From Desulforegula conservatrix Mb1Pa (GTDB lineage Bacteria > Desulfobacterota > Desulfobacteria > Desulfobacterales > Desulforegulaceae), in contig NZ_AUEY01000002.1 in NCBI RefSeq assembly GCF_000426225.1, forward strand, positions 1 through 64,000: a stretch of 64,000 bases of DNA, read 5' to 3'. Below are positions 1 to 64,000 of the stretch, piece after piece. The stretch's first letter is position 1. Each line of letters begins with the position of its first letter. The position numbers were made by a program, and so were the translations under genes. The notes under the pieces were generated by a model that saw only the letters and a list, made by a program, of their open reading frames with translations, did no database searches and was not told where the DNA came from.

Positions 1-267
1 CCCCATGTTACTGGAGGTGGTAAAGCAGCTGTAGAGCATCCATCCTTCAAATGGGTCAATATAATACTTGGTAACTTAAAAAATGCGCTCAAAGGTACTT
101 ATCATGCAATTAATCGCAAGCATGTTCCGCGGTACCTGGCAGAATTTCAGTACAGATTCAATCGCCGATATGATCTGCCGTCCATGATTCACAGACTGAT
201 TTATGTTGCTCTTAGGACTCCACCCATGCCATCAACCATGCTTTCTATGGCTGAAGCAGAGTGGTAA
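1..267 (+). pseudogene. IS1595-family (ISXO2-like) transposase, C-terminal fragment
   Basis: Frame 1 is open from the window edge to TAA at 265-267 and gives about 88 residues. They contain the IS1595-type transposase C-terminus: HPSFKWVN, LKGTYHAI, then YLAEFQYRFNRRYDL, followed by a proline-rich end (RTPPMP). This region follows the DDE catalytic core in the family. The upstream part lies outside the window, so whether the transposase is intact cannot be judged. I saw no clear terminal inverted repeat in the 260 bases after the stop. The family call rests on the FQYRFNRRYDL signature and is fairly secure. Confidence 0.75.
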
Positions 268-529
268 TCAGATTTCTTTTTAGATGCTCTGGATTCGTGG
301 ATGAAGTGGAATGAGGAAAATAGAGATCTTTACGGATTTCTCATTTTTTGATTAGCCTAAAAACTCAATTCTTAATTTCTATTTTGGATTTGTACCTTAG
401 TATGGTATGTGTTTTAAGCCTTCGATTACCCTGGCAACAGTCTTTTTTTAAGAAGAAAGTTCTGGAATAATAAGGCTTTGGCTCCAGAGAGAAACACTTC
501 AAACGGATTCTTCTCAGATAACCAAGAAG
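268..529. other. Intergenic stretch after the transposase
   Basis: No convincing ORF. The sequence is AT-rich with several short A/T runs and leads into a parS-like palindrome. I see no clear IS end or promoter. Confidence 0.5.
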
Positions 530-545
530 TGTTTCACGTGAAACA
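530..545. promoter_or_regulatory. parS centromere site (ParB-binding palindrome)
   Basis: TGTTTCACGTGAAACA is a perfect 16-bp palindrome. It matches the widely conserved bacterial parS consensus TGTTNCACGTGAAACA at every position. ParB dimers bind this site, load and spread to form the segregation complex. It sits 35 bp before the first gene of the 581-3269 operon, not beside parAB, so ParB spreading could also affect that operon. I found no second copy in the window. Chance occurrence of a perfect 16-mer palindrome of this sequence is very unlikely. Confidence 0.85.
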
Positions 546-580
546 TTTTGATTTAACCAAGCAATACTATAGGTTTTAAA

Positions 581-1255
581 ATGAAGCTGCCTCTTGATAA
601 ATACTTCAAAAAATATGAAGGCCTTGTGAAACTGGTTGATGAAGCCTTTGATAAAGTGAAGTCAGAATATGGCGACTGTGTAAAATGCGCTAGCGGGTGT
701 TCGGACTGCTGTTTTGCAATCTTTGACCTGACGCTCATAGAAGCAATGTATGTTAATTATCATTTTAATCAGAAATATACTGGTGGAACAATCCGGCATG
801 ACATGATTGAGAGGGCGAACAGAGCAGACAGAAAACTCCATAAGCTGAAGAAAAAAGCTCATGCTGAAACAGTGGAGGGCAGAGATGAACTCTCCATTAT
901 TGGAGACATGTCAATGGAGCGAGTCCGGTGTCCGCTGCTAAGCATGGAAGACAAATGTGATCTGTATGAGTTCAGGCCAATCGCATGCAGAGTCTACGGC
1001 ATTCCAACATCCGCAATGGGTGTAAGCCACACCTGTGGTAAAACATCATTCGAACAGGGCAAAAAATATCCTGCGCTGAACATGGACATGGTCTACAAAA
1101 AGCTATACGAATTCTCGGCAGATTTTATTTCGGAATTGCCAACAACATACACAAGAATGAGCGATATGTTAGTGCCAGTATCCATGGCGATTCTCACTGA
1201 GTACAATGATGAATACCTTGGAATTATAAATGATGACGAGACTGGAGATAAGTAG
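581..1255 (+). CDS. YkgJ-family cysteine-cluster protein (putative Zn/Fe chelating)
   Basis: 224 residues, soluble, no signal peptide. It has the YkgJ pattern: an N-terminal C-x2-C-x3-C-x2-CC cluster (CVKCASGCSDCC, about residues 33-44). A later CPLL, then C-x2-Y-x2-RPIACRVYG, supplies further cysteines. The family is predicted to bind zinc or an Fe-S cluster; no enzymatic role is established. It is the first of four closely packed genes (next start 3 bp downstream). The putative parS site lies just upstream. No strong Shine-Dalgarno precedes this ATG, so the start is moderately uncertain. Two other proteins of this kind occur in the window (6231-6914 and 54390-55226). Confidence 0.8.
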   Translation: MKLPLDKYFKKYEGLVKLVDEAFDKVKSEYGDCVKCASGCSDCCFAIFDLTLIEAMYVNYHFNQKYTGGTIRHDMIERANRADRKLHKLKKKAHAETVEGRDELSIIGDMSMERVRCPLLSMEDKCDLYEFRPIACRVYGIPTSAMGVSHTCGKTSFEQGKKYPALNMDMVYKKLYEFSADFISELPTTYTRMSDMLVPVSMAILTEYNDEYLGIINDDETGDK

Positions 1256-1258
1256 ACT

Positions 1259-1639
1259 ATGGCAAAAGGCGGAAGTCATATAGAGTTTTCCAAAGAGGAA
1301 ATCGCCGACAAAAAGAAGGCCATTTTTGAAAGTATGGGTAAAAGAGCCCAGGACAGAGTATTAAAAAAAGGATATGATGTTTGGGATCCCTTTGAAGAAC
1401 CAAAGGATCCAATCGATATAAGAACAGATGTTTCAGAAAGAACAAGCCAGCAGCTCATAAGAGAATTTTTACAGGGTTTGAGCCATGAAGACTACAGCAC
1501 TTCTTTTGCCAGTGGAGCATGGGATCTCTGTATTGGCATTGTAAACAAAAATGAAAAATTCCTCGGTATGTACGAATTTGCTGTCTGGTATAACAATCTT
1601 CTCATCAGGGAAGGTCTTAAAGACAAAAATAAGGGGTGA
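1259..1639 (+). CDS. Uncharacterised conserved-looking protein (126 aa)
   Basis: I do not recognise the family. It is a soluble, charged protein of 126 residues with a lysine-rich N-terminus and an aromatic C-terminal part (WDLCIGIVNKNEKFLGMYEF). It starts 3 bp after the YkgJ gene, and its stop overlaps the start of the methyltransferase gene by 4 bp (GTGA). It is therefore very likely translated as part of the 581-3269 operon. No membrane segment, signal peptide or known catalytic motif is visible. Its tight coupling to both neighbours suggests a shared role, but nothing in the sequence says which. Confidence 0.7.
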   Translation: MAKGGSHIEFSKEEIADKKKAIFESMGKRAQDRVLKKGYDVWDPFEEPKDPIDIRTDVSERTSQQLIREFLQGLSHEDYSTSFASGAWDLCIGIVNKNEKFLGMYEFAVWYNNLLIREGLKDKNKG

Positions 1640-2451
1640 TTTTGTTTATCCCCTTGATAAAACAGACCATTGAAAAATCACTGGTAGAAAAACCAGAGGG
1701 TATTGTAATTGCAAAACTGATCTCAGAAATCAGAAAAGCATGTCCAAGTATTGACAGACAATCAATCAAAGAAGCGATCCGGACTCTTCTTGACGACGGA
1801 TCGCTCATGTATGTAAATAGACTCGGACAGACAATGATAAGCACAAATGTCAACCGCCCTGTCAAAATATCAGAAAGAATATGGATTGCCCCTCCGAACA
1901 CAAGCCTTCACGATATCTCGAGCGGGAGCGTGCTTATAAAAATTAGCCCGGGAATAGCATTTGGCAATGGTATTCATCCGACCACCAAAATGTGCCTGAA
2001 AGCTATGGATTTTATATTTATGTCAGGCGCGAAGATAAAATCAATGCTTGATATTGGCACAGGTACAGGAATCCTTGCAATTGCGGCATCACTTTTAGGC
2101 GCAGAAAAATGCATCGGGACAGATATAGACGCCTGTGCAAGGTCAGAGGCAAGAGCAAATATTATTTCCAACTCTATTTCAAAACAAAAAATTGACATAA
2201 TAGATACAGAAATAGGGTTACTCGCCCTCCAGCCTGACCTTGTAACTGCAAACCTTAGGTATCCGACGTTGATATCAATGTCGGATTTAATTGCATCGGC
2301 AGTAAACAAGGAAGGATATGCAATACTTTCAGGCATGCGCCCGGAAGAAAAAGAATTTGTTTGCAAAAAATACTGTAAAAAATTTGAGTTATTGCAGGAA
2401 TATAGTGAATCAGGATGGAATGCACTTCTACTCAAAACAAACACGATGTGA
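1636..2451 (+). CDS. PrmA-like methyltransferase with N-terminal winged-helix region
   Basis: 271 residues. Residues 1-70 look like a winged-helix domain (alternating helices, then GSLMYVNRLGQ). From about residue 80 it resembles ribosomal protein L11 methyltransferase PrmA: FGNGIHPTT (109-117) and the SAM-binding glycine loop DIGTGTG (139-145), then an acidic strand end (GTDID) and TANL in place of the usual NIL motif. Real PrmA proteins have a different N-terminal domain, so the substrate may not be L11. The GTG at 1636 overlaps the previous stop. A TTG at 1642 preceded by AGGGG at better spacing is an alternative start. The position inside the YkgJ operon suggests modification of a partner encoded there. 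Confidence 0.7.
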   Translation: MILFIPLIKQTIEKSLVEKPEGIVIAKLISEIRKACPSIDRQSIKEAIRTLLDDGSLMYVNRLGQTMISTNVNRPVKISERIWIAPPNTSLHDISSGSVLIKISPGIAFGNGIHPTTKMCLKAMDFIFMSGAKIKSMLDIGTGTGILAIAASLLGAEKCIGTDIDACARSEARANIISNSISKQKIDIIDTEIGLLALQPDLVTANLRYPTLISMSDLIASAVNKEGYAILSGMRPEEKEFVCKKYCKKFELLQEYSESGWNALLLKTNTM

Positions 2452-2459
2452 CAGGTTAA

Positions 2460-3269
2460 ATGATGCAGCTGACAATTGAAAAAACCCAGGTCAACCTTCC
2501 GTTCAGGATGTTCATGGAAGGCAAATATGATGAATTCATAAAAAAATACCGTATCAATCCAGAGATAGGGCTTGATGCTGTAGCATTAGATCAGTATACA
2601 GCGGAAGACTATAAAGCTGCATCCCATTTTTTTTCTGATTTGGGTAGCAGGATTACAATTCATGGGCCATTCATGGATCTTTCAGCAGGATCCCAGGATC
2701 CAGCCATAAGGGACATAACAAAAATAAGATTTGCCCAGCTTATAGAAGCAGCAAAAATTCTAAAACCGGTTCATATAGTATGCCATCCTGGCTATGAATC
2801 GAGGCGCTATTCCCAATTTCGGGAATCCTGGGTTGAGAAGAGCCTGGAAATATGGACCTGGTTGGCTGAAAAACTGGGAGAGTCAGAATGCAGGCTCATG
2901 CTTGAAAATGTATATGAAGATGGCCCAGAAGATATCAAGATTTTTTTTGAAAGGCTCGAAAAATTTAATGTGGGCTTTTGTCTTGATACAGGGCATCATT
3001 TTGCATTTGGAAAGGCAAGCCTCGAAACATGGATAAAAGAACTGGGGGGATATATCGGCCATATACACCTGCATGATAATTGCGGAGACTCGGACGGCCA
3101 TATGCCTCCTGGCCAGGGCAGAATTGATTTTAGCCATTTACTCAAATATCTCGATGAAAAAAGGAACTGCCTCCCAATAATTACATTTGAACCGCATGAA
3201 GAAAAAGACTACTGGCCCTCCCTTGAATATCTGAAAAAATTTTTCCACAAACAAGAAATAAAAACTTAA
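2460..3269 (+). CDS. Sugar phosphate isomerase/epimerase-like TIM-barrel protein
   Basis: 269 residues of the xylose-isomerase-like/AP-endonuclease-2 superfamily. Metal-ligand signatures appear in order: HGPF near residue 70, VCHPGYE near 110, MLENV with the conserved glutamate, FCLDTGHHFAFG, HIHLHDNCG with a following DGHMPPGQG, and a late TFEPHE. These match the metal-binding Glu/Asp/His set of the family. The substrate cannot be told from sequence. It is the last gene of the 581-3269 operon, 8 bp after the methyltransferase. Two adjacent ATGs (2460 and 2463) are both possible starts after AGGTTAA. Confidence 0.8.
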   Translation: MMQLTIEKTQVNLPFRMFMEGKYDEFIKKYRINPEIGLDAVALDQYTAEDYKAASHFFSDLGSRITIHGPFMDLSAGSQDPAIRDITKIRFAQLIEAAKILKPVHIVCHPGYESRRYSQFRESWVEKSLEIWTWLAEKLGESECRLMLENVYEDGPEDIKIFFERLEKFNVGFCLDTGHHFAFGKASLETWIKELGGYIGHIHLHDNCGDSDGHMPPGQGRIDFSHLLKYLDEKRNCLPIITFEPHEEKDYWPSLEYLKKFFHKQEIKT

Positions 3270-3291
3270 TTTCCGGCAGAGTTATTATTGT

Positions 3292-3317
3292 CATGACTGA
3301 TAAGAATTATCAGCCAT
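3292..3317. other. Hairpin between convergent genes
   Basis: CATG-A-CTGATAA / GAA / TTATCAG-C-CATG forms an 11-bp stem with one mismatch in the 88-bp gap between two convergent genes. No U-run follows on either side, so it is at best a weak bidirectional terminator. Confidence 0.4.
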
Positions 3318-3357
3318 GTCTGTAAAAGCGAGGATGGAAAAAAGGCAAAGATACAAA

Positions 3358-5079
3358 CTATCCAGAGACAGTTCTTAAATAATTTGCCGCCATCCTTGGC
3401 GAGATCCTCGAGTAAACATCAAAATCACTCATTATTTCAAGTCCCGGTATAATGGCCTTAACAACAGGGAAATCCGTATCTTTTCTCGAAATATCCACAT
3501 AGACCGGCGCGTAGCCGTTCGAAACAAGTGTCTGTTCAAGTATGTAAAGATCCTGATAAGGATTTTCTGTCGTATAATCCGGCAAATCTTCAAGAAGAAG
3601 GGTTTGAAGATTTTCAAAATGACTTCCTGAAGGTGGGCCATAGGGAAAAGGATATGGGGTCTCCATGAGCGCTGAAAGAAGCGCTTTTTTTGCGCTCAAA
3701 CCAGCGCCGGTTCCTTTCAGTATTCTTCCTGAACTGTCAACAACGAAGCACCTGTAGCAGGGTATGCCAATTTCATTTGAAATATCCTGGAACTGTATTT
3801 GAATTCCGCGGTTAGCATACGCAGAAAATAACTGAGACAGCTCCTGATCATTAGTTGAAATTTTAAAGCAATGAGATCTGTCAAAAACAGAAATGGCATC
3901 ACAGTCCCTTTCTATGCATTCTATAAGAGCCGCTGTCTTGGCCATGGCCATATCTGTATGAGCAGCAAGGCCGGTGGAACCGAGACCTGAAAAAAGATCT
4001 ATCTCGTCGAGATTGGAAAATAAATAAACCATTTGAACCGGGACAAATATTTCATGCAAGCCGTCCGCACCTATCTGTTCGCCCAATGTCCACCAGAGAG
4101 GCTCGTCATTGTAAGGAATTTCAAGCTTAATACAAGAGGGATCGAGGGCGTTGTTTGATATTTCAGAAAAGCGAGAATAAACAAGGGGACGTTCATTTTT
4201 GCATTCTGTGATCAAACACGATTCAACAGAAGCATAAGAACAGTATCTTTCAAGAACCTCCATTACGCATGAGGCCCTAGCATCATCGAGATAGAGTCCT
4301 TTGCCATAAGCCGTGTGAATCCCTGAAAGCAAAAAATTATTTCTGCCGGAATCGATGGATCGGTGAAGTTTCCATTTGCGCAGCAGAGCAATTGGGCTTA
4401 GGGAAGAGACATGACGCATTTCAGATTCAAAGAAAACCCCTGCATTTTCCAGTTTGTCAAAAGCAAGCTTGGCTGCTCCAACAGCAGAGATAATTCTCTT
4501 TGGATAGTCATGCTCTATATGAAAGGAATCAGAATGAATTGCCCCAATATGCAAAGAGCCTGATGAACATTGATGGCAGGAAAGGTTAATGCTGCTCCGC
4601 AGCATAAGAATATCATTGTCTGCTAATTTCTTTAATGGATTGTGATGAACAATATTATCACGAAGTATGGGAATCAGTTTCAAGTCAATTTCTCTGTCCT
4701 GTAGGTATGCGGATCGAAGATTGATGAGAGGTGAATTAATGACAGCCGCATCAAAATCAAAAAACAGGGAAAGATCTTTTAATTCTGGATTTAATAAGCA
4801 CGACTCCAGAAAAACGGATTGGACCGGAAAACTCCAATCAGAACGAGATTCTAATAAAGAGATCCATTCCGCAAGTGGCAATGAGCATATACAATTAAGT
4901 GCATGCCCATGCAGAAAAGTATCCATCGGTCTTACTGAAAGTAAATCTAACATGTCGTTCAAAGTCATGCGGTCTGCTGGTACACAAGTAAAATAACCTG
5001 TTACAGCCTCTGTGCTATCAAGCCTCATCTCAAAAGAAATCGTTCTGTTACATACCATCAGGGAAATAATCCTTCTCAC
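3358..5079 (-). CDS. Stand-alone YcaO-domain protein
   Basis: 573 residues. YcaO proteins use ATP to activate amide backbones, forming azolines, thioamides or amidines, or act as accessory factors in S12 methylthiolation. The C-terminal two thirds carry the YcaO nucleotide-binding pattern: GKG (259-261) followed by EVLERY (274-279), then SGLGSTG and ECIERD (387-392). The C-terminus IPGLEIM is also family-like. The N-terminal ~200 residues are not YcaO and contain a CHQC motif (168-171). The region matching the usual Mg-binding EA-x-Q-x-R segment reads ETPYPFPYG, which is atypical. No RiPP precursor, TfuA, docking or dehydrogenase gene is adjacent. The GTG start overlaps the end of the upstream DUF2064 gene by 32 bp, so the two are co-transcribed; an ATG at 5058 is an alternative start. 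Confidence 0.8.
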   Translation of the reverse strand: MRRIISLMVCNRTISFEMRLDSTEAVTGYFTCVPADRMTLNDMLDLLSVRPMDTFLHGHALNCICSLPLAEWISLLESRSDWSFPVQSVFLESCLLNPELKDLSLFFDFDAAVINSPLINLRSAYLQDREIDLKLIPILRDNIVHHNPLKKLADNDILMLRSSINLSCHQCSSGSLHIGAIHSDSFHIEHDYPKRIISAVGAAKLAFDKLENAGVFFESEMRHVSSLSPIALLRKWKLHRSIDSGRNNFLLSGIHTAYGKGLYLDDARASCVMEVLERYCSYASVESCLITECKNERPLVYSRFSEISNNALDPSCIKLEIPYNDEPLWWTLGEQIGADGLHEIFVPVQMVYLFSNLDEIDLFSGLGSTGLAAHTDMAMAKTAALIECIERDCDAISVFDRSHCFKISTNDQELSQLFSAYANRGIQIQFQDISNEIGIPCYRCFVVDSSGRILKGTGAGLSAKKALLSALMETPYPFPYGPPSGSHFENLQTLLLEDLPDYTTENPYQDLYILEQTLVSNGYAPVYVDISRKDTDFPVVKAIIPGLEIMSDFDVYSRISPRMAANYLRTVSG

Positions 5080-5746
5080 TTAAAATCCTATTGAGTCTTG
5101 GACTCAGTGATCTGTTTTCGTTAAGGAAATTTTTATAAAACTGGAGATCAGACAAATCATCAAGGTCTCTTAAGGGCATAATCGTGTCATGCGTTAGTCC
5201 TCTATTTTTAATTTTCGATACAGTCTCGGAAAAAACAGAAGGAGAGCTCCAGGCTATCCCGGTAAAAAAAGATTCACATAATGATTCCTTATTCAATCCT
5301 ATCAAATAATACCCACCATCCTCGGCAGGGCCAAGCACGGCATCATGGCTGGAAAGAGCGCTGAAAGCAGAATCAATATGATCTAAGGATATTGCAGGAA
5401 TATCCGAACCAAAGCAGGCAATTTGATCAAAACCAAGGCTGATTTGCTCCATAAATGAATTAAACATTCGCCCCCCAAGATCTGAACCCTTCTGGGGTAA
5501 AACATTATCAACAGATAAGGAGTATTCGGCAGAAAAAGAAGTGGCTGCCTCCGGAGGATAAATATAAAAACAACAGGAAAATAATTTCTGAAAAGCAAAT
5601 TTGTCAATCAGATCCGAAAGCATGGCTTGATAAATCAGACAGGATTGTTCATGACCCAAGGAACTGGACAATCTTGTCTTTACTTTGCCAGGCTCGGGGT
5701 ATTTAGCAAAGATAATAATGGTTTTTGAGGGGTGAGACTTTATCAT
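5048..5746 (-). CDS. DUF2064/TIGR04282-family glycosyltransferase-like protein
   Basis: 232 residues. The N-terminus IIIFAKYPEPGKVKTRLS is the signature of the TIGR04282/DUF2064 family, which has a nucleotide-diphospho-sugar transferase (GT-A) fold. CFGSDIPAI supplies the DxD-like metal site and GPAEDGGYYLIGL the conserved acceptor-side motif. Some relatives act in arsenosugar synthesis; nothing here points to arsenic. It is the first gene of a two-gene operon with the YcaO gene, whose start lies inside this ORF. Upstream is a long repeat-containing intergenic region. Confidence 0.85.
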   Translation of the reverse strand: MIKSHPSKTIIIFAKYPEPGKVKTRLSSSLGHEQSCLIYQAMLSDLIDKFAFQKLFSCCFYIYPPEAATSFSAEYSLSVDNVLPQKGSDLGGRMFNSFMEQISLGFDQIACFGSDIPAISLDHIDSAFSALSSHDAVLGPAEDGGYYLIGLNKESLCESFFTGIAWSSPSVFSETVSKIKNRGLTHDTIMPLRDLDDLSDLQFYKNFLNENRSLSPRLNRILSEKDYFPDGM

Positions 5747-5777
5747 GGCATGAAATAATTTTATAAACCTGACATGG

Positions 5778-5907
5778 CCGCAAAATTACGGGTTTGTCAT
5801 TCCGGCGAATGTCGGACTTAATCCGGCATCTTTATATTTTCAAATACTTCCGGATTCAGGACTGCGCCGGAATGACGGAAATCGGACTTTTTATGAGTTT
5901 GTCAAAA
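5778..5907. repeat. Dispersed palindromic repeat, copy A
   Basis: Contains the family core CATTCCGGCGAATGTCGG, then TCCGGCATC, then GCGCCGGAATGACGG, and the outer end CGGACTTTTTATGAGTTTGTC. Both CCGG-type arms can pair to form a long hairpin. It fills a gap without genes. Confidence 0.8.
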
Positions 5908-6230
5908 TTCACATTCGCTATTTTGATCTGTGAATGTGGCTATAAGCGTAACCTTAAAAAGAATATTTCAGTTAATATCTTGGGCCAAGCCTTAATTAAT
6001 AAAAAGTTCAACGTCAAATAAAATCTATAGGCGTAAGAACAAACCTTGAATTATTGGAGCAGACTTTAATAAAAAACAGCCAATGCCAGAAAATACAGAT
6101 AAAAGCTCTGGCATGAAATTCTATAAATATGAACTGAAAATGATCATGATATCGGTTATGTTTTGACCTATCATTTTATGAGTGATATTGATTTCGATCG
6201 TTTTAATGATACGTATTTATGAGGTTCTAT
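5908..6230. other. Intergenic stretch, nothing recognised
   Basis: AT-rich and without a supported ORF. Several short palindromic words occur (for example around TGATCATGATATC at 6142-6154), but no promoter or RNA could be assigned. Confidence 0.4.
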
Positions 6231-6914
6231 ATGAAAGCAATACAGATTCCAGGGTTAGGCGAAATTTCATCATGCATCAAGTGCGGAGCCTGCTGCCGCC
6301 TGAGCTCACCAGATCTTTTTCATTCTGACAGTCATTTAATTGAAAGGGGAAATATCCCTATTAAATATTTATTTACGATGCGCGAAGGTGAACCTTATAA
6401 AAATCCTAAAACGAGGAAGCTTGATCACCTGAAATCAGACATAATCAAAATAAAGCCCCGGGATGAAGAAATACCTTCATGCCTCTTCCATGATGAAGAG
6501 ACACAGGAATGTGGCATTTATCAATCAAGGCCATCTGTATGCCGAGCATTCAAATGCTGGGACAAAAGGCAAATTGATCCGGTGAAGACATCTCCCTTTC
6601 TTACAAGAAAAGATCTGCTAGGAGAAACAGGGATGTGGGATCTTATTCAGGAGCATCAGAAAAGATGCGATTACAGAAAAATGAAAGACTATGCGGAAAT
6701 CATACTTGCTGAAGAAAATCAGGAAATGGGAAGAGAAATTGTCTCTATGCTCTCCTATGACAGATCAGTGAGGGATACCGCAATTGAAAAAGGTAAAATG
6801 GATAAAGACCTTATGGATTTTTTGTTTGGCAGACAGATGATTGTTTCACTTCCGTTATTCAAGCTGAAATTAGAAACAGGAAGCATGGGAAAGCAGATAT
6901 TAACTCGTTTGTGA
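6231..6914 (+). CDS. YkgJ-family cysteine-cluster protein
   Basis: 227 residues from the chosen ATG. The N-terminal cluster C-x2-C-x2-CC (CIKCGACC, about residues 15-22) and the later CLFHDEETQECGIYQSRPSVC with CRAFKC match the YkgJ pattern, in which these cysteines are predicted to bind a metal or Fe-S cluster. The C-terminal 70 residues are helical and unlike those of the other two relatives here. An upstream in-frame ATG at 6219 exists, but GAGG lies 6 bases before the ATG at 6231, so the latter is preferred. It is a single gene with a long upstream gap. Function unknown. Confidence 0.75.
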   Translation: MKAIQIPGLGEISSCIKCGACCRLSSPDLFHSDSHLIERGNIPIKYLFTMREGEPYKNPKTRKLDHLKSDIIKIKPRDEEIPSCLFHDEETQECGIYQSRPSVCRAFKCWDKRQIDPVKTSPFLTRKDLLGETGMWDLIQEHQKRCDYRKMKDYAEIILAEENQEMGREIVSMLSYDRSVRDTAIEKGKMDKDLMDFLFGRQMIVSLPLFKLKLETGSMGKQILTRL

Positions 6915-7011
6915 ATAAATCAGCAGTATTCCTCGGATTCTATTTATGAAAAGATTATTCATAACAACGATAAATAATGGATTAATCGAAGAAATTCACA
7001 CCAAATCAATA

Positions 7012-7034
7012 CCTGCCCCATATAAAGGGGCAGG
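7012..7034. terminator. Hairpin between convergent genes
   Basis: CCTGCCCC - 7-nt loop - GGGGCAGG is a perfect 8-bp GC-rich stem, lying just past the stop of the ComEA-like gene. No good T-run follows on either strand, so termination is only probable. Confidence 0.45.
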
Positions 7035-7043
7035 CAAAATCAA

Positions 7044-7400
7044 TCAGTTTTTCGGGGCCTTTTCAGGAGCAGCGGGTACACTTTTCTGAACAGCGGCCGG
7101 AGGCGCAGTTCCTTCAGCAGGCTTGACCTGGGCATCGTCTGATACAACAATAGTATCTTTATTTGTCTCAAGTATTTTTGGCCCGACTCCCTGCACAAGC
7201 GTTATATCCTCGGGTTTTTTGAAAGGCCCATTCTTGTCTCTATAATCAATTATCTTCTGGGCAATTTTGGGACCGACCCCTTTAAGCTGCTCAAGTTCCT
7301 GAACAGTAGCCTTGTTAATATTGATTTTGTTCATGGCAAAAAGAGGGGATGCAAAAAGGAAAAAACCGATGGCGAGAACAAGCAAAAGTCTTTTGAACAT
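7044..7400 (-). CDS. ComEA-like exported helix-hairpin-helix protein
   Basis: 118 residues with a clear signal peptide (FKRLLLVLAIGFFLF, cleavage after SPLFA). This is followed by a double HhH domain: ININKATVQELEQLKGVGPK, IAQKIIDYRD, NGPFKKPEDI, VQGVGPKIL. That is the ComEA/T2SK DNA-binding module, which in competent bacteria binds incoming DNA in the periplasm. The C-terminal 35 residues are Pro/Ala-rich and probably disordered. AAAGGAGG precedes the ATG. No other competence genes are adjacent, and small proteins of this kind are common in non-competent bacteria, so a role in DNA uptake is unproven. Confidence 0.85.
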   Translation of the reverse strand: MFKRLLLVLAIGFFLFASPLFAMNKININKATVQELEQLKGVGPKIAQKIIDYRDKNGPFKKPEDITLVQGVGPKILETNKDTIVVSDDAQVKPAEGTAPPAAVQKSVPAAPEKAPKN

Positions 7401-7513
7401 AAAAACCTCCTTTAAGTTGATTTAATAGCAAAAAGCCTCGCAAGAACAAATAAAACAGGAATAAACCATTAAATCAAGATAAATATCACAATGACTCAGT
7501 TTTTAATATTTAT

Positions 7514-8434
7514 TTACGTTAAAAAACGACTTAAATCTGTAGAAACAAAAGACAGGACTGATCGTAACCTTGCCTCAAGATTCAGCAGGTACGCCGGCTC
7601 CGGCTGCTTTGGCTGAGGAAGCACATCATATTCAAGTGATTTGATAATATTCATGCAAATATTGATATCGTTATTGTGTGCTGATAGAATTCCGGAAACA
7701 AAATCAATGAATTTCATACACCCGGGAACCAGATCAACGAGATACTGTTCGCATTTAGCGTCTTTAAACGAGTTGTAATGACCCGGACATAAAATTTCTG
7801 CGCCAGAATTGCATATTTTGTTCAATGAGTGAATATAAGCTGCGCAACCTGAAAGAAAATCATAAAATATATAGCCGCTGTCATGAACGATTCCGCCACA
7901 ATCCCCAGTAAAAATTGTTTTTTGTTCATTAAGATAAAAACAGAGTGAGTCCCTCGTATGCCCCGGAGTCTCAATAACTGAAATATTCAGTGAATTTCCA
8001 ATGTTTAATACATCACCCTCAGAAAGGATTGTATCTATCTGAAAAGGCTGGAAAGGGGAGGAGGAGAGATGAGTCTCTGAAAAAAATATACTTTCTGCAA
8101 AGAGATTTAAACCGGCAATGTGATCCAGGGATTTTTGCTTAGACATAATTTGACAGGCGAGGCCGGAAGCTCCGATTTTCATTTCAGGAAAAAGATTCTT
8201 GAAATATCCGACTGCTCCAACATGATCAAAATGCGTATGGGTTATTAAACACCAGGAGAGCTTCCTTTTTCCGAGAATTCGATGGACAGCCCCTGCATAT
8301 AATTCAGATGTGAATGAATAGCCTGCATCAACAAGAACAGGTGAAGGTGCATCAACAAGAAAAACAGGAGTTGCAAAATCGCCTATTTGGTAAAGGCCAG
8401 GAGATATTTCTTCAATCAGATCGTCTAAAATCAT
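7514..8434 (-). CDS. MBL-fold metallo-hydrolase
   Basis: 306 residues. The metallo-beta-lactamase zinc motif reads THTHFDHVG (HxHxDH, about residues 66-72), followed by ETPGHTRDS (third zinc histidine) and FTGDCGG (bridging aspartate), and late CPGHYN. This is the glyoxalase II-like organisation. The last ~80 residues are an extra helical region. The substrate is not deducible. No signal peptide; probably cytoplasmic. It stands between the ComEA-like and rubredoxin/DUF2231 genes on the same strand, but gaps over 60 bp and a hairpin argue against a tight operon. Confidence 0.8.
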   Translation of the reverse strand: MILDDLIEEISPGLYQIGDFATPVFLVDAPSPVLVDAGYSFTSELYAGAVHRILGKRKLSWCLITHTHFDHVGAVGYFKNLFPEMKIGASGLACQIMSKQKSLDHIAGLNLFAESIFFSETHLSSSPFQPFQIDTILSEGDVLNIGNSLNISVIETPGHTRDSLCFYLNEQKTIFTGDCGGIVHDSGYIFYDFLSGCAAYIHSLNKICNSGAEILCPGHYNSFKDAKCEQYLVDLVPGCMKFIDFVSGILSAHNNDINICMNIIKSLEYDVLPQPKQPEPAYLLNLEARLRSVLSFVSTDLSRFLT

Positions 8435-8469
8435 AGGCCCGCTTCAAATTCTATCTGAAAAAATAACAT

Positions 8470-8494
8470 TTCAGGCCCTGCTTAAGGGCCTGAA
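8470..8494 (-). terminator. Probable terminator of the rubredoxin-DUF2231 gene
   Basis: TTCAGGCCC - 7-nt loop - GGGCCTGAA is a perfect 9-bp stem just after the stop at 8504. On the minus strand it is followed by the U-rich ATGTTATTTTTTC. Confidence 0.65.
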
Positions 8495-8503
8495 AACAGA
8501 TTA

Positions 8504-9118
8504 CTAATCTTTGAAAACCAGTTTTCCGCCCATAAATCCCGCTAAACCGGCTGAGCCGAGAATAAGGGCATTAAGGACGAGATAGAGCCAGGATGAACCA
8601 GCGGTTTCGTCAACCGCCCTCCAGATCACAGCAATGAAAACAGACGATGTGAGCACAGCAGCACAAATCATTTTGATCTTAAAAACCTTGGTCATTGTTC
8701 CTGAATATTTCTCTTTCCAGTCAACAAATCCTGTAAAGGCAACCACTGGCATGGCAAAAAGAACGAAAACAAGATTCAGGAACGCGGCCTTTTCCAGTGC
8801 AGAAATTCCGCCGGAAATAACGGACAGAAATACAAAAATAAACGAAACAGGTACTACTCCGTTTGGAATATGAACGGATATTGGGTGAAGATGATGTTGC
8901 CGAATAATTTTTTTGGATAAGCCAAAAATCTTATGCTTAAAATCAGATGGTTCACTCTGTTTGTCCGAAGAAACCGGTTCAGAATGTTCTTCTGACTGCT
9001 CGGCGGAATCCTCGACCAGTTCAAAAAGTTTCTTGTCAGCTCCGCATACAGGGCATATTTCAGGTGGCTCTTCAGCTGTTAATGTATAACCGCAAACACT
9101 GCACATCCATTTTTTCAT
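8504..9118 (-). CDS. Rubredoxin-like / DUF2231 membrane fusion protein
   Basis: 204 residues. Residues 1-35 form a rubrerythrin-type rubredoxin knuckle pair (MCSVCGY and ICPVCGA), expected to bind one iron. A charged Glu/Ser linker follows. From about residue 75, HHLHPISVHIPNG opens a DUF2231 integral-membrane domain with four hydrophobic helices. DUF2231 proteins carry conserved histidines near the membrane face and may bind haem or other cofactors. The fusion suggests electron transfer between a soluble Fe(Cys)4 centre and a membrane cofactor (inference). AAAGGAGG is correctly spaced before the ATG, and a terminator follows the gene. Confidence 0.8.
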   Translation of the reverse strand: MKKWMCSVCGYTLTAEEPPEICPVCGADKKLFELVEDSAEQSEEHSEPVSSDKQSEPSDFKHKIFGLSKKIIRQHHLHPISVHIPNGVVPVSFIFVFLSVISGGISALEKAAFLNLVFVLFAMPVVAFTGFVDWKEKYSGTMTKVFKIKMICAAVLTSSVFIAVIWRAVDETAGSSWLYLVLNALILGSAGLAGFMGGKLVFKD

Positions 9119-9338
9119 TTTAGTCCTCCTTTAAATCTATCTGTGAATGATCAGCTAATGGAGAAATCTATAAAATACCCTAATAATCAAAATAACAATA
9201 TTTCTCAATCCCCCATTTGCCTGATTCCTGTCAATCAAAAATAAAATATCTTCATGCAAAAGCCTCTAAAAGTTTGAAATTAGCTCAAGTTATGCTATTG
9301 ATAAATAAACAAATTTATTATCATGAGGCTTTTATCCT

Positions 9339-10070
9339 GTGCCAAATCGATCTGCTGTCCTTAGTATGGTTGTATCAGCTTTGACCACCATCTTCGTTTT
9401 TTTTGTACTTATCATGGGAGTTCTTCTCTGCTCCCTGCAATCGTGGGAGTTTTCCATTGATGGAAGCCATCTTAAAATTGCAAAAGAAATCAACATATCA
9501 ATGGACTATCAGCTGCCTGTTACAGCCCAGCTGGATACAGAGTTCAAAGTACCGTTTCAAAAGGAAATAAATTTCTCTCTGCCGATCCAGGCTGAACTGG
9601 ATGTACCAATAAGGGATATTTTTAATGTTAAAGTTGACAAGCCAATAAAGCTTGACGTCGACAACAAGTTCCCCATTGAGGAGACAGTCCAGATAAAGGG
9701 GCAAATGCCTTTGGAAACAACAGTCGATACGGAAATAATGGGCATTCCTACAAGAGTCCCGATCAAGGGGATGATTCCTCTGGATTTTTCTTTGCCACTT
9801 AAGCATAATGTAAGAATAAAGGATCAATTCGATCTTAAAGTCATCAGCAATATTCCATCCGAAATCAGGCAGAACATAAAAGTACCGCTTGAGCTTGTGG
9901 CAAAAGGTAATTTTGCTCTGAATGAAGAAATACCTGTTCCTATAAAAGGCGCGCTTAAAACCAGACTGGGAGTTTCAGGCTCTCTTCCTTGCCTGATAGA
10001 ATTTGACATGCATTTTGATCCTTTAAAGGGATTTGTGGTTGATCAGAATATAACAGTAAGACAATCATGA
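9339..10070 (+). CDS. Membrane-anchored beta-repeat protein of unknown function
   Basis: 243 residues, family not recognised. One strong N-terminal membrane segment (about residues 10-33) is followed by an all-beta-looking region. It has an irregular 12-25 residue periodicity built on hydrophobic-Pro-hydrophobic units: QLPVTAQL, KVPFQKEI, SLPIQAEL, DVPIRDI, KFPIEETV, RVPIKGMI, SLPLKHNV, PVPIKGAL. Each unit looks like a strand ending in Pro-Ile or Pro-Leu, which suggests a regular extended beta structure outside the inner membrane. The start is GTG at 9339 with GAGG ten bases upstream; the ATG at 9323 is in another frame and stops. No neighbour suggests a function. Confidence 0.65.
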   Translation: MPNRSAVLSMVVSALTTIFVFFVLIMGVLLCSLQSWEFSIDGSHLKIAKEINISMDYQLPVTAQLDTEFKVPFQKEINFSLPIQAELDVPIRDIFNVKVDKPIKLDVDNKFPIEETVQIKGQMPLETTVDTEIMGIPTRVPIKGMIPLDFSLPLKHNVRIKDQFDLKVISNIPSEIRQNIKVPLELVAKGNFALNEEIPVPIKGALKTRLGVSGSLPCLIEFDMHFDPLKGFVVDQNITVRQS

Positions 10071-10074
10071 TGAC

Positions 10075-10193
10075 TCACAAAAAGTCTTATTTCAGTCATT
10101 CCGGCGCAGGCCGGAATCCAAAAACATCTGAAAATACAAGGATGCCGGATCAAGCCAGGCATGATACCGACGCCTTTTTTGACTTTTTGCGAA
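10075..10193. repeat. Dispersed palindromic repeat, copy B
   Basis: Outer ends CACAAAAAGTC and GACTTTTTGCGA enclose CATTCCGGCGCAGGCCGG and GGCATGATACCGACGCC. It begins 4 bp after the stop of the preceding gene. Confidence 0.85.
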
Positions 10194-10257
10194 TCCTACA
10201 ATCATAAGACCAAATGATCTAAAACAGCCCCGCACAACCTATTAAGAGGCATATGAT

Positions 10258-11145
10258 ATGAAAATAGCCGTCACAGGAGCTGCCGGATTCGTCGGAAGGA
10301 ATCTTTCAGCCCACCTTATAGAACAGGGTCATATTGTCACAGGTATTGATATCTCAACCAGACAGCCATCAGTCAATAATAGTGTGTATAGATATATACA
10401 AGCGGATACTAAATTGCCGGGCTCCTGGCAGGAAGCAATCAACGAAGCAGATGTAACCGTAAATCTTGCAGGAAAAAACATCTTTGGAATATGGACTCCC
10501 GGATACAAGAAGGAAGTTTATGAATCAAGGGTGATGACAACAAAAAATGTTGCTGATGCAGTTAAAGCAGGCTCAACGCTCATCAACGCTTCGGCCTCGG
10601 GTTTTTATGGAAACAGAGCAGACGCCATTCTTACAGAGGATGAAGAGTGCGGAGATGATTTTCTGGCTGGCGTTTGCAGAGACTGGGAAAAAGAAGCAAA
10701 TAAAGCCGAAGGGAAAAATGCAAGGATAGTAATTCTAAGATTTGGCATTATAATAGGAAGAAAAGAAGGCGCTTTAAAGAGCATGCTACCGGCATACAGA
10801 TTCGGACTTGGGGGTGCGTTGGGCTCTGGCAAACAGTGGTTCCCATGGATTCACAAAGATGACCTGGTTGATGTCATTGCATTTGCAATATCAAATAATT
10901 TTTCAGGAATCTTTAATACGTGTTCTCCAGGACTGATAACCCAGGGACAATTTTCTAAAAGCCTTGCAAAAGCCGTTGGAATGCCGGAGTTTTTTCCTGT
11001 ACCAAGAGTATTGCTGGTGGCTTTTCTTGGCGATTTCGGAAAAGCTATAACAGCCAGTCAGAGAGCCGTACCCCAAAAGCTGATTGATTTGGGGTTTGAG
11101 TTCAAATATAATGATATAGATAATGCATTGTCAGATTCACTGTAA
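10258..11145 (+). CDS. TIGR01777-family NAD(P)-dependent epimerase/dehydratase (YfcH-like)
   Basis: 295 residues, the usual family length. The N-terminus MKIAVTGAAGFVGRNL is an extended-SDR dinucleotide-binding loop (GxxGxxG). NLAGKNIFGIWTPGYK, with a following ESRV, is the TIGR01777 signature, and SASGFYGNR supplies the Ser/Tyr region of the active site. DWEKEA and FPWIHKDD are also family-conserved. The substrate is unknown in all bacteria. AAGAGG precedes the ATG. It stands alone between a repeat copy and the HD-GYP gene. Confidence 0.9.
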   Translation: MKIAVTGAAGFVGRNLSAHLIEQGHIVTGIDISTRQPSVNNSVYRYIQADTKLPGSWQEAINEADVTVNLAGKNIFGIWTPGYKKEVYESRVMTTKNVADAVKAGSTLINASASGFYGNRADAILTEDEECGDDFLAGVCRDWEKEANKAEGKNARIVILRFGIIIGRKEGALKSMLPAYRFGLGGALGSGKQWFPWIHKDDLVDVIAFAISNNFSGIFNTCSPGLITQGQFSKSLAKAVGMPEFFPVPRVLLVAFLGDFGKAITASQRAVPQKLIDLGFEFKYNDIDNALSDSL

Positions 11146-11271
11146 TTTAAATTATATGTATTTCGTCTTGTCAGCTTTCTCTTCTTTGTCTGTAATCTGA
11201 TGGAATAATGAGAATGCTTTCTACAGATATTACAGAAAAATAAATCACTTTTCATGCCGAGGGAGGTTACC

Positions 11272-12516
11272 ATGCTTACGGAAAAAGAAAAACTGGATGC
11301 CCTCACATCAATAGGCCAGGAACTGAGTCAGGTTCAGGACCTTGATATTCTCATGGAACATATTCTCAGAGAAGCCCGGCTTTTTTCAAATGCCGATGCC
11401 GGTTCCATATACATAAAGAACAGAAACAGGCTGGATTTCAAGTATACCCAAAATGATACCATGCAGAACAGACTCACGCCGGGTGAAAAGCTCATATACA
11501 ATATCTTTTCAATACCGATTGACTGCGGGAGCATAGCAGGTTATGCGGCGCTTACGGGTGAAATACTGAATATCCCGGATGCCTATGAAATACTTGAAAG
11601 CAGCCCTTTCAAATTCAGCCGAGGTTTTGACGAAGCCTCAAAATACAGAACAAAATCAATTCTTACAATCCCGCTCAAAACCCTTAAAGGTGAAGTGATG
11701 GGTATTCTTCAAATTATTAACGCCACAGGCAAGAATGGAGAAACCCAGGCATTTTCTGAAGAAGACGAAAAATTTATGGCGCATTTTGCAGGTATAGCTA
11801 CCCTGGCCCTTGACAGAGCCCGCCTCACAAGATCCATTCTTCTCAGAATGATCCAGATGGCCGAAATGAGAGACCCCAAGGAAACAGGAGCCCATGTTAA
11901 CAGAGTCGGCGGATATGCGGTGGAAATATTCGAGGCATGGGCAAAAAGAAGGGATATGGGCGAAAAGGAAATGAACAAAAACAGGGATATGCTAAGAATG
12001 GCGGCAATGCTTCATGACGTGGGCAAGGTTGCAATTTCTGATATCATTCTGAAAAAGCCCGGCAAGTTCAATGATGATGAATATGAAATAATGAAAATGC
12101 ATACCCTTTATGGAGCAAGACTCTTCACGGAAAACCAGTCTGATTTTGAGGAAGCGGCAATGCAGGTTGCCCTGAACCATCATGAAAGATGGGACGGAAG
12201 AGGTTATCCTGGTCATATAGACATCAACAGCGGCGAGCCCAAGGATGGTTTCAAAGATACAGGCGGCAAAGCCATTGGAAAAAAAGGGGAAGAAATCCCT
12301 TTGTTCGGAAGAATAGTTGCCCTGGCTGATGTTTACGATGCCCTCAGCTCCAAAAGGGTTTACAAGGAGCCGTGGGAAGAAAATCAGGTTCTTGATGTCA
12401 TAACAAAAGAGTCAGGAAATCAGTTCGAGCCGGAGCTGGTTGAAATTTTTCTTGAAAAATATAATGTTATAAAATCCATCAGGGAAAGATACAGTGACGA
12501 AGATGAGGCCCATTGA
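11272..12516 (+). CDS. GAF and HD-GYP domain cyclic-di-GMP phosphodiesterase
   Basis: 414 residues from the chosen start. An N-terminal GAF sensor domain spans roughly residues 10-180 (SNADAGSIYI, GSIAGYAALTGE, TIPLKTLKGEVMGILQI). The HD-GYP domain follows: MAEMRDPKETGAHVNRV, AAMLHDVGKVAI with the HD metal pair, HHERWDGRGYP, VALADVYDALSS. All residues of a catalytic HD-GYP are visible, so hydrolysis of c-di-GMP is expected. GGGAGG lies 6 bases before the ATG at 11272, so the in-frame ATG at 11254 is rejected. The protein is cytoplasmic with no receiver domain, and the GAF ligand is unknown. Confidence 0.9.
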   Translation: MLTEKEKLDALTSIGQELSQVQDLDILMEHILREARLFSNADAGSIYIKNRNRLDFKYTQNDTMQNRLTPGEKLIYNIFSIPIDCGSIAGYAALTGEILNIPDAYEILESSPFKFSRGFDEASKYRTKSILTIPLKTLKGEVMGILQIINATGKNGETQAFSEEDEKFMAHFAGIATLALDRARLTRSILLRMIQMAEMRDPKETGAHVNRVGGYAVEIFEAWAKRRDMGEKEMNKNRDMLRMAAMLHDVGKVAISDIILKKPGKFNDDEYEIMKMHTLYGARLFTENQSDFEEAAMQVALNHHERWDGRGYPGHIDINSGEPKDGFKDTGGKAIGKKGEEIPLFGRIVALADVYDALSSKRVYKEPWEENQVLDVITKESGNQFEPELVEIFLEKYNVIKSIRERYSDEDEAH

Positions 12517-12560
12517 TCCCGGCGTCCTTTACATGGATTATCTAAAAAATGATCCCGGAC

Positions 12561-12659
12561 AAGGTCGCAAAAAAGTCCGATTCCTGCACAGGCCGGAATC
12601 CAGAACTATCTGAAAATACGAAGATACATGATCAAGACCGTTTCTGACTTTTTGCGAGC
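12561..12659. repeat. Dispersed palindromic repeat, copy C
   Basis: Outer ends AAGGTCGCAAAAAAGTCCGA and GACTTTTTGCGA are well kept. The inner left arm is decayed (CCTGCACAGGCCGGAATCC). It ends 9 bp before the next start codon, so it forms the whole leader of the protease gene. Confidence 0.85.
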
Positions 12660-12668
12660 CCATGAAAA

Positions 12669-13538
12669 ATGACATTAGCTGAAATATATCCGGCAATAAA
12701 AAAAAGCATCGTGGCTTTTGTTCCAAAATATCTCCCTTCCATGGAAAAAGAAAACGGATACCGTTTCCCACCAATTCTGGGCACAGGATTTGCCATACGC
12801 GAGGACGGGCTTGTAGCCACAAATCATCATGTGGTGGATTCATTTGCAGATGCCTGGCGCCCACCGGGCCTTGACCCTGACGAATGGGGTATTGACGCAA
12901 TGCTCCTGTATCCCGCTGAAAAAGGAATTATTGATATCCGTATACCGGTTATTGGTGTAATAAATATTGGTTCACACGTCAGATCCTATGGCCCTAAAGC
13001 ACCAGATCTTTCTTTTGTAAGGGTTCTGGCAAATGATTTGACTCCAATAAAAATTTCCGAGACCAGAAGGATAACCGAAGGTCTCGATATCGGCACAGCC
13101 GGTTACCCTCTCGGGCGAAGAGCCCTGGATGGCCCATGGGGACTCCACCAGGTAACACCTACTCTTCAGAAGGGAATTATAAGCGCGGTTCTTCCATATC
13201 CTTCAGAAAAGCCGTACTCTTTTTCTGTAAATATAATGTCAAATTCAGGAGGAAGCGGTTCTCCCGTTTTTTTTGAAGATTCGGGGGAGTTGGCGGGAAT
13301 TCTTTTCTCTGTATTAAATGATGTGGGCTACACAAAAAAAAATGATGAATACCTCATACCCACAACCATAAGCTATGCAGTCCCGTTTCATTATATTCTG
13401 TCGGCCCTTTCAAGGGTCGGAAATATAAAATATCCGGAAGGGAAAGAAATTCGTTCAATCACAAAAATTGTATGTGAAAGCTCTCCTGGCAGTGTTTACA
13501 GAGAAGGCGTCTGTTATCATGACTATTCTGACAAATAA
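12669..13538 (+). CDS. Trypsin-like serine protease, cytoplasmic HtrA-like
   Basis: 289 residues. The catalytic triad can be placed: histidine in LVATNHHVV, aspartate in APDLSFVRV and serine in SNSGGSGSPVF (variant of GNSGSP). GTGFAIREDG before the histidine is typical of HtrA/trypsin_2 proteins. There is no signal peptide or PDZ domain, so it is not a classical DegP. The ATG at 12669 starts 9 bp after a palindromic repeat copy, with no clear Shine-Dalgarno, so translation may be weak or the start misplaced. No close partner gene. Confidence 0.75.
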   Translation: MTLAEIYPAIKKSIVAFVPKYLPSMEKENGYRFPPILGTGFAIREDGLVATNHHVVDSFADAWRPPGLDPDEWGIDAMLLYPAEKGIIDIRIPVIGVINIGSHVRSYGPKAPDLSFVRVLANDLTPIKISETRRITEGLDIGTAGYPLGRRALDGPWGLHQVTPTLQKGIISAVLPYPSEKPYSFSVNIMSNSGGSGSPVFFEDSGELAGILFSVLNDVGYTKKNDEYLIPTTISYAVPFHYILSALSRVGNIKYPEGKEIRSITKIVCESSPGSVYREGVCYHDYSDK

Positions 13539-13547
13539 AAAGAGGCT

Positions 13548-14024
13548 TTATTCAGGAATTTCGAATCTCTGCCTTGTAACACGTCCCCAGTATGAATCCA
13601 TAAAAACATCTTCTTCGAAACAATTTTCTGTGAGGCCGTAAAGAACACTTCTCCAGAAAGAAACAGCATAATCAGCGCCCTCTATCTGCTTGATTTCCCA
13701 ATAACCAGGAAATTTTTTCAATATTAATTCAGCAAATAAAGTACCGATTCCGTGTCTTCTGAAAAAAGGAACCACAAAAAATTCACAGATTTCGTATTTA
13801 TGAGAAGCGTGCATTTTTATAGCAGCAAGGGAAGCCGGAGTGTTATCCACAAAGCCGATGAAACCCAGCACATTTCCGCCGATATGGGTGTCAACGTCAA
13901 ACACCCCTTCATGATCAGGCTTTTTTTTGGTTATGGAGGAAAACTCGCATTCATAGCATTGAATAAGATTATTGTAGATATGAAGATTGGAACTGTCGAG
14001 GAGGCTTAACTTTATATGCTGCAT
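13548..14024 (-). CDS. GNAT-family N-acetyltransferase
   Basis: 158 residues from the chosen ATG. The acetyl-CoA-binding motif A is FVVPFFRRHGIGTLFAELI (R/Q-x2-G-x-G). Before it are the beta strands FIGFVDNTPASLAAIKMH. The substrate is unknown. The reading frame extends to 14105, but that extension runs through the tRNA-Pro terminator hairpin, so the internal ATG at 14024 is preferred although its Shine-Dalgarno is weak. Confidence 0.75.
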   Translation of the reverse strand: MQHIKLSLLDSSNLHIYNNLIQCYECEFSSITKKKPDHEGVFDVDTHIGGNVLGFIGFVDNTPASLAAIKMHASHKYEICEFFVVPFFRRHGIGTLFAELILKKFPGYWEIKQIEGADYAVSFWRSVLYGLTENCFEEDVFMDSYWGRVTRQRFEIPE

Positions 14025-14070
14025 ATTCAGTATATTACGATATTTTTTATTAAAAGATAAACTCCGGATA

Positions 14071-14102
14071 AAAAAATAGCCATTCCGAATTAACGGAATG
14101 GC
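14071..14102 (-). terminator. Terminator of tRNA-Pro
   Basis: On the minus strand CCATTCCG-TTAATT-CGGAATGG is followed by CTATTTTTTTATC, a strong intrinsic terminator 16 bases after the tRNA 3' end. Confidence 0.85.
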
Positions 14103-14117
14103 CATGTTTTTTTAAAG

Positions 14118-14194
14118 TGGTCGGGGCAGCAGGATTCGAACCTGCGACATCTTGGTCCCAAACCAAGCGCGCTACCAGGCTGCGCTACGCCCCG
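14118..14194 (-). tRNA. tRNA-Pro (TGG)
   Basis: A 77-nt cloverleaf with encoded CCA. The acceptor stem pairs CGGGGCG with TGCCCCG. The anticodon arm CTTGG-TTTGGGA-CCAAG gives anticodon UGG. The T arm contains GGTTCGAATCC. It is divergent from tig. Confidence 0.95.
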
Positions 14195-14547
14195 ACATTT
14201 GATCAGCGTACTACCATGCCTTTTTTTTAAATGCAAGAGATCAATTCATTTTTTTTAATTTTTTTTCTATTTTTTTTCATACCTTTTCTTTTTTTGCATT
14301 GAGAACCTCACATTGTCCTATGATTTTCAAGCGTTTACAGATATTTCGACCGGAATTTTGCTTGACACCCTCTGTTATTGATATTACTTTTGTCCATTGC
14401 GCGAGAGGATGGAATATTCTGAAAAAATAAACGCCTTGCGTGGAAGACCTGATTATTGGGGCTAATAATAAAAGATTTTGAATAAGGGTAATTGAGTCTT
14501 TAAGGCAGCAACCAACAGGCTGCTTTATCATTCAGGAAAGGATTGTC
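14195..14547. promoter_or_regulatory. Intergenic region between tRNA-Pro and tig, with a weak promoter candidate
   Basis: T-rich near the tRNA. TTGACA at 14362-14367 is a perfect -35 box, followed after 17 bp by a poor -10 (TACTTT, 14385-14390). Closer to tig, GCAGC-9 nt-GCTGC (about 14504-14522) could form a small leader hairpin ending 25 bp before the start codon. No sigma-32-type box was recognised. Confidence 0.35.
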
Positions 14548-15852
14548 ATGCAGTTTACTGTTGAAGATGTAAGTTCTGTTAAAAAGGTTTTACACATTGA
14601 TATCCCGGAAGCCGTGGTAATGGCTGAAGTCGATGCCGCTTATAACAACCTCAAGAAAACAACAAAAATCAAAGGTTTCCGTCCTGGCAAGGCTCCAAGA
14701 AATATTCTTGAGAAGATGTTCAGCAAGGATATCAATAATGAAGTATCCGGCCGTCTGATCCAGGACAATGTTTTTCAGGCAGTCAAAGAAGGTCAGCTCA
14801 AAATAGTGGGGCCGCCAATGGTCCACCCTGTTGAGTTCGAAGGCAAGGGCAATTTCAAGTTTGACGCAACTGTTGAAATCAGGCCTGAAATAGCCGCCAT
14901 AGATACTTCACAGATCAAAATCAACAAGACCAAATATGCCTATTCAGAAGGCGAAGTTGATGCTCAGATAGAAATGCTCAGAAAGGGCCTTTCGAAAAAA
15001 GTGCCGGCAACAGAAGGAACGGAAATAGCTGAAGGCGGTTATGCCCTTGTTTCATATGAGGGCTTCAAGGACGGTGTTTCTTTTGAAAAGACTCCAAAGG
15101 TTGAAAACCAGCTTTACAGAGTCGGCTCTGCAATGATGTCAAAAATGTTTGACGATGAACTCATTGGTCTTAAAAAAGGATCTGAAAAGACTTTTACTGT
15201 TTCATACCCTGCAGAATATGTGAACAAGCAGTTTGCAGGCAATGACATTGAATTCAGGCTTTCTGTGAATGACGTTATGCAGGAAGAACTGCCTGAGCTT
15301 AATGATGATTTTGCAAAGAACTTCGGATCTTTTGAAACCCTTGAAGATATCAAGAATGAAATAAGATCAAATCTTCAGCAAGGTTATGACAAACGTATTG
15401 AGCAGGAAATGAACGAGCAGATTTTTGCTTATCTTCTTGAGCGCTCCGATTTTGAAGTTCCTGATTCAATGATCAGCTTCGAACTAGACGCAATGATAGA
15501 TGAAGCTGAAAGGGCCTGCCTTGCCAATAATATCACCCTTGAGCAGATAGGCCAGACCAAGGAAGCTCTCAGGGAAGAATTCAGGGATACGGCAGAAAAG
15601 CAGGTTCGCAGACATCTTGCTCTCAGCTCCATCATTGAGAATGAAAAAATGACCCTCAGCGATGAAGAGCTTGAAGCTGGATATGAAAGCCTGTCAAAGG
15701 AGTTCAACCGTCCGGTTGAAATGATCAGGGAATTCTACAAGAACAATCCTGATAAAATAGGTTTCTTCAAGCACACGCTTCTTGAAAAGAAAATAATGCG
15801 TCTGCTTGTTGAAAAAAGTGAAATAATTGAAGTAGAACCTTCAGAAGCATAA
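14548..15852 (+). CDS. tig: Trigger factor
   Basis: 434 residues, normal length. It is the ribosome-bound chaperone and peptidyl-prolyl isomerase that meets nascent chains at the exit tunnel. The N-terminal ribosome-binding signature GFRPGKAPRNILEKMF lies near residues 42-57. The FKBP-like domain (about 150-250) holds GGYALVSYEGFKDG and FTVSYPAEY, and the helical C-terminal domain follows. AGGAAAGG precedes the ATG. It is the first gene of the classical tig-clpP-clpX set, 72 bp before clpP and separated from it by a hairpin. Confidence 0.97.
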   Translation: MQFTVEDVSSVKKVLHIDIPEAVVMAEVDAAYNNLKKTTKIKGFRPGKAPRNILEKMFSKDINNEVSGRLIQDNVFQAVKEGQLKIVGPPMVHPVEFEGKGNFKFDATVEIRPEIAAIDTSQIKINKTKYAYSEGEVDAQIEMLRKGLSKKVPATEGTEIAEGGYALVSYEGFKDGVSFEKTPKVENQLYRVGSAMMSKMFDDELIGLKKGSEKTFTVSYPAEYVNKQFAGNDIEFRLSVNDVMQEELPELNDDFAKNFGSFETLEDIKNEIRSNLQQGYDKRIEQEMNEQIFAYLLERSDFEVPDSMISFELDAMIDEAERACLANNITLEQIGQTKEALREEFRDTAEKQVRRHLALSSIIENEKMTLSDEELEAGYESLSKEFNRPVEMIREFYKNNPDKIGFFKHTLLEKKIMRLLVEKSEIIEVEPSEA

Positions 15853-15866
15853 TTTTTTTACACCAA

Positions 15867-15892
15867 GGCTCTCTGACCGGTGTCGGAGAGCC
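15867..15892 (+). other. Hairpin in the tig-clpP intergenic region
   Basis: GGCTCTC-T-GAC / CGGT / GTC-G-GAGAGCC gives a 10-bp stem with one mismatch. No T-run follows, so it may be an RNA-processing or stability element rather than a terminator. Confidence 0.5.
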
Positions 15893-15924
15893 TGACAGAT
15901 AGAAAAGGTTCATAAGGAGTTAAC

Positions 15925-16542
15925 GTGCCTCTAATTCCAATGGTAGTAGAACAGAGCAGCAGAGGTGAAAGAGCCTATGATATTTATTCAAGGCTCCTGA
16001 AAGACAGAATCATTTTTCTTGGTTCTCCGATAAATGATGATGTCGCTAACCTGATAGTTGCCCAGCTTTTGTTTCTTGAGTCAGAAGATCCTGACAAGGA
16101 AATAAATTTTTACATAAACTCTCCGGGCGGCGTTGTAACGTCAGGCATGGCAATCTACGACACCATGCAATATATTAAACCGGATGTTGTTACCGTGTGC
16201 ATTGGACAGGCTGCAAGCATGGGCGCAGTTCTTCTTGCGTGCGGAGCAGCAGGTAAAAGATATGCCCTGCCACACGCGAGAATTATGATTCACCAGCCAT
16301 TGGGAGGCGCCCAGGGGCAGGCTTCTGACATAGAAATTCAGGCAAAAGAAATTCTTCGAATGAAAGAGGTTCTCAACGGAATCCTTTCAATGCACACAGG
16401 AAAGAATTTCGACATGATCAGCAGAGATACTGATCGCGATTTTTTCATGAGCGGCGCTGAGGCAAGGGACTATGGTATTATTGACCATGTTGTTGCAAAC
16501 AGGGCCGATCTCGCCAAAATAGTGGGAGCTACGGAGGCGTAA
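15925..16542 (+). CDS. clpP: ATP-dependent Clp protease proteolytic subunit ClpP
   Basis: 205 residues. The catalytic triad is Ser98 (GQAASMGA), His123 (IMIHQP) and Asp172 (TDRDFFMS), equivalent to E. coli 97/122/171. [14 protein letters not shown] forms the oxyanion region. It assembles as a tetradecamer that degrades substrates fed by ClpX. The start is GTG with AAGGAG at ideal spacing. The stop is one base before the clpX ATG, so the two are co-translated. Confidence 0.98.
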
Positions 16543-16543
16543 A

Positions 16544-17788
16544 ATGAGTAAAAAAGACGACACGAATGACAAGCTTTTCTGTTCCTTTTGCGGAAAAAAT
16601 CAGAAGGAAGTAAAAAAGCTCATAGCAGGGCCTGCCGTATATATTTGTGATGAATGTATCCAGCTCTGCAGTGAGATAATAGAGGAAGAAGATTCCAAGT
16701 CATATGAAAGCCCCAAAAGGGTCATGACGCCGAAGGAAATCAAGACCGCGCTGGATGAGTACGTGATTGAGCAGGATTTTGCCAAAAAGGCTCTTGCCGT
16801 TGCAGTCCGTAATCACTACAAGCGCCTTGAGTCATCCGTGTCTTCAAATGAAGTGGAAATACAGAAGAGTAATATTCTTCTGATCGGTCCGACAGGAAGT
16901 GGTAAAACGCTGCTTGCCCAGACCCTTGCAAGATTCCTTGAGGTTCCTTTCACAATTGCGGACGCCACATCTCTGACCGAGGCCGGATACGTTGGTGAGG
17001 ATGTTGAGAACATAATTCTTTCTCTTCTCCAGAACGCTGACTATGATGTGGAAAAAGCCCAGCGCGGAATCGTCTATATAGATGAAATAGACAAGATTGC
17101 CATGAGGGGCGACAATCCGTCGATCACAAGGGATGTGTCAGGCGAGGGTGTTCAGCAGGCACTTCTGAAAATAATCGAAGGTACCATGGCAAGCGTTCCT
17201 CCGAAAGGCGGGCGTAAGCATCCCCAGCAGGATTTCGTCAAAGTTGACACCACCAACATTCTTTTCATAGTTGGTGGGACTTTTAATGGCCTCGAAAAAA
17301 TTGTATCCAAAAGAATGGGCCAGAAAGCCATGGGCTTCGGGGCAAAGATCACATCCCAAGAGCCTGCTAAGAGAACTGATATTCTTAATGATATAAAGGT
17401 AGAAGACCTTGTTAAATATGGAATGATACCTGAATTTCTTGGCAGACTGCCTGTTGTAACAATGCTTGATGAGCTAACCGAAGAGTCTTTAATCAAGATT
17501 CTGACAGAACCTAAAAATGCTCTTATCAAGCAGTTCCAGAAGCTTTTTGAGATAGAAGGTGTCAAGCTCAGATTTACAGACGGCGCTCTCAAAGCCATAG
17601 CCAAAGAAGCCGTTCAAAGAAAATCAGGAGCTCGAGGGCTTAGGGCAATAATTGAATCATCGATGCTCGATATAATGTATGAAATTCCTTCCCTGCCTGA
17701 TGTAAAAGAATGCATTATCGGGGAAGAAGTGATTCTTAAAAAAGAAGCTCCTATTCTGATATATGAACAAAGTCAGAAGCATGCCTGA
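16544..17788 (+). CDS. clpX: ATP-dependent Clp protease ATP-binding subunit ClpX
   Basis: 414 residues. The N-terminal zinc-binding domain has Cys13, Cys16, Cys35 and Cys38. Walker A is GPTGSGKT (115-122) and Walker [11 protein letters not shown]. The ClpP-docking loop contains the family IGF-like tripeptide as MGFGA (QKAMGFGAK). Sensor 2 is ARGLRAI. It unfolds tagged proteins and passes them to ClpP. Followed by a strong terminator, so lon has its own transcription. Confidence 0.98.
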
Positions 17789-17873
17789 CAAGTATTTTTT
17801 GCATGTATATCCATGCATATTTGCATAAAATATGCTGCCGAGAGAACTGTGACTACAGAATTTGATTAAAAAG

Positions 17874-17913
17874 ATGCGGGCTTGCCTTGAATAAGGTAAA
17901 CCCGCATTTTATT
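17874..17913 (+). terminator. Terminator after clpX
   Basis: ATGCGGGCTTGCCTT-GAAT-AAGGTAAACCCGCAT is a long stem with few mismatches, followed by TTTATTT. It separates the clpPX transcript from lon. Confidence 0.85.
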
Positions 17914-17986
17914 TGGAATGCTAAAACCAGGGTTTATAGCCCTTTTTTATAAAAACGATTCAAGACTTCAGTATCAAAAGATGAAT

Positions 17987-18010
17987 GCGTCTTGAAAAAG
18001 ACGCTTTCTT
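17987..18010 (+). promoter_or_regulatory. Leader hairpin upstream of lon
   Basis: GCGTCTT-GAAA-AAGACGC is a perfect 7-bp stem with a stable GNRA loop, followed by TTTCTT. It ends about 40 bp before the lon start. It could be an attenuator-like or stabilising leader element. Confidence 0.45.
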
Positions 18011-18045
18011 GGATTGTGCTGCTTTCGTAATAAACAAGGTGGACG

Positions 18046-20454
18046 ATGATAAACCTTTCAAAATTATTCAAAAACGACCCAGACAGCCCGGAAAGACTGA
18101 TCCTGCCGACTCTGCCGCTACGTGATATGGTTGTTTTTCCGCATATGGTGGCTCCTCTTTTTGCCGGAAGAAAAAAATCAATAAACGCTCTGACAGAGGC
18201 AATGAACAGGGATAGAAACATCTTTCTTGTTTCCCAGTTGAATCCTGCAGTTGAAGAGCCTGAAGAAAAAGACATTAACGCAATAGGAACCATAGGAAAG
18301 GTTCTTCAGATACTCAAACTTCCTGATGGCAATGTTAAAGCACTTATTGAAGGGCATGTCAGGGCCAGGATTACAGAATTTACAAAGCATGAAGATTTTT
18401 TCGAGACATCAGTGGAAGTGATGACAGAAAAAATGGTTGCCCCGGCAGACGGAGAAGCTCTTTCCAGGGCTATACTGGAAAGCTTCAGGGAATATGCTGA
18501 AATCAATAAGAAAATACCCAAGGAAGCAACCCTTGCCATAGGTTCCATTGAAGATCCGGGCAGACTTGTGGATGTGGTGGCCGCCCAGCTTCCATTCAGA
18601 AATCCCGAAAAACAGCGTATTCTTGAAGAAATGGAGGTTGAGGCTCGTCTCAATCATGTCCTTGAACTGATAAACACAGAAATTGAGATATTCAGGGTCG
18701 ATCAGAAAATCAAGGGTCGTGTCAAGACCCAGATGGAAAACGTTCAGAAAAAATACTATCTTAACGAGCAGATGCGGGCCATAAAGCGCGAGATGGGGGA
18801 AGAGGAAACCGACAGGGACGAGCTCGGCGAACTTGAAAAGCGCATAAAGAAAAAAAAGATGTCCAAGGAGGGCGCAACAAAGGCAAAACATGAATTCGAC
18901 AAGCTCAGGCAGATGTCGCCCATGTCTGCCGAAGCCGCCATTTCCAGAAATTATATAGACTGGCTTCTTTCACTGCCCTGGTACGACAAATCAAAAATCA
19001 CCCATGACCTGGATGCGGCCGAGGCTATTTTGAACGAAGATCATTATGGCCTGCAAAAACCCAAGGAAAGGATTGTTGAGTATCTCGCGGTACAGGCGCT
19101 TGTCGAAAAAATAAGAGGCCCCATTCTATGTTTTGTCGGGCCTCCTGGCGTAGGAAAAACATCGCTCGCAAAATCTGTGGCAAGGGCAACGGGGCGCAAA
19201 TACATTAGAATATCGCTCGGCGGAGTTAAGGATGAGGCCGAAATCAGGGGGCACAGAAGAACCTATGTGGGAGCTCTTCCAGGCAAAATCATACAATCCC
19301 TTAAAAAAGTCGGGGTAAACAACCCTGTGGTCTGTCTTGACGAGGTTGACAAGATGACCATGGATTTCCGGGGAGATCCGTCTTCGGCCCTTCTAGAGGT
19401 TCTTGATCCGGAACAGAACAGCGCATTCAACGACCATTACCTGGACGTTGATTATGATCTTTCTGATATCATGTTCATAACAACGGCAAATACGCTCCCT
19501 GACATCCCTCTTCCTCTCCAGGACAGGATGGAAATCATAAGGATTGCCGGATATACGGAGCACGAAAAATATGAAATAGCCGTTCGACATCTTATTCCGA
19601 AGCAGATAGAAGCCAATGGCCTTGACAAGGATTATGTCCAGTTTACGGCACCTGCGGTATACAAAATAATAAGAGAGTTTACGCGCGAAGCCGGAGTCAG
19701 GAATATGGAGCGAGAGATTGCTTCCATATGCAGAAAAATAGCCAGGGAGCAGGCAAAAGACAGAGACAATAAAAAGAAATTCGAAATAAAATCGAGTCTG
19801 ATCACAAAATATCTGGGCCAGCAGAAATTCAGGATCGGCTATGCTGAAAGTACGGATCAAATCGGGATAGTTACAGGAATGGCATGGACCCAGACAGGAG
19901 GAGAGCTTCTGTGCGTCGAGGCCGTTGCCATTCCCGGCAAGGGAGAACTCATCGTAACCGGAAAACTTGGCGACGTGATGAAAGAATCTGCAAGGGCTGC
20001 TGTGAGCTATGTCCGGTCAAGGTGCGAGGCCCTTAATATAGATCCTGATTTTTATAAATCCCTTGATCTTCACATACATATTCCTGAAGGAGCAATTCCC
20101 AAAGATGGGCCATCAGCGGGGATTGCAATGTGCACGTCAATAGTGTCCGTTCTCACAAGATGCCCTGTGGACAGAACTGTGGCAATGACCGGAGAGATTA
20201 CTCTCAGGGGCCGGGTCCTTCCCATTGGAGGATTGAGGGACAAGATTCTGGCTGCCCACAGAGGCGGAATTAAAAAAATACTGGTTCCAAAGGAGAATGA
20301 ACGAGACCTTGCCGAACTACCTCCGGCAGTTGCCAAACAGCTTGAAATAAAGCTTGTGGATCACATGGATGAAGTTCTTGCTGCTTCTCTGCTCACAAAA
20401 TCTGTTCGCATAAGCAGCTCCATATACGAAGAAAAAAATATAAATTTAACATAG
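18046..20454 (+). CDS. lon: ATP-dependent protease Lon (LonA)
   Basis: 802 residues, a complete LonA. The N-terminal substrate-binding domain begins LPTLPLRDMVVFPHM. Walker A is GPPGVGKT (365-372) and Walker B VVCLDEVDKM. The protease domain has the Ser-Lys dyad in KDGPSAGIAM (Ser near 690) with the lysine in GGLRDKILAAHR. It degrades misfolded and regulatory proteins in the cytoplasm. AAGGTGGACG precedes the ATG. It ends 57 bp before tRNA-Val and has no visible own terminator before the tRNA promoter. Confidence 0.97.
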   Translation: MINLSKLFKNDPDSPERLILPTLPLRDMVVFPHMVAPLFAGRKKSINALTEAMNRDRNIFLVSQLNPAVEEPEEKDINAIGTIGKVLQILKLPDGNVKALIEGHVRARITEFTKHEDFFETSVEVMTEKMVAPADGEALSRAILESFREYAEINKKIPKEATLAIGSIEDPGRLVDVVAAQLPFRNPEKQRILEEMEVEARLNHVLELINTEIEIFRVDQKIKGRVKTQMENVQKKYYLNEQMRAIKREMGEEETDRDELGELEKRIKKKKMSKEGATKAKHEFDKLRQMSPMSAEAAISRNYIDWLLSLPWYDKSKITHDLDAAEAILNEDHYGLQKPKERIVEYLAVQALVEKIRGPILCFVGPPGVGKTSLAKSVARATGRKYIRISLGGVKDEAEIRGHRRTYVGALPGKIIQSLKKVGVNNPVVCLDEVDKMTMDFRGDPSSALLEVLDPEQNSAFNDHYLDVDYDLSDIMFITTANTLPDIPLPLQDRMEIIRIAGYTEHEKYEIAVRHLIPKQIEANGLDKDYVQFTAPAVYKIIREFTREAGVRNMEREIASICRKIAREQAKDRDNKKKFEIKSSLITKYLGQQKFRIGYAESTDQIGIVTGMAWTQTGGELLCVEAVAIPGKGELIVTGKLGDVMKESARAAVSYVRSRCEALNIDPDFYKSLDLHIHIPEGAIPKDGPSAGIAMCTSIVSVLTRCPVDRTVAMTGEITLRGRVLPIGGLRDKILAAHRGGIKKILVPKENERDLAELPPAVAKQLEIKLVDHMDEVLAASLLTKSVRISSSIYEEKNINLT

Positions 20455-20467
20455 GCTATTTTTTATC

Positions 20468-20496
20468 TTGACATATGAAGCGCCCATTGATAGATA
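20468..20496 (+). promoter_or_regulatory. Promoter of the tRNA-Val/tRNA-Asp operon
   Basis: TTGACA (20468-20473), 17-bp spacer, TAGATA (20491-20496), placing the start about 8-10 bases before tRNA-Val. Confidence 0.6.
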
Positions 20497-20511
20497 TGCC
20501 TTGTTTTTGGC

Positions 20512-20587
20512 GGGCGAATAGCTCAGCTGGGAGAGCAACGGCCTTACAAGCCGTAGGTCACAGGTTCGATCCCTGTTTCGCCCACCA
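20512..20587 (+). tRNA. tRNA-Val (TAC)
   Basis: 76 nt with encoded CCA. The acceptor stem is GGGCGAA/TTCGCCC, the anticodon arm ACGGC-CTTACAA-GCCGT (anticodon UAC), and the T arm contains GGTTCGATCCC. Confidence 0.96.
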
Positions 20588-20600
20588 CCTAAAACACCAC

Positions 20601-20679
<79 letters not shown>

Positions 20680-20690
20680 ATAAAATCAAG

Positions 20691-20720
20691 GGGTTAGGTT
20701 GAAAAACCTGACCCTTTTTT
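20691..20720 (+). terminator. Element-borne terminator after tRNA-Asp
   Basis: GGGTTAGGTT-GAAA-AACCTGACCC followed by six T. It lies 13 bp inside the element, so the element replaces the terminator that integration separated from tRNA-Asp (the original-looking one is at 34453). Confidence 0.85.
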
Positions 20721-20737
20721 ATTTGGTCTTTTTTTCA

Positions 20738-20759
20738 TTTCCAACCTTATTTCCAACCT
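20738..20759. repeat. Left-end pair of TTTCCAACCT repeats (candidate arm sites)
   Basis: TTTCCAACCT occurs at 20738-20747 and 20750-20759 as direct repeats spaced 12 bp. The same 22-bp block recurs at the other end of the element. This is the arrangement expected of arm-type binding sites of tyrosine recombinases. Confidence 0.7.
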
Positions 20760-20768
20760 CCAGGACAA

Positions 20769-21164
20769 TTAATATTCATCAGTGAACCTGACGCTGAAAG
20801 TTGTTACTTCTTCCTCTCTGGGTTTTTCAATCTTTTGATTAGGGTTCCAGCCTTCGAATCTCTGATAGCAAAGCTTTGCTGCCGGAATGTTTCCAGCTAT
20901 TGCTCTTCTAAATACCGTATCATCAACTTTCATTAGCTTGAGGCTGTATCTTTGTCTTCTGATTTCAAGACACTGCTTTTCAATTTCATCGAGTTCTTCA
21001 GGTGTAAAATGCTTGTACATAGCTTGCTTTGAAATTCCGAGGGCCTGCCTTGCTATTTCCTGCCTTGATAATTCGCCAGGAGGCAAAATACTCCAGAACT
21101 CCATAAGCTCATTTTTATATTTTTCTTTTTTAGAGTCTTCAGATTTAAAGATTACGGTATCCAC
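20769..21164 (-). CDS. TerS-like (small terminase-like) HTH protein
   Basis: 131 residues from the preferred GTG (GGAG five bases upstream); a TTG at 21203 is an in-frame alternative. A helix-turn-helix segment, LSRQEIARQALGISKQAMYKHF, is followed by helices and VFRRAIAGNIPAAKLCYQRF, then GWNPNQK. The pattern of an HTH followed by a GN-x-AAKL helix and a G-W/Y-x-P end resembles homeodomain-type phage small terminase subunits, which recognise DNA for packaging. No large terminase is present. In satellites such a protein redirects a helper phage's packaging. The match is by eye; a plain HTH regulator is the alternative. Confidence 0.5.
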   Translation of the reverse strand: MDTVIFKSEDSKKEKYKNELMEFWSILPPGELSRQEIARQALGISKQAMYKHFTPEELDEIEKQCLEIRRQRYSLKLMKVDDTVFRRAIAGNIPAAKLCYQRFEGWNPNQKIEKPREEEVTTFSVRFTDEY

Positions 21165-21269
21165 TTTAGCTCCTTGTTTGAATGATAGAAAAAATTCAGT
21201 CAACTTTGGTCAACCATGATGATTATGTCGGGCGTATAAATAGCCCGACGTTGTCACCATATTTAATTG

Positions 21270-23750
21270 TTATGCAGGAATTCGTTCAGGTGCGTCTGAT
21301 AAACTAAACTCGAACGAATTTAACGAATTTAATTGTTTTTCGATATAATCATCTGATTTTAAAACAATATTTTGACCTTGAGGTATACTGGCTTTATTGC
21401 CTGACCCATACGAATTTATAAACTCATAAGGTTTTGCATCAGAAAGAGCTTTAATCCGAAATATAGTTGTTGGTTTTTTGCTTTTACCTTTGATTTTCTC
21501 TGAAACGATTATGTGTTCAAGCTCTTTAAGGGCCTCTTCAAGCTTGCTCTTAGAATAATTATTTCCAAGATTCTTTATCAATTCGGTTGATGTTACCTGT
21601 CCTTTCTCAATTATTTTATAAATTTTTGCAGCAAGACCGCTGAGTTGGGTTTCCTTAAAAATATGCCGAGCAGACGCCTCGCTATACCTCCAGAATGACT
21701 GAGCAGCTTGTAGATGAACTTTTTTTATGCTTTCAGACGAATCAAGAATCGCATATATTAGAGAAAGTCTGATCATATGTGCTTCTGCCCTTCCAAGAAT
21801 TGACCCTATTGATCCGGGTATTTCAGCCGAAATTTCAGGGTATATTTTAGCCCACATCATCCTGGCTTCATCATCAAAATTCAGCCTGCCAACTTTTTTT
21901 GAATATTTGATAGCTTCATTTATTTTGCATTGTATTCCCATAACCTCATGCTCTGGCATTGGCTCTGGAAACGGTATGATCTTTTTTCGGCTTGCAGATA
22001 TCCACAGAAAACGATTTGCAAAGCCTGTGTGAGCTTCAAGATTCGGAAGATGGGCTTTCATCTCTATCTCAGTGCAATGGGCTACAATCCCAACATGGGC
22101 ATTGGTTGTGCGGATTTTAGTTGTTTTTGTAAGAGGATCAGAACTCCCTGAATCAAATAAATACCTAAGATTGGCAGAAAGTGTATTCCCTTCTCGCTTC
22201 ATGGATTTAAGAGCCGCCCCAAGTTCTGAGTCATTCACGTAAAGTCTTTTGTCTGAAACTCCTGGATCAACTGTTTTATAGGTATCTTTGTCCGAATTCC
22301 ATTCCTTGACTTCATCTCTGACCGCTTGAACGATGCCCTCACCTGAACTTAATGGGCCGGGCGAAGTTTGTGCAGCTCCTTCAAAATCAAAAAATTTGTC
22401 TATGGGTTTTGCACTTGTTCCTTTTCTTGCTTTAGAAGATGTTCCGATTATTGCGACATATTCATTGGTATAGTGTTCAGAGTCTCCAACCGCATAATAT
22501 GTATGACGTCCAGCTTCCACCCCAAATCTTACAAGGAAGGTTGAAAGCACTGCCGCAGGGTCAGCTTCACTTGATCTGCACGCAAGCCTCACCGCATCAC
22601 CTGCAATACCATAAAACGCATCTGCACCCATTTCAGGAAGCTGTGAAGGCAGAAAATGTATTTCTTCTTCAGCGCCATCATTAAGAGTATCAATACTAAT
22701 GCTGTCAGGGGTTTTTGCGGAATTGATCTGCTTCTTAACTTCTTCAGGCCCTCTTAATTGATACAGGTCATTAAAATCTATGGAATTGGAATGATTGTCA
22801 TCGAGTTTTGGCACTGCCACTAATGATCTTGAATCCCTGGCGGCTTCCATTGCTTTCTGGACTCCGATATTTCCCTCCTGTCTTGCTATGTCATTATCAG
22901 CACAAATTATAATTTTCCTTTTGGTAATTTTGCTGACAAGCATGGCAACAGCCTTCAAGTTATGGCAGTCCAAAGCGCAAAAAACCTCATACCCTGTTGC
23001 CATAAATATACTGGCGCAGGTTGCGTAACCTTCACCAATGCAAGCAGGCCCGTTTTCATCTCCTGGCAGTCTGAAGAAGCAACCGCCCTTTTCTCCCTGA
23101 AAGAGAAATTTTTTGATGAAGCGAGCTTTATTCAATGAATCAATTGAATCGATTTTTTTAATAAAGAGGAGAGAGCGAATTTCACCGCTGATATTAGTGA
23201 TAGGGACTATGAGCGTTTTATTGCTGGCTCTTCTTAATCCGAATGAAGGCACGTTTTTTTCAGCCAGATAAGAATCATCATAGTCATAAACGGGCTGCGC
23301 CGAATCAAATATTTTTCTGGCTTTTTCAGCTGCGCGGTCTTTTTGAACCTTCAGTTCAGCCTCATACTTTTCTTTGCAGGATTCTATATATTTATTGATT
23401 CGTTCCCTTTCATCAGAGTCAATGCGTCCCCAGTCTTTCTGCTTGCTGTGCCATTTATTGAATGGCGACTTTCTCCAGTCGCCGAAAAGAACCACTGCAA
23501 GAATTTCGTCATTGGAAAAAGCCAGATACCAGCCAGATTTTTCACCATTAACATCTTCACTGGTTTTGAATCTTTGAAGTCTATCAAATGATATTGATTC
23601 AGGTGCGCTTCCGATTCTGGAGTATATTGCATCAAGAATTTTTTCGTGCGAAGAGGAGGCATTAAATAGAGCTTTCGAGGAGGTATTTTCAACTCCGTTG
23701 TTTTTTTTGTTAAAATATGTCATATACTCCTTAAGGGAATAAGGGATCAT
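21270..23750 (-). CDS. Toprim/DUF3987 replication protein (primase-helicase-like)
   Basis: 826 residues. The N-terminal half resembles P4-type primases, with a Toprim fold: GEGYATCASIFMATGYEV (catalytic glutamate), then IIICADND and IDFNDLY, about residues 240-330. The C-terminal half is DUF3987-like, with a nucleotide-binding-like loop IIGTSSKARKGTSAKP (a degenerate Walker A) near residue 440 and a helical tail. Such proteins start replication of integrated elements and satellites. Two starts are possible: ATG 23750, or ATG 23723 with AAGGAG only three bases away. It is preceded by the AlpA-like gene and followed by the TerS-like gene on the same strand. Confidence 0.75.
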   Translation of the reverse strand: MIPYSLKEYMTYFNKKNNGVENTSSKALFNASSSHEKILDAIYSRIGSAPESISFDRLQRFKTSEDVNGEKSGWYLAFSNDEILAVVLFGDWRKSPFNKWHSKQKDWGRIDSDERERINKYIESCKEKYEAELKVQKDRAAEKARKIFDSAQPVYDYDDSYLAEKNVPSFGLRRASNKTLIVPITNISGEIRSLLFIKKIDSIDSLNKARFIKKFLFQGEKGGCFFRLPGDENGPACIGEGYATCASIFMATGYEVFCALDCHNLKAVAMLVSKITKRKIIICADNDIARQEGNIGVQKAMEAARDSRSLVAVPKLDDNHSNSIDFNDLYQLRGPEEVKKQINSAKTPDSISIDTLNDGAEEEIHFLPSQLPEMGADAFYGIAGDAVRLACRSSEADPAAVLSTFLVRFGVEAGRHTYYAVGDSEHYTNEYVAIIGTSSKARKGTSAKPIDKFFDFEGAAQTSPGPLSSGEGIVQAVRDEVKEWNSDKDTYKTVDPGVSDKRLYVNDSELGAALKSMKREGNTLSANLRYLFDSGSSDPLTKTTKIRTTNAHVGIVAHCTEIEMKAHLPNLEAHTGFANRFLWISASRKKIIPFPEPMPEHEVMGIQCKINEAIKYSKKVGRLNFDDEARMMWAKIYPEISAEIPGSIGSILGRAEAHMIRLSLIYAILDSSESIKKVHLQAAQSFWRYSEASARHIFKETQLSGLAAKIYKIIEKGQVTSTELIKNLGNNYSKSKLEEALKELEHIIVSEKIKGKSKKPTTIFRIKALSDAKPYEFINSYGSGNKASIPQGQNIVLKSDDYIEKQLNSLNSFEFSLSDAPERIPA

Positions 23751-23817
23751 TCAGAGGCCCCATGTTCCCCTGTTAGGTTGAATTACAATTGTCTAAGGTT
23801 TAATTCTTCTACGCTAC

Positions 23818-23843
23818 GCCCTGATGTGACCAGACATCAGGGC
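23818..23843. other. Hairpin between the AlpA-like gene and the primase gene
   Basis: GCCCTGATGT-GACCAG-ACATCAGGGC is a perfect 10-bp stem. The T-rich side (ATTTTCTT) follows on the plus strand, so on the transcribed minus strand it is not a normal terminator and may shape read-through. Confidence 0.55.
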
Positions 23844-23849
23844 ATTTTC

Positions 23850-24083
23850 TTAAGAATTGTTCCCTTCAACATAAATCATCTTTTCCATTAGATATTCATC
23901 GCAGACTGTTACGTTGTATAAGACCCTGTTGCCGTGTTTTGCGTAAGGAAAGCCTTTTCTGTGGAATCTGTCTTGCTGGAGTTTTGCTATGCTTATGCTA
24001 TAACGCTGTGCAGCTTCTTTCTCGTTAATAAAAACTGCCTGGTTCGTTGATCTGTTGCTAAAATCATTAGAAAAATTATTCAA
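23850..24083 (-). CDS. AlpA/excisionase-like HTH protein
   Basis: 77 residues. The core FINEKEAAQRYSISIAKLQQDR, then GFPYAKHGNRVLYN and a YLMEKM tail, is the winged-HTH pattern of AlpA/MerR-like excisionases, in which the protein binds DNA at element ends and steers integrase or regulates it. The TTG start has GGAG seven bases upstream. It lies upstream of the replication gene on the same strand, the usual place for a master switch of a P4- or PICI-like element. Confidence 0.7.
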   Translation of the reverse strand: MNNFSNDFSNRSTNQAVFINEKEAAQRYSISIAKLQQDRFHRKGFPYAKHGNRVLYNVTVCDEYLMEKMIYVEGNNS

Positions 24084-25010
24084 ATTCTCTCCTCATTTTA
24101 AATGTGTTTTTAAGCTATCCTGTTTAGAATAGCTGATGCTCGTTCTGTTCATCATGTTTCTATTCTATGTTTAATTCATCTTCCTCCTTTCATATTTTTT
24201 AATTGATGTTATGGGCTGCTATTAATCATTTTTCTCTTTTATCTGTTTTGCAAAATAACATTCTTTATGGAAGAATCAAGTGTAAAAATAATAAAGTAAA
24301 TAATTGATTTTAAATCATTAATTAAAAATAATAATAAGCATTTGATGCAAAACTATTATTCTGAAGCCGAAGGAATTCTGACTTTGAAAATGTTATGCGT
24401 GATGAGTTTGTCTCTAAATATAAAAATGATATTATCTGTAAAAGCTCTGGGGCTTTCAAGTGGTGTGCTTGGGCAGATTTGAGGCTTATGTAAGAATTAG
24501 AATAGTTTTTGACCTGTCCTTCAGGTGGACTGTCCAGATACAACCTTTTAGTGATCATTAAAACCTGTCTGTTTGAGAGTTATTGATAGTTATCGCGGCA
24601 AATTATATTTCCTTTTGCCTTGTGTCTGCTATTTACATCATGTAGTTGTATCCTAATTTTCAAAGCACAAAATACATTTAATATATAAGTTTATTTTTAT
24701 GATTTCGTCAAGCTTATGAGTGCTTTCTATCTATTATTTTTGACTTTTTTGACTTGTAACAGTTTTTATGCTCACATTTGAGTTATGCTTTATTAAAAAG
24801 CGGATATAACCCAGAAGATATGAGGCAAATATCTTGAATTAGATAATCTCATCGCGCCCGGTGCTTTGTTTCTTTTCATGTTTTCAAGCCAAGCACCAAT
24901 CTAACATCGCGGAAAAAAAATAGTTTGAAAGCACCCGGATACCAGAAAAGCTCGGACATAGATCATCTGTTTTAGTTATGAATGGATATTAGATCTGCAT
25001 TTAGGCTGTA
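24084..25010. other. AT-rich non-coding gap in the island
   Basis: About 930 bp, much richer in A/T than the flanks, between the AlpA-like start and the hsdR stop. A 78-codon minus-strand ORF (24322-24558) has no recognisable features. A dense AT block with overlapping palindromic words (AATTGATTTTAAATCATTAATT, about 24301-24322) and a 7-bp stem (GGTGCTT/AAGCACC, about 24859-24898) are visible. It could hold the promoter of the alpA-primase operon and a replication origin, but I cannot identify iterons. Confidence 0.4.
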
Positions 25011-28000
25011 TCATGCCGCCCATTTAAAGCCTCTTGAAGAATACTCATAGACAAGATCATAAAGCTTCTGGCTTTTTTCCTTAAATATTTCCTTGTCGTA
25101 AGATTCAGGTAAATCCTGATCAAGAACCTCTTCAATGGCATGTTTTACCTTAACCTGACTCTGGGAGTCCCTGAACCAGTCTTGAACCAATACTTTCGGC
25201 TGCTCCTCAATCAGTCTTTTCAGAATATGCTTTGCCGCATTCTTGACGATTATCTCTTCAGCCTTGGTCATTTTATCTTTTGTCAGAATATCGAATATTT
25301 CAAGCTCGTCAACGGTCAGGCCTTCCCTTATATGACGTTCATCTTCGGCTTTCATGTCTTCCGTATATTTAACAAGCTCTGCAAAATAGTCTTCAGTTGT
25401 TGTGCCGCCTGAATTATATTTGTTGATGATCTCCTGCAATTTTTCAGCAAAATTGACGCGGGTGATGTTGTCTTTCATCATTTCTACAAGCTTTTTTTCG
25501 ATGAAATCACGGAGACTTGCAATCTCGATATTTTTGAACTCCTTCTCCTTGAATTCTTCTTTCAGCTTGTCAAAATCAATTTTACTCAGATCAAGAACTC
25601 TTCCCTTCTTAATAATCTGAAACTCAGGCTTTGGCTCTGAGGCAAAAAGGGCATCATTTGCCGTTATAATGCTCTGATCAAGGAGTTCGCCTATTTTTTG
25701 TTTAACCTCGTCAATGTCTGTACTGCCAATGATTCCCTCTACAACACCCCGGAGGTACTGAAAAACAGCAACCGTTGGCCTGAAGCGTCCTTCGAGTATC
25801 TCAGGCTTACAGGCTTCATAAAGGGAAGAGATTGTGTTTTCGTACACCTTGAACTCTTTCCAGTAATTATCCTTTTCCAAAAGCTTGTTGGCGAAAGACT
25901 TGAAGAGATGAAGCTTTTTAAAGGTTGTACCTGATTCAATAGCCTGATTAAGATCCATATCAAGAGAAGCGCAGAAATCCGTTCCCTGCGTTATTGAATC
26001 ATCAAGAAGGGCAAACAGGCTTGATTTGTCCTGTACAGGAGTTTCTTTTTCCCTGTCATCTCCAAGAGCATAATCAGACAGAGCCTTTTTCATGTTCCTG
26101 AACACATTGTAGTAGTCCACAACCTCACCGCAGTTTTTCTGAATGCCGTTTATCGTGTATGATGTGACACGGTTGGCGCGGGCTATGGTCTGCATGAGCG
26201 TATGATCTTTCATTGGCTTGTCAAGATACAGCGTCGAAACCGTCGGAGCGTCAAAGCCTGTTAGCCACATGGCGCACACAAATACAAGTTGAAGTTTGTC
26301 TGAAGGGTCTTTAAAGCGGTATTCTATGTCATGGCCGTTGGCGTCTATTTCGTTGATCTTTTCCCTGTGAGGCTTGATATCAAGGCCCTGGCGCGTAAAC
26401 CGTTCCTCTTCACCTGCATCTTCGCTGATTACAACCGCCATTTCAACTGAGCGCATATAATCAAGCTTTTTCTGCAATCTTTGTTTTAGCAATTCCCCAG
26501 AAGCCCTGCTGACCTGACCAACCAGCTTCTTTATTTCTTCCTTCCATTGGGCCTTAACCTTGTCGTACATCTTGACGGATGTAAATTTGTCTACTGATAT
26601 GACCATCCCCTTGCCCAGATAGCCACGACCCGAAAAATGGGCGACAATATCCTTTGCTATGGTTTCAAGGCGGTCATCCCTTTTGATTACCTCAAGCTCG
26701 GTTGAGAACTCCTTTTCAAGCTTTTCCTTGTCTTCTAAATCAAGATTTTCATCTTCAAGTATCTGATAGAACTCTTCACTCAGGTTTTCATTCTGAATAA
26801 GAACCTCAGGAACGCGTTTCTGATAGAAAAGCGGGACAGTCGCCCCGTCATCAATGGACTGGGCAAAATTATACTGGCTGACATAACCGCCGAACCAGTC
26901 AAAGGTTTTACCCTTATATGACTGGCTGCTCCTGCCAAGTATTGGCGTACCTGTGAAAGCGAAATACTGGGCATTGGGCAGGCCCTTTCTCATGTTTTCG
27001 GCAAGGGAGGCGTACTGGGTTCTGTGTGCCTCATCCACAATTACAATGATGTCGTTTCGTTCTGATAAAACCGGATATTCTTTGCCCTTGTCAAAGCGGA
27101 ACTTCTGGATAAGCGTAAATACAAGACGCATATTCCGTCCGAGAAAATCCCGCATTTCAGATGAATTCTTAGGGCGTGCAGCCTCGCTTTTGGAGACAGT
27201 GGATGTATCAAGAAAGTTTCTGTAAATCTGACCGTCCAGATCGTCCCGGTCAGTGATGATCACAAAGGTATAGTTACCTGTAAATCTGTGGAATATCTTT
27301 CTCGCCAGAAAGATCATGGAAAAGCTTTTTCCTGACCCCTGTGTATGCCAGAAAACGCCGAGCTTCCCTTTTTTCTCTTCCCTAAGGTTGAAAGACTCAA
27401 TGGCCTTGTTCACGCCTATATATTGATGATTCTGGGCAACTATCTTGGTGCTGTCTTTATAAAAAAGGATGAAATTTTCAATATAATCAAGAAGGCGCTC
27501 TTTTGGAAAAATACCGTTAAGCACTCGCTCAAGGCTTGTTCCTTCTTTTTCTATGGCTTTTCTGTTTACCTTTTCGGTTTCATCATCTGCCCTTAACCAG
27601 CTGAAAAAATGCTCGTATCCGGCTGTAAAGCTTCCAACCCTTGTTTCTATGGCGTTTGAAAGCACGCAAAAGGCGTTGTAGTTGAAAAGAAGCGGAATAT
27701 CATGTTTGTAATTTGTGAGGTTGTCATCAAAGGCGTTCTGAACCTTTACGTTGGAGTTTTTAAGCTCGATGAACACAAGAGGCAGACCATTGATGTATAT
27801 GAGAATATCCGGCCTTCGAGGGTATCTCTCGCCCTTAATCCATAACTGGGTGACAGCAAGAAAATCGTTTTTCTGGGGATCGGTAAAATCAATGACTCTT
27901 ACACGGGCATATTCGGTTCTTCCCTTGCTGTTTTCAAACTGAACAGGAATGCCATTTCTTACAAGACCGTAAACCTCCTTGTTTGCAAAAATAGGAGACA

Positions 28001-28253
28001 TGGAGAAACGCCGGGCTGTGAGGTTTTCAATGGCCTGATCAATTACAGGTTCAGGAATTGCCGGATTCAGTTTTACAGCGTATTTTTTAAGGATATCCTT
28101 AAATACCACATCCTGCTTTTTTTCACGGTTTGATCTGTCCGAAAGGTTTTCAACATCAGCCGTGTAGCAGTTGATGGTTCTGTAGCCCAAAGAGTCCTTC
28201 AAAAGCGAAACAGCGGCTTTTTCGATCTGGTCTTCAGAGATAAAGTTAGGCAT
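25011..28253 (-). CDS. hsdR: Type I restriction enzyme, R subunit
   Basis: 1080 residues, full length. The N-terminal PD-(D/E)xK nuclease is visible as RPDILIYINGLPLVFIELK (Asp149, Glu163, Lys165). The SF2 translocase carries Walker A TQGSGKS (304-310), DEAH (407-410) and later helicase motifs including TGTPILG and QTIARANRV. It cuts DNA after ATP-driven translocation in complex with HsdM and HsdS. Its ATG overlaps the end of the DUF1016 gene by 8 bp, with GGAGG upstream. It is the last gene of the operon. Confidence 0.95.
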   Translation of the reverse strand: MPNFISEDQIEKAAVSLLKDSLGYRTINCYTADVENLSDRSNREKKQDVVFKDILKKYAVKLNPAIPEPVIDQAIENLTARRFSMSPIFANKEVYGLVRNGIPVQFENSKGRTEYARVRVIDFTDPQKNDFLAVTQLWIKGERYPRRPDILIYINGLPLVFIELKNSNVKVQNAFDDNLTNYKHDIPLLFNYNAFCVLSNAIETRVGSFTAGYEHFFSWLRADDETEKVNRKAIEKEGTSLERVLNGIFPKERLLDYIENFILFYKDSTKIVAQNHQYIGVNKAIESFNLREEKKGKLGVFWHTQGSGKSFSMIFLARKIFHRFTGNYTFVIITDRDDLDGQIYRNFLDTSTVSKSEAARPKNSSEMRDFLGRNMRLVFTLIQKFRFDKGKEYPVLSERNDIIVIVDEAHRTQYASLAENMRKGLPNAQYFAFTGTPILGRSSQSYKGKTFDWFGGYVSQYNFAQSIDDGATVPLFYQKRVPEVLIQNENLSEEFYQILEDENLDLEDKEKLEKEFSTELEVIKRDDRLETIAKDIVAHFSGRGYLGKGMVISVDKFTSVKMYDKVKAQWKEEIKKLVGQVSRASGELLKQRLQKKLDYMRSVEMAVVISEDAGEEERFTRQGLDIKPHREKINEIDANGHDIEYRFKDPSDKLQLVFVCAMWLTGFDAPTVSTLYLDKPMKDHTLMQTIARANRVTSYTINGIQKNCGEVVDYYNVFRNMKKALSDYALGDDREKETPVQDKSSLFALLDDSITQGTDFCASLDMDLNQAIESGTTFKKLHLFKSFANKLLEKDNYWKEFKVYENTISSLYEACKPEILEGRFRPTVAVFQYLRGVVEGIIGSTDIDEVKQKIGELLDQSIITANDALFASEPKPEFQIIKKGRVLDLSKIDFDKLKEEFKEKEFKNIEIASLRDFIEKKLVEMMKDNITRVNFAEKLQEIINKYNSGGTTTEDYFAELVKYTEDMKAEDERHIREGLTVDELEIFDILTKDKMTKAEEIIVKNAAKHILKRLIEEQPKVLVQDWFRDSQSQVKVKHAIEEVLDQDLPESYDKEIFKEKSQKLYDLVYEYSSRGFKWAA

Positions 28254-29304
28254 CCTTATCTTCCTCCTGAATGTCTCTGGATATTCTCCTTACAAGTTCA
28301 TCTTCCAGTTCTTCAACCGTTGGCAATCTGGGAGCCATATCTGCCGGGACAGCCTGGGTAAGTATGTAATCACTAACGCCTATGGGCTTGTTTATGTCAC
28401 GAAGAGCATATTCGACTTCAATGCTGTCTTTTTTTCTGCAAAGAAGGATGCCGATTGACGGATTATCTCCTGGGCGCTTCATCTGGGAATCGACGGCTGA
28501 AAGGTAAAAATTCAGTTTGCCAGCATATTCAGGCTTGAACTTTCCGGCCTTTAATTCGATGACCACAAAACACCGCAGATCAAGATGATAGAACAGCATG
28601 TCCAGAAAATACTCGTTATCGCTGACTGCGAGCTTTACCTGCCGTCCGACAAAGGCAAAGCCCTTGCCAAGCTCCAGAAGAAAATCTGTTATTCTTGCTG
28701 TAAGAGCATTCTCTATGGCCCTTTCCTGGGCTTCATCCTCAAGGCCAAGAAAATCGAAATTATATGGGTCTTTCAATGTTTCCTGTGCAAGCTCTGAATG
28801 TGAGGCAGGGAGTGTGGACGTAAAATTGGTGAGGGATTTTCCAATCCTTTGATATTCGTTTTTATCAATTTTAAGCTCAAGAACATCTCTGCTCCAGCCG
28901 TGTTCAACAACAGACCTTGCGTACCAGAGAGCCTCTTCATAATCCTTGATCTTGCTTATAATCAGACGGTTATGTCCCCAGGGGATTTGTGCCACGGCCT
29001 GTGGCACATTTGGAGAAAGCGGGGAATAAAACAGATACCATTGCCTGATGGCATACAGGTTTCTGCGGGAAAAGCCCTTCATGTCCGGGAACTCGAAAGA
29101 AAGATCGCGGGACAGTCTTTCCACAAAAGCAGACCCCCATGATGATTCCCGCTCTTTCTGGATAATTCTTGAACCAAGAAGCCAGTACATTTCAACAAGC
29201 CCGGAGTTGAGGGCAAGGGCCGCCCTGTGTCTGGCCTGGGAGATATTGTCTTTAAGCTCTTTAAACCATGTGCTGTATTCAGAGGATGAAAAAAGCCCGG
29301 ACAT
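28246..29304 (-). CDS. DUF1016/YhcG-family PD-(D/E)xK nuclease in the hsd operon
   Basis: 352 residues. The N-terminal DUF1016_N domain (about 10-160) contains LNSGLVEMYWLLGSRI and FSRRNLYAIRQWY. The C-terminal nuclease core is YFLDMLFYHLDLRCFVVIELK with Asp235, Glu250 and Lys252, the PD-(D/E)xK triad. The family is a predicted nuclease often found beside type I R-M genes. Here it sits between hsdS (5-bp gap) and hsdR (8-bp overlap), so it is clearly co-expressed. Its role is not settled: it may aid restriction, act as an independent defence nuclease, or process stalled forks. AAGGAG is 9 bases before the ATG. Confidence 0.85.
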   Translation of the reverse strand: MSGLFSSSEYSTWFKELKDNISQARHRAALALNSGLVEMYWLLGSRIIQKERESSWGSAFVERLSRDLSFEFPDMKGFSRRNLYAIRQWYLFYSPLSPNVPQAVAQIPWGHNRLIISKIKDYEEALWYARSVVEHGWSRDVLELKIDKNEYQRIGKSLTNFTSTLPASHSELAQETLKDPYNFDFLGLEDEAQERAIENALTARITDFLLELGKGFAFVGRQVKLAVSDNEYFLDMLFYHLDLRCFVVIELKAGKFKPEYAGKLNFYLSAVDSQMKRPGDNPSIGILLCRKKDSIEVEYALRDINKPIGVSDYILTQAVPADMAPRLPTVEELEDELVRRISRDIQEEDKDA

Positions 29305-29309
29305 TTTCT

Positions 29310-30542
29310 TTATCTCCTTGTGTCAGCGTTTTTGTTTTGGGACGGTATGGTATCAGGCGTTTCGCCAGGCTCGCCAGCCGTTTCTTCAAGCATTGATTGT
29401 GGAAAGTGTATGTCCAGCTTTTCCAGATCTATCTTGCCGGACATCAAACGGGCGAGGAGGCGGTCGCGGGTGATGGACAATGATTCATTCTTTTGTTTAA
29501 AAATGTCTTTTTGTCGAAAGAGTGGCTTTATAGATCTAACAAAATTATCTATCAATGATGAATCAGGGAAATAAAATTTATTCGCATATGCTTGTTCCCT
29601 GTTTAATCCTGGAACGGCGGCGTCATTATTTATAAAATTCATACTCTGAATAAGGTAATAAAGATATTCTAAAGGATATTCTGATTTTACATAATATGTT
29701 GTATCAATAGGATAAAAATCTAAATTTACCCAAATAACACTCCCCACATTGCCTTTTCTCCCCACCACAATTCCAGGGCCTTTTACCAAAGCTTTATTAT
29801 GATATCCAACAATACCGCTTGAACCGTAGACAGGAGCATTACCAACCATCCGATGTTCATCTTTTAATGCCTTGCCATAAGCAAGTTCTAAGATATCTTT
29901 TAATTTTTTTACCTCCCAGCCTTCCGGCACACCCTTGACAATCTTTACTTTTTCATGTCCGGGAAAACGGAGGCGGACAAACCATTCACGATAAAGCTCT
30001 TCTGCCATTTTTTCCAGAATGGCAATCCGGCGGTTGTTGTTTTCAATCAGGTCGTCGTAGGCTGAAAGGACGGCGGCAATTTTACGTTGGATATGGAGGG
30101 CTGGGATTTTAAATCTAACTTTTTTTATTTTTTCCAGACTCAGATTGTCTTGTGTCGTTCCTTTTGAAATAGCTTCCAGTGTTGTTTTGTAGACATCAAA
30201 ACAGTATTTAATAAATTTTGCATCTGATTTAGTCTTATATGGAGTAAAACCGAGAATACTATCAGGAAAACAAGCATTAAATCCTAAAAAAGCCGTATCA
30301 GCAATATTTGCAGCAATTGTGATACAGAGAGTTCCTTTTCCCCATAATTTACTTTGAGCAAGACCTTTTTCATTGTAAGTCTGCGAGTATGAAGAAATAT
30401 AAAAAGGGGCATGTTTGACATCCCCAGTTTGAATAAAAGGATAAATACCACCATACAAAGATTTATCGTCTCTGGGCCTATGCCGAGAACGTCCACGCTC
30501 AAGAATGCCTAAATCTTCAATTGTTAGTAAATCAAAATTCAT
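29310..30542 (-). CDS. hsdS: Type I restriction enzyme, specificity subunit
   Basis: 410 residues. Two target-recognition domains are each followed by a conserved helical spacer. The first, LEKIKKVRFKIPALHIQRKIAAVL, is followed by SAYDDLIENNNRRIAILEKM, and a shorter one occurs near the C-terminus (FRQKDIFKQKNESL). The N-terminal TRD starts at GRSRHRPRDDKSLYGG and the second at GVPEGWEVKKL. This subunit sets the bipartite DNA target, which cannot be read from sequence alone. It overlaps hsdM by 4 bp (ATGA). Confidence 0.93.
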   Translation of the reverse strand: MNFDLLTIEDLGILERGRSRHRPRDDKSLYGGIYPFIQTGDVKHAPFYISSYSQTYNEKGLAQSKLWGKGTLCITIAANIADTAFLGFNACFPDSILGFTPYKTKSDAKFIKYCFDVYKTTLEAISKGTTQDNLSLEKIKKVRFKIPALHIQRKIAAVLSAYDDLIENNNRRIAILEKMAEELYREWFVRLRFPGHEKVKIVKGVPEGWEVKKLKDILELAYGKALKDEHRMVGNAPVYGSSGIVGYHNKALVKGPGIVVGRKGNVGSVIWVNLDFYPIDTTYYVKSEYPLEYLYYLIQSMNFINNDAAVPGLNREQAYANKFYFPDSSLIDNFVRSIKPLFRQKDIFKQKNESLSITRDRLLARLMSGKIDLEKLDIHFPQSMLEETAGEPGETPDTIPSQNKNADTRR

Positions 30543-32593
30543 TCTTCCCCCGCAATCTGCCTGATATTGTGACTAATCACAGCTTCCAGTTCACGGGCTT
30601 CGGCATTCAGCTTTTCAAGCTCTTCATTCATGGCAAGGATTTCTTCAATAAACTCTTCCTCTGTCTTGCCGTCCTCCTCTATTACTACGCCAACATAACG
30701 ACCGGGATTAAGCGAATATTCCTGCTCCCTGACCTCATCAAGGCTCGCGAGCTTGCACAGGCCAGTTACATCCTCGTATCTTGCATCTGGGAAACGCTCC
30801 TGAAGCCAGAATATATGGGAAAAGAAATATTCGGACGCCTTCACTTCCCTGTGCAGTTCCTCAAGATCGGATTTCAGGCTTTTAAGGTCTTTGGTCTTGC
30901 CCTGTTCCTTTTCTATGTGACGGACTTTTCTGTCCACATCTTTAAGAAGTTCATGCAGGGAAACAAAAAAGGGCGAGATGGTCAGGGCAAGTTCCCGCTG
31001 GCTTGTGTTGGCTTCATCCACCTTTTTTGTATCTGTGGCTTCAGAGTAAACCGAATAAGCTTTAAGCAGAATATCCGCCTTACCAAGCACGGGTTTAAAA
31101 TCAGGAATATCCTTTTCCTCGAACTCTTTGATAAGCTCTATAAGCTTTTCAGAAACAGCGGCAAGCTCAGGCATATTTTCCTTCAGCCTTTCAAAGCCTT
31201 TTCCAAAGCAGCCATGAACAAGATCTGTGAACGCCTGTCTGTTTCCACGATGCAGGCGGCTGATAACGGCAATGTCCTGAACCTGCTCTTCCGAAAACTC
31301 CCTGTGCGCCCTGTCTATCTGGGTAAAGATATTACGCGCGTCTATGAAAAGAATTTTATCGTCCTTTTTGGCCTTGTCAAAAAACCAGAGAGTGGCCGGA
31401 AGCGTTACAGTATAAAACATATTGGAAGGCAGGGTCAGCATTCCATATATCAGGTTGTTTTCTATCAGGTTTTTGCGGATGTCAGCTTCGCTGTGTCGTG
31501 CGTCAGAAGCGGAATTAGCCATTACAAGGGCTGCTCGACCATTTTCTTTCAGGGATGTGGCGAAAAGATTGATCCAGAGGTAATTGGCGTTGGGGACAGT
31601 AGCAACGCCTTTATTACTTCCGTCTTCCTTGCTCTTCTTTGCCTTTTTCGCGTCGCCTTTATTACGGGGAACCCCATAAGTATTGAAACGCCTGTCCGCC
31701 TCCACCTTTTCAAGATTGACATCATCGACATTGAAAGGAGGATTTGCCAGAACATAGTCAAAACTGCCGAAGCTGCCATGAACATCTTCATAATAGCTGT
31801 TTGCCTGGCGGATATCGCCTCTAAGGCCATTAACCGCAATATTCATCTTGGCGAGTTTTACCGTTTCAAGAGTCTTTTCAACTCCATATACAAACAGGCT
31901 TGAATCTTCACCCGGAGTCTTACGGGCTTCCATGAACTGGCCGGACTGGACAAACATTCCACCAGAACCGCAGGCAGGGTCAAAAACTGTTCCGTTGTGA
32001 GGCTCTATTATTTCGACCATAAGGCGGACAACAGAACGAGGAGTAAAAAACTCTCCGCCTCCCTGACCTTCTGCCATTGCAAACTTGCCGAGGAAATATT
32101 CATAAATCTGACCGAACATATCGCCTGAGGCGTTTTTGGGAATGTCGGCAAAATTCTTTAAAAGCTGCTTGGGTATGATCCTGTATTCATCCTTCCTCAC
32201 AAGACGGAAATATTCATCCTGGGGCAGGGTGTCCCTGAGTTCAGGCTTATATTCTTCGACAAGCTGCATTGCTTTTTTGATCGCCTTGGCTATGTCTTCC
32301 TTTTCAGGCAGGTTAAGGAGATATTCATAGCGGGCTTCAGGAGGCAGATAAAAACCGCATTTTTCAATGGCAATCTCATGAACCGGCTTTTCCCGGCGCG
32401 TGCCTTTGAGCTTCTCAAATTCAGCGTTTATCTCTTCTTCATGAAGGCAGTATTTATTGTCTGCAAACTTTAAAAAAATAAGCCCCAGCACAGGAGTTGA
32501 ATATTCGGACGACTTGAGATCCGAGTTTGCCCTCAGAGTGTCTGCCGATTGCCATAGCGTCGCCTCGAGTTTCTTTAATTCTTCGGTGTTCAT
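30539..32593 (-). CDS. hsdM: Type I restriction-modification methyltransferase subunit
   Basis: 684 residues from the preferred ATG, which has AGGA six bases upstream and gives the standard N-terminus MNTEELKKLEATLWQSADTL. The frame runs 40 codons further up but without a ribosome site. SAM motif I is DPACGSGGM (205-213) and the N6-adenine catalytic motif IV is NPPF (284-287). It methylates the adenine of the HsdS target, protecting the host. First gene of the hsdM-hsdS-DUF1016-hsdR operon. Confidence 0.95.
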   Translation of the reverse strand: MNTEELKKLEATLWQSADTLRANSDLKSSEYSTPVLGLIFLKFADNKYCLHEEEINAEFEKLKGTRREKPVHEIAIEKCGFYLPPEARYEYLLNLPEKEDIAKAIKKAMQLVEEYKPELRDTLPQDEYFRLVRKDEYRIIPKQLLKNFADIPKNASGDMFGQIYEYFLGKFAMAEGQGGGEFFTPRSVVRLMVEIIEPHNGTVFDPACGSGGMFVQSGQFMEARKTPGEDSSLFVYGVEKTLETVKLAKMNIAVNGLRGDIRQANSYYEDVHGSFGSFDYVLANPPFNVDDVNLEKVEADRRFNTYGVPRNKGDAKKAKKSKEDGSNKGVATVPNANYLWINLFATSLKENGRAALVMANSASDARHSEADIRKNLIENNLIYGMLTLPSNMFYTVTLPATLWFFDKAKKDDKILFIDARNIFTQIDRAHREFSEEQVQDIAVISRLHRGNRQAFTDLVHGCFGKGFERLKENMPELAAVSEKLIELIKEFEEKDIPDFKPVLGKADILLKAYSVYSEATDTKKVDEANTSQRELALTISPFFVSLHELLKDVDRKVRHIEKEQGKTKDLKSLKSDLEELHREVKASEYFFSHIFWLQERFPDARYEDVTGLCKLASLDEVREQEYSLNPGRYVGVVIEEDGKTEEEFIEEILAMNEELEKLNAEARELEAVISHNIRQIAGEE

Positions 32594-32994
32594 TTTTTTC
32601 CTGATGATATGAAAACAGATTTGTTTCTGTGTTTTATAATGCCGATGAAGCAACTGATCCAGTATGTCAGCCATGAGAACATGCTTCTGATCAGGCTGAT
32701 ATATTGATCTCATATCTTACATAATTGCAAGCTTAGTATTGTTGTATCTACTTAATAGCCTGCAATTACGTCTTTTTCCGGCATGTATGTATTTTGAAAA
32801 CAGGGAAGGGAGGCATAGCCAGTGACAGCATGAAAAATTAGAAGGCTCTAATAAATCATGCGGTCGCTTGATCTGAAGCAGTAATAAATTCGTATAACAA
32901 GAATTTATCATGCTGTTCTGTCATTGAATTAATCTTAAAAAAACAGTGTGTTATGAATAAGTTCGTAAATTAGTGTTATTCATATATGGTTTTC
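32594..32994. other. Gap between hsdM and the integrase gene
   Basis: 401 bp that must contain the hsd operon promoter. AT-rich; no convincing ORF, operator or small RNA was recognised. The integrase stop lies immediately left-adjacent on the same strand, so the integrase transcript could run into hsdM. Confidence 0.4.
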
Positions 32995-34194
32995 TTATTT
33001 ATCCCCTGAAGCCTTTCTGTAATCGTCCAGCTTTTCAATCTTTGGTTTCTTATCTGAAGTTGCCTTTGAAAGAACCCTTGAAGCCACCTCGGAAGCATTT
33101 TTAAGAGTCTCATCCCTCAAATGAGCATACCGCTGGGTCATGATAGGGTTTTTGTGGGTAAGAAGTTTTTGTAGAGTGTACATCTCAACCTCACCGCTTG
33201 AAGCCAGCATTGATGCAAATACATGCCTTAAACCATGACATATTCTGAAATCTTCTGGCAGTTCAGCCAACTTTTTGATTTTTCTGGCTGTTGTTTCTAT
33301 TCCAACCCGCTTTTGACCGTTAATGCCTGGAAAAATATAAGCGGAGTTTGCCATTCTTGGATGGTTTTCAAGAATCATACGGGCTGCCTCATTCAGCGGT
33401 ATGACTGCATCCTTGCCGCCTTTAGGATCTCTTATGGTTATGAATCCCCTGATGAAGTCGACATCCTCCCATTTGAGATTCAGAATCTCTCCCTTTCTCA
33501 TGCCAGTGGTGAGGGCCATTTTGATGATATTTGCAACCTGGATGTTTGGATGGCTGTTAAGAACATCAAGAAGCCTTTGCAATTCATCTGGGGTCAGATC
33601 CTCTGTTTTTATGTTGTTCACTTTTGGCATTTCAAGGTGGAACTTCAGGCTTTCACAAAGATTTCTTTTTACTCCATAGTTTACAATGCGCTTGAGAAGA
33701 ATGAGGACATGCTTTTTTGTCTGGGGAGATTTGTCTTTCATCCCCTTCATTATTTTATCAACATGGATTGCGGTAATTTCATGCGGCTCAAGCTTAACAA
33801 GGCTGGGAAGGTATTTTTGATACCTGCCTTTGTCAGTCCTTAAAGATTTGTTTTCATCCTTATGCAGAATATACGATTCCCAGAGCTTATGGATAGTCCA
33901 TTTGCTTTCTTCTGCCGCCTTCCTTGCCTTTTCGGCTTCTCGTTCTTCCTTTTTGCTGTGTCTTTTGCCTTCGATAAGTTCCGCCCTGATCCTGCTTGCC
34001 TTTGCTGCGGTCATGTCATCTGAATGCTGCCCACCAACTGGCTCTTCAAAAAGCTTTCCGTTCTTCTTGTACAAAACATAATAAACCTTTTCGATTTTGC
34101 CCTTATGTCCGGTTCTTTCTCTGAAGCGATAAAAAACACCTGGATAGTCTGTCTTGTTTCTGGCGTTGGATGGCTTTGATTCTCTTTCAGACAT
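32995..34194 (-). CDS. Tyrosine recombinase / phage-type integrase
   Basis: 399 residues. An N-terminal arm-binding region with the motif KVYYVLYKKNGK is followed by a long Lys/Glu-rich helix (about 70-100) and a SAM-like core-binding domain. The catalytic domain shows Arg233 (TTGMRKGE), His320-x2-Arg323 (HGLRH), His347 (LLTHKN) and the nucleophile Tyr356 (TQRYAHL). It is expected to recombine the tRNA-Asp attB with the element's attP. It lies 198 bp from attR, with its 5' end and candidate arm sites facing attR. AGGA precedes the ATG at good spacing. Confidence 0.95.
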   Translation of the reverse strand: MSERESKPSNARNKTDYPGVFYRFRERTGHKGKIEKVYYVLYKKNGKLFEEPVGGQHSDDMTAAKASRIRAELIEGKRHSKKEEREAEKARKAAEESKWTIHKLWESYILHKDENKSLRTDKGRYQKYLPSLVKLEPHEITAIHVDKIMKGMKDKSPQTKKHVLILLKRIVNYGVKRNLCESLKFHLEMPKVNNIKTEDLTPDELQRLLDVLNSHPNIQVANIIKMALTTGMRKGEILNLKWEDVDFIRGFITIRDPKGGKDAVIPLNEAARMILENHPRMANSAYIFPGINGQKRVGIETTARKIKKLAELPEDFRICHGLRHVFASMLASSGEVEMYTLQKLLTHKNPIMTQRYAHLRDETLKNASEVASRVLSKATSDKKPKIEKLDDYRKASGDK

Positions 34195-34240
34195 CGGGAA
34201 TCCTTTTCAGGTTGCTGGAAATAGTTCACCTCAAAAATAC

Positions 34241-34279
34241 AGGTTGGAAATAACATTTTTCCAACCTTATTTCCAACCT
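34241..34279. repeat. Right-end TTTCCAACCT repeats (candidate arm sites)
   Basis: Direct copies at 34258-34267 and 34270-34279 with the same 12-bp period as at the left end, plus an inverted copy AGGTTGGAAA at 34241-34250. They lie between the integrase start and attR, so they may also serve as its operator. Confidence 0.7.
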
Positions 34280-34392
34280 AAAACGCAAAAAAAGATAAAA
34301 AAGAATAAAAACCAGAAGGATGTGTGTTGTTGAAAAGTCAATAAAATCAATAACAAAAATAAAGCAATGAAAGTAGATAAAAAGACGATCTG

Positions 34393-34443
34393 CGGCCTGT
34401 CACGCCGGAGGTCGCGAGTTCGAGTCTCGTTGTTCCCGCCACA
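34393..34443. repeat. attR: 51-bp direct repeat of the tRNA-Asp 3' half
   Basis: Exact copy of 20629-20679. It lacks the tRNA 5' half and is not a tRNA gene. Confidence 0.97.
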
Positions 34444-34452
34444 CGATATCAT

Positions 34453-34484
34453 AGGGTTACAGCAAATTGCTGTAACCCTTTTTG
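34453..34484 (+). terminator. Displaced original terminator of tRNA-Asp
   Basis: AGGGTTACAGCA-AAT-TGCTGTAACCCT is a perfect 12-bp stem followed by TTTTGATTTTT, 9 bp after attR. It was presumably the tRNA operon terminator before insertion. Confidence 0.85.
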
Positions 34485-34561
34485 ATTTTTAAACTGTGCT
34501 TTTTTTCTTTGCTATCCTGCCCCCATTTACTAACTGGCACCTGGGGCGCAAGATCAAAAAA

Positions 34562-36931
34562 TTAATATTCTTCAAACTCCGAATCCAGATTATCTTTTCT
34601 TCCTTTTTCAATCAGATCCAGAAAAGCGCCGCCCTGCTTTGGTTTGTGCTCGGTAAGAATTTTTTGGGCCTGGGCTTTCAACTGTTTTGGGGCAGACGCG
34701 GAAAATCGTGTCTGGGACGGCATCCTGTGGCTTCTTATATTTTCTGTTCTAAAAAAACCGACGGCGTCCTGAAGTTGGGCTGACTGACCTTTAAGTTCTG
34801 CCGTGGTTGCAGCCATTTCTTCTGCGCCTGCTGCATTCTGCTGTATAACCTGATCAAGCTGCTGAATGGCTTTTGATATCTGATCCGTACCTGTTTTCTG
34901 TTCATTGCTCGCGGCTGTAATTTCCTGAACAAGATCAGCCGTCTTTTGAATCGCCGGAACTATGCTCGCCAGCAATTCTCCGGCCTTTTCCGCAACCTCG
35001 ACGCTGGAACTTGACAGCCTGTTGATCTCTCCTGCCGCTGTCTGGCTTCTTTCTGCAAGCCTTCTGACCTCAGCAGCAACAACGGCAAAACCCTTGCCGT
35101 GTTCTCCGGCCCTTGCAGCTTCTATCGCCGCATTAAGCGCAAGCATATTGGTCTGACGAGCTATTTCTTCTATTATGGATATCTTGCCAGCAATTTCCCT
35201 CATTGCACCCACTGTGGCAGTAACAGCAGTTCCTCCCTGTATTGCATCCTCGGCGGCCTTTGTGGCAATTCTTTCTGTCTGTTGTGCATTTTCGGCATTC
35301 TGCATTATATTTGCACTCATCTCTTCCATGGATGAAGATACTTCTTCAGCCGATGCGGCCTGCTCGGTCGAGCCCTGGGATATCTGCTCCGACTTGTAGC
35401 TTAGCTCATCTGCCCTTGTGGCAACCACCCCGGCAGACTGCTGCACGTCATTGACAACTTCGGTCAATTTGCTGAGCATGGTCTCAAGAGCCTGCATCAG
35501 CTTATCCTGTTCCGATCTTTTCTTCACCGCAACAGTAAGATTGCCGCCGGCTATGGCTTCTGCAACCGCTGTAATTTCCTTGTTCGCATCCACCAGAACA
35601 TTCAGATTGTTTTTGATTGAATTAAAATCACCATTATAAGTGTCAGTTATTTTATCTGGAATATTACCTTTGCTGATGCGATCGACGTATTCCGCAGCAA
35701 CATTGAGCGGCCCTATCACTGCATCAAGGGTGCTGTTTACGCCTTCAACTATTTTTCTGAAATCACCCTGATGTCTGTGAGCATCCGCACGGTTAGAAAG
35801 CTTTCCTTCGATTGCTGCCTTGGAAAGTTCATTGGTATCTGAAATCAAAGCCTTTATGGCATCAATGCACTGATTGAGGTTGTTTTTGATCTCGTTGAAA
35901 TCTCCACTATACGAATCCGTGATTCTTGGCGGGATATCTCCCTTGCTTATACGGTCTACATATTCAGCAGATACGTTCAGAGGCCCTATTACAGAATCAA
36001 GCGTTCCATTAACACCTTCAATTATTTTTCTGAAATCGCCTTTATGCTTTGTTGCATCGGCCCTTGTGGCAAGCTTTCCATCAACAGCCGCCCTGGAAAG
36101 TACAGATACATCAGAAATAAGAGCCACTATGGCTTCAACCATTTTTGACATTGATACCTGAAGGTAGCCGGTTTCGTCCTTTGAAGTCACATCAAGCTGA
36201 ACGTCAGTATTACCAGCCGCGATACTCTCAGCCGCAGCCACGCATGTCATTATTGGTTTTGTTATTCCCTTTGTTATGATTAAGGCGGCAAGGACTGCGA
36301 ACAAAAGGCCCATTGCAATGGAAATGATTATCCAGAACTTGACCGATTTTGCCGATGTATCTGCTTTTTGCTTTGCTTCTTCTGCCACCTTGATGTTGAT
36401 ATCAATGATTTTTCCAAGAAGTTCTTCGGCAATCCTGAAGCTGACGGTCATGTCCTTAAAACAAAGAGCAATCATTTTGTCATAAGCGCCCTGATCCTTT
36501 GATTCCCTGTAATCCCTGCTAAGATTTACATATGCGTCAAGATGCTTTTTCCAGTCATTCCAGGCAGGAACAAACTGTTTCCAGAGCTCTGCCTCCTCTT
36601 TTGTCTGGGGCAAAGGCTCATAAATTTTCCAGCCCTTATCTGCCCTGTCAAAAGCATCCTTTATGTTTTTGTACTGTAGTTCGACCCTGTCCTTATCAGC
36701 TCCGGGAATAAGAAGTGTGCGCTCAGCTGATTTGACAGCTGTCTGGGCTTCGTTTATTATCTCAAGCCCCAATATGCTTGGCAGTCTGACAACTCCAACC
36801 TCATCGAGCTGATCCTCCAGTTTCACAGAGCCGATAAATCCGACAATTCCAATGATTATCGCAATCAAAGATACCAGCATGAAGCCGCCAGCAAGTTTTT
36901 TTCCTATCTTGAGATCCTGAAACCACTTCAT
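34562..36931 (-). CDS. Methyl-accepting chemotaxis protein with tandem HAMP-like modules
   Basis: 789 residues. The first membrane helix lies at about 12-33, a helical periplasmic sensor domain at about 35-195 and the second membrane helix at about 198-222. A HAMP domain is followed by two near-identical ~91-residue modules (GDFRKI-x-EGVN to DAHRHQ, then again) carrying GPLNV[11 protein letters not shown]. The cytoplasmic signalling tip reads [19 protein letters not shown], expected to contact CheA/CheW. The C-terminus ends in a Glu/Tyr tail. It is the likely receptor for flagellar or related taxis; the ligand is unknown. No che genes are in the window. Confidence 0.93.
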
Positions 36932-36970
36932 GAAAATCTCCTTTTTCTTTATTTATAAAAAATGATGGCC

Positions 36971-37077
36971 TCACCGTCATGCCGGACTTGATCCGGCATC
37001 CACTATTATCAAATACTTCTGGATTTCGGCCTGCGCCGGAATGACGGGAATCGGACTTTTTGCTGCTTTATCAAAAT
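36971..37077. repeat. Dispersed palindromic repeat, copy D
   Basis: CGTCATGCCGGACTTGATCC-GGCATC on the left arm, TTTCGGCCTGCGCCGGAATG on the right, ending GGACTTTTTGCTGCTTTATC. The left outer end is lost. Confidence 0.85.
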
Positions 37078-37197
37078 TAATCAGTGTTCTTGTGATATCT
37101 GGCGCGTCCAAGATTCTTTGACTTTTTTAGCGGTTTAAGGAGAATCCGGCAGCTCTGGGACAAACCAATGATGAACAGTCAGATTTTTTATGTAGAT

Positions 37198-37226
37198 CGG
37201 GTTAGAGCATCCTTTGCACGTAACCC
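37198..37226 (-). repeat. Second palindromic repeat family, copy 1
   Basis: On the minus strand: GGGTTACGTGCAAAGGATGC followed by TCTAACCCG. It is nearly identical to 44396-44425 and can fold on its GGGTTA/TAACCC ends. It lies in the ~400-bp gap between the chemoreceptor start and the binding-protein genes; the rest of that gap holds only copy D. Confidence 0.75.
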
Positions 37227-37331
37227 AGCATAAAGCCTTGGTTGACGCCGGATTACGGGATTTATAGATAATGCACCCCTAATCCTACCTAAGGTTGCGT
37301 TATTTCAACAATACTGGCACAAGCCAGAGGG

Positions 37332-38099
37332 CTATTTTCCAAAATATTTGTCATAAATAGCCTTGTACTCAGGAGTGGCCTTCAGTGACTTTAATTCCGC
37401 AGAAAATTTATCCACAAAATCCTTGTCAATGGTCTTTTGGCTGAAAATCGCATAAAGCGAAGCTACCTTGATGGGATTTTTTAAAACTATCACCTTATCA
37501 GCAAGTTCCATCTTTTTTAAAAGAGCCATGCCATTTCCAAAATCCATGGCAATGAAGTCTATGCGCTTTGCCAGGAGCTTTTTTACATTCAGTTCATCAT
37601 TGACAACTTCATCAAAATTTTTCTCCTTTTCCATGAATGCCCATAGCTCAGGAGTATAGGAATATGCCCTTACAACGCCAATTTTTTTGCCTTTAAGATC
37701 ATCGAAAGTATCGTATTTGAGTTTGGCCTCGTCTTCCTTTCTTATGAAAAAAGACCACGATGACTCCATCAGGGATTCAGTGGGATAATGGGTGATCTGG
37801 GCCCTTTTTTCGCTTGTGGCTGCGGTAAAAATCATGTCAGCCTCTCCATCTATGACCATTTTTTCAGCACGCGCCCAGGGATATTGCAATATCTTCCCCT
37901 TGATACCTATGTTCATTTTTTTAAGAACAGCCTGGATCACTTCTGTTGAAAAGCCGCTTATGTATTCATTTCCTGGGTCGCCAACCTTGAATTCATAAGG
38001 AGGCCAGTCATCAGTTGCTATGGTCAGTTCTTTAATTTCGGCGTTTGCGGTTACAGACAAGAAAAATGACAGAATAACAAAAGAAATAATACGTTTCAT
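37332..38099 (-). CDS. Periplasmic solute-binding protein, family 3 (tandem copy 1)
   Basis: 255 residues. The signal peptide (KRIISFVILSFFLSVTANA) is followed by the SBP_bac_3 fold: LTIATDDWPPYEF, ISGFSTEVIQAVLKKM, DMIFTAATSEKRAQ, DLKGKKIGVVRAYSYTPEL and a C-terminal YKAIYDKYFGK. It resembles amino-acid-binding ABC proteins, but no permease or ATPase is nearby. It is the last of three tandem paralogues on this strand, separated by about 50 bp and about 20 bp. It could feed a sensor or a distant transporter. Confidence 0.88.
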   Translation of the reverse strand: MKRIISFVILSFFLSVTANAEIKELTIATDDWPPYEFKVGDPGNEYISGFSTEVIQAVLKKMNIGIKGKILQYPWARAEKMVIDGEADMIFTAATSEKRAQITHYPTESLMESSWSFFIRKEDEAKLKYDTFDDLKGKKIGVVRAYSYTPELWAFMEKEKNFDEVVNDELNVKKLLAKRIDFIAMDFGNGMALLKKMELADKVIVLKNPIKVASLYAIFSQKTIDKDFVDKFSAELKSLKATPEYKAIYDKYFGK

Positions 38100-38148
38100 G
38101 GGTCGACCTCTCGTTTGTTGGTTTATTGATTGCCTGATGAAAAAAACA

Positions 38149-38952
38149 TCAGGGGGCTTTGACTCTATGATTACTCTCTGTACTGCCTGGATCTGAAAAA
38201 TATTTTTTATATATCAAATTATATTCAAAACTTGTCTTGAACTCGCCAAGTGCAGCCGAAAAGCTGTCCACAAAGCTTTTTTCCACTGTCTCTTTGCTGA
38301 AAATAGCATAAATACTTACTGTCTTGAGTGGCTTTTCAATGGCGACAACCCTGTCGGATAGCCCCAGTTTTTTTATCAAATACAGCCCGTTCATTTTATC
38401 CATCACAATATAATCAAGCCTTCCGTGGACGAGCTTTTTAAGATTCTGATCATCGTAAGCAACATCCTCGATGGTTTTCTCGGTACGGATAAATTCCAAA
38501 AATTCAGGAGAGTAAAAATAACCTCTTACAACCCCAATTTTTTTACCCTTGAGGTCAGCAAAGGACTCGTACTTAAGCCTTCTCTCATCCTCCTTACGAA
38601 TAAAAAATGACCATGATGTCTCCATAAGAGATTCCTTGGGATAATGAACAAGCTGCGACCTGTAAGGATTTGATCCGGCAGAATACAACATATCGAGCGC
38701 ACCATTCATGAGCATGATTTCTCCCCTGACCCAAGGGAACACGGAGATCCTGTCCTTTACCTGGATATTCATCTTGTTAAAGACAGCAAGAATCACTTCT
38801 GTTGAAAACCCGGTCACAAAATCATTTCCCGCAGCACCTTCAACATATTCATAGGGCGGCCATTCATCAGTACCAACCGTAATCTCGGTTCCGGCATTTG
38901 CCCAATCTGGAAAAAGCAGAAAAATGATCAAAGGAAAGAATAACCTTTTCAT
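38149..38952 (-). CDS. Periplasmic solute-binding protein, family 3 (tandem copy 2)
   Basis: 267 residues from ATG 38952, chosen because GGGGATAG lies just upstream; a TTG at 38964 is in frame. The signal peptide (KRLFFPLIIFLLFPDWANA) is followed by ITVGTDEWPPYEYVEG, TGFSTEVILAVFNKM and DLKGKKIGVVRGYFYSPEF. Compared with copies 1 and 3, the loop normally reading TAATSEKRA is SAGSNPYRS, so the ligand may differ. Same operon as its two neighbours. Confidence 0.88.
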   Translation of the reverse strand: MKRLFFPLIIFLLFPDWANAGTEITVGTDEWPPYEYVEGAAGNDFVTGFSTEVILAVFNKMNIQVKDRISVFPWVRGEIMLMNGALDMLYSAGSNPYRSQLVHYPKESLMETSWSFFIRKEDERRLKYESFADLKGKKIGVVRGYFYSPEFLEFIRTEKTIEDVAYDDQNLKKLVHGRLDYIVMDKMNGLYLIKKLGLSDRVVAIEKPLKTVSIYAIFSKETVEKSFVDSFSAALGEFKTSFEYNLIYKKYFSDPGSTESNHRVKAP

Positions 38953-38973
38953 AACTATCCCCAAACGCTGGTT

Positions 38974-39759
38974 TTATTGACCGGGAATATCTCCGCTTAC
39001 TGAAAAATATCTGTCATAGATTTTTTTATATTCAGGCGTCGCCTTGAAGGCTTTTAGCTCATCTGAAAATCTGTCCACAAACTCCTTCTCGACGGTGTTC
39101 CTGCTGAATATAGGGTAGAGGGATATCTTGGCTATGGGCTTTTTAAGAGGTACGATCTTGCCGGTAAGATTCATTTTATCTATGAGATACAAGCCATTAC
39201 CATAGTCCATGACTATATAATCGATTCTCCTGTACATCAACTTCCTGACATTCTGATCGTCTCCGGCAACTTCTTCATAATTCTGTTCAGCCTCAATAAA
39301 TGATCTGAATTCAGGGGTATAGGCATAGGCCCTGACCACGCCTATTCTTTTGCCCTTAAGGTCACCAAGGCTTTCATACTTGAGTTTCCCGGAGTCTTCG
39401 CTTCTGATAAACAAGGACCATGCCGACTCAACGATCGGTTCCGAGGGGTAATGCACTATTTTTGCCCTTTTTTCGCTGGTGGCGGCCGTATAAAGCATGT
39501 CAAGCGAGCCATCAATGACCATCTTTTCTCCCCTCGCCCACGGGAACTGCTCTATTCGGCCATTTGGAATCACATTCATTTTTTTAAGAACCAAAAGAAT
39601 AACATCCGTGGAAAAACCGCTCATGCATTCATTTCCAGGCAAGCCCGTAACATATTCATAAGGCGGCCATTCATCGGTGCCGATTTTAAGTTTCGTTTCG
39701 GCAAATGATGAGTCAAAGAAGAAAAGAAAAACGATCATGGTTGAAAAAATGGTCTTCAT
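38974..39759 (-). CDS. Periplasmic solute-binding protein, family 3 (tandem copy 3)
   Basis: 261 residues. Signal peptide (KTIFSTMIVFLFFFDSSFA), then LKIGTDEWPPYEYVTG, CMSGFSTDVILLVLKKM, YTAATSEKRAKI, DLKGKRIGVVRAYAYTPEF. It is the first gene of the three-copy operon, with AGGAG spaced properly before the ATG. Its high similarity to copies 1 and 2 indicates local duplication. Confidence 0.88.
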   Translation of the reverse strand: MKTIFSTMIVFLFFFDSSFAETKLKIGTDEWPPYEYVTGLPGNECMSGFSTDVILLVLKKMNVIPNGRIEQFPWARGEKMVIDGSLDMLYTAATSEKRAKIVHYPSEPIVESAWSLFIRSEDSGKLKYESLGDLKGKRIGVVRAYAYTPEFRSFIEAEQNYEEVAGDDQNVRKLMYRRIDYIVMDYGNGLYLIDKMNLTGKIVPLKKPIAKISLYPIFSRNTVEKEFVDRFSDELKAFKATPEYKKIYDRYFSVSGDIPGQ

Positions 39760-40104
39760 AACAATCTCCTGTTACGAGATTTAAATGGAATTGTCCGAAT
39801 AGCTTGGGAATAAAACCGGCCTTGTTTCAGAATCTATGATTTTATGTGGAAAGCCCGGAAACAGGCCGGAAACAGCAAGAAAAGTTTTTTGAATTGATTG
39901 CTGATACAATAAAATAATTATGATCGAAAACCAAGCTCTTTTTCAGATATGGCTCCCGTAGCCAAAAATTCATTCACGAAGATGATTTTTTTCTGTTCAT
40001 GAAATACCCGCTGTTCTATAAACATAACAAGAGACAATTCATTCAAAGACTCCTTACCCTGTGTAATAATTTTCTATTCTGTCCAGTCCGCCAAAAGGAA
40101 AATC
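39760..40104. other. Divergent intergenic region
   Basis: 345 bp between divergent genes; it must hold promoters for both. CCGGCCTTGTTTC and GGAAACAGGCCGG (about 39814-39862) form an imperfect inverted repeat. No other structure was recognised. Confidence 0.4.
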
Positions 40105-40854
40105 ATGAGAAAAATAATTGGTGCCTTGACCCTTTTAATTCTTTTTATTGCGCTTAACGCCATTGCCTCAAATCAGAAAGCATCTGTTGATCATTCAATA
40201 TATGCAGAACTTCTCGGAAAACATGTCAAAAACGGGGTAGTTAGCTACAAGAACTTTAAAAATGACGAGGCAAGGCTTGACGAATATCTGAAGACTCTTG
40301 AAAATACAAACCCTGATAAACTGGACAGAAACGAAAAATTCGCCTTTTATATAAACGCGTACAATGCCTGGACAATAAAGCTTATTCTGACTGGCTATCC
40401 GGGCGTAAAATCCATAAAAGATATGGGATCAATTTTTCAGAGTCCCTGGAAGAAAGGCATTTGCCGGTTAAATGGCAAAATAATGACCCTTGATGATATT
40501 GAACACGGAATCCTGAGACCGGAATTCAAAGACCCAAGAGTTCATTTTGCGATAAATTGTGCTTCAAAGGACTGCCCTCCTCTTATACCTGAGCCGTATT
40601 ATGGCGCAATCCTTGATAAACAGCTTGATGAGTCTGCAAAGGCATTTATCAATGATCCGGCAAAAAACAGACTAAAAGATAACACACTATATATAAGCAG
40701 TATTTTCAAATGGTTTTCCGAAGATTTCAAGGATGACCCAAGGGACTTCATCCTAAAACATGCATCAGGCGAACTTAAAGCAGGATTGGAGAAAGCCGGA
40801 GACTCCTTGAAGATAGAATATCTGGACTATGATTGGTCTCTGAACGGAAACTGA
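40105..40854 (+). CDS. DUF547 protein, exported
   Basis: 249 residues with a signal peptide (KIIGALTLLILFIALNAIA). The DUF547 core is easily seen: FAFYINAYNAWTIKLIL, KSIKDMGS, MTLDDIEHGILR, DPRVHFAINCASKDCPPL and ISSIFKWFSEDF. The conserved His, Cys and Asp suggest a papain-like or transglutaminase-like fold, but no activity has been settled for the family. It ends 51 bp before the broken histidine kinase gene on the same strand and may share its transcript. Confidence 0.85.
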   Translation: MRKIIGALTLLILFIALNAIASNQKASVDHSIYAELLGKHVKNGVVSYKNFKNDEARLDEYLKTLENTNPDKLDRNEKFAFYINAYNAWTIKLILTGYPGVKSIKDMGSIFQSPWKKGICRLNGKIMTLDDIEHGILRPEFKDPRVHFAINCASKDCPPLIPEPYYGAILDKQLDESAKAFINDPAKNRLKDNTLYISSIFKWFSEDFKDDPRDFILKHASGELKAGLEKAGDSLKIEYLDYDWSLNGN

Positions 40855-40905
40855 TTCACGGAATATGCACATATGAAATCCTGATTGCTCTGGCAGAGGT
40901 GCTCA

Positions 40906-43900
40906 ATGAGTTTTTTCATATTAAAACCGGATGGCAACATCCTGTTACCATTTCGCAGCCTGTGTGCCCTCATTATACTGTCATTGCTGACAATCGGCCT
41001 GAACGAATCCATTGCCCAGGCACGGCCAGCCAATGAGAAGCATATTCTGATACTATACGCCTACGGCTACGGAGGGCGAGGAGTTGAACTTTTCAGCGAC
41101 GGCTTTTTTGACGCCATTACCAGGGCTGGTTTTCCAGTTTCAAACGTCCATGCCGAGTATCTTGATCTTCAGCGCAACAAGGATATATTAAACTATCGCC
41201 AAGATCTGACGGAAATGCTGCTCAAAAAATATGGGCAGAGGCAGATAGACCTAATCATTACAGTTCAGCAGCCTGCTCTTGAATTTTTACTTAAGGACTG
41301 TAACGGCATAGCTCCGGACGCGCCGGTCATTACTCTCCAGAATCGCCCTTTACTTGAATCTGAAAAAATGGGGCGCAGAATTGTCGGCGAAATAAATCAG
41401 TTTGATATCAAAGGCACGCTCGAAAGAGCATTGGAATTATTTCCGCAAACCCGGAAAGTTTTATTCGCTTCAGGCAGCAGCTCGGCAGATATAAAGGTCA
41501 TTGAACAGGCATCCCGGATCGCCGAAGCATTCGGAAAGCACATAGAATTCGAATACACCACAGATATGCCCCTTGACGAGATCCTGGATAAAGTGGCCCA
41601 CCTGCCATCACACAGCATCATCATTTTCACCCAGTACAACAGAGATACTCAAGGCCGCGTGGCACTGGCCTATGAGGTTGAAAACATGATAGTCAGGGCG
41701 GCAAACGCACCTGTGTTCGGGTTTTACGATTACAACCTCAGGAATGGGGGCATAGGAGGCTCGGTTATTCCGGTAAAGGCTTCAGGCGCAAGAGCTGGAC
41801 GTCTGGCCGTTGATATTTTGAACGGCGTTCCCCTGGCGTCTTCAGGAACACTTCAGACGAATGAAAACATACCGATGTTTGACTGGGGGGTAATTCAGCA
41901 GTGGAAAGGAGATGTCGGCAGACTTCCTGCAAACACTGTCTTCATGAACCGTCCTCTTTCAGTATGGCAGCAATACGGATGGATCGTCGCATTCACCATA
42001 GTCTTTATCGCTGTTCAGTCAGTGCTGATCGTCATGCTGCTGATCAATATCCGGCGCCGCAAGATAGCCGAACACGTACTTGACAAAAGAGATGCTGATC
42101 TTCACGCCATATTTGAAAATATTTTTGACTCAGTTGTTTTTACAGATTCAGAGCGGCGTATTTGCCGGGTTAATCCAGCATTCATGCGCATGTTCGGCTA
42201 CACAGCGGACGAAGTGATTGGGCTAACAACCGAATTTATCTATGCTGATTATGCAGACCAGGGGCGTCGTCGCTTCCACAAAGGTTCAGCCTGTGAAAGC
42301 GGAATTTACGAAGTGCGCTACAGACGCAAGGATGGCAGCTTGTTTTGGGCTGAATCCAGCGGAACCCGCATTGTGGATCAAAATGGCGTGGTTGTGGGAT
42401 TGCTCGGAGTTCACCGCGACATAAGTGAACGCAAACAAACCGAAAAGGCTCTGCAAAAGAGTGAAGCGACCTATCGTTCTCTGTTTGAAAATATGCTGAA
42501 CAGCGTCGTCCATGCCCGTATGATTTTTCAGGGAGACATTCCGGTTGATCTGGAATACATTTCAACAAACCCGGCCTTTGCCAACGTGACCGGCATTACC
42601 GAATCTGTTGTGGGCCGCAGAATAAGCGAGGTCATCCCTGGTTATTGCGAGAACAATCCTGAGTCAATCAGGATCTTTGGGCAAGTGGCCATGACTGGCA
42701 AACCGACGCGCTGGGAGCACTACCTGAAAGAACTTGACAGGTGGTTCTCGTTCATCATCTATTCTCCCTCATATGGTGAAGTCATAATCGTGACCGAAAA
42801 CATCACCGAACGCAAGCACACCGAAAAACAACTGAAAGACAGTGAAGAACGACTTAGGCTGGCCCTTGACGCCACCAACGATGCTATCTGGGACTGGAAT
42901 CTGAGCAACGGCAAAGTATATCGCTCACCTCGCTATTTTGAAATAGTTGGCAGGCAGCCCGACGAAGCGACACAGGATTTCGAGTTTTTTAAAGCGACTG
43001 TTCTGCCGGATGATCTGCCACGCGTTCTTGGAATCATTGAGGCCCATAAAAAAGGTTTGTCCGCATCCATCGAATTTATTTACAAACTGGCGTCAAATGA
43101 AGATGAAGAAGAAAAATGGATGGGGGTTAAGGGCAGGATTGTCGAACGGGACGTAAATGGCTCTCCCCTCAGGATTGTTGGCACTCTTACTGATATTACC
43201 AAACAAAAACAGCACGAGGATGAAAAAGCCAGATTAGAGGAACAGGTTCAGCAATCCCGGAAAATGGAATCCGTGGGTCGTCTGGCCGGCGGTGTTGCCC
43301 ACGATTTCAATAATATGCTCGGAATTATCTAGGCTATGCGGAGATGACCATAGATCAGATAAATGAGACCCATCCTCTCTATGCCAATCTTGATGAAATA
43401 AGAAACGCGGCCAATCGTTCAGCCGATCTGACCAGGCAGTTGCTGGCCTTTGCGCGCCAGCAGCCCATTGCGCCCAAGCCGCTTGATCTGAATGATACTG
43501 TGGAAGGCATGCTCAAGATGCTGAGGCGAATCATCGGCGAGGACATAGATCTCGTATGGATGCCTGGAAAAACCCTGTGGAAGGTCAATATGGATCCGTC
43601 CCAAATAGATCAGCTCCTGGCCAACCTGTGTGTCAATGCCAGGGATGCCATCTCGGGTGTCGGAAAAATGACCATAGAAACAGAAAACGTAATATTTGAT
43701 GCAGAATATTGCGCCGATCACGCTGGCTTTACTGAAGGCGAGTATATAATGCTGACTGTTGGAGACAACGGGTGCGGCATGGACAAGGAAACGCAGTCCC
43801 AGATTTTCGAGCCTTTTTTCACGACAAAAGAAATAGGCAAAGGAACAGGCCTCGGACTTGCCACGATCTACGGCATAATCAAGCAGAACAAAGGCTTCAT

Positions 43901-44381
43901 CAATGTCTATAGTGAACCGGATCATGGAACAGTCTTCACGATATATCTGCCTCGCTATATGGACAAAGAAGACCTTGTATCACATGATATTATCGAAGAA
44001 CCTGCGATATACGGACATGAGGTAATACTGCTGGTTGAAGATGAACCCATTCTCCTGAATATGACCACTACGATGCTCGAAAGGAAGGGCTATACTGTTC
44101 TGGCTGCATCCACTCCCGAGGAGGCCATAAGTCTGGCTGAGACTTATTCAGAAAAGATTCAGCTTTTAATAACCGATGTGGTAATGCCAGAAATGAACGG
44201 GAGGGATCTTGCAAAAAAAATACTTTCGATTAATCCATCCCTCAAATGCCTGTTCGCTTCCGGGTACACGGCGGATGTCATAGCCCACCACGGAGTGCTG
44301 AATTCCGGAGTCAATTTCATACAAAAGCCATTTTCAGTAAAGGCCCTTGCAAACAAGGTAAGGGACGTGCTGGATGGTTAA
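40906..44381 (+). pseudogene. Hybrid sensor histidine kinase split by a one-base frameshift
   Basis: Two ORFs join into one protein. The first (ATG 40906, AGAGG six bases upstream) has a signal/membrane segment, a periplasmic ABC_sub_bind-type sensor (HILILYAYGYGGRGVELF), a second membrane helix (WIVAFTIVFIAVQSVLIVML), three PAS domains and the start of HisKA (GRLAGGVAHDFNNMLGII), then TAG at 43330. The second (frame shifted, from about 43332) continues GYAEM and then has HATPase (NLCVNARDAI, GTGLGLATIYGI) and a receiver domain (VEDEPI, LLITDVVMPEMNG). The usual text after GII is LGYAEM, so exactly one base appears missing before 43330, just after the phospho-acceptor His. It is either a real inactivation or a sequencing error. 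Confidence 0.88.
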
Positions 44382-44395
44382 GATAAGCCTTATGT

Positions 44396-44425
44396 AGGGT
44401 TACGAGCAAAGGGCGCTCTAACCCT
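44396..44425 (+). repeat. Second palindromic repeat family, copy 2
   Basis: AGGGTTACGAGCAAAGGGCG followed by CTCTAACCCT; nearly identical to the minus strand of 37198-37226. It lies 14 bp after the kinase stop and may act as a transcription end. Confidence 0.75.
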
Positions 44426-44540
44426 ATATCATAACTCTTGATTCAACAGCATTGATGGGCATCAATTCTCAAAATATAAGCTATCAACAGTTTTTCATCC
44501 GTAATTTGAGGCTTTTAAACAGCAATTCATTCAAGGGTGA

Positions 44541-45533
<993 letters not shown>

Positions 45534-45540
45534 AACAAGA

Positions 45541-45605
45541 CAACGTCGGAAAAAGTCAAAAAATGGCTTTGGCGCCATGCCGGACTTTTTGCGACCTTGT
45601 CAAAC
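45541..45605. repeat. Dispersed palindromic repeat, copy E (short form)
   Basis: CGTCGGAAAAAGTC on the left and ATGCCGGACTTTTTGCGACC on the right, without the middle of the repeat. It starts 8 bp after the preceding stop. Confidence 0.75.
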
Positions 45606-45663
45606 AATCCCTTCTCCGAAGGCTTGCGGGAGAAGAAAAGATCTTCAATGACAGGATTACTCC

Positions 45664-46836
45664 ATGGTACGAGCATTTGTTATCATAAATATAATTTTTT
45701 GCTTCTGGATGACCAGCGCCAATGTTTATGCGTCCTCTATAAATCTTTCCAATGAAGAGCTTGCATGGATAGAGAAGAACCGGACAATCCGCATCAGCGG
45801 CCCCCAGGCATTTCCTCCTTTTCAATATATTGATAAGGACGGAGCCTTTTCAGGAATGGCTTCCGATTATATTTATCTCATTGCAAAGATGGCAGGCCTT
45901 GAAATCGAAGTGGTCAAAAATTTTCCTTGGCCTGAAATACTGAAAAAGGTTGAAAACAAGGAAATAGACCTTCTTACCTGTGCGGCAAAATCTCCTGAGC
46001 GTGAAAAATATCTGGTTTTTCTAAAGCCCCATCTTTCATTTCCCCTTGTTATTATCAGCAGAAAAGACGCTCCCTTTATAAGCGGCCTTCAGAGCCTGAA
46101 CAAAAAAAGCATCGCCATTGTACGCAAAAACTCCACATTTGACTGGCTTCAGCGCGACCAGATCAGTTTCACTCCGCATTTTGTCGATTCCCCCCTGGAC
46201 GCCTTAAAAGCAGTTTCGATTGGAGATGCCGATGCTTCGATAGAAAATCTGGCTGCGGCAACTTATCTTATAGAAAAAAATGGGCTGACAAATCTTAAAA
46301 TTGCGGCTCCGACATCTTATGGAAACTACGACCTGTCGATTGCTGTACGAAAGGATATGCCTGAGCTGGCCGGCATATTTAATAAAGGTCTGGCTGCCAT
46401 AGACCAGGACAAGCACAATGAAATCCGTCAGAAATGGATAGCTGTACGCTATGAATACGGGATCGGCACAAGAGACATAATAAAATGGATTTTAGCGGTT
46501 TGCTTTGCAGCATCCTTACCTCTCATTGTTTTCTACCGCTGGAACAGGAAGCTAACAAAGGAAATTCAGAAACGAATACAGGTTGAAGCTGAAAAAGAAA
46601 AACTGATCCATGATCTTACAACAGCCCTCGATGAAATAAAAACCCTTAGGGGAATATTGCCGCTCTGTTCATTCTGCAAAAGAATAAGAGACGACTCCGG
46701 CTATTGGGAGCAGGTTGACGTCTATATCCGCAAGTATTCCCAGGCCGACATAAGTCACAGCATATGTCCGGACTGCATGAAGGAGAACTATCCAATACTC
46801 GTCGCTGACGGGAAAAAATCCGAGGTTTCAAAATAG
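45664..46836 (+). CDS. Membrane-anchored binding-protein sensor with C-terminal Cys4 motif
   Basis: 390 residues. Signal or anchor segment, then an SBP_bac_3 periplasmic domain (RISGPQAFPPFQYIDKDG, DLLTCAAKSPEREKY, KSIAIVRKNSTFDWL), one membrane helix (about 275-295, WILAVCFAASLPLIVF), a coiled coil, then LPLCSFCKRIRDDSGYWEQV and ISHSICPDCMKENYP. The C-x2-C ... C-x2-C tail is the cytoplasmic end found after PAS domains in many deltaproteobacterial sensors. No kinase, cyclase or receiver domain follows, so the output is unknown. AGGA lies seven bases before the ATG. Confidence 0.82.
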   Translation: MVRAFVIINIIFCFWMTSANVYASSINLSNEELAWIEKNRTIRISGPQAFPPFQYIDKDGAFSGMASDYIYLIAKMAGLEIEVVKNFPWPEILKKVENKEIDLLTCAAKSPEREKYLVFLKPHLSFPLVIISRKDAPFISGLQSLNKKSIAIVRKNSTFDWLQRDQISFTPHFVDSPLDALKAVSIGDADASIENLAAATYLIEKNGLTNLKIAAPTSYGNYDLSIAVRKDMPELAGIFNKGLAAIDQDKHNEIRQKWIAVRYEYGIGTRDIIKWILAVCFAASLPLIVFYRWNRKLTKEIQKRIQVEAEKEKLIHDLTTALDEIKTLRGILPLCSFCKRIRDDSGYWEQVDVYIRKYSQADISHSICPDCMKENYPILVADGKKSEVSK

Positions 46837-46857
46837 AACTTCAATTCTCAAATATAG

Positions 46858-46922
46858 ACAAGGTCGTAAAAAATCGAATTTCCGTCATTCCTGCGTAGGC
46901 CGGAATCCAGAAGTGCCTGGTG
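46858..46922. repeat. Dispersed palindromic repeat, copy F (half)
   Basis: AAGGTCGTAAAAAATCGAAT with CGTCATTCCTGCGTAGGCCGG. Only one arm remains; it runs up to the end of the convergent DUF1848 gene. Confidence 0.75.
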
Positions 46923-46927
46923 AACAA

Positions 46928-47788
46928 TCAGGCGGCATAGCAGTAAAGGCAATTGTGAAAGCACGGCTGGGTTCTGTATGAGCCTATGTCACGGGATTCA
47001 GTGCACGTACACCCTTTTGTTTTTCTCTGCCCCTTATCCGGTCTGGTCGATATGCTTCCGCCATGAATATCCATGAGGAGTCTTGAGTCGATACACCCGC
47101 CCGGGGTAATGAATTCTTTTATTTCAGGGCTATCACCAAGAAGCCCGGACTCGCAGCAGAGTCTCAGTTTCATTCCAAACTTTTTTAAAACGCCGTGCAT
47201 ATATTCAATGGTTCTGAGTTTTGTTTCCGAATCAGGCTCGATGAATCTTATACCTGCATTTTCTTCACGCTTCTTCAGTTTTCTGTATATGTCCAGAAAA
47301 CTGGTCACACATCTTGAAATTCCAATCCTTGACATTGAAGACGCAATTTCTTCAAAACCAGCCAGATTATTTGAAACAAGGCCCCTTCCCTTTTCCATGA
47401 AAAAGCAGACTGGATCGAATCGCCACTCAATTGCTTCTGGACCGTGGATTTTTGAAAGATTTCCGGCCTGCTCAAGCCTTGCTCGAAGACAGGGAACTCC
47501 AGGTTCAAGTATTATAGACCTGGCATTTAAGGTGAACTGGAAAAATAATCTGTAGCCCATTCCGGTTATTTTTTCGGCATAGCAGCCATCTATAAAGGGG
47601 CTGTAATTTTTTGACCATAAAACAATGCTGTGGACAGATTCAGGCCTCAGATCAAGGGTTGTTTTTCTTGCGTTAAAAGGATTTTCCGTTTCCACAAAAC
47701 CAAGCTCAAGGCGCCTCATAAGCCAGGGCATGTAAAATGCCGGAATATCGGTTCGCCTCGATGCTGAAATAACAGTTTTTGAAGCCAT
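46928..47788 (-). CDS. DUF1848 protein
   Basis: 286 residues. Opens with SASRRTDIPAFYMPWL and SIVLWSKNYSPF and ends CTCTESRDIGSYRTQPCFHNCLYCYAA, the DUF1848 hallmark. The clustered C-terminal cysteines (C-x-C ... C-x3-C-x2-C) look like an Fe-S site. The fold recalls the radical SAM/splB group (inference), but no activity is known. The gene is followed on the opposite strand by a sensor gene and preceded by a small unknown gene on its own strand. Confidence 0.82.
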   Translation of the reverse strand: MASKTVISASRRTDIPAFYMPWLMRRLELGFVETENPFNARKTTLDLRPESVHSIVLWSKNYSPFIDGCYAEKITGMGYRLFFQFTLNARSIILEPGVPCLRARLEQAGNLSKIHGPEAIEWRFDPVCFFMEKGRGLVSNNLAGFEEIASSMSRIGISRCVTSFLDIYRKLKKREENAGIRFIEPDSETKLRTIEYMHGVLKKFGMKLRLCCESGLLGDSPEIKEFITPGGCIDSRLLMDIHGGSISTRPDKGQRKTKGCTCTESRDIGSYRTQPCFHNCLYCYAA

Positions 47789-47805
47789 GACTTTTAATGA
47801 ATCTG

Positions 47806-48165
47806 CTATTTTTTAAACCTGTCAGAAAGAGAAATTACCTGACCGCCATCTCCGTCCTTGGGCTTTATATTTTTCTTTTCTGCTTTGGTGGAAGTCTTTT
47901 TTTCATCATCCAATTCAACTACATCGGCTTCTTCAGGGCAGACTACTTTTTCAAGCCTCATTTTCTTGCCGTTCATAGTGAATTCGGCACCGTCAATATA
48001 TGAATCCCTCAGTATCCAATGCACAACGTCCACAGGTATCTGAAGAAAAAGAAGCTTTACCACGTACCACCCAGGCTTCACGTCAGCCGTAATGTCTTCA
48101 ATCCTGGCAAAAGCCATTGGCTGATCTTCGAAATATATGAGAACTATGTCTTTTTCAGTTGCCAT
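47806..48165 (-). CDS. Small uncharacterised protein (119 aa)
   Basis: Not recognised. Residues 1-70 look like a compact alpha/beta domain (IVLIYFEDQPMAFARIEDI, PGWYVVKLLFLQIPVDVV). The last 40 residues are charged, Lys/Asp-rich and probably disordered, ending VISLSDRFKK. It lies 17 bp upstream of the DUF1848 gene on the same strand, so both may form an operon. No signal peptide or membrane segment. Confidence 0.65.
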   Translation of the reverse strand: MATEKDIVLIYFEDQPMAFARIEDITADVKPGWYVVKLLFLQIPVDVVHWILRDSYIDGAEFTMNGKKMRLEKVVCPEEADVVELDDEKKTSTKAEKKNIKPKDGDGGQVISLSDRFKK

Positions 48166-48454
48166 ATCAGCGTATTAAATCCTTATAATATGAATCTTGA
48201 AATGTCATAATTTGCCTTTTCTGAGAGTTTTTAAGCACAATAACACAAATATGTCATGACAAACTTCCATAATTCGATGTACAAAATTTGAAGGCAAACA
48301 ATTATAAAATCAATTTTTCTTGATATATAGTTATGAACTAAAAAACAAATATTTGATTTAATTAAAAATATATAAAAGTAATATTATTTGAATATATCTG
48401 GTTTTTGTGATATATGCCCTTGAAAAAAATAATGGAATAATTCATGAGGCCACA

Positions 48455-49339
48455 ATGCTCGTTAAAGACATATTGAATGCCAATAGTTTATCCTTCAGTT
48501 TTGAGTTCTTTCCTCCCAAGACAGACAAGGGCTGGGGATCACTCTTTGAAACAATATCAGATCTTGAACCGCTCAAGCCAGCCTATGTAAGCGTTACATA
48601 CGGAGCCGGAGGCAGCACAAGGGACAGAACCCACGATCTCGTAACAAAAATTGAAAAAGACACGGGAATAACCGTTGTCTCCCACTTGACCTGCGTTGGC
48701 TCGTCAAAGGATGAGATAATGGATATCCTGAAAAAATACGACGAGGCTGGCATATCAAATATTCTGGCTTTAAGGGGGGACGCTCCTGAAGGAACCCAAA
48801 AATGGGAGCAACATCCTGATGGATTCAGGCATGCGTCAGAGCTTGTTGCGTTCATAAAAAAACATTTTCCCCACATGGGAGTCGGAGTTGCGGGATTTCC
48901 TGAAGGCCATCCTGAAACTCCGAACAGACTCAAGGAGATAGATTATCTCAAGGCAAAGGTCGATGAAGGTGCTGATTATATTGTAACCCAGCTTTTTTTT
49001 GACAACAGGGATTTCTATGATTTCTGCGAGCGCTGCGATATTGCCGGCATAAATATTCCCATCGTGGCCGGAATCATGCCCATTGTCACAAAATCCGGGA
49101 TGGACAGAATGGCTGAACTTGCGGCAGGAGCAAAATTTCCTGCATCGCTCATAAGGGGTGTGCAGAGGGCCGAATCTGATGAATATGTGGAAAAATTCGG
49201 CATACACTGGGCGACCGAACAGGTCAGAGATCTCATCGATAACAAGGTGAAGGGCATACATTTTTATACCCTGAATAAATCGCTTCAGACTTTGAAAATA
49301 TACGAATCCCTCGGACTTAAGGGTTCAAAACAGCAGTAA
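48455..49339 (+). CDS. metF: Methylenetetrahydrofolate reductase
   Basis: 294 residues. FSFEFFPPKTDKGW, YVSVTYGAGGSTRDRT, HLTCVGSS, ILALRGDAP, DYIVTQLFFDN and GIMPI are the MetF signatures for FAD, folate and catalytic Glu (EFFPPK). It reduces 5,10-methylene-THF to 5-methyl-THF for methionine synthesis or the reductive acetyl-CoA pathway. The ATG at 48455 with GAGG five bases upstream is chosen over an upstream in-frame start at 48407. The preceding ~290 bp are AT-rich with no recognised riboswitch. darP follows 9 bp later. Confidence 0.95.
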   Translation: MLVKDILNANSLSFSFEFFPPKTDKGWGSLFETISDLEPLKPAYVSVTYGAGGSTRDRTHDLVTKIEKDTGITVVSHLTCVGSSKDEIMDILKKYDEAGISNILALRGDAPEGTQKWEQHPDGFRHASELVAFIKKHFPHMGVGVAGFPEGHPETPNRLKEIDYLKAKVDEGADYIVTQLFFDNRDFYDFCERCDIAGINIPIVAGIMPIVTKSGMDRMAELAAGAKFPASLIRGVQRAESDEYVEKFGIHWATEQVRDLIDNKVKGIHFYTLNKSLQTLKIYESLGLKGSKQQ

Positions 49340-49348
49340 GGCAGATTA

Positions 49349-49879
49349 ATGACAGACTACGAATTTGAAGAGAATGAATACGGGGATCGTAAAAGCAAAT
49401 CCCAGGTAAAGAGAGAGATGCTGGCGCTTCAGGAACTTGGAGAAAAGCTGTTGGAACTTCCTCTGGACAGGGTAATGAAACTGGATATTCTGCCGGAGCT
49501 GAAAGAAGCTGTGGTGGAACTGAAAAAAATGACGGCAAAGGAAGCGAAGCGCAGACAGATTCAGTATATAGGCGCACTTATGAGGAACGCCGATCCTGAG
49601 CCCATAAAAGCTGCCATAGCAGATGTCGAGGCCGGATCATACCAGTCCGCAAAAATATTCAAAAGGGCTGAAAGCTGGAGAGACAGACTCTGCGCCGGCG
49701 ATGACGCACTTGAAACAGAGATAATAGAAACCTTTCCGGATATGGATGTTCCGCAGTTCCGCCAGCTTGTAAGAAACGCTAAAAAGGAAATGGAAAAGCA
49801 GACAGGAAAAAAAGCCTTCAGGGTGCTTTTCAAATTTATAAAGGATATTCTGGATAAGCCATCTTTGTCTGTTGAATAA
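49349..49879 (+). CDS. darP: Ribosome-associated protein DarP/YjgA (DUF615)
   Basis: 176 residues. Typical DUF615 features: [54 protein letters not shown] and [11 protein letters not shown]. In E. coli the protein associates with late 50S assembly intermediates. It lies 9 bp after metF, so is probably co-transcribed. Confidence 0.92.
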
Positions 49880-49899
49880 TTGTCTTTTTGGAGTTTTTC

Positions 49900-50487
49900 A
49901 TGTTTGACACCAGAATTAATGAAGTTGGTGAAAATACGATCATTGATCCGGCTGTTGAGATATGCCTCGAGCACGATCTTAAAGACGGAAGGGGAATTTT
50001 CATAGGGCGTGACTGCGTTATCTACCCAAGAAACCGCATAGTTCTTGGGGACATGAACGCAAACCCAGAGGCCAATATGGTAATCGGGAATAATGTCCTC
50101 ATAAACGCGGGGGGCTATCTTTCCGGCGAGGGAGGGCTTCAAATAGGCAATTTCGTTCTGATTGGCCCTAACGTCAATATTCTCAGCGCAGGACATGAAT
50201 TCGGCAATCCAGACAAACCTATTCAGAAACAGGGGCTGACCTACGGAAAAATAATCATCGAAGATGATGCTTGGATAGGCGCGGGATCCGTGGTACTACA
50301 GGGCATAACCATAGGAAAAGGGGCCATTGTCGGTGCCGGGTCCGTTGTCACCAGCAATGTGCCACCATATGCGATTGTAATTGGAAACCCAGCAAGGATA
50401 GTTAAATACAGAAATAGCCAGGAACCTGAAAAGCCCTTTAAAAAGAAAGGCTTTATGGAAAGGCTCCGCTCTGTTTTATTTGGGTAA
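49900..50487 (+). CDS. Hexapeptide-repeat acyltransferase (left-handed beta helix)
   Basis: 195 residues from ATG 49900 (GGAG six bases upstream); a TTG at 49888 is in frame. Imperfect hexapeptide repeats cover most of the protein: [81 protein letters not shown] carries the catalytic-type histidine. [16 protein letters not shown] is the standard end of the acetyltransferase family. The substrate is likely a sugar or polysaccharide precursor. It is followed by the radical SAM gene 19 bp later. Confidence 0.88.
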
Positions 50488-50506
50488 CAGGAGATAAGCT
50501 GAAAAA

Positions 50507-51832
50507 ATGAGAGTGCTTTTTGTCTATGTAAACATCGAGAGCCACAGCCTCAAGCATTTTCCCCAGGGGATAGGCATATTGTCGGCAGTCCTTAAAAAGA
50601 ACGGCTATAAAACCGATATGCTCTACATTGACGATCATATAAATGATGATATTCTGCTTTCATATATAGGCAATTACAACCCTCACCTGATAGCTTTTTC
50701 TGTTGTCACGGCCCAGTGGCAGTTTGTCCAGAAATTCGCGGCTGTCATAAAAACAAAATTCAAGGCTCCCATATTATGCGGAGGGGCACACCCGACCTTT
50801 GATCCTGAAGATACGATAAGTGATCCAAGCGTTAATATGGTCTGCGTTGGAGAGGGAGAATATCCCCTGCTGGATGTCCTCGACAGGATGAAAAACGGCG
50901 GAGATCTTTCATCGATTCCAAATATATGGGTAAAAAATGACGAAGGTCAGGTTTTCAAAAATCCGGTGAGAGAACTTATAGCTGATTTAGACTCCTTGCC
51001 TTTTACAGACCGCAGCATCATGGATTACCAGGACGTCATCAACAAATCCAACACAGAACCCGTCATAATGTCCTCGCGCGGTTGTCCGTACAACTGCACA
51101 TTCTGCTCAAACAGCGCCATAAAGGCGCTTTACAGAGGAAAGGGCAGGTATGTAAGACAGAGAAGCCCTGAAAACGTGATAGCCGAAATAAGGGCGATGC
51201 GTGAAAAATATGAATTCAATACCCTCAATTTTTACGATGAATGCTTCGGATATAACAAAGCATGGATAAAACGCTTCTGTGAGCTTTATAAGGCTGAGTT
51301 CAGATATCCGTTCGGATGCTTCATCAGGGCCGAGGCCTCTGATGCGGAAACATTCGAGATGATGGCTGACGCAGGCCTGTCCCTTATTTATCTTGGCGTT
51401 GAATCAGGAAATGAACATCTTAGAAAAAATGTCATGAACCGCAAGGTTGATGACTCACGCATAATCAAGGCGTGCAGGGAAGCCCAGGCCGCGGGAATAC
51501 AGGTCTGGACATTCAATATTGTAGGAATTCCCGGCGAGACGGTGGAAACTATTGATGAGGCAATGAACCTCAACAGGCTCATCAATCCTCACTTTGTTAG
51601 CGTTTCAATATTTCAGCCCCTGGCAGGCACAAAACTTTATGATGTATGCGTAGAAAACAATTATATCCAGAGGGATTACAAAGGCAGTTTTTATGATGAC
51701 ACGGTACTGACACTGCCGACAATCACCCATGAAGATCTATTAAAAAAATACAAGGAATTCCAGGCTCTTTCCATGGAAATCAGGCTTGCCCATGAAGCAA
51801 AAGGGGATAAAATCTTCCTTGCCGACATTTAG
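50507..51832 (+). CDS. Radical SAM protein with N-terminal B12-binding-like domain
   Basis: 441 residues. A Rossmann-like N-terminal domain (1-130) matches the B12-binding family, but the DxHxxG cobalamin-histidine motif is not evident. The Fe-S motif SRGCPYNCTFCSN holds Cys193, Cys197 and Cys200 (C-x3-C-x2-C), followed by NTLNFYDECFGYNKAW and EASDAETFEMMADAGLSLIY, typical of the BchE/hopanoid-like class. The substrate is unknown; these enzymes often methylate or cyclise lipids, tetrapyrroles or sugars. The gene before it is an acyltransferase, which may hint at envelope glycan or lipid work. Confidence 0.88.
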   Translation: MRVLFVYVNIESHSLKHFPQGIGILSAVLKKNGYKTDMLYIDDHINDDILLSYIGNYNPHLIAFSVVTAQWQFVQKFAAVIKTKFKAPILCGGAHPTFDPEDTISDPSVNMVCVGEGEYPLLDVLDRMKNGGDLSSIPNIWVKNDEGQVFKNPVRELIADLDSLPFTDRSIMDYQDVINKSNTEPVIMSSRGCPYNCTFCSNSAIKALYRGKGRYVRQRSPENVIAEIRAMREKYEFNTLNFYDECFGYNKAWIKRFCELYKAEFRYPFGCFIRAEASDAETFEMMADAGLSLIYLGVESGNEHLRKNVMNRKVDDSRIIKACREAQAAGIQVWTFNIVGIPGETVETIDEAMNLNRLINPHFVSVSIFQPLAGTKLYDVCVENNYIQRDYKGSFYDDTVLTLPTITHEDLLKKYKEFQALSMEIRLAHEAKGDKIFLADI

Positions 51833-51859
51833 CGGCGCAACCAGGGGTTAAATATAATG

Positions 51860-51989
51860 GACCCGCAAAAAGTCGGAAGAGGACTTCAGTATCATGCCGG
51901 ACTTGATCCGGCATCCAGTATTTCAGATAGATCTGGATTCCGGCCTTAGCCTGAATGACGGGAATCGTGCTTTTTACGACTTTGTAAAA
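51860..51989. repeat. Dispersed palindromic repeat, copy G
   Basis: Near complete: ACCCGCAAAAAGTC at the left end, ATGCCGGACTTGATCCGGCA, GGATTCCGGCCTTAGCCTGA, ATGACGGG, and CTTTTTACGACTTTGT at the right end. Confidence 0.88.
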
Positions 51990-52005
51990 TATCATAAGAG
52001 GTATT

Positions 52006-52248
52006 ATGGACGAAGATAAATTAGCCACACAAAAACTTGTAATAGGCTTTATGATAGCGTTCGGAGCTCTTTTGACATCGGCTGTAGGATTTCTCGTCGG
52101 AACATACGGAATGGGGAAAAACACTACTCTTGCAGTAATCGGCTGGGGACTTGCTGCTTTAGGACTTCTGGAAGCCCTTTTTGTGAAAAAAATTGTCAGT
52201 CTGCTTTTCATCATCAGGCGCAAGGGCGGAAACGATCCTGAAGCCTGA
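52006..52248 (+). CDS. Small two-helix membrane protein (80 aa)
   Basis: Family not recognised. Two hydrophobic helices (about 11-32 and 39-60) are joined by a short loop with GTYGMGKN. The N-terminus is charged and the C-terminus basic (IIRRKGGNDPEA). It begins 17 bp after repeat copy G and lies about 180 bp upstream of minC on the same strand. AAGAGG precedes the ATG. It could be a helper of the Min system or an unrelated gene. Confidence 0.65.
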   Translation: MDEDKLATQKLVIGFMIAFGALLTSAVGFLVGTYGMGKNTTLAVIGWGLAALGLLEALFVKKIVSLLFIIRRKGGNDPEA

Positions 52249-52430
52249 TTTTTGTAAATGTTTATTATCACAGGTTTTACTGCTTGAGCCTTGACACTTT
52301 ATACTCGATATAGTACCCCTTTTCACTGTCATTAAACCGGATCAATGGCATAATCCATTAACGGAACAAGGCCTTTTCCGGGATCTGGCAGTCAATATTC
52401 ATCTTATCATCTATAGAGAACAACCTTATT

Positions 52431-53174
52431 ATGATTGAAAACAACGGGCTCTCCCTGGTCAAAATAAAGGGAGTTGGCGACAGTCTTCGTGTAACAGTAA
52501 ACGCTGAAAAATCCCTGGATCTGCTTAAGAATGAGCTTGAAAAATCATTTGAAAAGCTCCAGCACCTTGCTTTCAACGCCAAAGTTATTTTAGACACCGG
52601 AAATGAAGAAGGACATGAAGAAGTATTCAGGTCTCTTTCAACTTTTCTTCAGGATAAATTTACCCTTGCAAGCATAAGCATGGCGGAACCGCTTCAAACT
52701 TCAACCGATCAAGAACAGCCCCGGCAGCAAGAGCCTGCGCCGGTTGTCCGCAGCCGTGTCGAAGAAAAAATAAGACTCAGGGATGCTGAAAGAGGCTGGG
52801 AATTCAGAAAGAGCGAAGTTCTCATGATTGCCGGCAGAGTAAGGGCCGGACAAAGGGTAAACGCCAAAAAGCACCTTGTTGTTTTAGGTGATGTCAATCC
52901 CGGAGCCGAAATATCCGCAGGAGGAGATATCCTTGTCATGGGAAGTCTGAGCGGGACTGCAATGGCAGGTCTGCCTGACAATGAATCGGCAATCATTCTT
53001 GCCCTTGATTTCAGACCAACCCAGATTCAGATTGCAGGTCTTGTTGCGGCAGGTCACAAGGCAGAGGCTCTTAAAACAGCGGAGTTTGCCCATATTGATT
53101 CCGGCGGAATCGTGGTGGAGCCGTTTCTTGGAAACAATCCATTTGCAAAAATGCCTTGGCCGGAAGTAAGATAA
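52431..53174 (+). CDS. minC: Septum site-determining protein MinC
   Basis: 247 residues. It inhibits FtsZ ring formation at poles. A variable N-terminal domain (1-100) and a Gln/Pro/Glu linker (about 85-105) are followed by the C-terminal beta-helix domain: MIAGRVRAGQRVNAKKHLVV, LGDVNPGAEISAGGDILVMG, LSGTAMAGLPDN, RPTQIQIAGLVA. The RAGQR motif contacts MinD. First gene of minCDE, 45 bp before minD. Confidence 0.95.
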   Translation: MIENNGLSLVKIKGVGDSLRVTVNAEKSLDLLKNELEKSFEKLQHLAFNAKVILDTGNEEGHEEVFRSLSTFLQDKFTLASISMAEPLQTSTDQEQPRQQEPAPVVRSRVEEKIRLRDAERGWEFRKSEVLMIAGRVRAGQRVNAKKHLVVLGDVNPGAEISAGGDILVMGSLSGTAMAGLPDNESAIILALDFRPTQIQIAGLVAAGHKAEALKTAEFAHIDSGGIVVEPFLGNNPFAKMPWPEVR

Positions 53175-53219
53175 CGAAAAAAATCTTTTATATAATGTTT
53201 CAGATATGCGAGGTGCCCT

Positions 53220-54020
53220 TTGGAAGGAAAAGTAATAGTAATAACATCAGGCAAAGGCGGGGTAGGAAAAAGCACCACAACCGCCGCCATCGGCGCAGCT
53301 CTTGCCCTTGAAGGCAAGAAGGTCGCTGTTGTGGACATGGACATAGGCCTGAGAAATCTTGATGTAATCATGGGCCTTGAAAACCGAATTGTCTTCAATG
53401 TCGTGGACGCGGCAAAAGGCAAATGCAAAATCAAGCAGGCTGCCATAAAAGACAGAAAAATTGATAACCTTTTTCTTATACCTGCATCCCAGAGCGACAA
53501 CAAAAACATTCTTACTCCTGATGAAATGGTAAGACTTGCCAAAAGACTCAAGCACGAATTCGACTTTGTTCTCATGGACTGCCCGGCAGGGATTGAACAG
53601 GGATTTGAAAATTCAGTGGCTGGAGCTGATGAAGCCATAGTCGTGTGTACGCCCGAGGTTTCGGCGGTAAGGGACGCTGACAGAATAATCGGCCTTCTTT
53701 ATGCGCGGTCTATCACTCCTAAGCTCATAATAAACCGCATTGTACCAAGAATGGTTGATAACGGCGACATGCTGAGCCATGAAGATGTTCTTGATGTTCT
53801 TTCCATTGAACTTCTTGGATTAGTGGAGATGGACGACAATGTTGTTATTGCAACAAACACTGGCGCAAGCGTTGTCCATGACAAAATTTCTAAAGCTGGC
53901 GCGGCTTTCCGCAGAATAGCCAAACGCCTCAACGGTCAACCCGATCTTCCGATCCAGATTCCGCAGTATCAGAAAAAATTCTGGGGAAAAATTGGCAAGA
54001 AACTCGGATTTGGCAGATAA
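53220..54020 (+). CDS. minD: Septum site-determining ATPase MinD
   Basis: 266 residues, ParA/MinD family. The deviant Walker A is GKGGVGKST (11-19) with the signature lysine; VVDMDIGLRNLDVIMGLE and VLMDCPAGIEQGF follow. The C-terminal amphipathic membrane-targeting helix is FWGKIGKKLGFGR. It oscillates on the inner membrane with MinE and recruits MinC. The start is TTG with GAGG six bases upstream. Confidence 0.97.
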   Translation: MEGKVIVITSGKGGVGKSTTTAAIGAALALEGKKVAVVDMDIGLRNLDVIMGLENRIVFNVVDAAKGKCKIKQAAIKDRKIDNLFLIPASQSDNKNILTPDEMVRLAKRLKHEFDFVLMDCPAGIEQGFENSVAGADEAIVVCTPEVSAVRDADRIIGLLYARSITPKLIINRIVPRMVDNGDMLSHEDVLDVLSIELLGLVEMDDNVVIATNTGASVVHDKISKAGAAFRRIAKRLNGQPDLPIQIPQYQKKFWGKIGKKLGFGR

Positions 54021-54030
54021 GGAGGCTGAT

Positions 54031-54303
54031 GTGCTTGGAATAGTCCAGAGACTTTTTGGCAAGGAACCCGCGAGCAAGGATGTTGCAAAAAAACGCCTGA
54101 AATTTGCCCTTGTATATGACAAGCTGGAAATTTCTGATGAAATGCTGCAGGAGCTCCAGAGTGATATTATTGCGGTGATTTCAAAATACTTTGAGATAGA
54201 TAAAAGCTCTTTAAAACTTGATATCCAGAGGTCAGACGATCTTTCAGCCCTTGTCTTCAATACACCGATCATTGCGGCAAAAAGAAAGAACGTGGCACCC
54301 TGA
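54031..54303 (+). CDS. minE: Cell division topological specificity factor MinE
   Basis: 90 residues from GTG 54031, which has AAGGAGG at ideal spacing. The frame extends upstream into minD but without a ribosome site. MLGIVQRLFG is the N-terminal membrane-targeting helix; RLKFALVYDKLEIS is the MinD-stimulating segment, and the C-terminal dimer domain ends ALVFNTPI. It completes the minCDE operon and is followed by a terminator. Confidence 0.96.
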   Translation: MLGIVQRLFGKEPASKDVAKKRLKFALVYDKLEISDEMLQELQSDIIAVISKYFEIDKSSLKLDIQRSDDLSALVFNTPIIAAKRKNVAP

Positions 54304-54353
54304 TTGTAAATTCAGGCCTATGATTTTTCAAAGACAATCCGTAAACAATAAAC

Positions 54354-54390
54354 AAAGCCGGGCCTTAACACATGCCGCCCGGTTTTGTTT
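54354..54390 (+). terminator. Terminator of minCDE
   Basis: AAAGCCGGGC - 13-nt loop - GCCCGGTTTT (one wobble pair) followed by GTTT. It lies 51 bp after minE and touches the end of the convergent gene, so it may work in both directions. Confidence 0.75.
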
Positions 54391-55226
54391 CATATTGCGT
54401 TGACAAGACTGACCACGGTCTTTTCAAGAAGATCAACAGCTCGAGCAAAGTCTTTTATGCACGAGATTTCAGACCTGAATGCCTTTAAAACCGGATTCCA
54501 TCTGTTTGCCAGTCCATATTTATCTTCAATATCAGGAGCGGCCCCTATTCCGTCATTGAAAAAATAATTGACGAGAATCCCGTTTTTTCTGAAAGGCCAC
54601 TCAGTTTTAAGATTTATAAAACCCCGGACAGCTTCAAAAAATTCATCTGAGAAATTCATTTCATCTGGATCAAGAAGTCTGCCAAGATCTGTTTCAACGT
54701 TTTCGAAAAAGCATTTTATGACGTCGCTTTCGGTTATCACAAGTCCGAACGAATGCCAGTCTTCAGCTGCATATCTCAAAATTTTCTTATATCTTTCAGG
54801 AACATCCCGGCAGGTGGGACAAAAATACATATTACAGGTCATTCCGCCGTAATAGCTTACTCCCCTCAGATCAAGACCGTTGTTGCCCGAAGCCATGGGA
54901 TGAAGAAGACAGCCAGGGGATAAAGGATCTGAATCCATGAAGCCTATATATGGGCAATGATGGAAATCTTCCATCGGCCGTCTCTGATTCTCAATCATTG
55001 CAATTTTATCCGCAAAAGCAAGAACATCTTCATACGTCCGTTTTACAGAAGCGAAAAGTTCTGTTCTTTTAAGCAGTATATCATAAATTGCGGACCTCGA
55101 AGCATCCGGGACATTATATAGTCCGCAGCATGCTCCACAGGATACTCCAGGCCTGACTTGGCACAAATAGACCTTTCCAGGAATTTCAGGATCAAGATTT
55201 GAAAAAGGCGTCAATATCAGGCTCAT
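54390..55226 (-). CDS. YkgJ-like cysteine-cluster protein
   Basis: 278 residues. The N-terminal CQVRPGVSCGACCGLY (C-x7-C-x2-CC), a central CPYIGF ... SPGCLLHP and CNMYFCPTCRDVP give 10 or so cysteines in a YkgJ-like order, indicating a metal or Fe-S site. The C-terminal half is helical. The ATG overlaps the stop of the HD-domain gene by 4 bp (ATGA), so the two are translationally coupled. Function unknown. Confidence 0.7.
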   Translation of the reverse strand: MSLILTPFSNLDPEIPGKVYLCQVRPGVSCGACCGLYNVPDASRSAIYDILLKRTELFASVKRTYEDVLAFADKIAMIENQRRPMEDFHHCPYIGFMDSDPLSPGCLLHPMASGNNGLDLRGVSYYGGMTCNMYFCPTCRDVPERYKKILRYAAEDWHSFGLVITESDVIKCFFENVETDLGRLLDPDEMNFSDEFFEAVRGFINLKTEWPFRKNGILVNYFFNDGIGAAPDIEDKYGLANRWNPVLKAFRSEISCIKDFARAVDLLEKTVVSLVNAI

Positions 55227-56002
55227 ACGGCCTTGTTCCCCAGATATCCTGAATATTCTTCCTGAATAATTGAATACAGTTTTTCACCAATGAATACGCC
55301 CATATCTATGAACTGAGGGCCGTATTTTTTGCCTGTGGTGCTTCTGAAGGAAGTTTTTATCCTCTGGAGAGCCTTCATACCGCCTTGATAACCAACCATG
55401 AACCTTGGAAAAGGGATATTTGCAAAAGCAATCATGTCCCATACAGTGTATTTGAAATTGTCAGGCCCCCATCTGAATTTATCAGCATCATAAAGGCAGT
55501 CGGAAACCAGCTGGCCCTCTGACGTAAAAAAGCCTGAAATCTCCCTGAAAGCCTCATGATTTCGAATTGCCTGACAGATATCATCAATTTCAGCAAGCTC
55601 GAACGGGAATGCCGGCAGGATTTCACCGGCGGTAATTGCCCCTTCTATGGCATGATCCGCCATCTTTCGCTGGACATCATGAAGGAGACTTGCTGTCTGG
55701 ACAACAAGAAGCCTGCGCATGGTTATCTCATTCGAATCACCAAGTATCCTGCTTTCCTCCACAAGAAGCGCGCCCGCATCTCTTGCCACTGCCTCAGCAT
55801 GGGCAAGGCCATGTCCGAAATCATTTTCTATCCTTATGGCCACATCGCGGTAAATTTCCCTTATAAGAGGGTCTGTTTCAAAAAAATTGTCTGAAATTTC
55901 TACGGATTCCGCACATTTAGTGTAAAATTCAGGGCTCGGAAGCTCTAAAGCAATCTGGCGGGCCCTATCCCTTATTTTTTTGTATATTTCATCCATTTTC
56001 AA
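55223..56002 (-). CDS. HD-domain phosphohydrolase-like protein
   Basis: 259 residues. HD superfamily metal ligands are visible: His in GHGLAHAEAV, the HD pair in ASLLHDVQRK, His in IRNHEAF and Asp in LYDADKFRWG. It resembles the YpgQ/YedJ-type HD hydrolases acting on nucleotides, but the substrate is not known. A second ATG (55996) is possible. First gene of the two-gene operon with the YkgJ-like protein. Directly upstream lie a repeat copy and a divergent promoter region. Confidence 0.78.
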   Translation of the reverse strand: MKMDEIYKKIRDRARQIALELPSPEFYTKCAESVEISDNFFETDPLIREIYRDVAIRIENDFGHGLAHAEAVARDAGALLVEESRILGDSNEITMRRLLVVQTASLLHDVQRKMADHAIEGAITAGEILPAFPFELAEIDDICQAIRNHEAFREISGFFTSEGQLVSDCLYDADKFRWGPDNFKYTVWDMIAFANIPFPRFMVGYQGGMKALQRIKTSFRSTTGKKYGPQFIDMGVFIGEKLYSIIQEEYSGYLGNKAV

Positions 56003-56047
56003 ATCTGCGTGACTTAGTAATTTTATGTTTATGCTTTTATTATTTGA

Positions 56048-56174
56048 TGAGTTCGCAAAAAGTCCGATTTATCTCATTCCGGCGCAGGCCTGAATCCAGA
56101 AGTATCTGAGAATACTGGAGCCGGATCAAGTCCGGCATGACGCTAAAACCATTTTCAGAGTTTTTGCGAGACCA
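56048..56174. repeat. Dispersed palindromic repeat, copy H
   Basis: Complete: GAGTTCGCAAAAAGTCCGAT, CATTCCGGCGCAGGCCTGAA, CCGGATCAAGTCCGGCATGA, and TTTTTGCGAGACC at the right end. Confidence 0.88.
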
Positions 56175-56273
56175 TCATTATCTGACAGCCAAAAAAAACT
56201 AAAAAAAGACTTTCTTTCGATAACTGAAAGCTTCATAAAAGCATATCGATGAAATCTGATAGCATTTTAATTA

Positions 56274-56296
56274 GTTACCCGCAAGATAATGGTAAC
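56274..56296. promoter_or_regulatory. Inverted repeat upstream of the DUF134 gene
   Basis: GTTACC - 11 nt - GGTAAC, followed by GGTATCTTTTTTTG. It is about 85 bp before the DUF134 start and could be an operator. The rest of this 378-bp gap holds repeat copy H and AT-rich sequence, with a TTGACT at 56342-56347 close to the gene. Confidence 0.35.
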
Positions 56297-56380
56297 GGTA
56301 TCTTTTTTTGAGAATATAATCAAAAAAAACGATGAGATATATTGACTTTATGGACATATGCTCATAATAAAGGAGTGGTT

Positions 56381-56788
56381 GTGGTAAGACCGAAAAAAGA
56401 CAGAATAGTAAGACACAATCCTGACGTAGTTTATTTCAAGCCACGGGGAATACCCCTTATGAGACTTGAGGAAGTCACACTTACGGTTGATGAGTGCGAA
56501 GCAATCAGACTAGCAGATCTTGAGAACCTTTCCCAGGAAGACGCCGGCGAGAAAATGGGTATCTCCAGGGCAACGTTTGGAAGGATAATCCAACAGGCAA
56601 GAAAGAATGTGGCTGATGCAATCATCAATGGAAAAGCCATCAGGATTGAAGGCGGCAATTACAGAATAGACATGCAGGAAAATGGCTTTCTATGCAGTTT
56701 CTGCGGAAAAGACCGGGCTGAATCATCAGAAAGCGAAGGTCTTAGTGAATGCCCGGTCTGCAAAGGATATGAAATAAAAAGACAATAG
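56381..56788 (+). CDS. DUF134 family DNA-binding protein
   Basis: 135 residues from GTG 56381 (AGGAG five bases upstream); the frame extends to a TTG at 56342. VVYFKPRGIPLMRLEEVTLT, DECEAIRLADLENLSQEDAG and MGISRATFGRIIQQARK (sigma-70 region 4-like HTH) are DUF134 hallmarks. The tail adds a zinc knuckle (LCSFCGKDR ... LSECPVCKG). Members are thought to regulate transcription, often near nitrogenase-cofactor-like or Mrp genes; none is adjacent here. Confidence 0.85.
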   Translation: MVRPKKDRIVRHNPDVVYFKPRGIPLMRLEEVTLTVDECEAIRLADLENLSQEDAGEKMGISRATFGRIIQQARKNVADAIINGKAIRIEGGNYRIDMQENGFLCSFCGKDRAESSESEGLSECPVCKGYEIKRQ

Positions 56789-56877
56789 TCGCAGAAGTTA
56801 ATTAAAAAGAAGGCGGTGAAAAACATAGATTACCGGCCTTCGAAGCATGCAGCGACAATTGTTCCTATATCGTATTG

Positions 56878-57012
56878 GTTCCGCATCTGACCGGGCAATA
56901 GGTTCTCCTCTCCCATTGTCATCTGTCCGTGTCAGTGCGGAACAAATTTTCCGTCTGCGGAAAGGGTTTATTTCGTAAAACCCCAATATTCTTAAGCCTT
57001 TCCGCAGGCGGA
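56878..57012 (+). promoter_or_regulatory. Strongly structured leader upstream of trmO (candidate cis-acting RNA)
   Basis: Two consecutive structures fill the 312-bp gap. Hairpin 1: GTTCCGCA-T-CTGAC (56878-56891) pairs with GTCAG-TGCGGAAC (56931-56943) with one bulge, and the loop holds a further GGCAAT/ATTGTC pairing. Hairpin 2: TCCGTCTGCGGAAAGG (56950-56965) pairs with CCTTTCCGCAGGCGGA (56997-57012), 16 bp with one G-U. Inside its loop GGGTTT/AAACCC competes for the last two G. It ends about 90 bp before trmO. I could not match it to a riboswitch class I know. Confidence 0.5.
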
Positions 57013-57100
57013 GTTTAATAATGCCGAATTATGGCAAGTTTTGCGGTCATCATACGGCTCTCATTTTTGATAAATGCTCCGCAAAAATTTCCGGGTTATT

Positions 57101-57580
57101 ATGAAAAGCGATCAAAAATTCAAAATCAGACCCATAGGAATAATAAGAACCGGGTTCAAAGACAAGTCATCCGCGCCTGTTCAGGGAGCATTCACCGACG
57201 CCGCCCCTGGATATGTTGAAATATTTGATGAATTTTCCGAAGGCCTCAAGGACATAGACGGTTTCACACATATCTATCTGATTTACGTTTTTGACAGGGC
57301 AGGAAATGTCCAGCTTGTCAGAAAACCGTTTCTCGACGACACTCCAAGGGGACTTTTTTCCACAAGACATCCATGCAGACCTAATTCCATCGGTATCACC
57401 GTAGTCAGGCTGACAGGCAGAAGTGGACGGTTTCTTGAGATAGAAGGCATAGATGTCCTGGACGGAACTCCGCTTATTGACATAAAACCATATATAAAAA
57501 GATTTGATTCTTTTCCTGATGCCTCTGAAGGATGGCTCGAAAATGTCGAGGCCCGGGAAAAGCCTGAAAACAGGGAATAG
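57101..57580 (+). CDS. TrmO/TsaA-family tRNA methyltransferase-like protein
   Basis: 159 residues from ATG 57101; an upstream ATG at 57074 is in frame. IRPIGIIRTGFKDK, GAFTDAAPGYVEIF, DDTPRGLFSTRHPCRPNSIG and VLDGTPLIDIKPYI are the TsaA/TrmO signatures (SAM-dependent methylation of t6A37 in tRNA-Thr in E. coli). Short members like this one in anaerobes may have other roles. AGGAAAA-type ribosome site is weak. It is followed 18 bp later by an MBL gene, so probably an operon. Confidence 0.85.
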   Translation: MKSDQKFKIRPIGIIRTGFKDKSSAPVQGAFTDAAPGYVEIFDEFSEGLKDIDGFTHIYLIYVFDRAGNVQLVRKPFLDDTPRGLFSTRHPCRPNSIGITVVRLTGRSGRFLEIEGIDVLDGTPLIDIKPYIKRFDSFPDASEGWLENVEAREKPENRE

Positions 57581-57598
57581 AGAAAAAAGGACAACAGT

Positions 57599-58432
57599 AT
57601 GTCTTTAAGAATAACAACTGTTTCTGAAAACTCCGTATCCATGGGAATCGGACTCAAAGCCGAACACGGGCTCGGATATTATATTGAAAATGACGGACTC
57701 AGAATGTTTTTTGATACAGGCCAGGGCCTTGTTTTTGAAGACAATCTCAAGGCTATGGGCATACCAATTTCAGGAATCAGTCACGCAGTTCTCAGCCACG
57801 GTCATTACGACCACGCCGGCGCACTTAAGGCAGTTGTTAAAAACAATCCCGATATAAAGGTGGTTGCCCATCCAGAGGCTTTTAACCCCAAATATCTGTC
57901 CTATGACAATCAGAACTTCCACTATATCGGAGTACACCAGAAAATTTCTGAACTTGAATCCCTCGGAGCATCAGTCATTCTCTCTTCGGAGCCTTTTGAA
58001 ATCGCTCCTGGCATTACTACCACAGGAGAAATCCCGATGATCTGGGGCTTTGAAAAAGTTGAGCATTATTTTTTCAAAGACTCCGGAGACAAAAAAGTCA
58101 ATGATGATATTCCTGATGACCAGGCCATTGTAATTGATACGGAAAAAGGTCTTGTGGTTGTTCTCGGATGCACCCACCGAGGGCTTATAAACACTCTGAC
58201 CCACATATCCGAGATGACGGGCAAGAATAAATTCCATGCCATAACCGGCGGTCTGCACCTTGGAGGCGCTTCTGAGGAAAGACTGAAAAAAACCGCCGAG
58301 GCTCTGAAGGCATTTGACATCGACAGATTGATCGTTGGCCATTGCACAGGCATGAAATCGGCAGTGTATCTTTTCAACTCTCTTCCGGGAAAGGTTGAGT
58401 TCGGATCTGTGGGTTCTACAATTCTGGTCTGA
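57599..58432 (+). CDS. MBL-fold metallo-hydrolase (dihydropterin-related group)
   Basis: 277 residues. The zinc motif is LSHGHYDHAGA (HxHxDH), then FDTGQG, GCTHRGLINT and GGLHLGGAS, with late VGHCTG. This architecture matches COG1237, whose archaeal member makes a ribofuranosylaminobenzene phosphate pterin intermediate; most bacterial members are uncharacterised. Co-transcribed with trmO behind the structured leader. Confidence 0.83.
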   Translation: MSLRITTVSENSVSMGIGLKAEHGLGYYIENDGLRMFFDTGQGLVFEDNLKAMGIPISGISHAVLSHGHYDHAGALKAVVKNNPDIKVVAHPEAFNPKYLSYDNQNFHYIGVHQKISELESLGASVILSSEPFEIAPGITTTGEIPMIWGFEKVEHYFFKDSGDKKVNDDIPDDQAIVIDTEKGLVVVLGCTHRGLINTLTHISEMTGKNKFHAITGGLHLGGASEERLKKTAEALKAFDIDRLIVGHCTGMKSAVYLFNSLPGKVEFGSVGSTILV

Positions 58433-58442
58433 TTGTTTTTTA

Positions 58443-58520
58443 GGAATCCCAAATGCAAAAAATACCGGACAGATGATCAAGTCCGGTATGATGCCGACGC
58501 CTTTTTTCATGGCTTTGTCA
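58443..58520. repeat. Dispersed palindromic repeat, copy I (partial)
   Basis: GGAATCCCAAATGCAAAAAA, CCGGACAGATGATCAAGTCC, GGTATGATGCCGACGCC, TTTTTTCATGGCTTTGTC. Only the right half is kept. The rest of the gap to 58720 has no recognised element. Confidence 0.75.
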
Positions 58521-58720
58521 TTTAAGTTTGTCCACTATAAACACCAAGCAGATGGCCATACAAATCCAAAAAAATGTTTTAATGACTCCACACAATCGAC
58601 TCGTCTTGATTATACTCGCCATGGGATGGTCAAGGCCCGGATTATAAGAGCTTTCAGGAATCAGAATAAATCTGAGTAAAAGCATTATTTTGAATATACT
58701 CGATTTCATTTGACTCCCAT

Positions 58721-59308
58721 TCACCCCATCAAAGAATATACAGTTGAACCAACCATGAAAACTGAAGCCGTTATATTAAAAGCAAGCCTCCTGCCTCCGG
58801 TTTTCTGAAGCCAGTCCATTATTCCAACCCCGGCTGCGGTCCACATACCATGGGAAATTGGCTGCCAAAAAAGAAAGCAGAGCGCAAATCCCAAAATCTG
58901 CGGGACAATGGGCATCTGGGGGTCTGAGAATTGGGAAAATGCTGATACAGACATTGCCCAGCTCTTTGGATTAAGAAACTGAAGCAGAATGCCCTGAAAA
59001 AATGAAAAGCTTTGTGAAGAGCTTCCATCAGAGCCGGATGATTTTATAAGTGAATATGCCAGAAAAAGAATATACCCTACTCCAGCAATTCTGATTGCCG
59101 TGCTAATCTCCGGGGATGACTTTATTATGCCGCCCATTCCAAAGCCTACGGATAGATTCATAATCAGAAGACCGACAGCATTTCCAAAAAGAAAGGGCAG
59201 GCTTTTTTTAAAGCCCATGCTCTGGCCAGAGGCGAGGTGAGCCATGTTTGCCGGCCCAGGAGTCGCTGTCATGGAAATAACAAAAAGATTTAAAGGAAGA
59301 GAGATCAT
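58721..59308 (-). CDS. LysE/RhtB-family amino acid exporter
   Basis: 195 residues from ATG 59308 (AGGA eight bases upstream); the frame runs to 59398 but without a good site. The LysE-type signature ATPGPANMAHLASGQSMGFKK near the N-terminus is followed by about five or six hydrophobic helices and a cytoplasmic loop with LLQFLNPKSWAMSVS. Such proteins export amino acids or related metabolites. It is divergent from a MocR-type regulator gene, the usual pairing for a controlled exporter. Confidence 0.85.
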   Translation of the reverse strand: MISLPLNLFVISMTATPGPANMAHLASGQSMGFKKSLPFLFGNAVGLLIMNLSVGFGMGGIIKSSPEISTAIRIAGVGYILFLAYSLIKSSGSDGSSSQSFSFFQGILLQFLNPKSWAMSVSAFSQFSDPQMPIVPQILGFALCFLFWQPISHGMWTAAGVGIMDWLQKTGGRRLAFNITASVFMVGSTVYSLMG

Positions 59309-59340
59309 TGATATATCCTTTGATTGAGTTATTAAATTTC

Positions 59341-59352
59341 GGCTGGCCAGCC
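59341..59352. promoter_or_regulatory. 12-bp perfect palindrome in the divergent promoter region
   Basis: GGCTGGCCAGCC, perfectly palindromic. It lies between the two divergent genes and may be an operator. Confidence 0.4.
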
Positions 59353-59378
59353 AATCAATATAATGTGTGAATTTATCC

Positions 59379-59398
59379 TTGACATTGTATGGTGTCAA
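59379..59398. promoter_or_regulatory. Inverted repeat TTGACA-N8-TGTCAA (candidate MocR operator)
   Basis: TTGACA - 8 nt - TGTCAA lies 17-36 bp before the MocR start, and the left half also looks like a -35 box. Binding here would explain both autoregulation and control of the exporter. Confidence 0.5.
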
Positions 59399-59414
59399 AT
59401 AGAGTATTGTATGT

Positions 59415-60800
59415 ATGACAATATATATTCCTGAAATAGAAAAAACAGACGAGCCTCTTTACAAAAGGCTGACCAATGCCATTGAAAGAGATGTGAAATC
59501 AGGCCTCCTTCACCCTGGAACAAGATTGCCGACCCACAGGGAAATGGCTGACAATATCGGTATGAATGTCAGCACCGTGACAAGGGCATACAGGGAGGCT
59601 GAGAAGCTTGGGCTTGTGGCCGGAACAGTGGGAAGGGGCACTTTTGTGGCCTCAGATGCCAGTACAGTCTCAAGCATGAGATCAACCGGGCCTTATCAGT
59701 CAGAAATAATTGAATTGGGGATTGTTGGACCTTTGACTGATTTTGACCCTGACCTTTCCGAGTATCTTGCGCTGTTTTCCAGACAAAAAAATCTGGCCGC
59801 CTATATGAATTATGGAGACCCTGGCGGCATGGAAAGCCACAGAACAACAGGCGCAGAATGGATGAACAGGTTCGGCATGGCAACATCTCCTGATAACGTA
59901 TTGATAAGCGCGGGCGGTCAGCATGCACTTACCTGTTCTTTTGCAGGAATTTTTAAGCCTGGGCAAAGGATTGCGGCCGAAAGCCTCACATATCCGGGAA
60001 TAAAATCACTTGCAGGCCTTCTTGGCTTGAGGCTCGTTCCAATAGCGATGGATGATGAGGGCATGATACCAGAGAGTCTTGAAATTGCTTGCAGAAGGGA
60101 CGACATATCAGGTGTGTATCTGATGCCTGGAGTCCAGAACCCAACACTTGCGTGCATGTCTCCCAAAAGGCGCGAAGCTGTTGCCGAAGTCATAGCAAGG
60201 CATGGGCTGACTCTCATAGAAGACGACGCCTACAGCCCATACAGGGAAAATCAACCGCCTCCGGTTTCATCACTTATTCCTGATAACGGAGTGCTCATTG
60301 CAAGCGTATCCAAGATTTTCTGGGCCGGAATGCGCGTGGCTTTTGTAGCTGCCTCCAAAGACAAGAGAAACAGAATTGTCGGAGCTGTCCATAATACAAT
60401 GTGGATGACACCAACCCTGAACGCCGCATTCGTTGCTTCTGTCATTGAAAATGGCGCAGCGGACAGGGTGCTGGCCGCAAAAAAGGCCGAACTCGCAAGA
60501 AGACTTGAATATGCGCTTAAAATTTTCAACGGTGTGTCCATCAGGACAATACCTTATGGTAGTTATATATGGGTCAGCCTGCCTGAATCCTGGAATGGTT
60601 TGGCCCTTGAAAGCATTGCTAGGGAGCATAAAGTGAATGTTTTTTCAGCGGAAAAGTTTTCCGTGGGGAATTCGCAGCCCCCAAAAGCTGTAAGGCTCTC
60701 GCTCACAGGCGAAAACGATTTTTCAAGGCTTGCCAGGGGGCTTGAGATTGTTTCCGGCATAATATCTTCACCAGAACCGGTTATGAGGCCGGTAATGTAG
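59415..60800 (+). CDS. MocR/PdxR-type GntR regulator with aminotransferase-like domain
   Basis: 461 residues. The GntR winged-HTH spans residues 11-75 (EPLYKRLTNAIERDVKSG, LPTHREMADNIGMNVSTVTR). The fold-type I PLP domain follows: LISAGGQHAL, YLMPGVQNPTLA, EDDAYSPY with Asp271, and Lys300 in ASVSKIFWAG, the Schiff-base lysine. It probably binds an amino acid or PLP-derived ligand to control the divergent LysE exporter. Confidence 0.9.
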   Translation: MTIYIPEIEKTDEPLYKRLTNAIERDVKSGLLHPGTRLPTHREMADNIGMNVSTVTRAYREAEKLGLVAGTVGRGTFVASDASTVSSMRSTGPYQSEIIELGIVGPLTDFDPDLSEYLALFSRQKNLAAYMNYGDPGGMESHRTTGAEWMNRFGMATSPDNVLISAGGQHALTCSFAGIFKPGQRIAAESLTYPGIKSLAGLLGLRLVPIAMDDEGMIPESLEIACRRDDISGVYLMPGVQNPTLACMSPKRREAVAEVIARHGLTLIEDDAYSPYRENQPPPVSSLIPDNGVLIASVSKIFWAGMRVAFVAASKDKRNRIVGAVHNTMWMTPTLNAAFVASVIENGAADRVLAAKKAELARRLEYALKIFNGVSIRTIPYGSYIWVSLPESWNGLALESIAREHKVNVFSAEKFSVGNSQPPKAVRLSLTGENDFSRLARGLEIVSGIISSPEPVMRPVM

Positions 60801-60813
60801 ATCGTTATTTTTG

Positions 60814-60886
60814 AAGGCGTCGCAAAAACTCAAAAAAAAGGCAACGGCGTCATGCCTGACTTGATACGGCATCCGCTCTCGATATG
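60814..60886. repeat. Dispersed palindromic repeat, copy J (partial)
   Basis: GAAGGCGTCGCAAAAACTCA, then CGTCATGCCTGACTTGATACGG. Only the left half is present. It is 14 bp after the preceding stop. Confidence 0.75.
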
Positions 60887-60991
60887 AATTCAATAGTCTG
60901 TCCCGGATTGCAAAATATAATTAAATATGTAATGTCGCTTTTAAATACTGCCTGGAAAATCCTTTTTTATGACTAAAATTAAAGATTGATG

Positions 60992-61145
60992 GTCTCGCAA
61001 AAAGTCAAAACGGGCAGTGTCGTCATGCCGGACTTGATCTGGCATCTTTGTATTTCCAGATACTTATGGATTCCAGCTCCCGGTTTTCACCGGGACAGGC
61101 CCCTCCGGAATGACGGGAATCGGACTTTTTGCGACTTTGTCAAAG
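60992..61145. repeat. Dispersed palindromic repeat, copy K (long form)
   Basis: Left end GTCTCGCAAAAAGTC, ATGCCGGACTTGATCTGGCA, right end CGGACTTTTTGCGACTTTGT. Between them the right arm has an extra internal hairpin, CCCGGTTTTCACCGGGA. With copy J it fills the 360-bp gap before dusB. Confidence 0.88.
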
Positions 61146-61160
61146 ATTGAAGCTAAAATA

Positions 61161-62195
61161 ATGTTTTATATTGGAAATGTTTTAATACCTGAAAAAACCG
61201 TGCTTGCGCCGCTTGCCGGAATCACAAGCCTTCCGATGAGGCTGATGGCAAGAGAAGAAGGCTGCGGCCTCGTATGCACAGAAATGATAAGCTCCAACGG
61301 TCTTTTTTATGATTCTGCAAGAACCTGGGAAATGCTTGAAAGCTCTCCGGCTGAAAAACCTGTTTCAGTCCAGATTTTCGGATCAATACCGGATGTCATG
61401 GCAAAGGCTGCGGCAATGGTGGAAGACAAGGGCGCGGATATAATCGACATCAATTTCGGGTGCTCTGTCAAAAAAGTTCTTAAAACAGGCTCAGGTTCAG
61501 AGCTGATGCGCGATCCTAAAAAATCAGAGGCGATCATAAAGGCTGTCAGAAAGGCCATAAAAATCCCCCTTACAATAAAAATCCGCACAGGATGGGACAA
61601 CTCAGGTGACCAGGCCGAAATCCTTGCAAAAATTGCGGAAGATTCGGGAGTCGACGCGATTACGGTTCATCCGAGAACAGCTGTCCAGGCTTTCGGCGGA
61701 ACAGCAGACTGGAGTGTAATCGCAAGGATAAAGAAACTTGTCTCCATTCCAGTTATTGGCAACGGAGATGTCACGTCACCTCAAAAAGCTGTGGATATGA
61801 TGAAAACCACAGGTTGTGATGCCGTAATGATTGGCCGTGCTGCCATGGCTGGCCCCCAGATTTTTTCCCAGATAAATGCCGCTCTTGACGGAAAACCTGT
61901 ACCTGAATTTGATGTAGCCAGACATTTTGCTTCAATGAAACATTTTCTCGACGCAAGCATTCAATATTCAGGAGAATCCATAGGATGCAGATTGCTGAGA
62001 AGCAGGCTTGCATGGCTCGTGAAAGGTTTGCCCAGCAGCACTTCGTTCAGGATAGCAGTTAAAAAAATTGAAAGCAGGAACGAGGCTCTTTCTCTGATTG
62101 AAGATTACGAAGCCCGCGTTATGAAGGAAATAGAAGAAAAAGGGCCAAAGGCAATATTCAGGGATGAAATAGCCATGGTTGATGACATCTGTTGA
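61161..62195 (+). CDS. dusB: tRNA-dihydrouridine synthase
   Basis: 344 residues from ATG 61161. The open frame extends upstream to 61110 but only through repeat copy K, so that extension is rejected. FMN TIM-barrel signatures: TVLAPLAGITSLPMRLM, EMISSNGLFY, VQIFGSIPD, GADIIDINFGCSVKKV (catalytic-type Cys), DAITVHPRTAVQAFGG, PVIGNGDV and DAVMIGRAAMAGPQIF. It reduces uridines in the tRNA D-loop. It shares a bidirectional terminator with dnaK. Confidence 0.92.
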   Translation: MFYIGNVLIPEKTVLAPLAGITSLPMRLMAREEGCGLVCTEMISSNGLFYDSARTWEMLESSPAEKPVSVQIFGSIPDVMAKAAAMVEDKGADIIDINFGCSVKKVLKTGSGSELMRDPKKSEAIIKAVRKAIKIPLTIKIRTGWDNSGDQAEILAKIAEDSGVDAITVHPRTAVQAFGGTADWSVIARIKKLVSIPVIGNGDVTSPQKAVDMMKTTGCDAVMIGRAAMAGPQIFSQINAALDGKPVPEFDVARHFASMKHFLDASIQYSGESIGCRLLRSRLAWLVKGLPSSTSFRIAVKKIESRNEALSLIEDYEARVMKEIEEKGPKAIFRDEIAMVDDIC

Positions 62196-62224
62196 AACCG
62201 CCCATGGTATTTCCGTAAAAATAA

Positions 62225-62258
62225 AAAGCCCGGAACACTAAGCATTCCGGGCTTTTTC
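62225..62258. terminator. Bidirectional terminator between dusB and dnaK
   Basis: AAAGCCCGGAA - 9-nt loop - TTCCGGGCTTT is a perfect 11-bp stem with A/T runs on both sides. Confidence 0.88.
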
Positions 62259-62288
62259 TATGGAGTCGACAATTTCAGGATATTTTTA

Positions 62289-64000
62289 TTATTTATCTTT
62301 TACTTCTTCAAAATCAGCGTCAACAACATCATCATCAGGCTTGGCACCGCCCTGGACTCCTGCTTCGCCGCCAGGCTGCTGGCCTTCGGCCGCGGCCTTC
62401 TGGTACATGGCTTCCGCAAGCTTGTGTGAAGCCTGGGTAAGGGTATTTGTGAGATTGACGATTCTGTCAGTGTCATCCCCTTTAAGAGCTTCCTTAAGAT
62501 CATTTATCGCTGCTTCGATATTACCGCGTGTTGCTCCGTCCACCTTCTCGCCGAATTCTGTGAGGGATTTTTCAGTCTGATAGATGAGATTGTCTCCGTT
62601 GTTCTTGGCTTCAATAAGAGCTCTCTTCTTTTTGTCTTCTTCCGCGTGAAGCTCGGCATCTCTTATGGCCTGCTGGATTTCAGCCTCGGAAAGACCGCTT
62701 GATGCTGTAATCTTGATGGACTGTTCCTTGCCTGTAGCCTTATCCTTTGCCGCAACATGAACAATGCCGTTGGCATCAATATCAAAAGTAACCTCAATCT
62801 GGGGAACGCCCCTTGGTGCGGCAGGAATGTCTTTTAATTCAAACATTCCGAGGGTCTTGTTGTCCTGGGCCATTTCACGCTCGCCCTGGAGAACATGAAT
62901 TGTAACAGCAGTCTGGCTGTCCTGGGCTGTGGAAAAAACCTGGCTCTTTCGTGTCGGAATGGTTGTGTTTTTTTCAATAAGCCTTGTAAGAACGCCGCCC
63001 AGTGTTTCGATACCAAGTGAAAGCGGAGTTACGTCAAGAAGAAGAACATCCTTTACCTCACCCTTAAGAACACCAGCCTGGATGGCTGCTCCAATTGCGA
63101 CAACTTCGTCAGGGTTAACGCCTCTATGCGGTTCTTTTCCGAAAAGCTTCTTAACCCTTTCCTGAACTGCTGGCATACGTGTCATACCACCAACAAGAAC
63201 AACCTCATGGATATCACTCGCAGAAAGACCTGCGTCCTTCATTGCTGTTCTGCAAGGACCTTCAATCTTGTCAAGAAGATCTGCAACAAGAATCTCAAGC
63301 TTTGCCCGTGTAATCTTCATATTGAGATGTTTTGGGCCTGAGGCGTCTGCTGTTATGAACGGCAGATTTATGTCTGTTTCCATTGAACCGGAAAGCTCCA
63401 TCTTTGCCTTCTCTCCAGCTTCCTTAAGGCGCTGGAGGGCCATCTTGTCGCCCCTGAGGTCAATCCCTGATTCTTTCCTGAATTCATCAGCAATGAAATT
63501 CATTATTCTAAGGTCAAAGTCATCGCCGCCAAGATGGGTGTCGCCATTGGTGGACTTAACTTCAAATACACCTTCACCGATTTCAAGAATTGAAATATCG
63601 AATGTACCGCCGCCAAGGTCGAAAACAGCAATTTTTTCTTCTTTTTTTCTGTCAAGACCATAGGCAAGAGCTGCTGCTGTTGGCTCATTGATGATTCTGA
63701 GAACATTGAGACCCGCAATTTTACCAGCATCTTTGGTTGCCTGGCGCTGACTGTCATCAAAATAAGCAGGAACTGTAATTACAGCATCAGTAACTGTCTC
63801 GCCAAGGTAATCCTCAGCTGTTTTTTTGATGTTAGAGAGTACAAACGAAGAAATTTCCGCCGGGCTGTAGCCTTTATCGCGAAGATTGACCTTTACGTCT
63901 CCATTTTCAGATTCTTCGATCTTGTATGGCAGAATTTTGGTGTCATTCTGTACCGGAGCTGACTTGAACTTTCTTCCGATGAGACGCTTTACGCCAAATA
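62289..64000 (-). CDS. dnaK: Chaperone protein DnaK (Hsp70), C-terminal part
   Basis: The frame is open from the stop at 62289 to the window edge, about 570 residues; the N-terminus lies outside. Visible motifs: [59 protein letters not shown] and the C-terminal Gly-rich tail ending [10 protein letters not shown]. The ATPase domain end, linker, substrate-binding domain and lid are all in order with no frameshift. It refolds proteins with DnaJ and GrpE, whose genes are not in the window. A terminator follows. Confidence 0.97.

Follow-up and report, generated by a model that had tools for sequence, protein, structure and literature searches.

A YcaO protein family recurrently encoded beside dissimilatory sulfite reductase genes

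The ycaO gene of the window (the whole 64,000-nucleotide stretch of the Desulforegula conservatrix Mb1Pa genome that was analysed) belongs to a YcaO family whose recurring association is with genes of dissimilatory sulfite reduction (dsr). The preliminary description had coupled this gene to an overlapping DUF2064 gene. We found that the gene is real, and that what makes it unusual is not the reason given there but its membership in a dsr-linked YcaO family. The window YcaO is no orphan, as relatives were found in genomes of the phylum and of the same order. Because genes of the family often adjoin sulfite-reduction genes, a core protein of sulfur respiration may carry a chemical modification that has gone unnoticed, and our tentative reading, drawn from sequence comparison, is that the window YcaO may be a protein-modifying, probably thioamidating enzyme that acts on behalf of the dissimilatory sulfite reductase (Dsr) system. 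Sulfate respiration has Dsr as its central enzyme. If this reading were true, YcaO would have a third protein substrate after McrA and uL16, one that belongs to a core set of enzymes in the sulfur cycle. With such a conserved family lying beside dsr genes, the suspected modification of Dsr is directly testable in laboratory strains.

The gene (3358..5079, minus strand) was defined by its open reading frame, by Pfam and NCBIfam matches and by its relatives, and it encodes 573 residues from a GTG start. The N-terminal length of the relatives is matched better by a start at the ATG that lies in frame at codon 8 (position 5058); the 32 bp overlap with the DUF2064 reading frame that had been described before is correct for the GTG and becomes 11 bp with the ATG. 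The protein matched Pfam YcaO (PF02624) at 1.4e-41 with 143 bits against a gathering score of 25.7, which places it in the superfamily, and the best stretch covered residues 259-473 together with a C-terminal piece. A Pfam scan of 28 family members matched no family besides YcaO. The scores against the NCBIfam models were all below the cut-offs: 115 bits against 219 for TIGR03604, 90.3 bits against 365 for TIGR03266, and 56 against 76 for TIGR00702. Among the seven other genes scanned around ycaO there was no TfuA (hence no adjacent tfuA to form a YcaO-TfuA pair), no E1-like cyclodehydratase partner and no dehydrogenase, and no RiPP context was found, so the earlier view of a stand-alone gene holds for the genes scanned. 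AlphaFold2 with four sequences gave a mean pLDDT of 35, too low for the model to be used.

The ATP-binding motifs had been called intact, and this was confirmed for the first two. The first ATP/Mg motif (4246..4272, minus strand; residues 270-278, SCVMEVLER) and the second (3904..3978, minus strand; residues 368-392, STGLAAHT...ECIERD) contain E274, E277, R278, E387, E390 and R391, which are invariant in 28 of 28 aligned members. The second motif has STG in 24 of 30 members and SNG or TNG in the remaining six (families f15, f48, f59 and f78), a form that is found in other YcaO subfamilies. The C-terminal catalytic segment, said earlier to be altered, is indeed changed at the third motif (3619..3684, minus strand; residues 466-487, ALLSALMETPYPFPYGPPSGSH) in all 30 members aligned: the Q or R of other subfamilies is absent and the next loop is short. 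Other YcaO subfamilies in the same alignment also vary at these positions. E473 is invariant among the 28 aligned members, and R532 and D534 are nearly so. The extra N-terminal region, first put at about 200 residues, covers approximately residues 1-240 (4360..5079, minus strand), is specific to the family and conserved among its members, and was without match in Pfam or in a PDB sequence search. Its residues common to 30 aligned members include P34, P51, D53, F55, N142, P229, R234 and W236. The CHQC within it (4567..4578, minus strand; residues 168-171), which had been pointed out earlier, is not conserved; gaps or other residues stand there in the remaining 29 of 30 members, and it was rejected as a zinc motif.

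Protein searches showed full-length or near full-length relatives in 29 of 395 genomes of the phylum, the window's genome counted, and the others had 33-43% identity over the matched part; weaker matches in further phylum genomes were YcaO domains with far lower scores. Within the same order, 75 of 291 genomes (again counting the window's) had a family match at E < 1e-30, some of them fragmentary. YcaO domain matches occurred in six plasmid records, none with 80% coverage, and viral contigs gave no match. In a quick tree of 60 rows, which did not include MJ1094, the 21 family rows formed one clade (SH-aLRT 100) on the McrA/TfuA-like side, away from E. coli YcaO, so the grouping with E. coli YcaO, which had been named in advance as an outcome against the earlier proposal, was not found; the deeper branching order is unsure because E. 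coli YcaO (branch length 2.43) and a few other rows have long branches. A profile of 28 members matched MJ1094 best in the PDB (1.2e-32) and also matched TruD (7e-22), LynD, MusD and 6ci7, but E. coli YcaO was barely matched (0.0069). The isoelectric point was 5.1-6.5 in 29 of 30 members and 8.9 in one (L065), against 4.4 for E. coli YcaO.

The gene neighbourhood was surveyed in the window and 90 other loci from 30 families, namely two named Desulfovibrio records, 28 stretches of phylum genomes and 60 stretches of order genomes, and reading frames within 7 kb of ycaO were clustered without preset labels. Of the 74 further genomes of the order that gave a family match at E < 1e-30, 12 were left out, G070 (a 3.8 kb contig) and L009 (a near-duplicate of L007) lay outside the survey, L007 and L008 are near-duplicates, L066 is a fragment, and many of the surveyed loci end at contig ends. 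The top neighbours by number of families were TatA/B (19 loci in 10 families), TatC (21 in 10), DsrN (17 in 10), DsrD (15 in 8) and a c3-type cytochrome (14 in 8); DsrA/B was near ycaO at 11 loci in 6 families and DsrM/K/J/O/P in 4 families, with DsrM and DsrK adjoining ycaO in f7, f129, f154 and f158. One example each of DsrA, DsrB, DsrM, DsrK, TatC, TatA/B, L13, S9, L28 and DsrC was checked against a model, and the neighbours labelled DsrD, DsrJ, DsrO, DsrP and DsrN are presumed to be such, chiefly from their position. This analysis showed dsr genes (dsrABDN or dsrMKJOP) within about 7 kb at 19 of the 91 loci, 17 with dsrN and 2 with dsrMKJOP only. The YcaO family is a single clade with a common N-terminal region, and its dsr linkage is seen in only 12 of the 30 families. 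In the other 18 families, contigs cut short included, there was no counted dsr gene, nor was there one at the 12 Desulfovibrio-type loci that have rplM-rpsI upstream. A DsrK-like match 6.8 kb from ycaO in L054 (at the stretch end; 238 bits against a cut-off of 400) and a weak one in L155 were not counted.

In the usual order, TPR-p376/404-dsrA-dsrB-dsrD-dsrN converges on tatB-tatC-ycaO-cytochrome c3, and the median distance between ycaO and the class III-type multihaem cytochrome gene (for example L178:8133-8657) is 141 bp. There are also layouts in which dsrN is divergent from ycaO (L051), or in which ycaO is divergent from dsrMKJOP, the latter in four families (L059, L151, L189, L203). A rough chance estimate for the linkage gave a binomial probability of about 1e-16 if about 1% is assumed per genome and about 9e-9 at 5%, with families that are not truly independent. 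A single order supplies much of the linkage, which could be synteny inherited together with tatBC.

Presence of dsrA was scored with TIGR02064 at E of at most 1e-80, which found it in 190 of the 395 phylum genomes. It was present in 28 of 29 ycaO-positive genomes vs 162 of 366 ycaO-negative ones, with a Fisher p of 8.9e-9 that ignores relatedness and overstates independence because f50 alone supplies 13 of the 29 positives. The exception is G297, with ycaO and no clear dsrA; in G335 and G235, both counted among the 28, dsrA is represented only by fragments where contigs end or break. At the order level the co-occurrence tells little, because nearly all genomes there have dsrA (247 of 291). Since 162 of the 190 dsrA-positive phylum genomes are without the family, Dsr works without this YcaO. 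We also compared DsrA and DsrB residues in 58 genomes picked for within-family contrasts, phylogeny ignored (35 ycaO-positive, 34 for DsrB, vs 23 negative, of which G526 and G188 are less than 85% complete), and no column tracked ycaO, the best reaching 0.37 bits. A backbone modification need not leave a residue trace in these proteins.

Among known YcaO systems, the one that thioamidates a glycine of McrA (TIGR03266) is the nearest, in that MJ1094 (PDB 6PE3), which we take to be the M. jannaschii enzyme for McrA, is the best PDB relative of the family by sequence and by profile. The target of that enzyme is also a tetrapyrrole enzyme of anaerobic respiration, and the sections consulted of one report describe thioglycine in M. 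jannaschii without TfuA, so the McrA enzyme works without it there (PMC5589413). The window family differs by about 240 extra N-terminal residues, by the altered third motif, by being bacterial, by linkage to dsr and not mcr, and by scores below the TIGR03266 equivalog cut-off. E. coli YcaO, which is annotated as an S12 accessory factor, is likewise a stand-alone protein outside RiPP clusters and without TfuA; in the consulted parts of PMC13063428, it thioamidates folded uL16 with ATP, Mg2+ and Na2S in an organism that has no TfuA. The separate clade, the marginal profile match and the higher isoelectric point set the window family apart from this type. With the RiPP azoline YcaOs (the SagD family TIGR03604; LynD and TruD) the family has the ATP domain in common, and it is distinguished from them by the TIGR03604 score and the missing partner among the genes scanned. 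DVU2210 of D. vulgaris, which is linked to molybdate sensitivity, is another YcaO of a sulfate reducer; compared by its description in the part of PMC7774982 consulted, it has a YcaO + TPR architecture and an ATP motif unlike that of the window YcaO, and we judged the two to be different. In the portions seen of the literature on YcaO with dissimilatory sulfite reductase or Desulfovibrio, we found no report of a YcaO-Dsr link; work on archaeal alkane oxidation matched both terms. The searched literature gave no mention of DVU2518-2520.

In the chemistry set out in the sections of PMC13063428 consulted, nucleophilic attack on the carbonyl of a backbone amide comes first, then phosphorylation with ATP and elimination; with sulfide, a thioamide results. 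Its authors knew of no characterised protein thioamides other than those of McrA and uL16, and such a change is easily mistaken for oxidation (+15.977 vs +15.995 Da). What our analysis shows is the family, its clade, the conserved Mg/ATP glutamates, and the linkage and co-occurrence with dsr. By analogy, the family would be an active YcaO of sulfate reducers that stands alone, needs no TfuA and does for a Dsr protein what McrA YcaO does for MCR. Some folded protein of the Dsr system would have one of its backbone amides activated with ATP, most likely for an exchange of O for S with the sulfide that sulfate reducers make in bulk; the candidate substrates are DsrA, DsrB, DsrC or a subunit of DsrMKJOP. 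The family-specific N-terminal region might take the part of an RRE or TfuA and dock the substrate. The departure of the third motif from that of active YcaOs counts against this Dsr reading. A wider proposal, which we regard as possible but doubtful, is that the proteins behind dissimilatory sulfite reduction carry a YcaO-installed backbone thioamide, as in methanogenesis, and that the family and the YcaO subfamilies linked to dsrC or dsrN are the maturation enzyme.

The changed third motif also raises the question of a pseudo-enzyme that binds ATP and a partner and has lost catalysis, as the Q or R is absent and the next loop shortened across the 30 members aligned; yet E473 and the glutamates that bind Mg never vary among the aligned members, R532 and D534 are nearly invariant, and the third-motif positions vary in other subfamilies too, which makes this reading rather improbable in our judgement. 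We consider it unlikely that the family modifies a ribosomal protein (e.g. uS9 or uL13), as E. coli YcaO does with uL16 in the sections of PMC13063428 seen, and that the dsr linkage is incidental. At the 12 Desulfovibrio-type loci rplM-rpsI precedes ycaO in the same orientation, in L042 it follows the gene of the ribosome-biogenesis GTPase YihA/YsxC (EngB) by 4 bp, and the L28 gene is one gene away in L047 (model-checked) and apparently in L058. But only a part of one family (f50 and the D. piger-type records) has rplM-rpsI there, by the ORF starts used 8 of these 12 loci have a gap of 85-287 bp before ycaO, and the clade excludes E. coli YcaO, from which the isoelectric points also differ (5.1-6.5 in all but L065, vs 4.4). 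The co-occurrence with dsrA, seen in 28 of the 29 ycaO-positive genomes of the phylum, would also be odd for a ribosomal factor.

The tatB-tatC-ycaO-cytochrome c3 unit can be read as a YcaO that modifies an exported redox partner or aids Tat export, with dsr merely next door. The spacing would suit this, as tatC abuts or overlaps ycaO at 21 loci (median -3 bp) and the cytochrome gene is close at 14, but dsr linkage occurs without tatC in the stretches read of L051, L164, L151 and L189, and in the window's own genome tatC adjoins dsrN without ycaO, so we think this explanation also has little likelihood. Another target could be a cofactor and not a protein, namely the amide of siroheme amide, processed by YcaO and DsrN. 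It is dsrN that is the commonest dsr neighbour (17 loci), and the parts consulted of PMC10504309 hold DsrN, which is homologous to CbiA and to CfbB (F430 pathway), to amidate siroheme; the homology was supported by a family match in our analysis. Against this stand the linkage of ycaO to dsrMKJOP as well, which is not known to carry siroheme, and the far wider spread of dsrA than of the family YcaO. The same is true of dsrN by the consulted text of PMC10504309, and the YcaOs described in the sections seen of PMC13063428 have peptides or proteins as their substrates. A siroheme target therefore seems improbable to us. Joint action of YcaO and DUF2064 on a peptide or amide substrate, which the preliminary description had proposed, is very improbable. 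The DUF2064/TIGR04282 glycosyltransferase-like gene (5048..5746, minus strand) lies upstream and overlaps ycaO in the window, but a DUF2064 homologue adjoins ycaO at 0 of 90 other loci (phmmer, E 1e-6); the pair is thus unlinked in relatives, which had been named in advance as the outcome that would speak against the proposal, and it is largely refuted.

On the other side of ycaO in the window lie four plus-strand genes, coding for a CxxCxxCC-domain protein (581..1255), p126 (126 residues; 1259..1639; without Pfam match), a PrmA-like methyltransferase recognised by Pfam and a homologue survey (1636..2451), and a TIM-barrel (AP_endonuc_2) protein (2460..3269) whose gene is convergent with ycaO. 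In the window and at six f144 loci the CxxCxxCC gene lies beside ycaO, mostly with p126/p117 and the PrmA-like gene, and at f6 loci a PrmA-like gene directly follows ycaO (at 40, 20 and 4 bp in L043, L156 and L161). The same CxxCxxCC, p126/p117 and PrmA-like set flanks dsrA in G036 and G389, where p117 is the counterpart of p126 and the set lies between TPR-p404-dsrAB and ATP synthase genes. PrmA-like homologues are near dsrAB in three genomes without the family ycaO and adjoin ycaO in others; as a presence/absence marker the gene was uninformative, with matches in 77 of 80 genomes, many probably through true PrmA. The TIM-barrel gene is near ycaO also in L059, L151 and L203 and is widespread without it, and it was rejected as a partner, given some match in 58 of 80 genomes and absence from the f50 genomes tested. 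In the window's genome dsrAB is on the same contig as ycaO at a distance of about 130 kb and adjoins tatBC. A recurring dsr-flanking set comprises a TPR protein, p376/p404 (without Pfam match), the PrmA-like methyltransferase, p117/p126, the CxxCxxCC protein and a HEAT-repeat protein (L107:5100-8825, L251:682-4285, window 581-2451). A second CxxCxxCC-domain protein is encoded at window 6219-6914, upstream of the DUF2064 gene and on the opposite strand.

YcaO paralogues of other subfamilies (TPR, 438-aa, 516-aa and 489-aa types) adjoin dsrC or dsrN in several families (L087/L286, L092/L292, L094/L289, L282, L283, L251, L099/L300, L051), which speaks for the Dsr reading. A TPR-clade YcaO adjoins dsrC in G172, G297, G040, G277 and G391, the 516-aa type adjoins a DsrC-like gene in G120, the 438-aa type follows dsrN-dsrC in G273, and the 489-aa type is just downstream of dsrN in G004. 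A YcaO was within 1.5 kb of dsrC at 7 of 30 dsrC loci from 27 genomes, five of them preselected as known pairs. A protein of about 110 residues (DUF6955) is encoded between dsrC and YcaO in G273 (L104:573-896), and one of this type is directly upstream of ycaO at L164:8355-8690 and within the stretch at L201:17394-17732. The window's genome has two further YcaOs, one on contig C31 (about 580 aa, TPR-type clade) and one on contig C23 (421 aa). The best NCBIfam match of the YcaO on C23 was the McrA-thioamidation type, below the cut-off, and its locus (L102:5029-8382), with an overlapping TfuA-like gene and a reading frame for a Nif11-type leader peptide, is a probable thioamide RiPP cluster. Neighbouring reading frames there resemble radical-SAM proteins, as judged by reading only.
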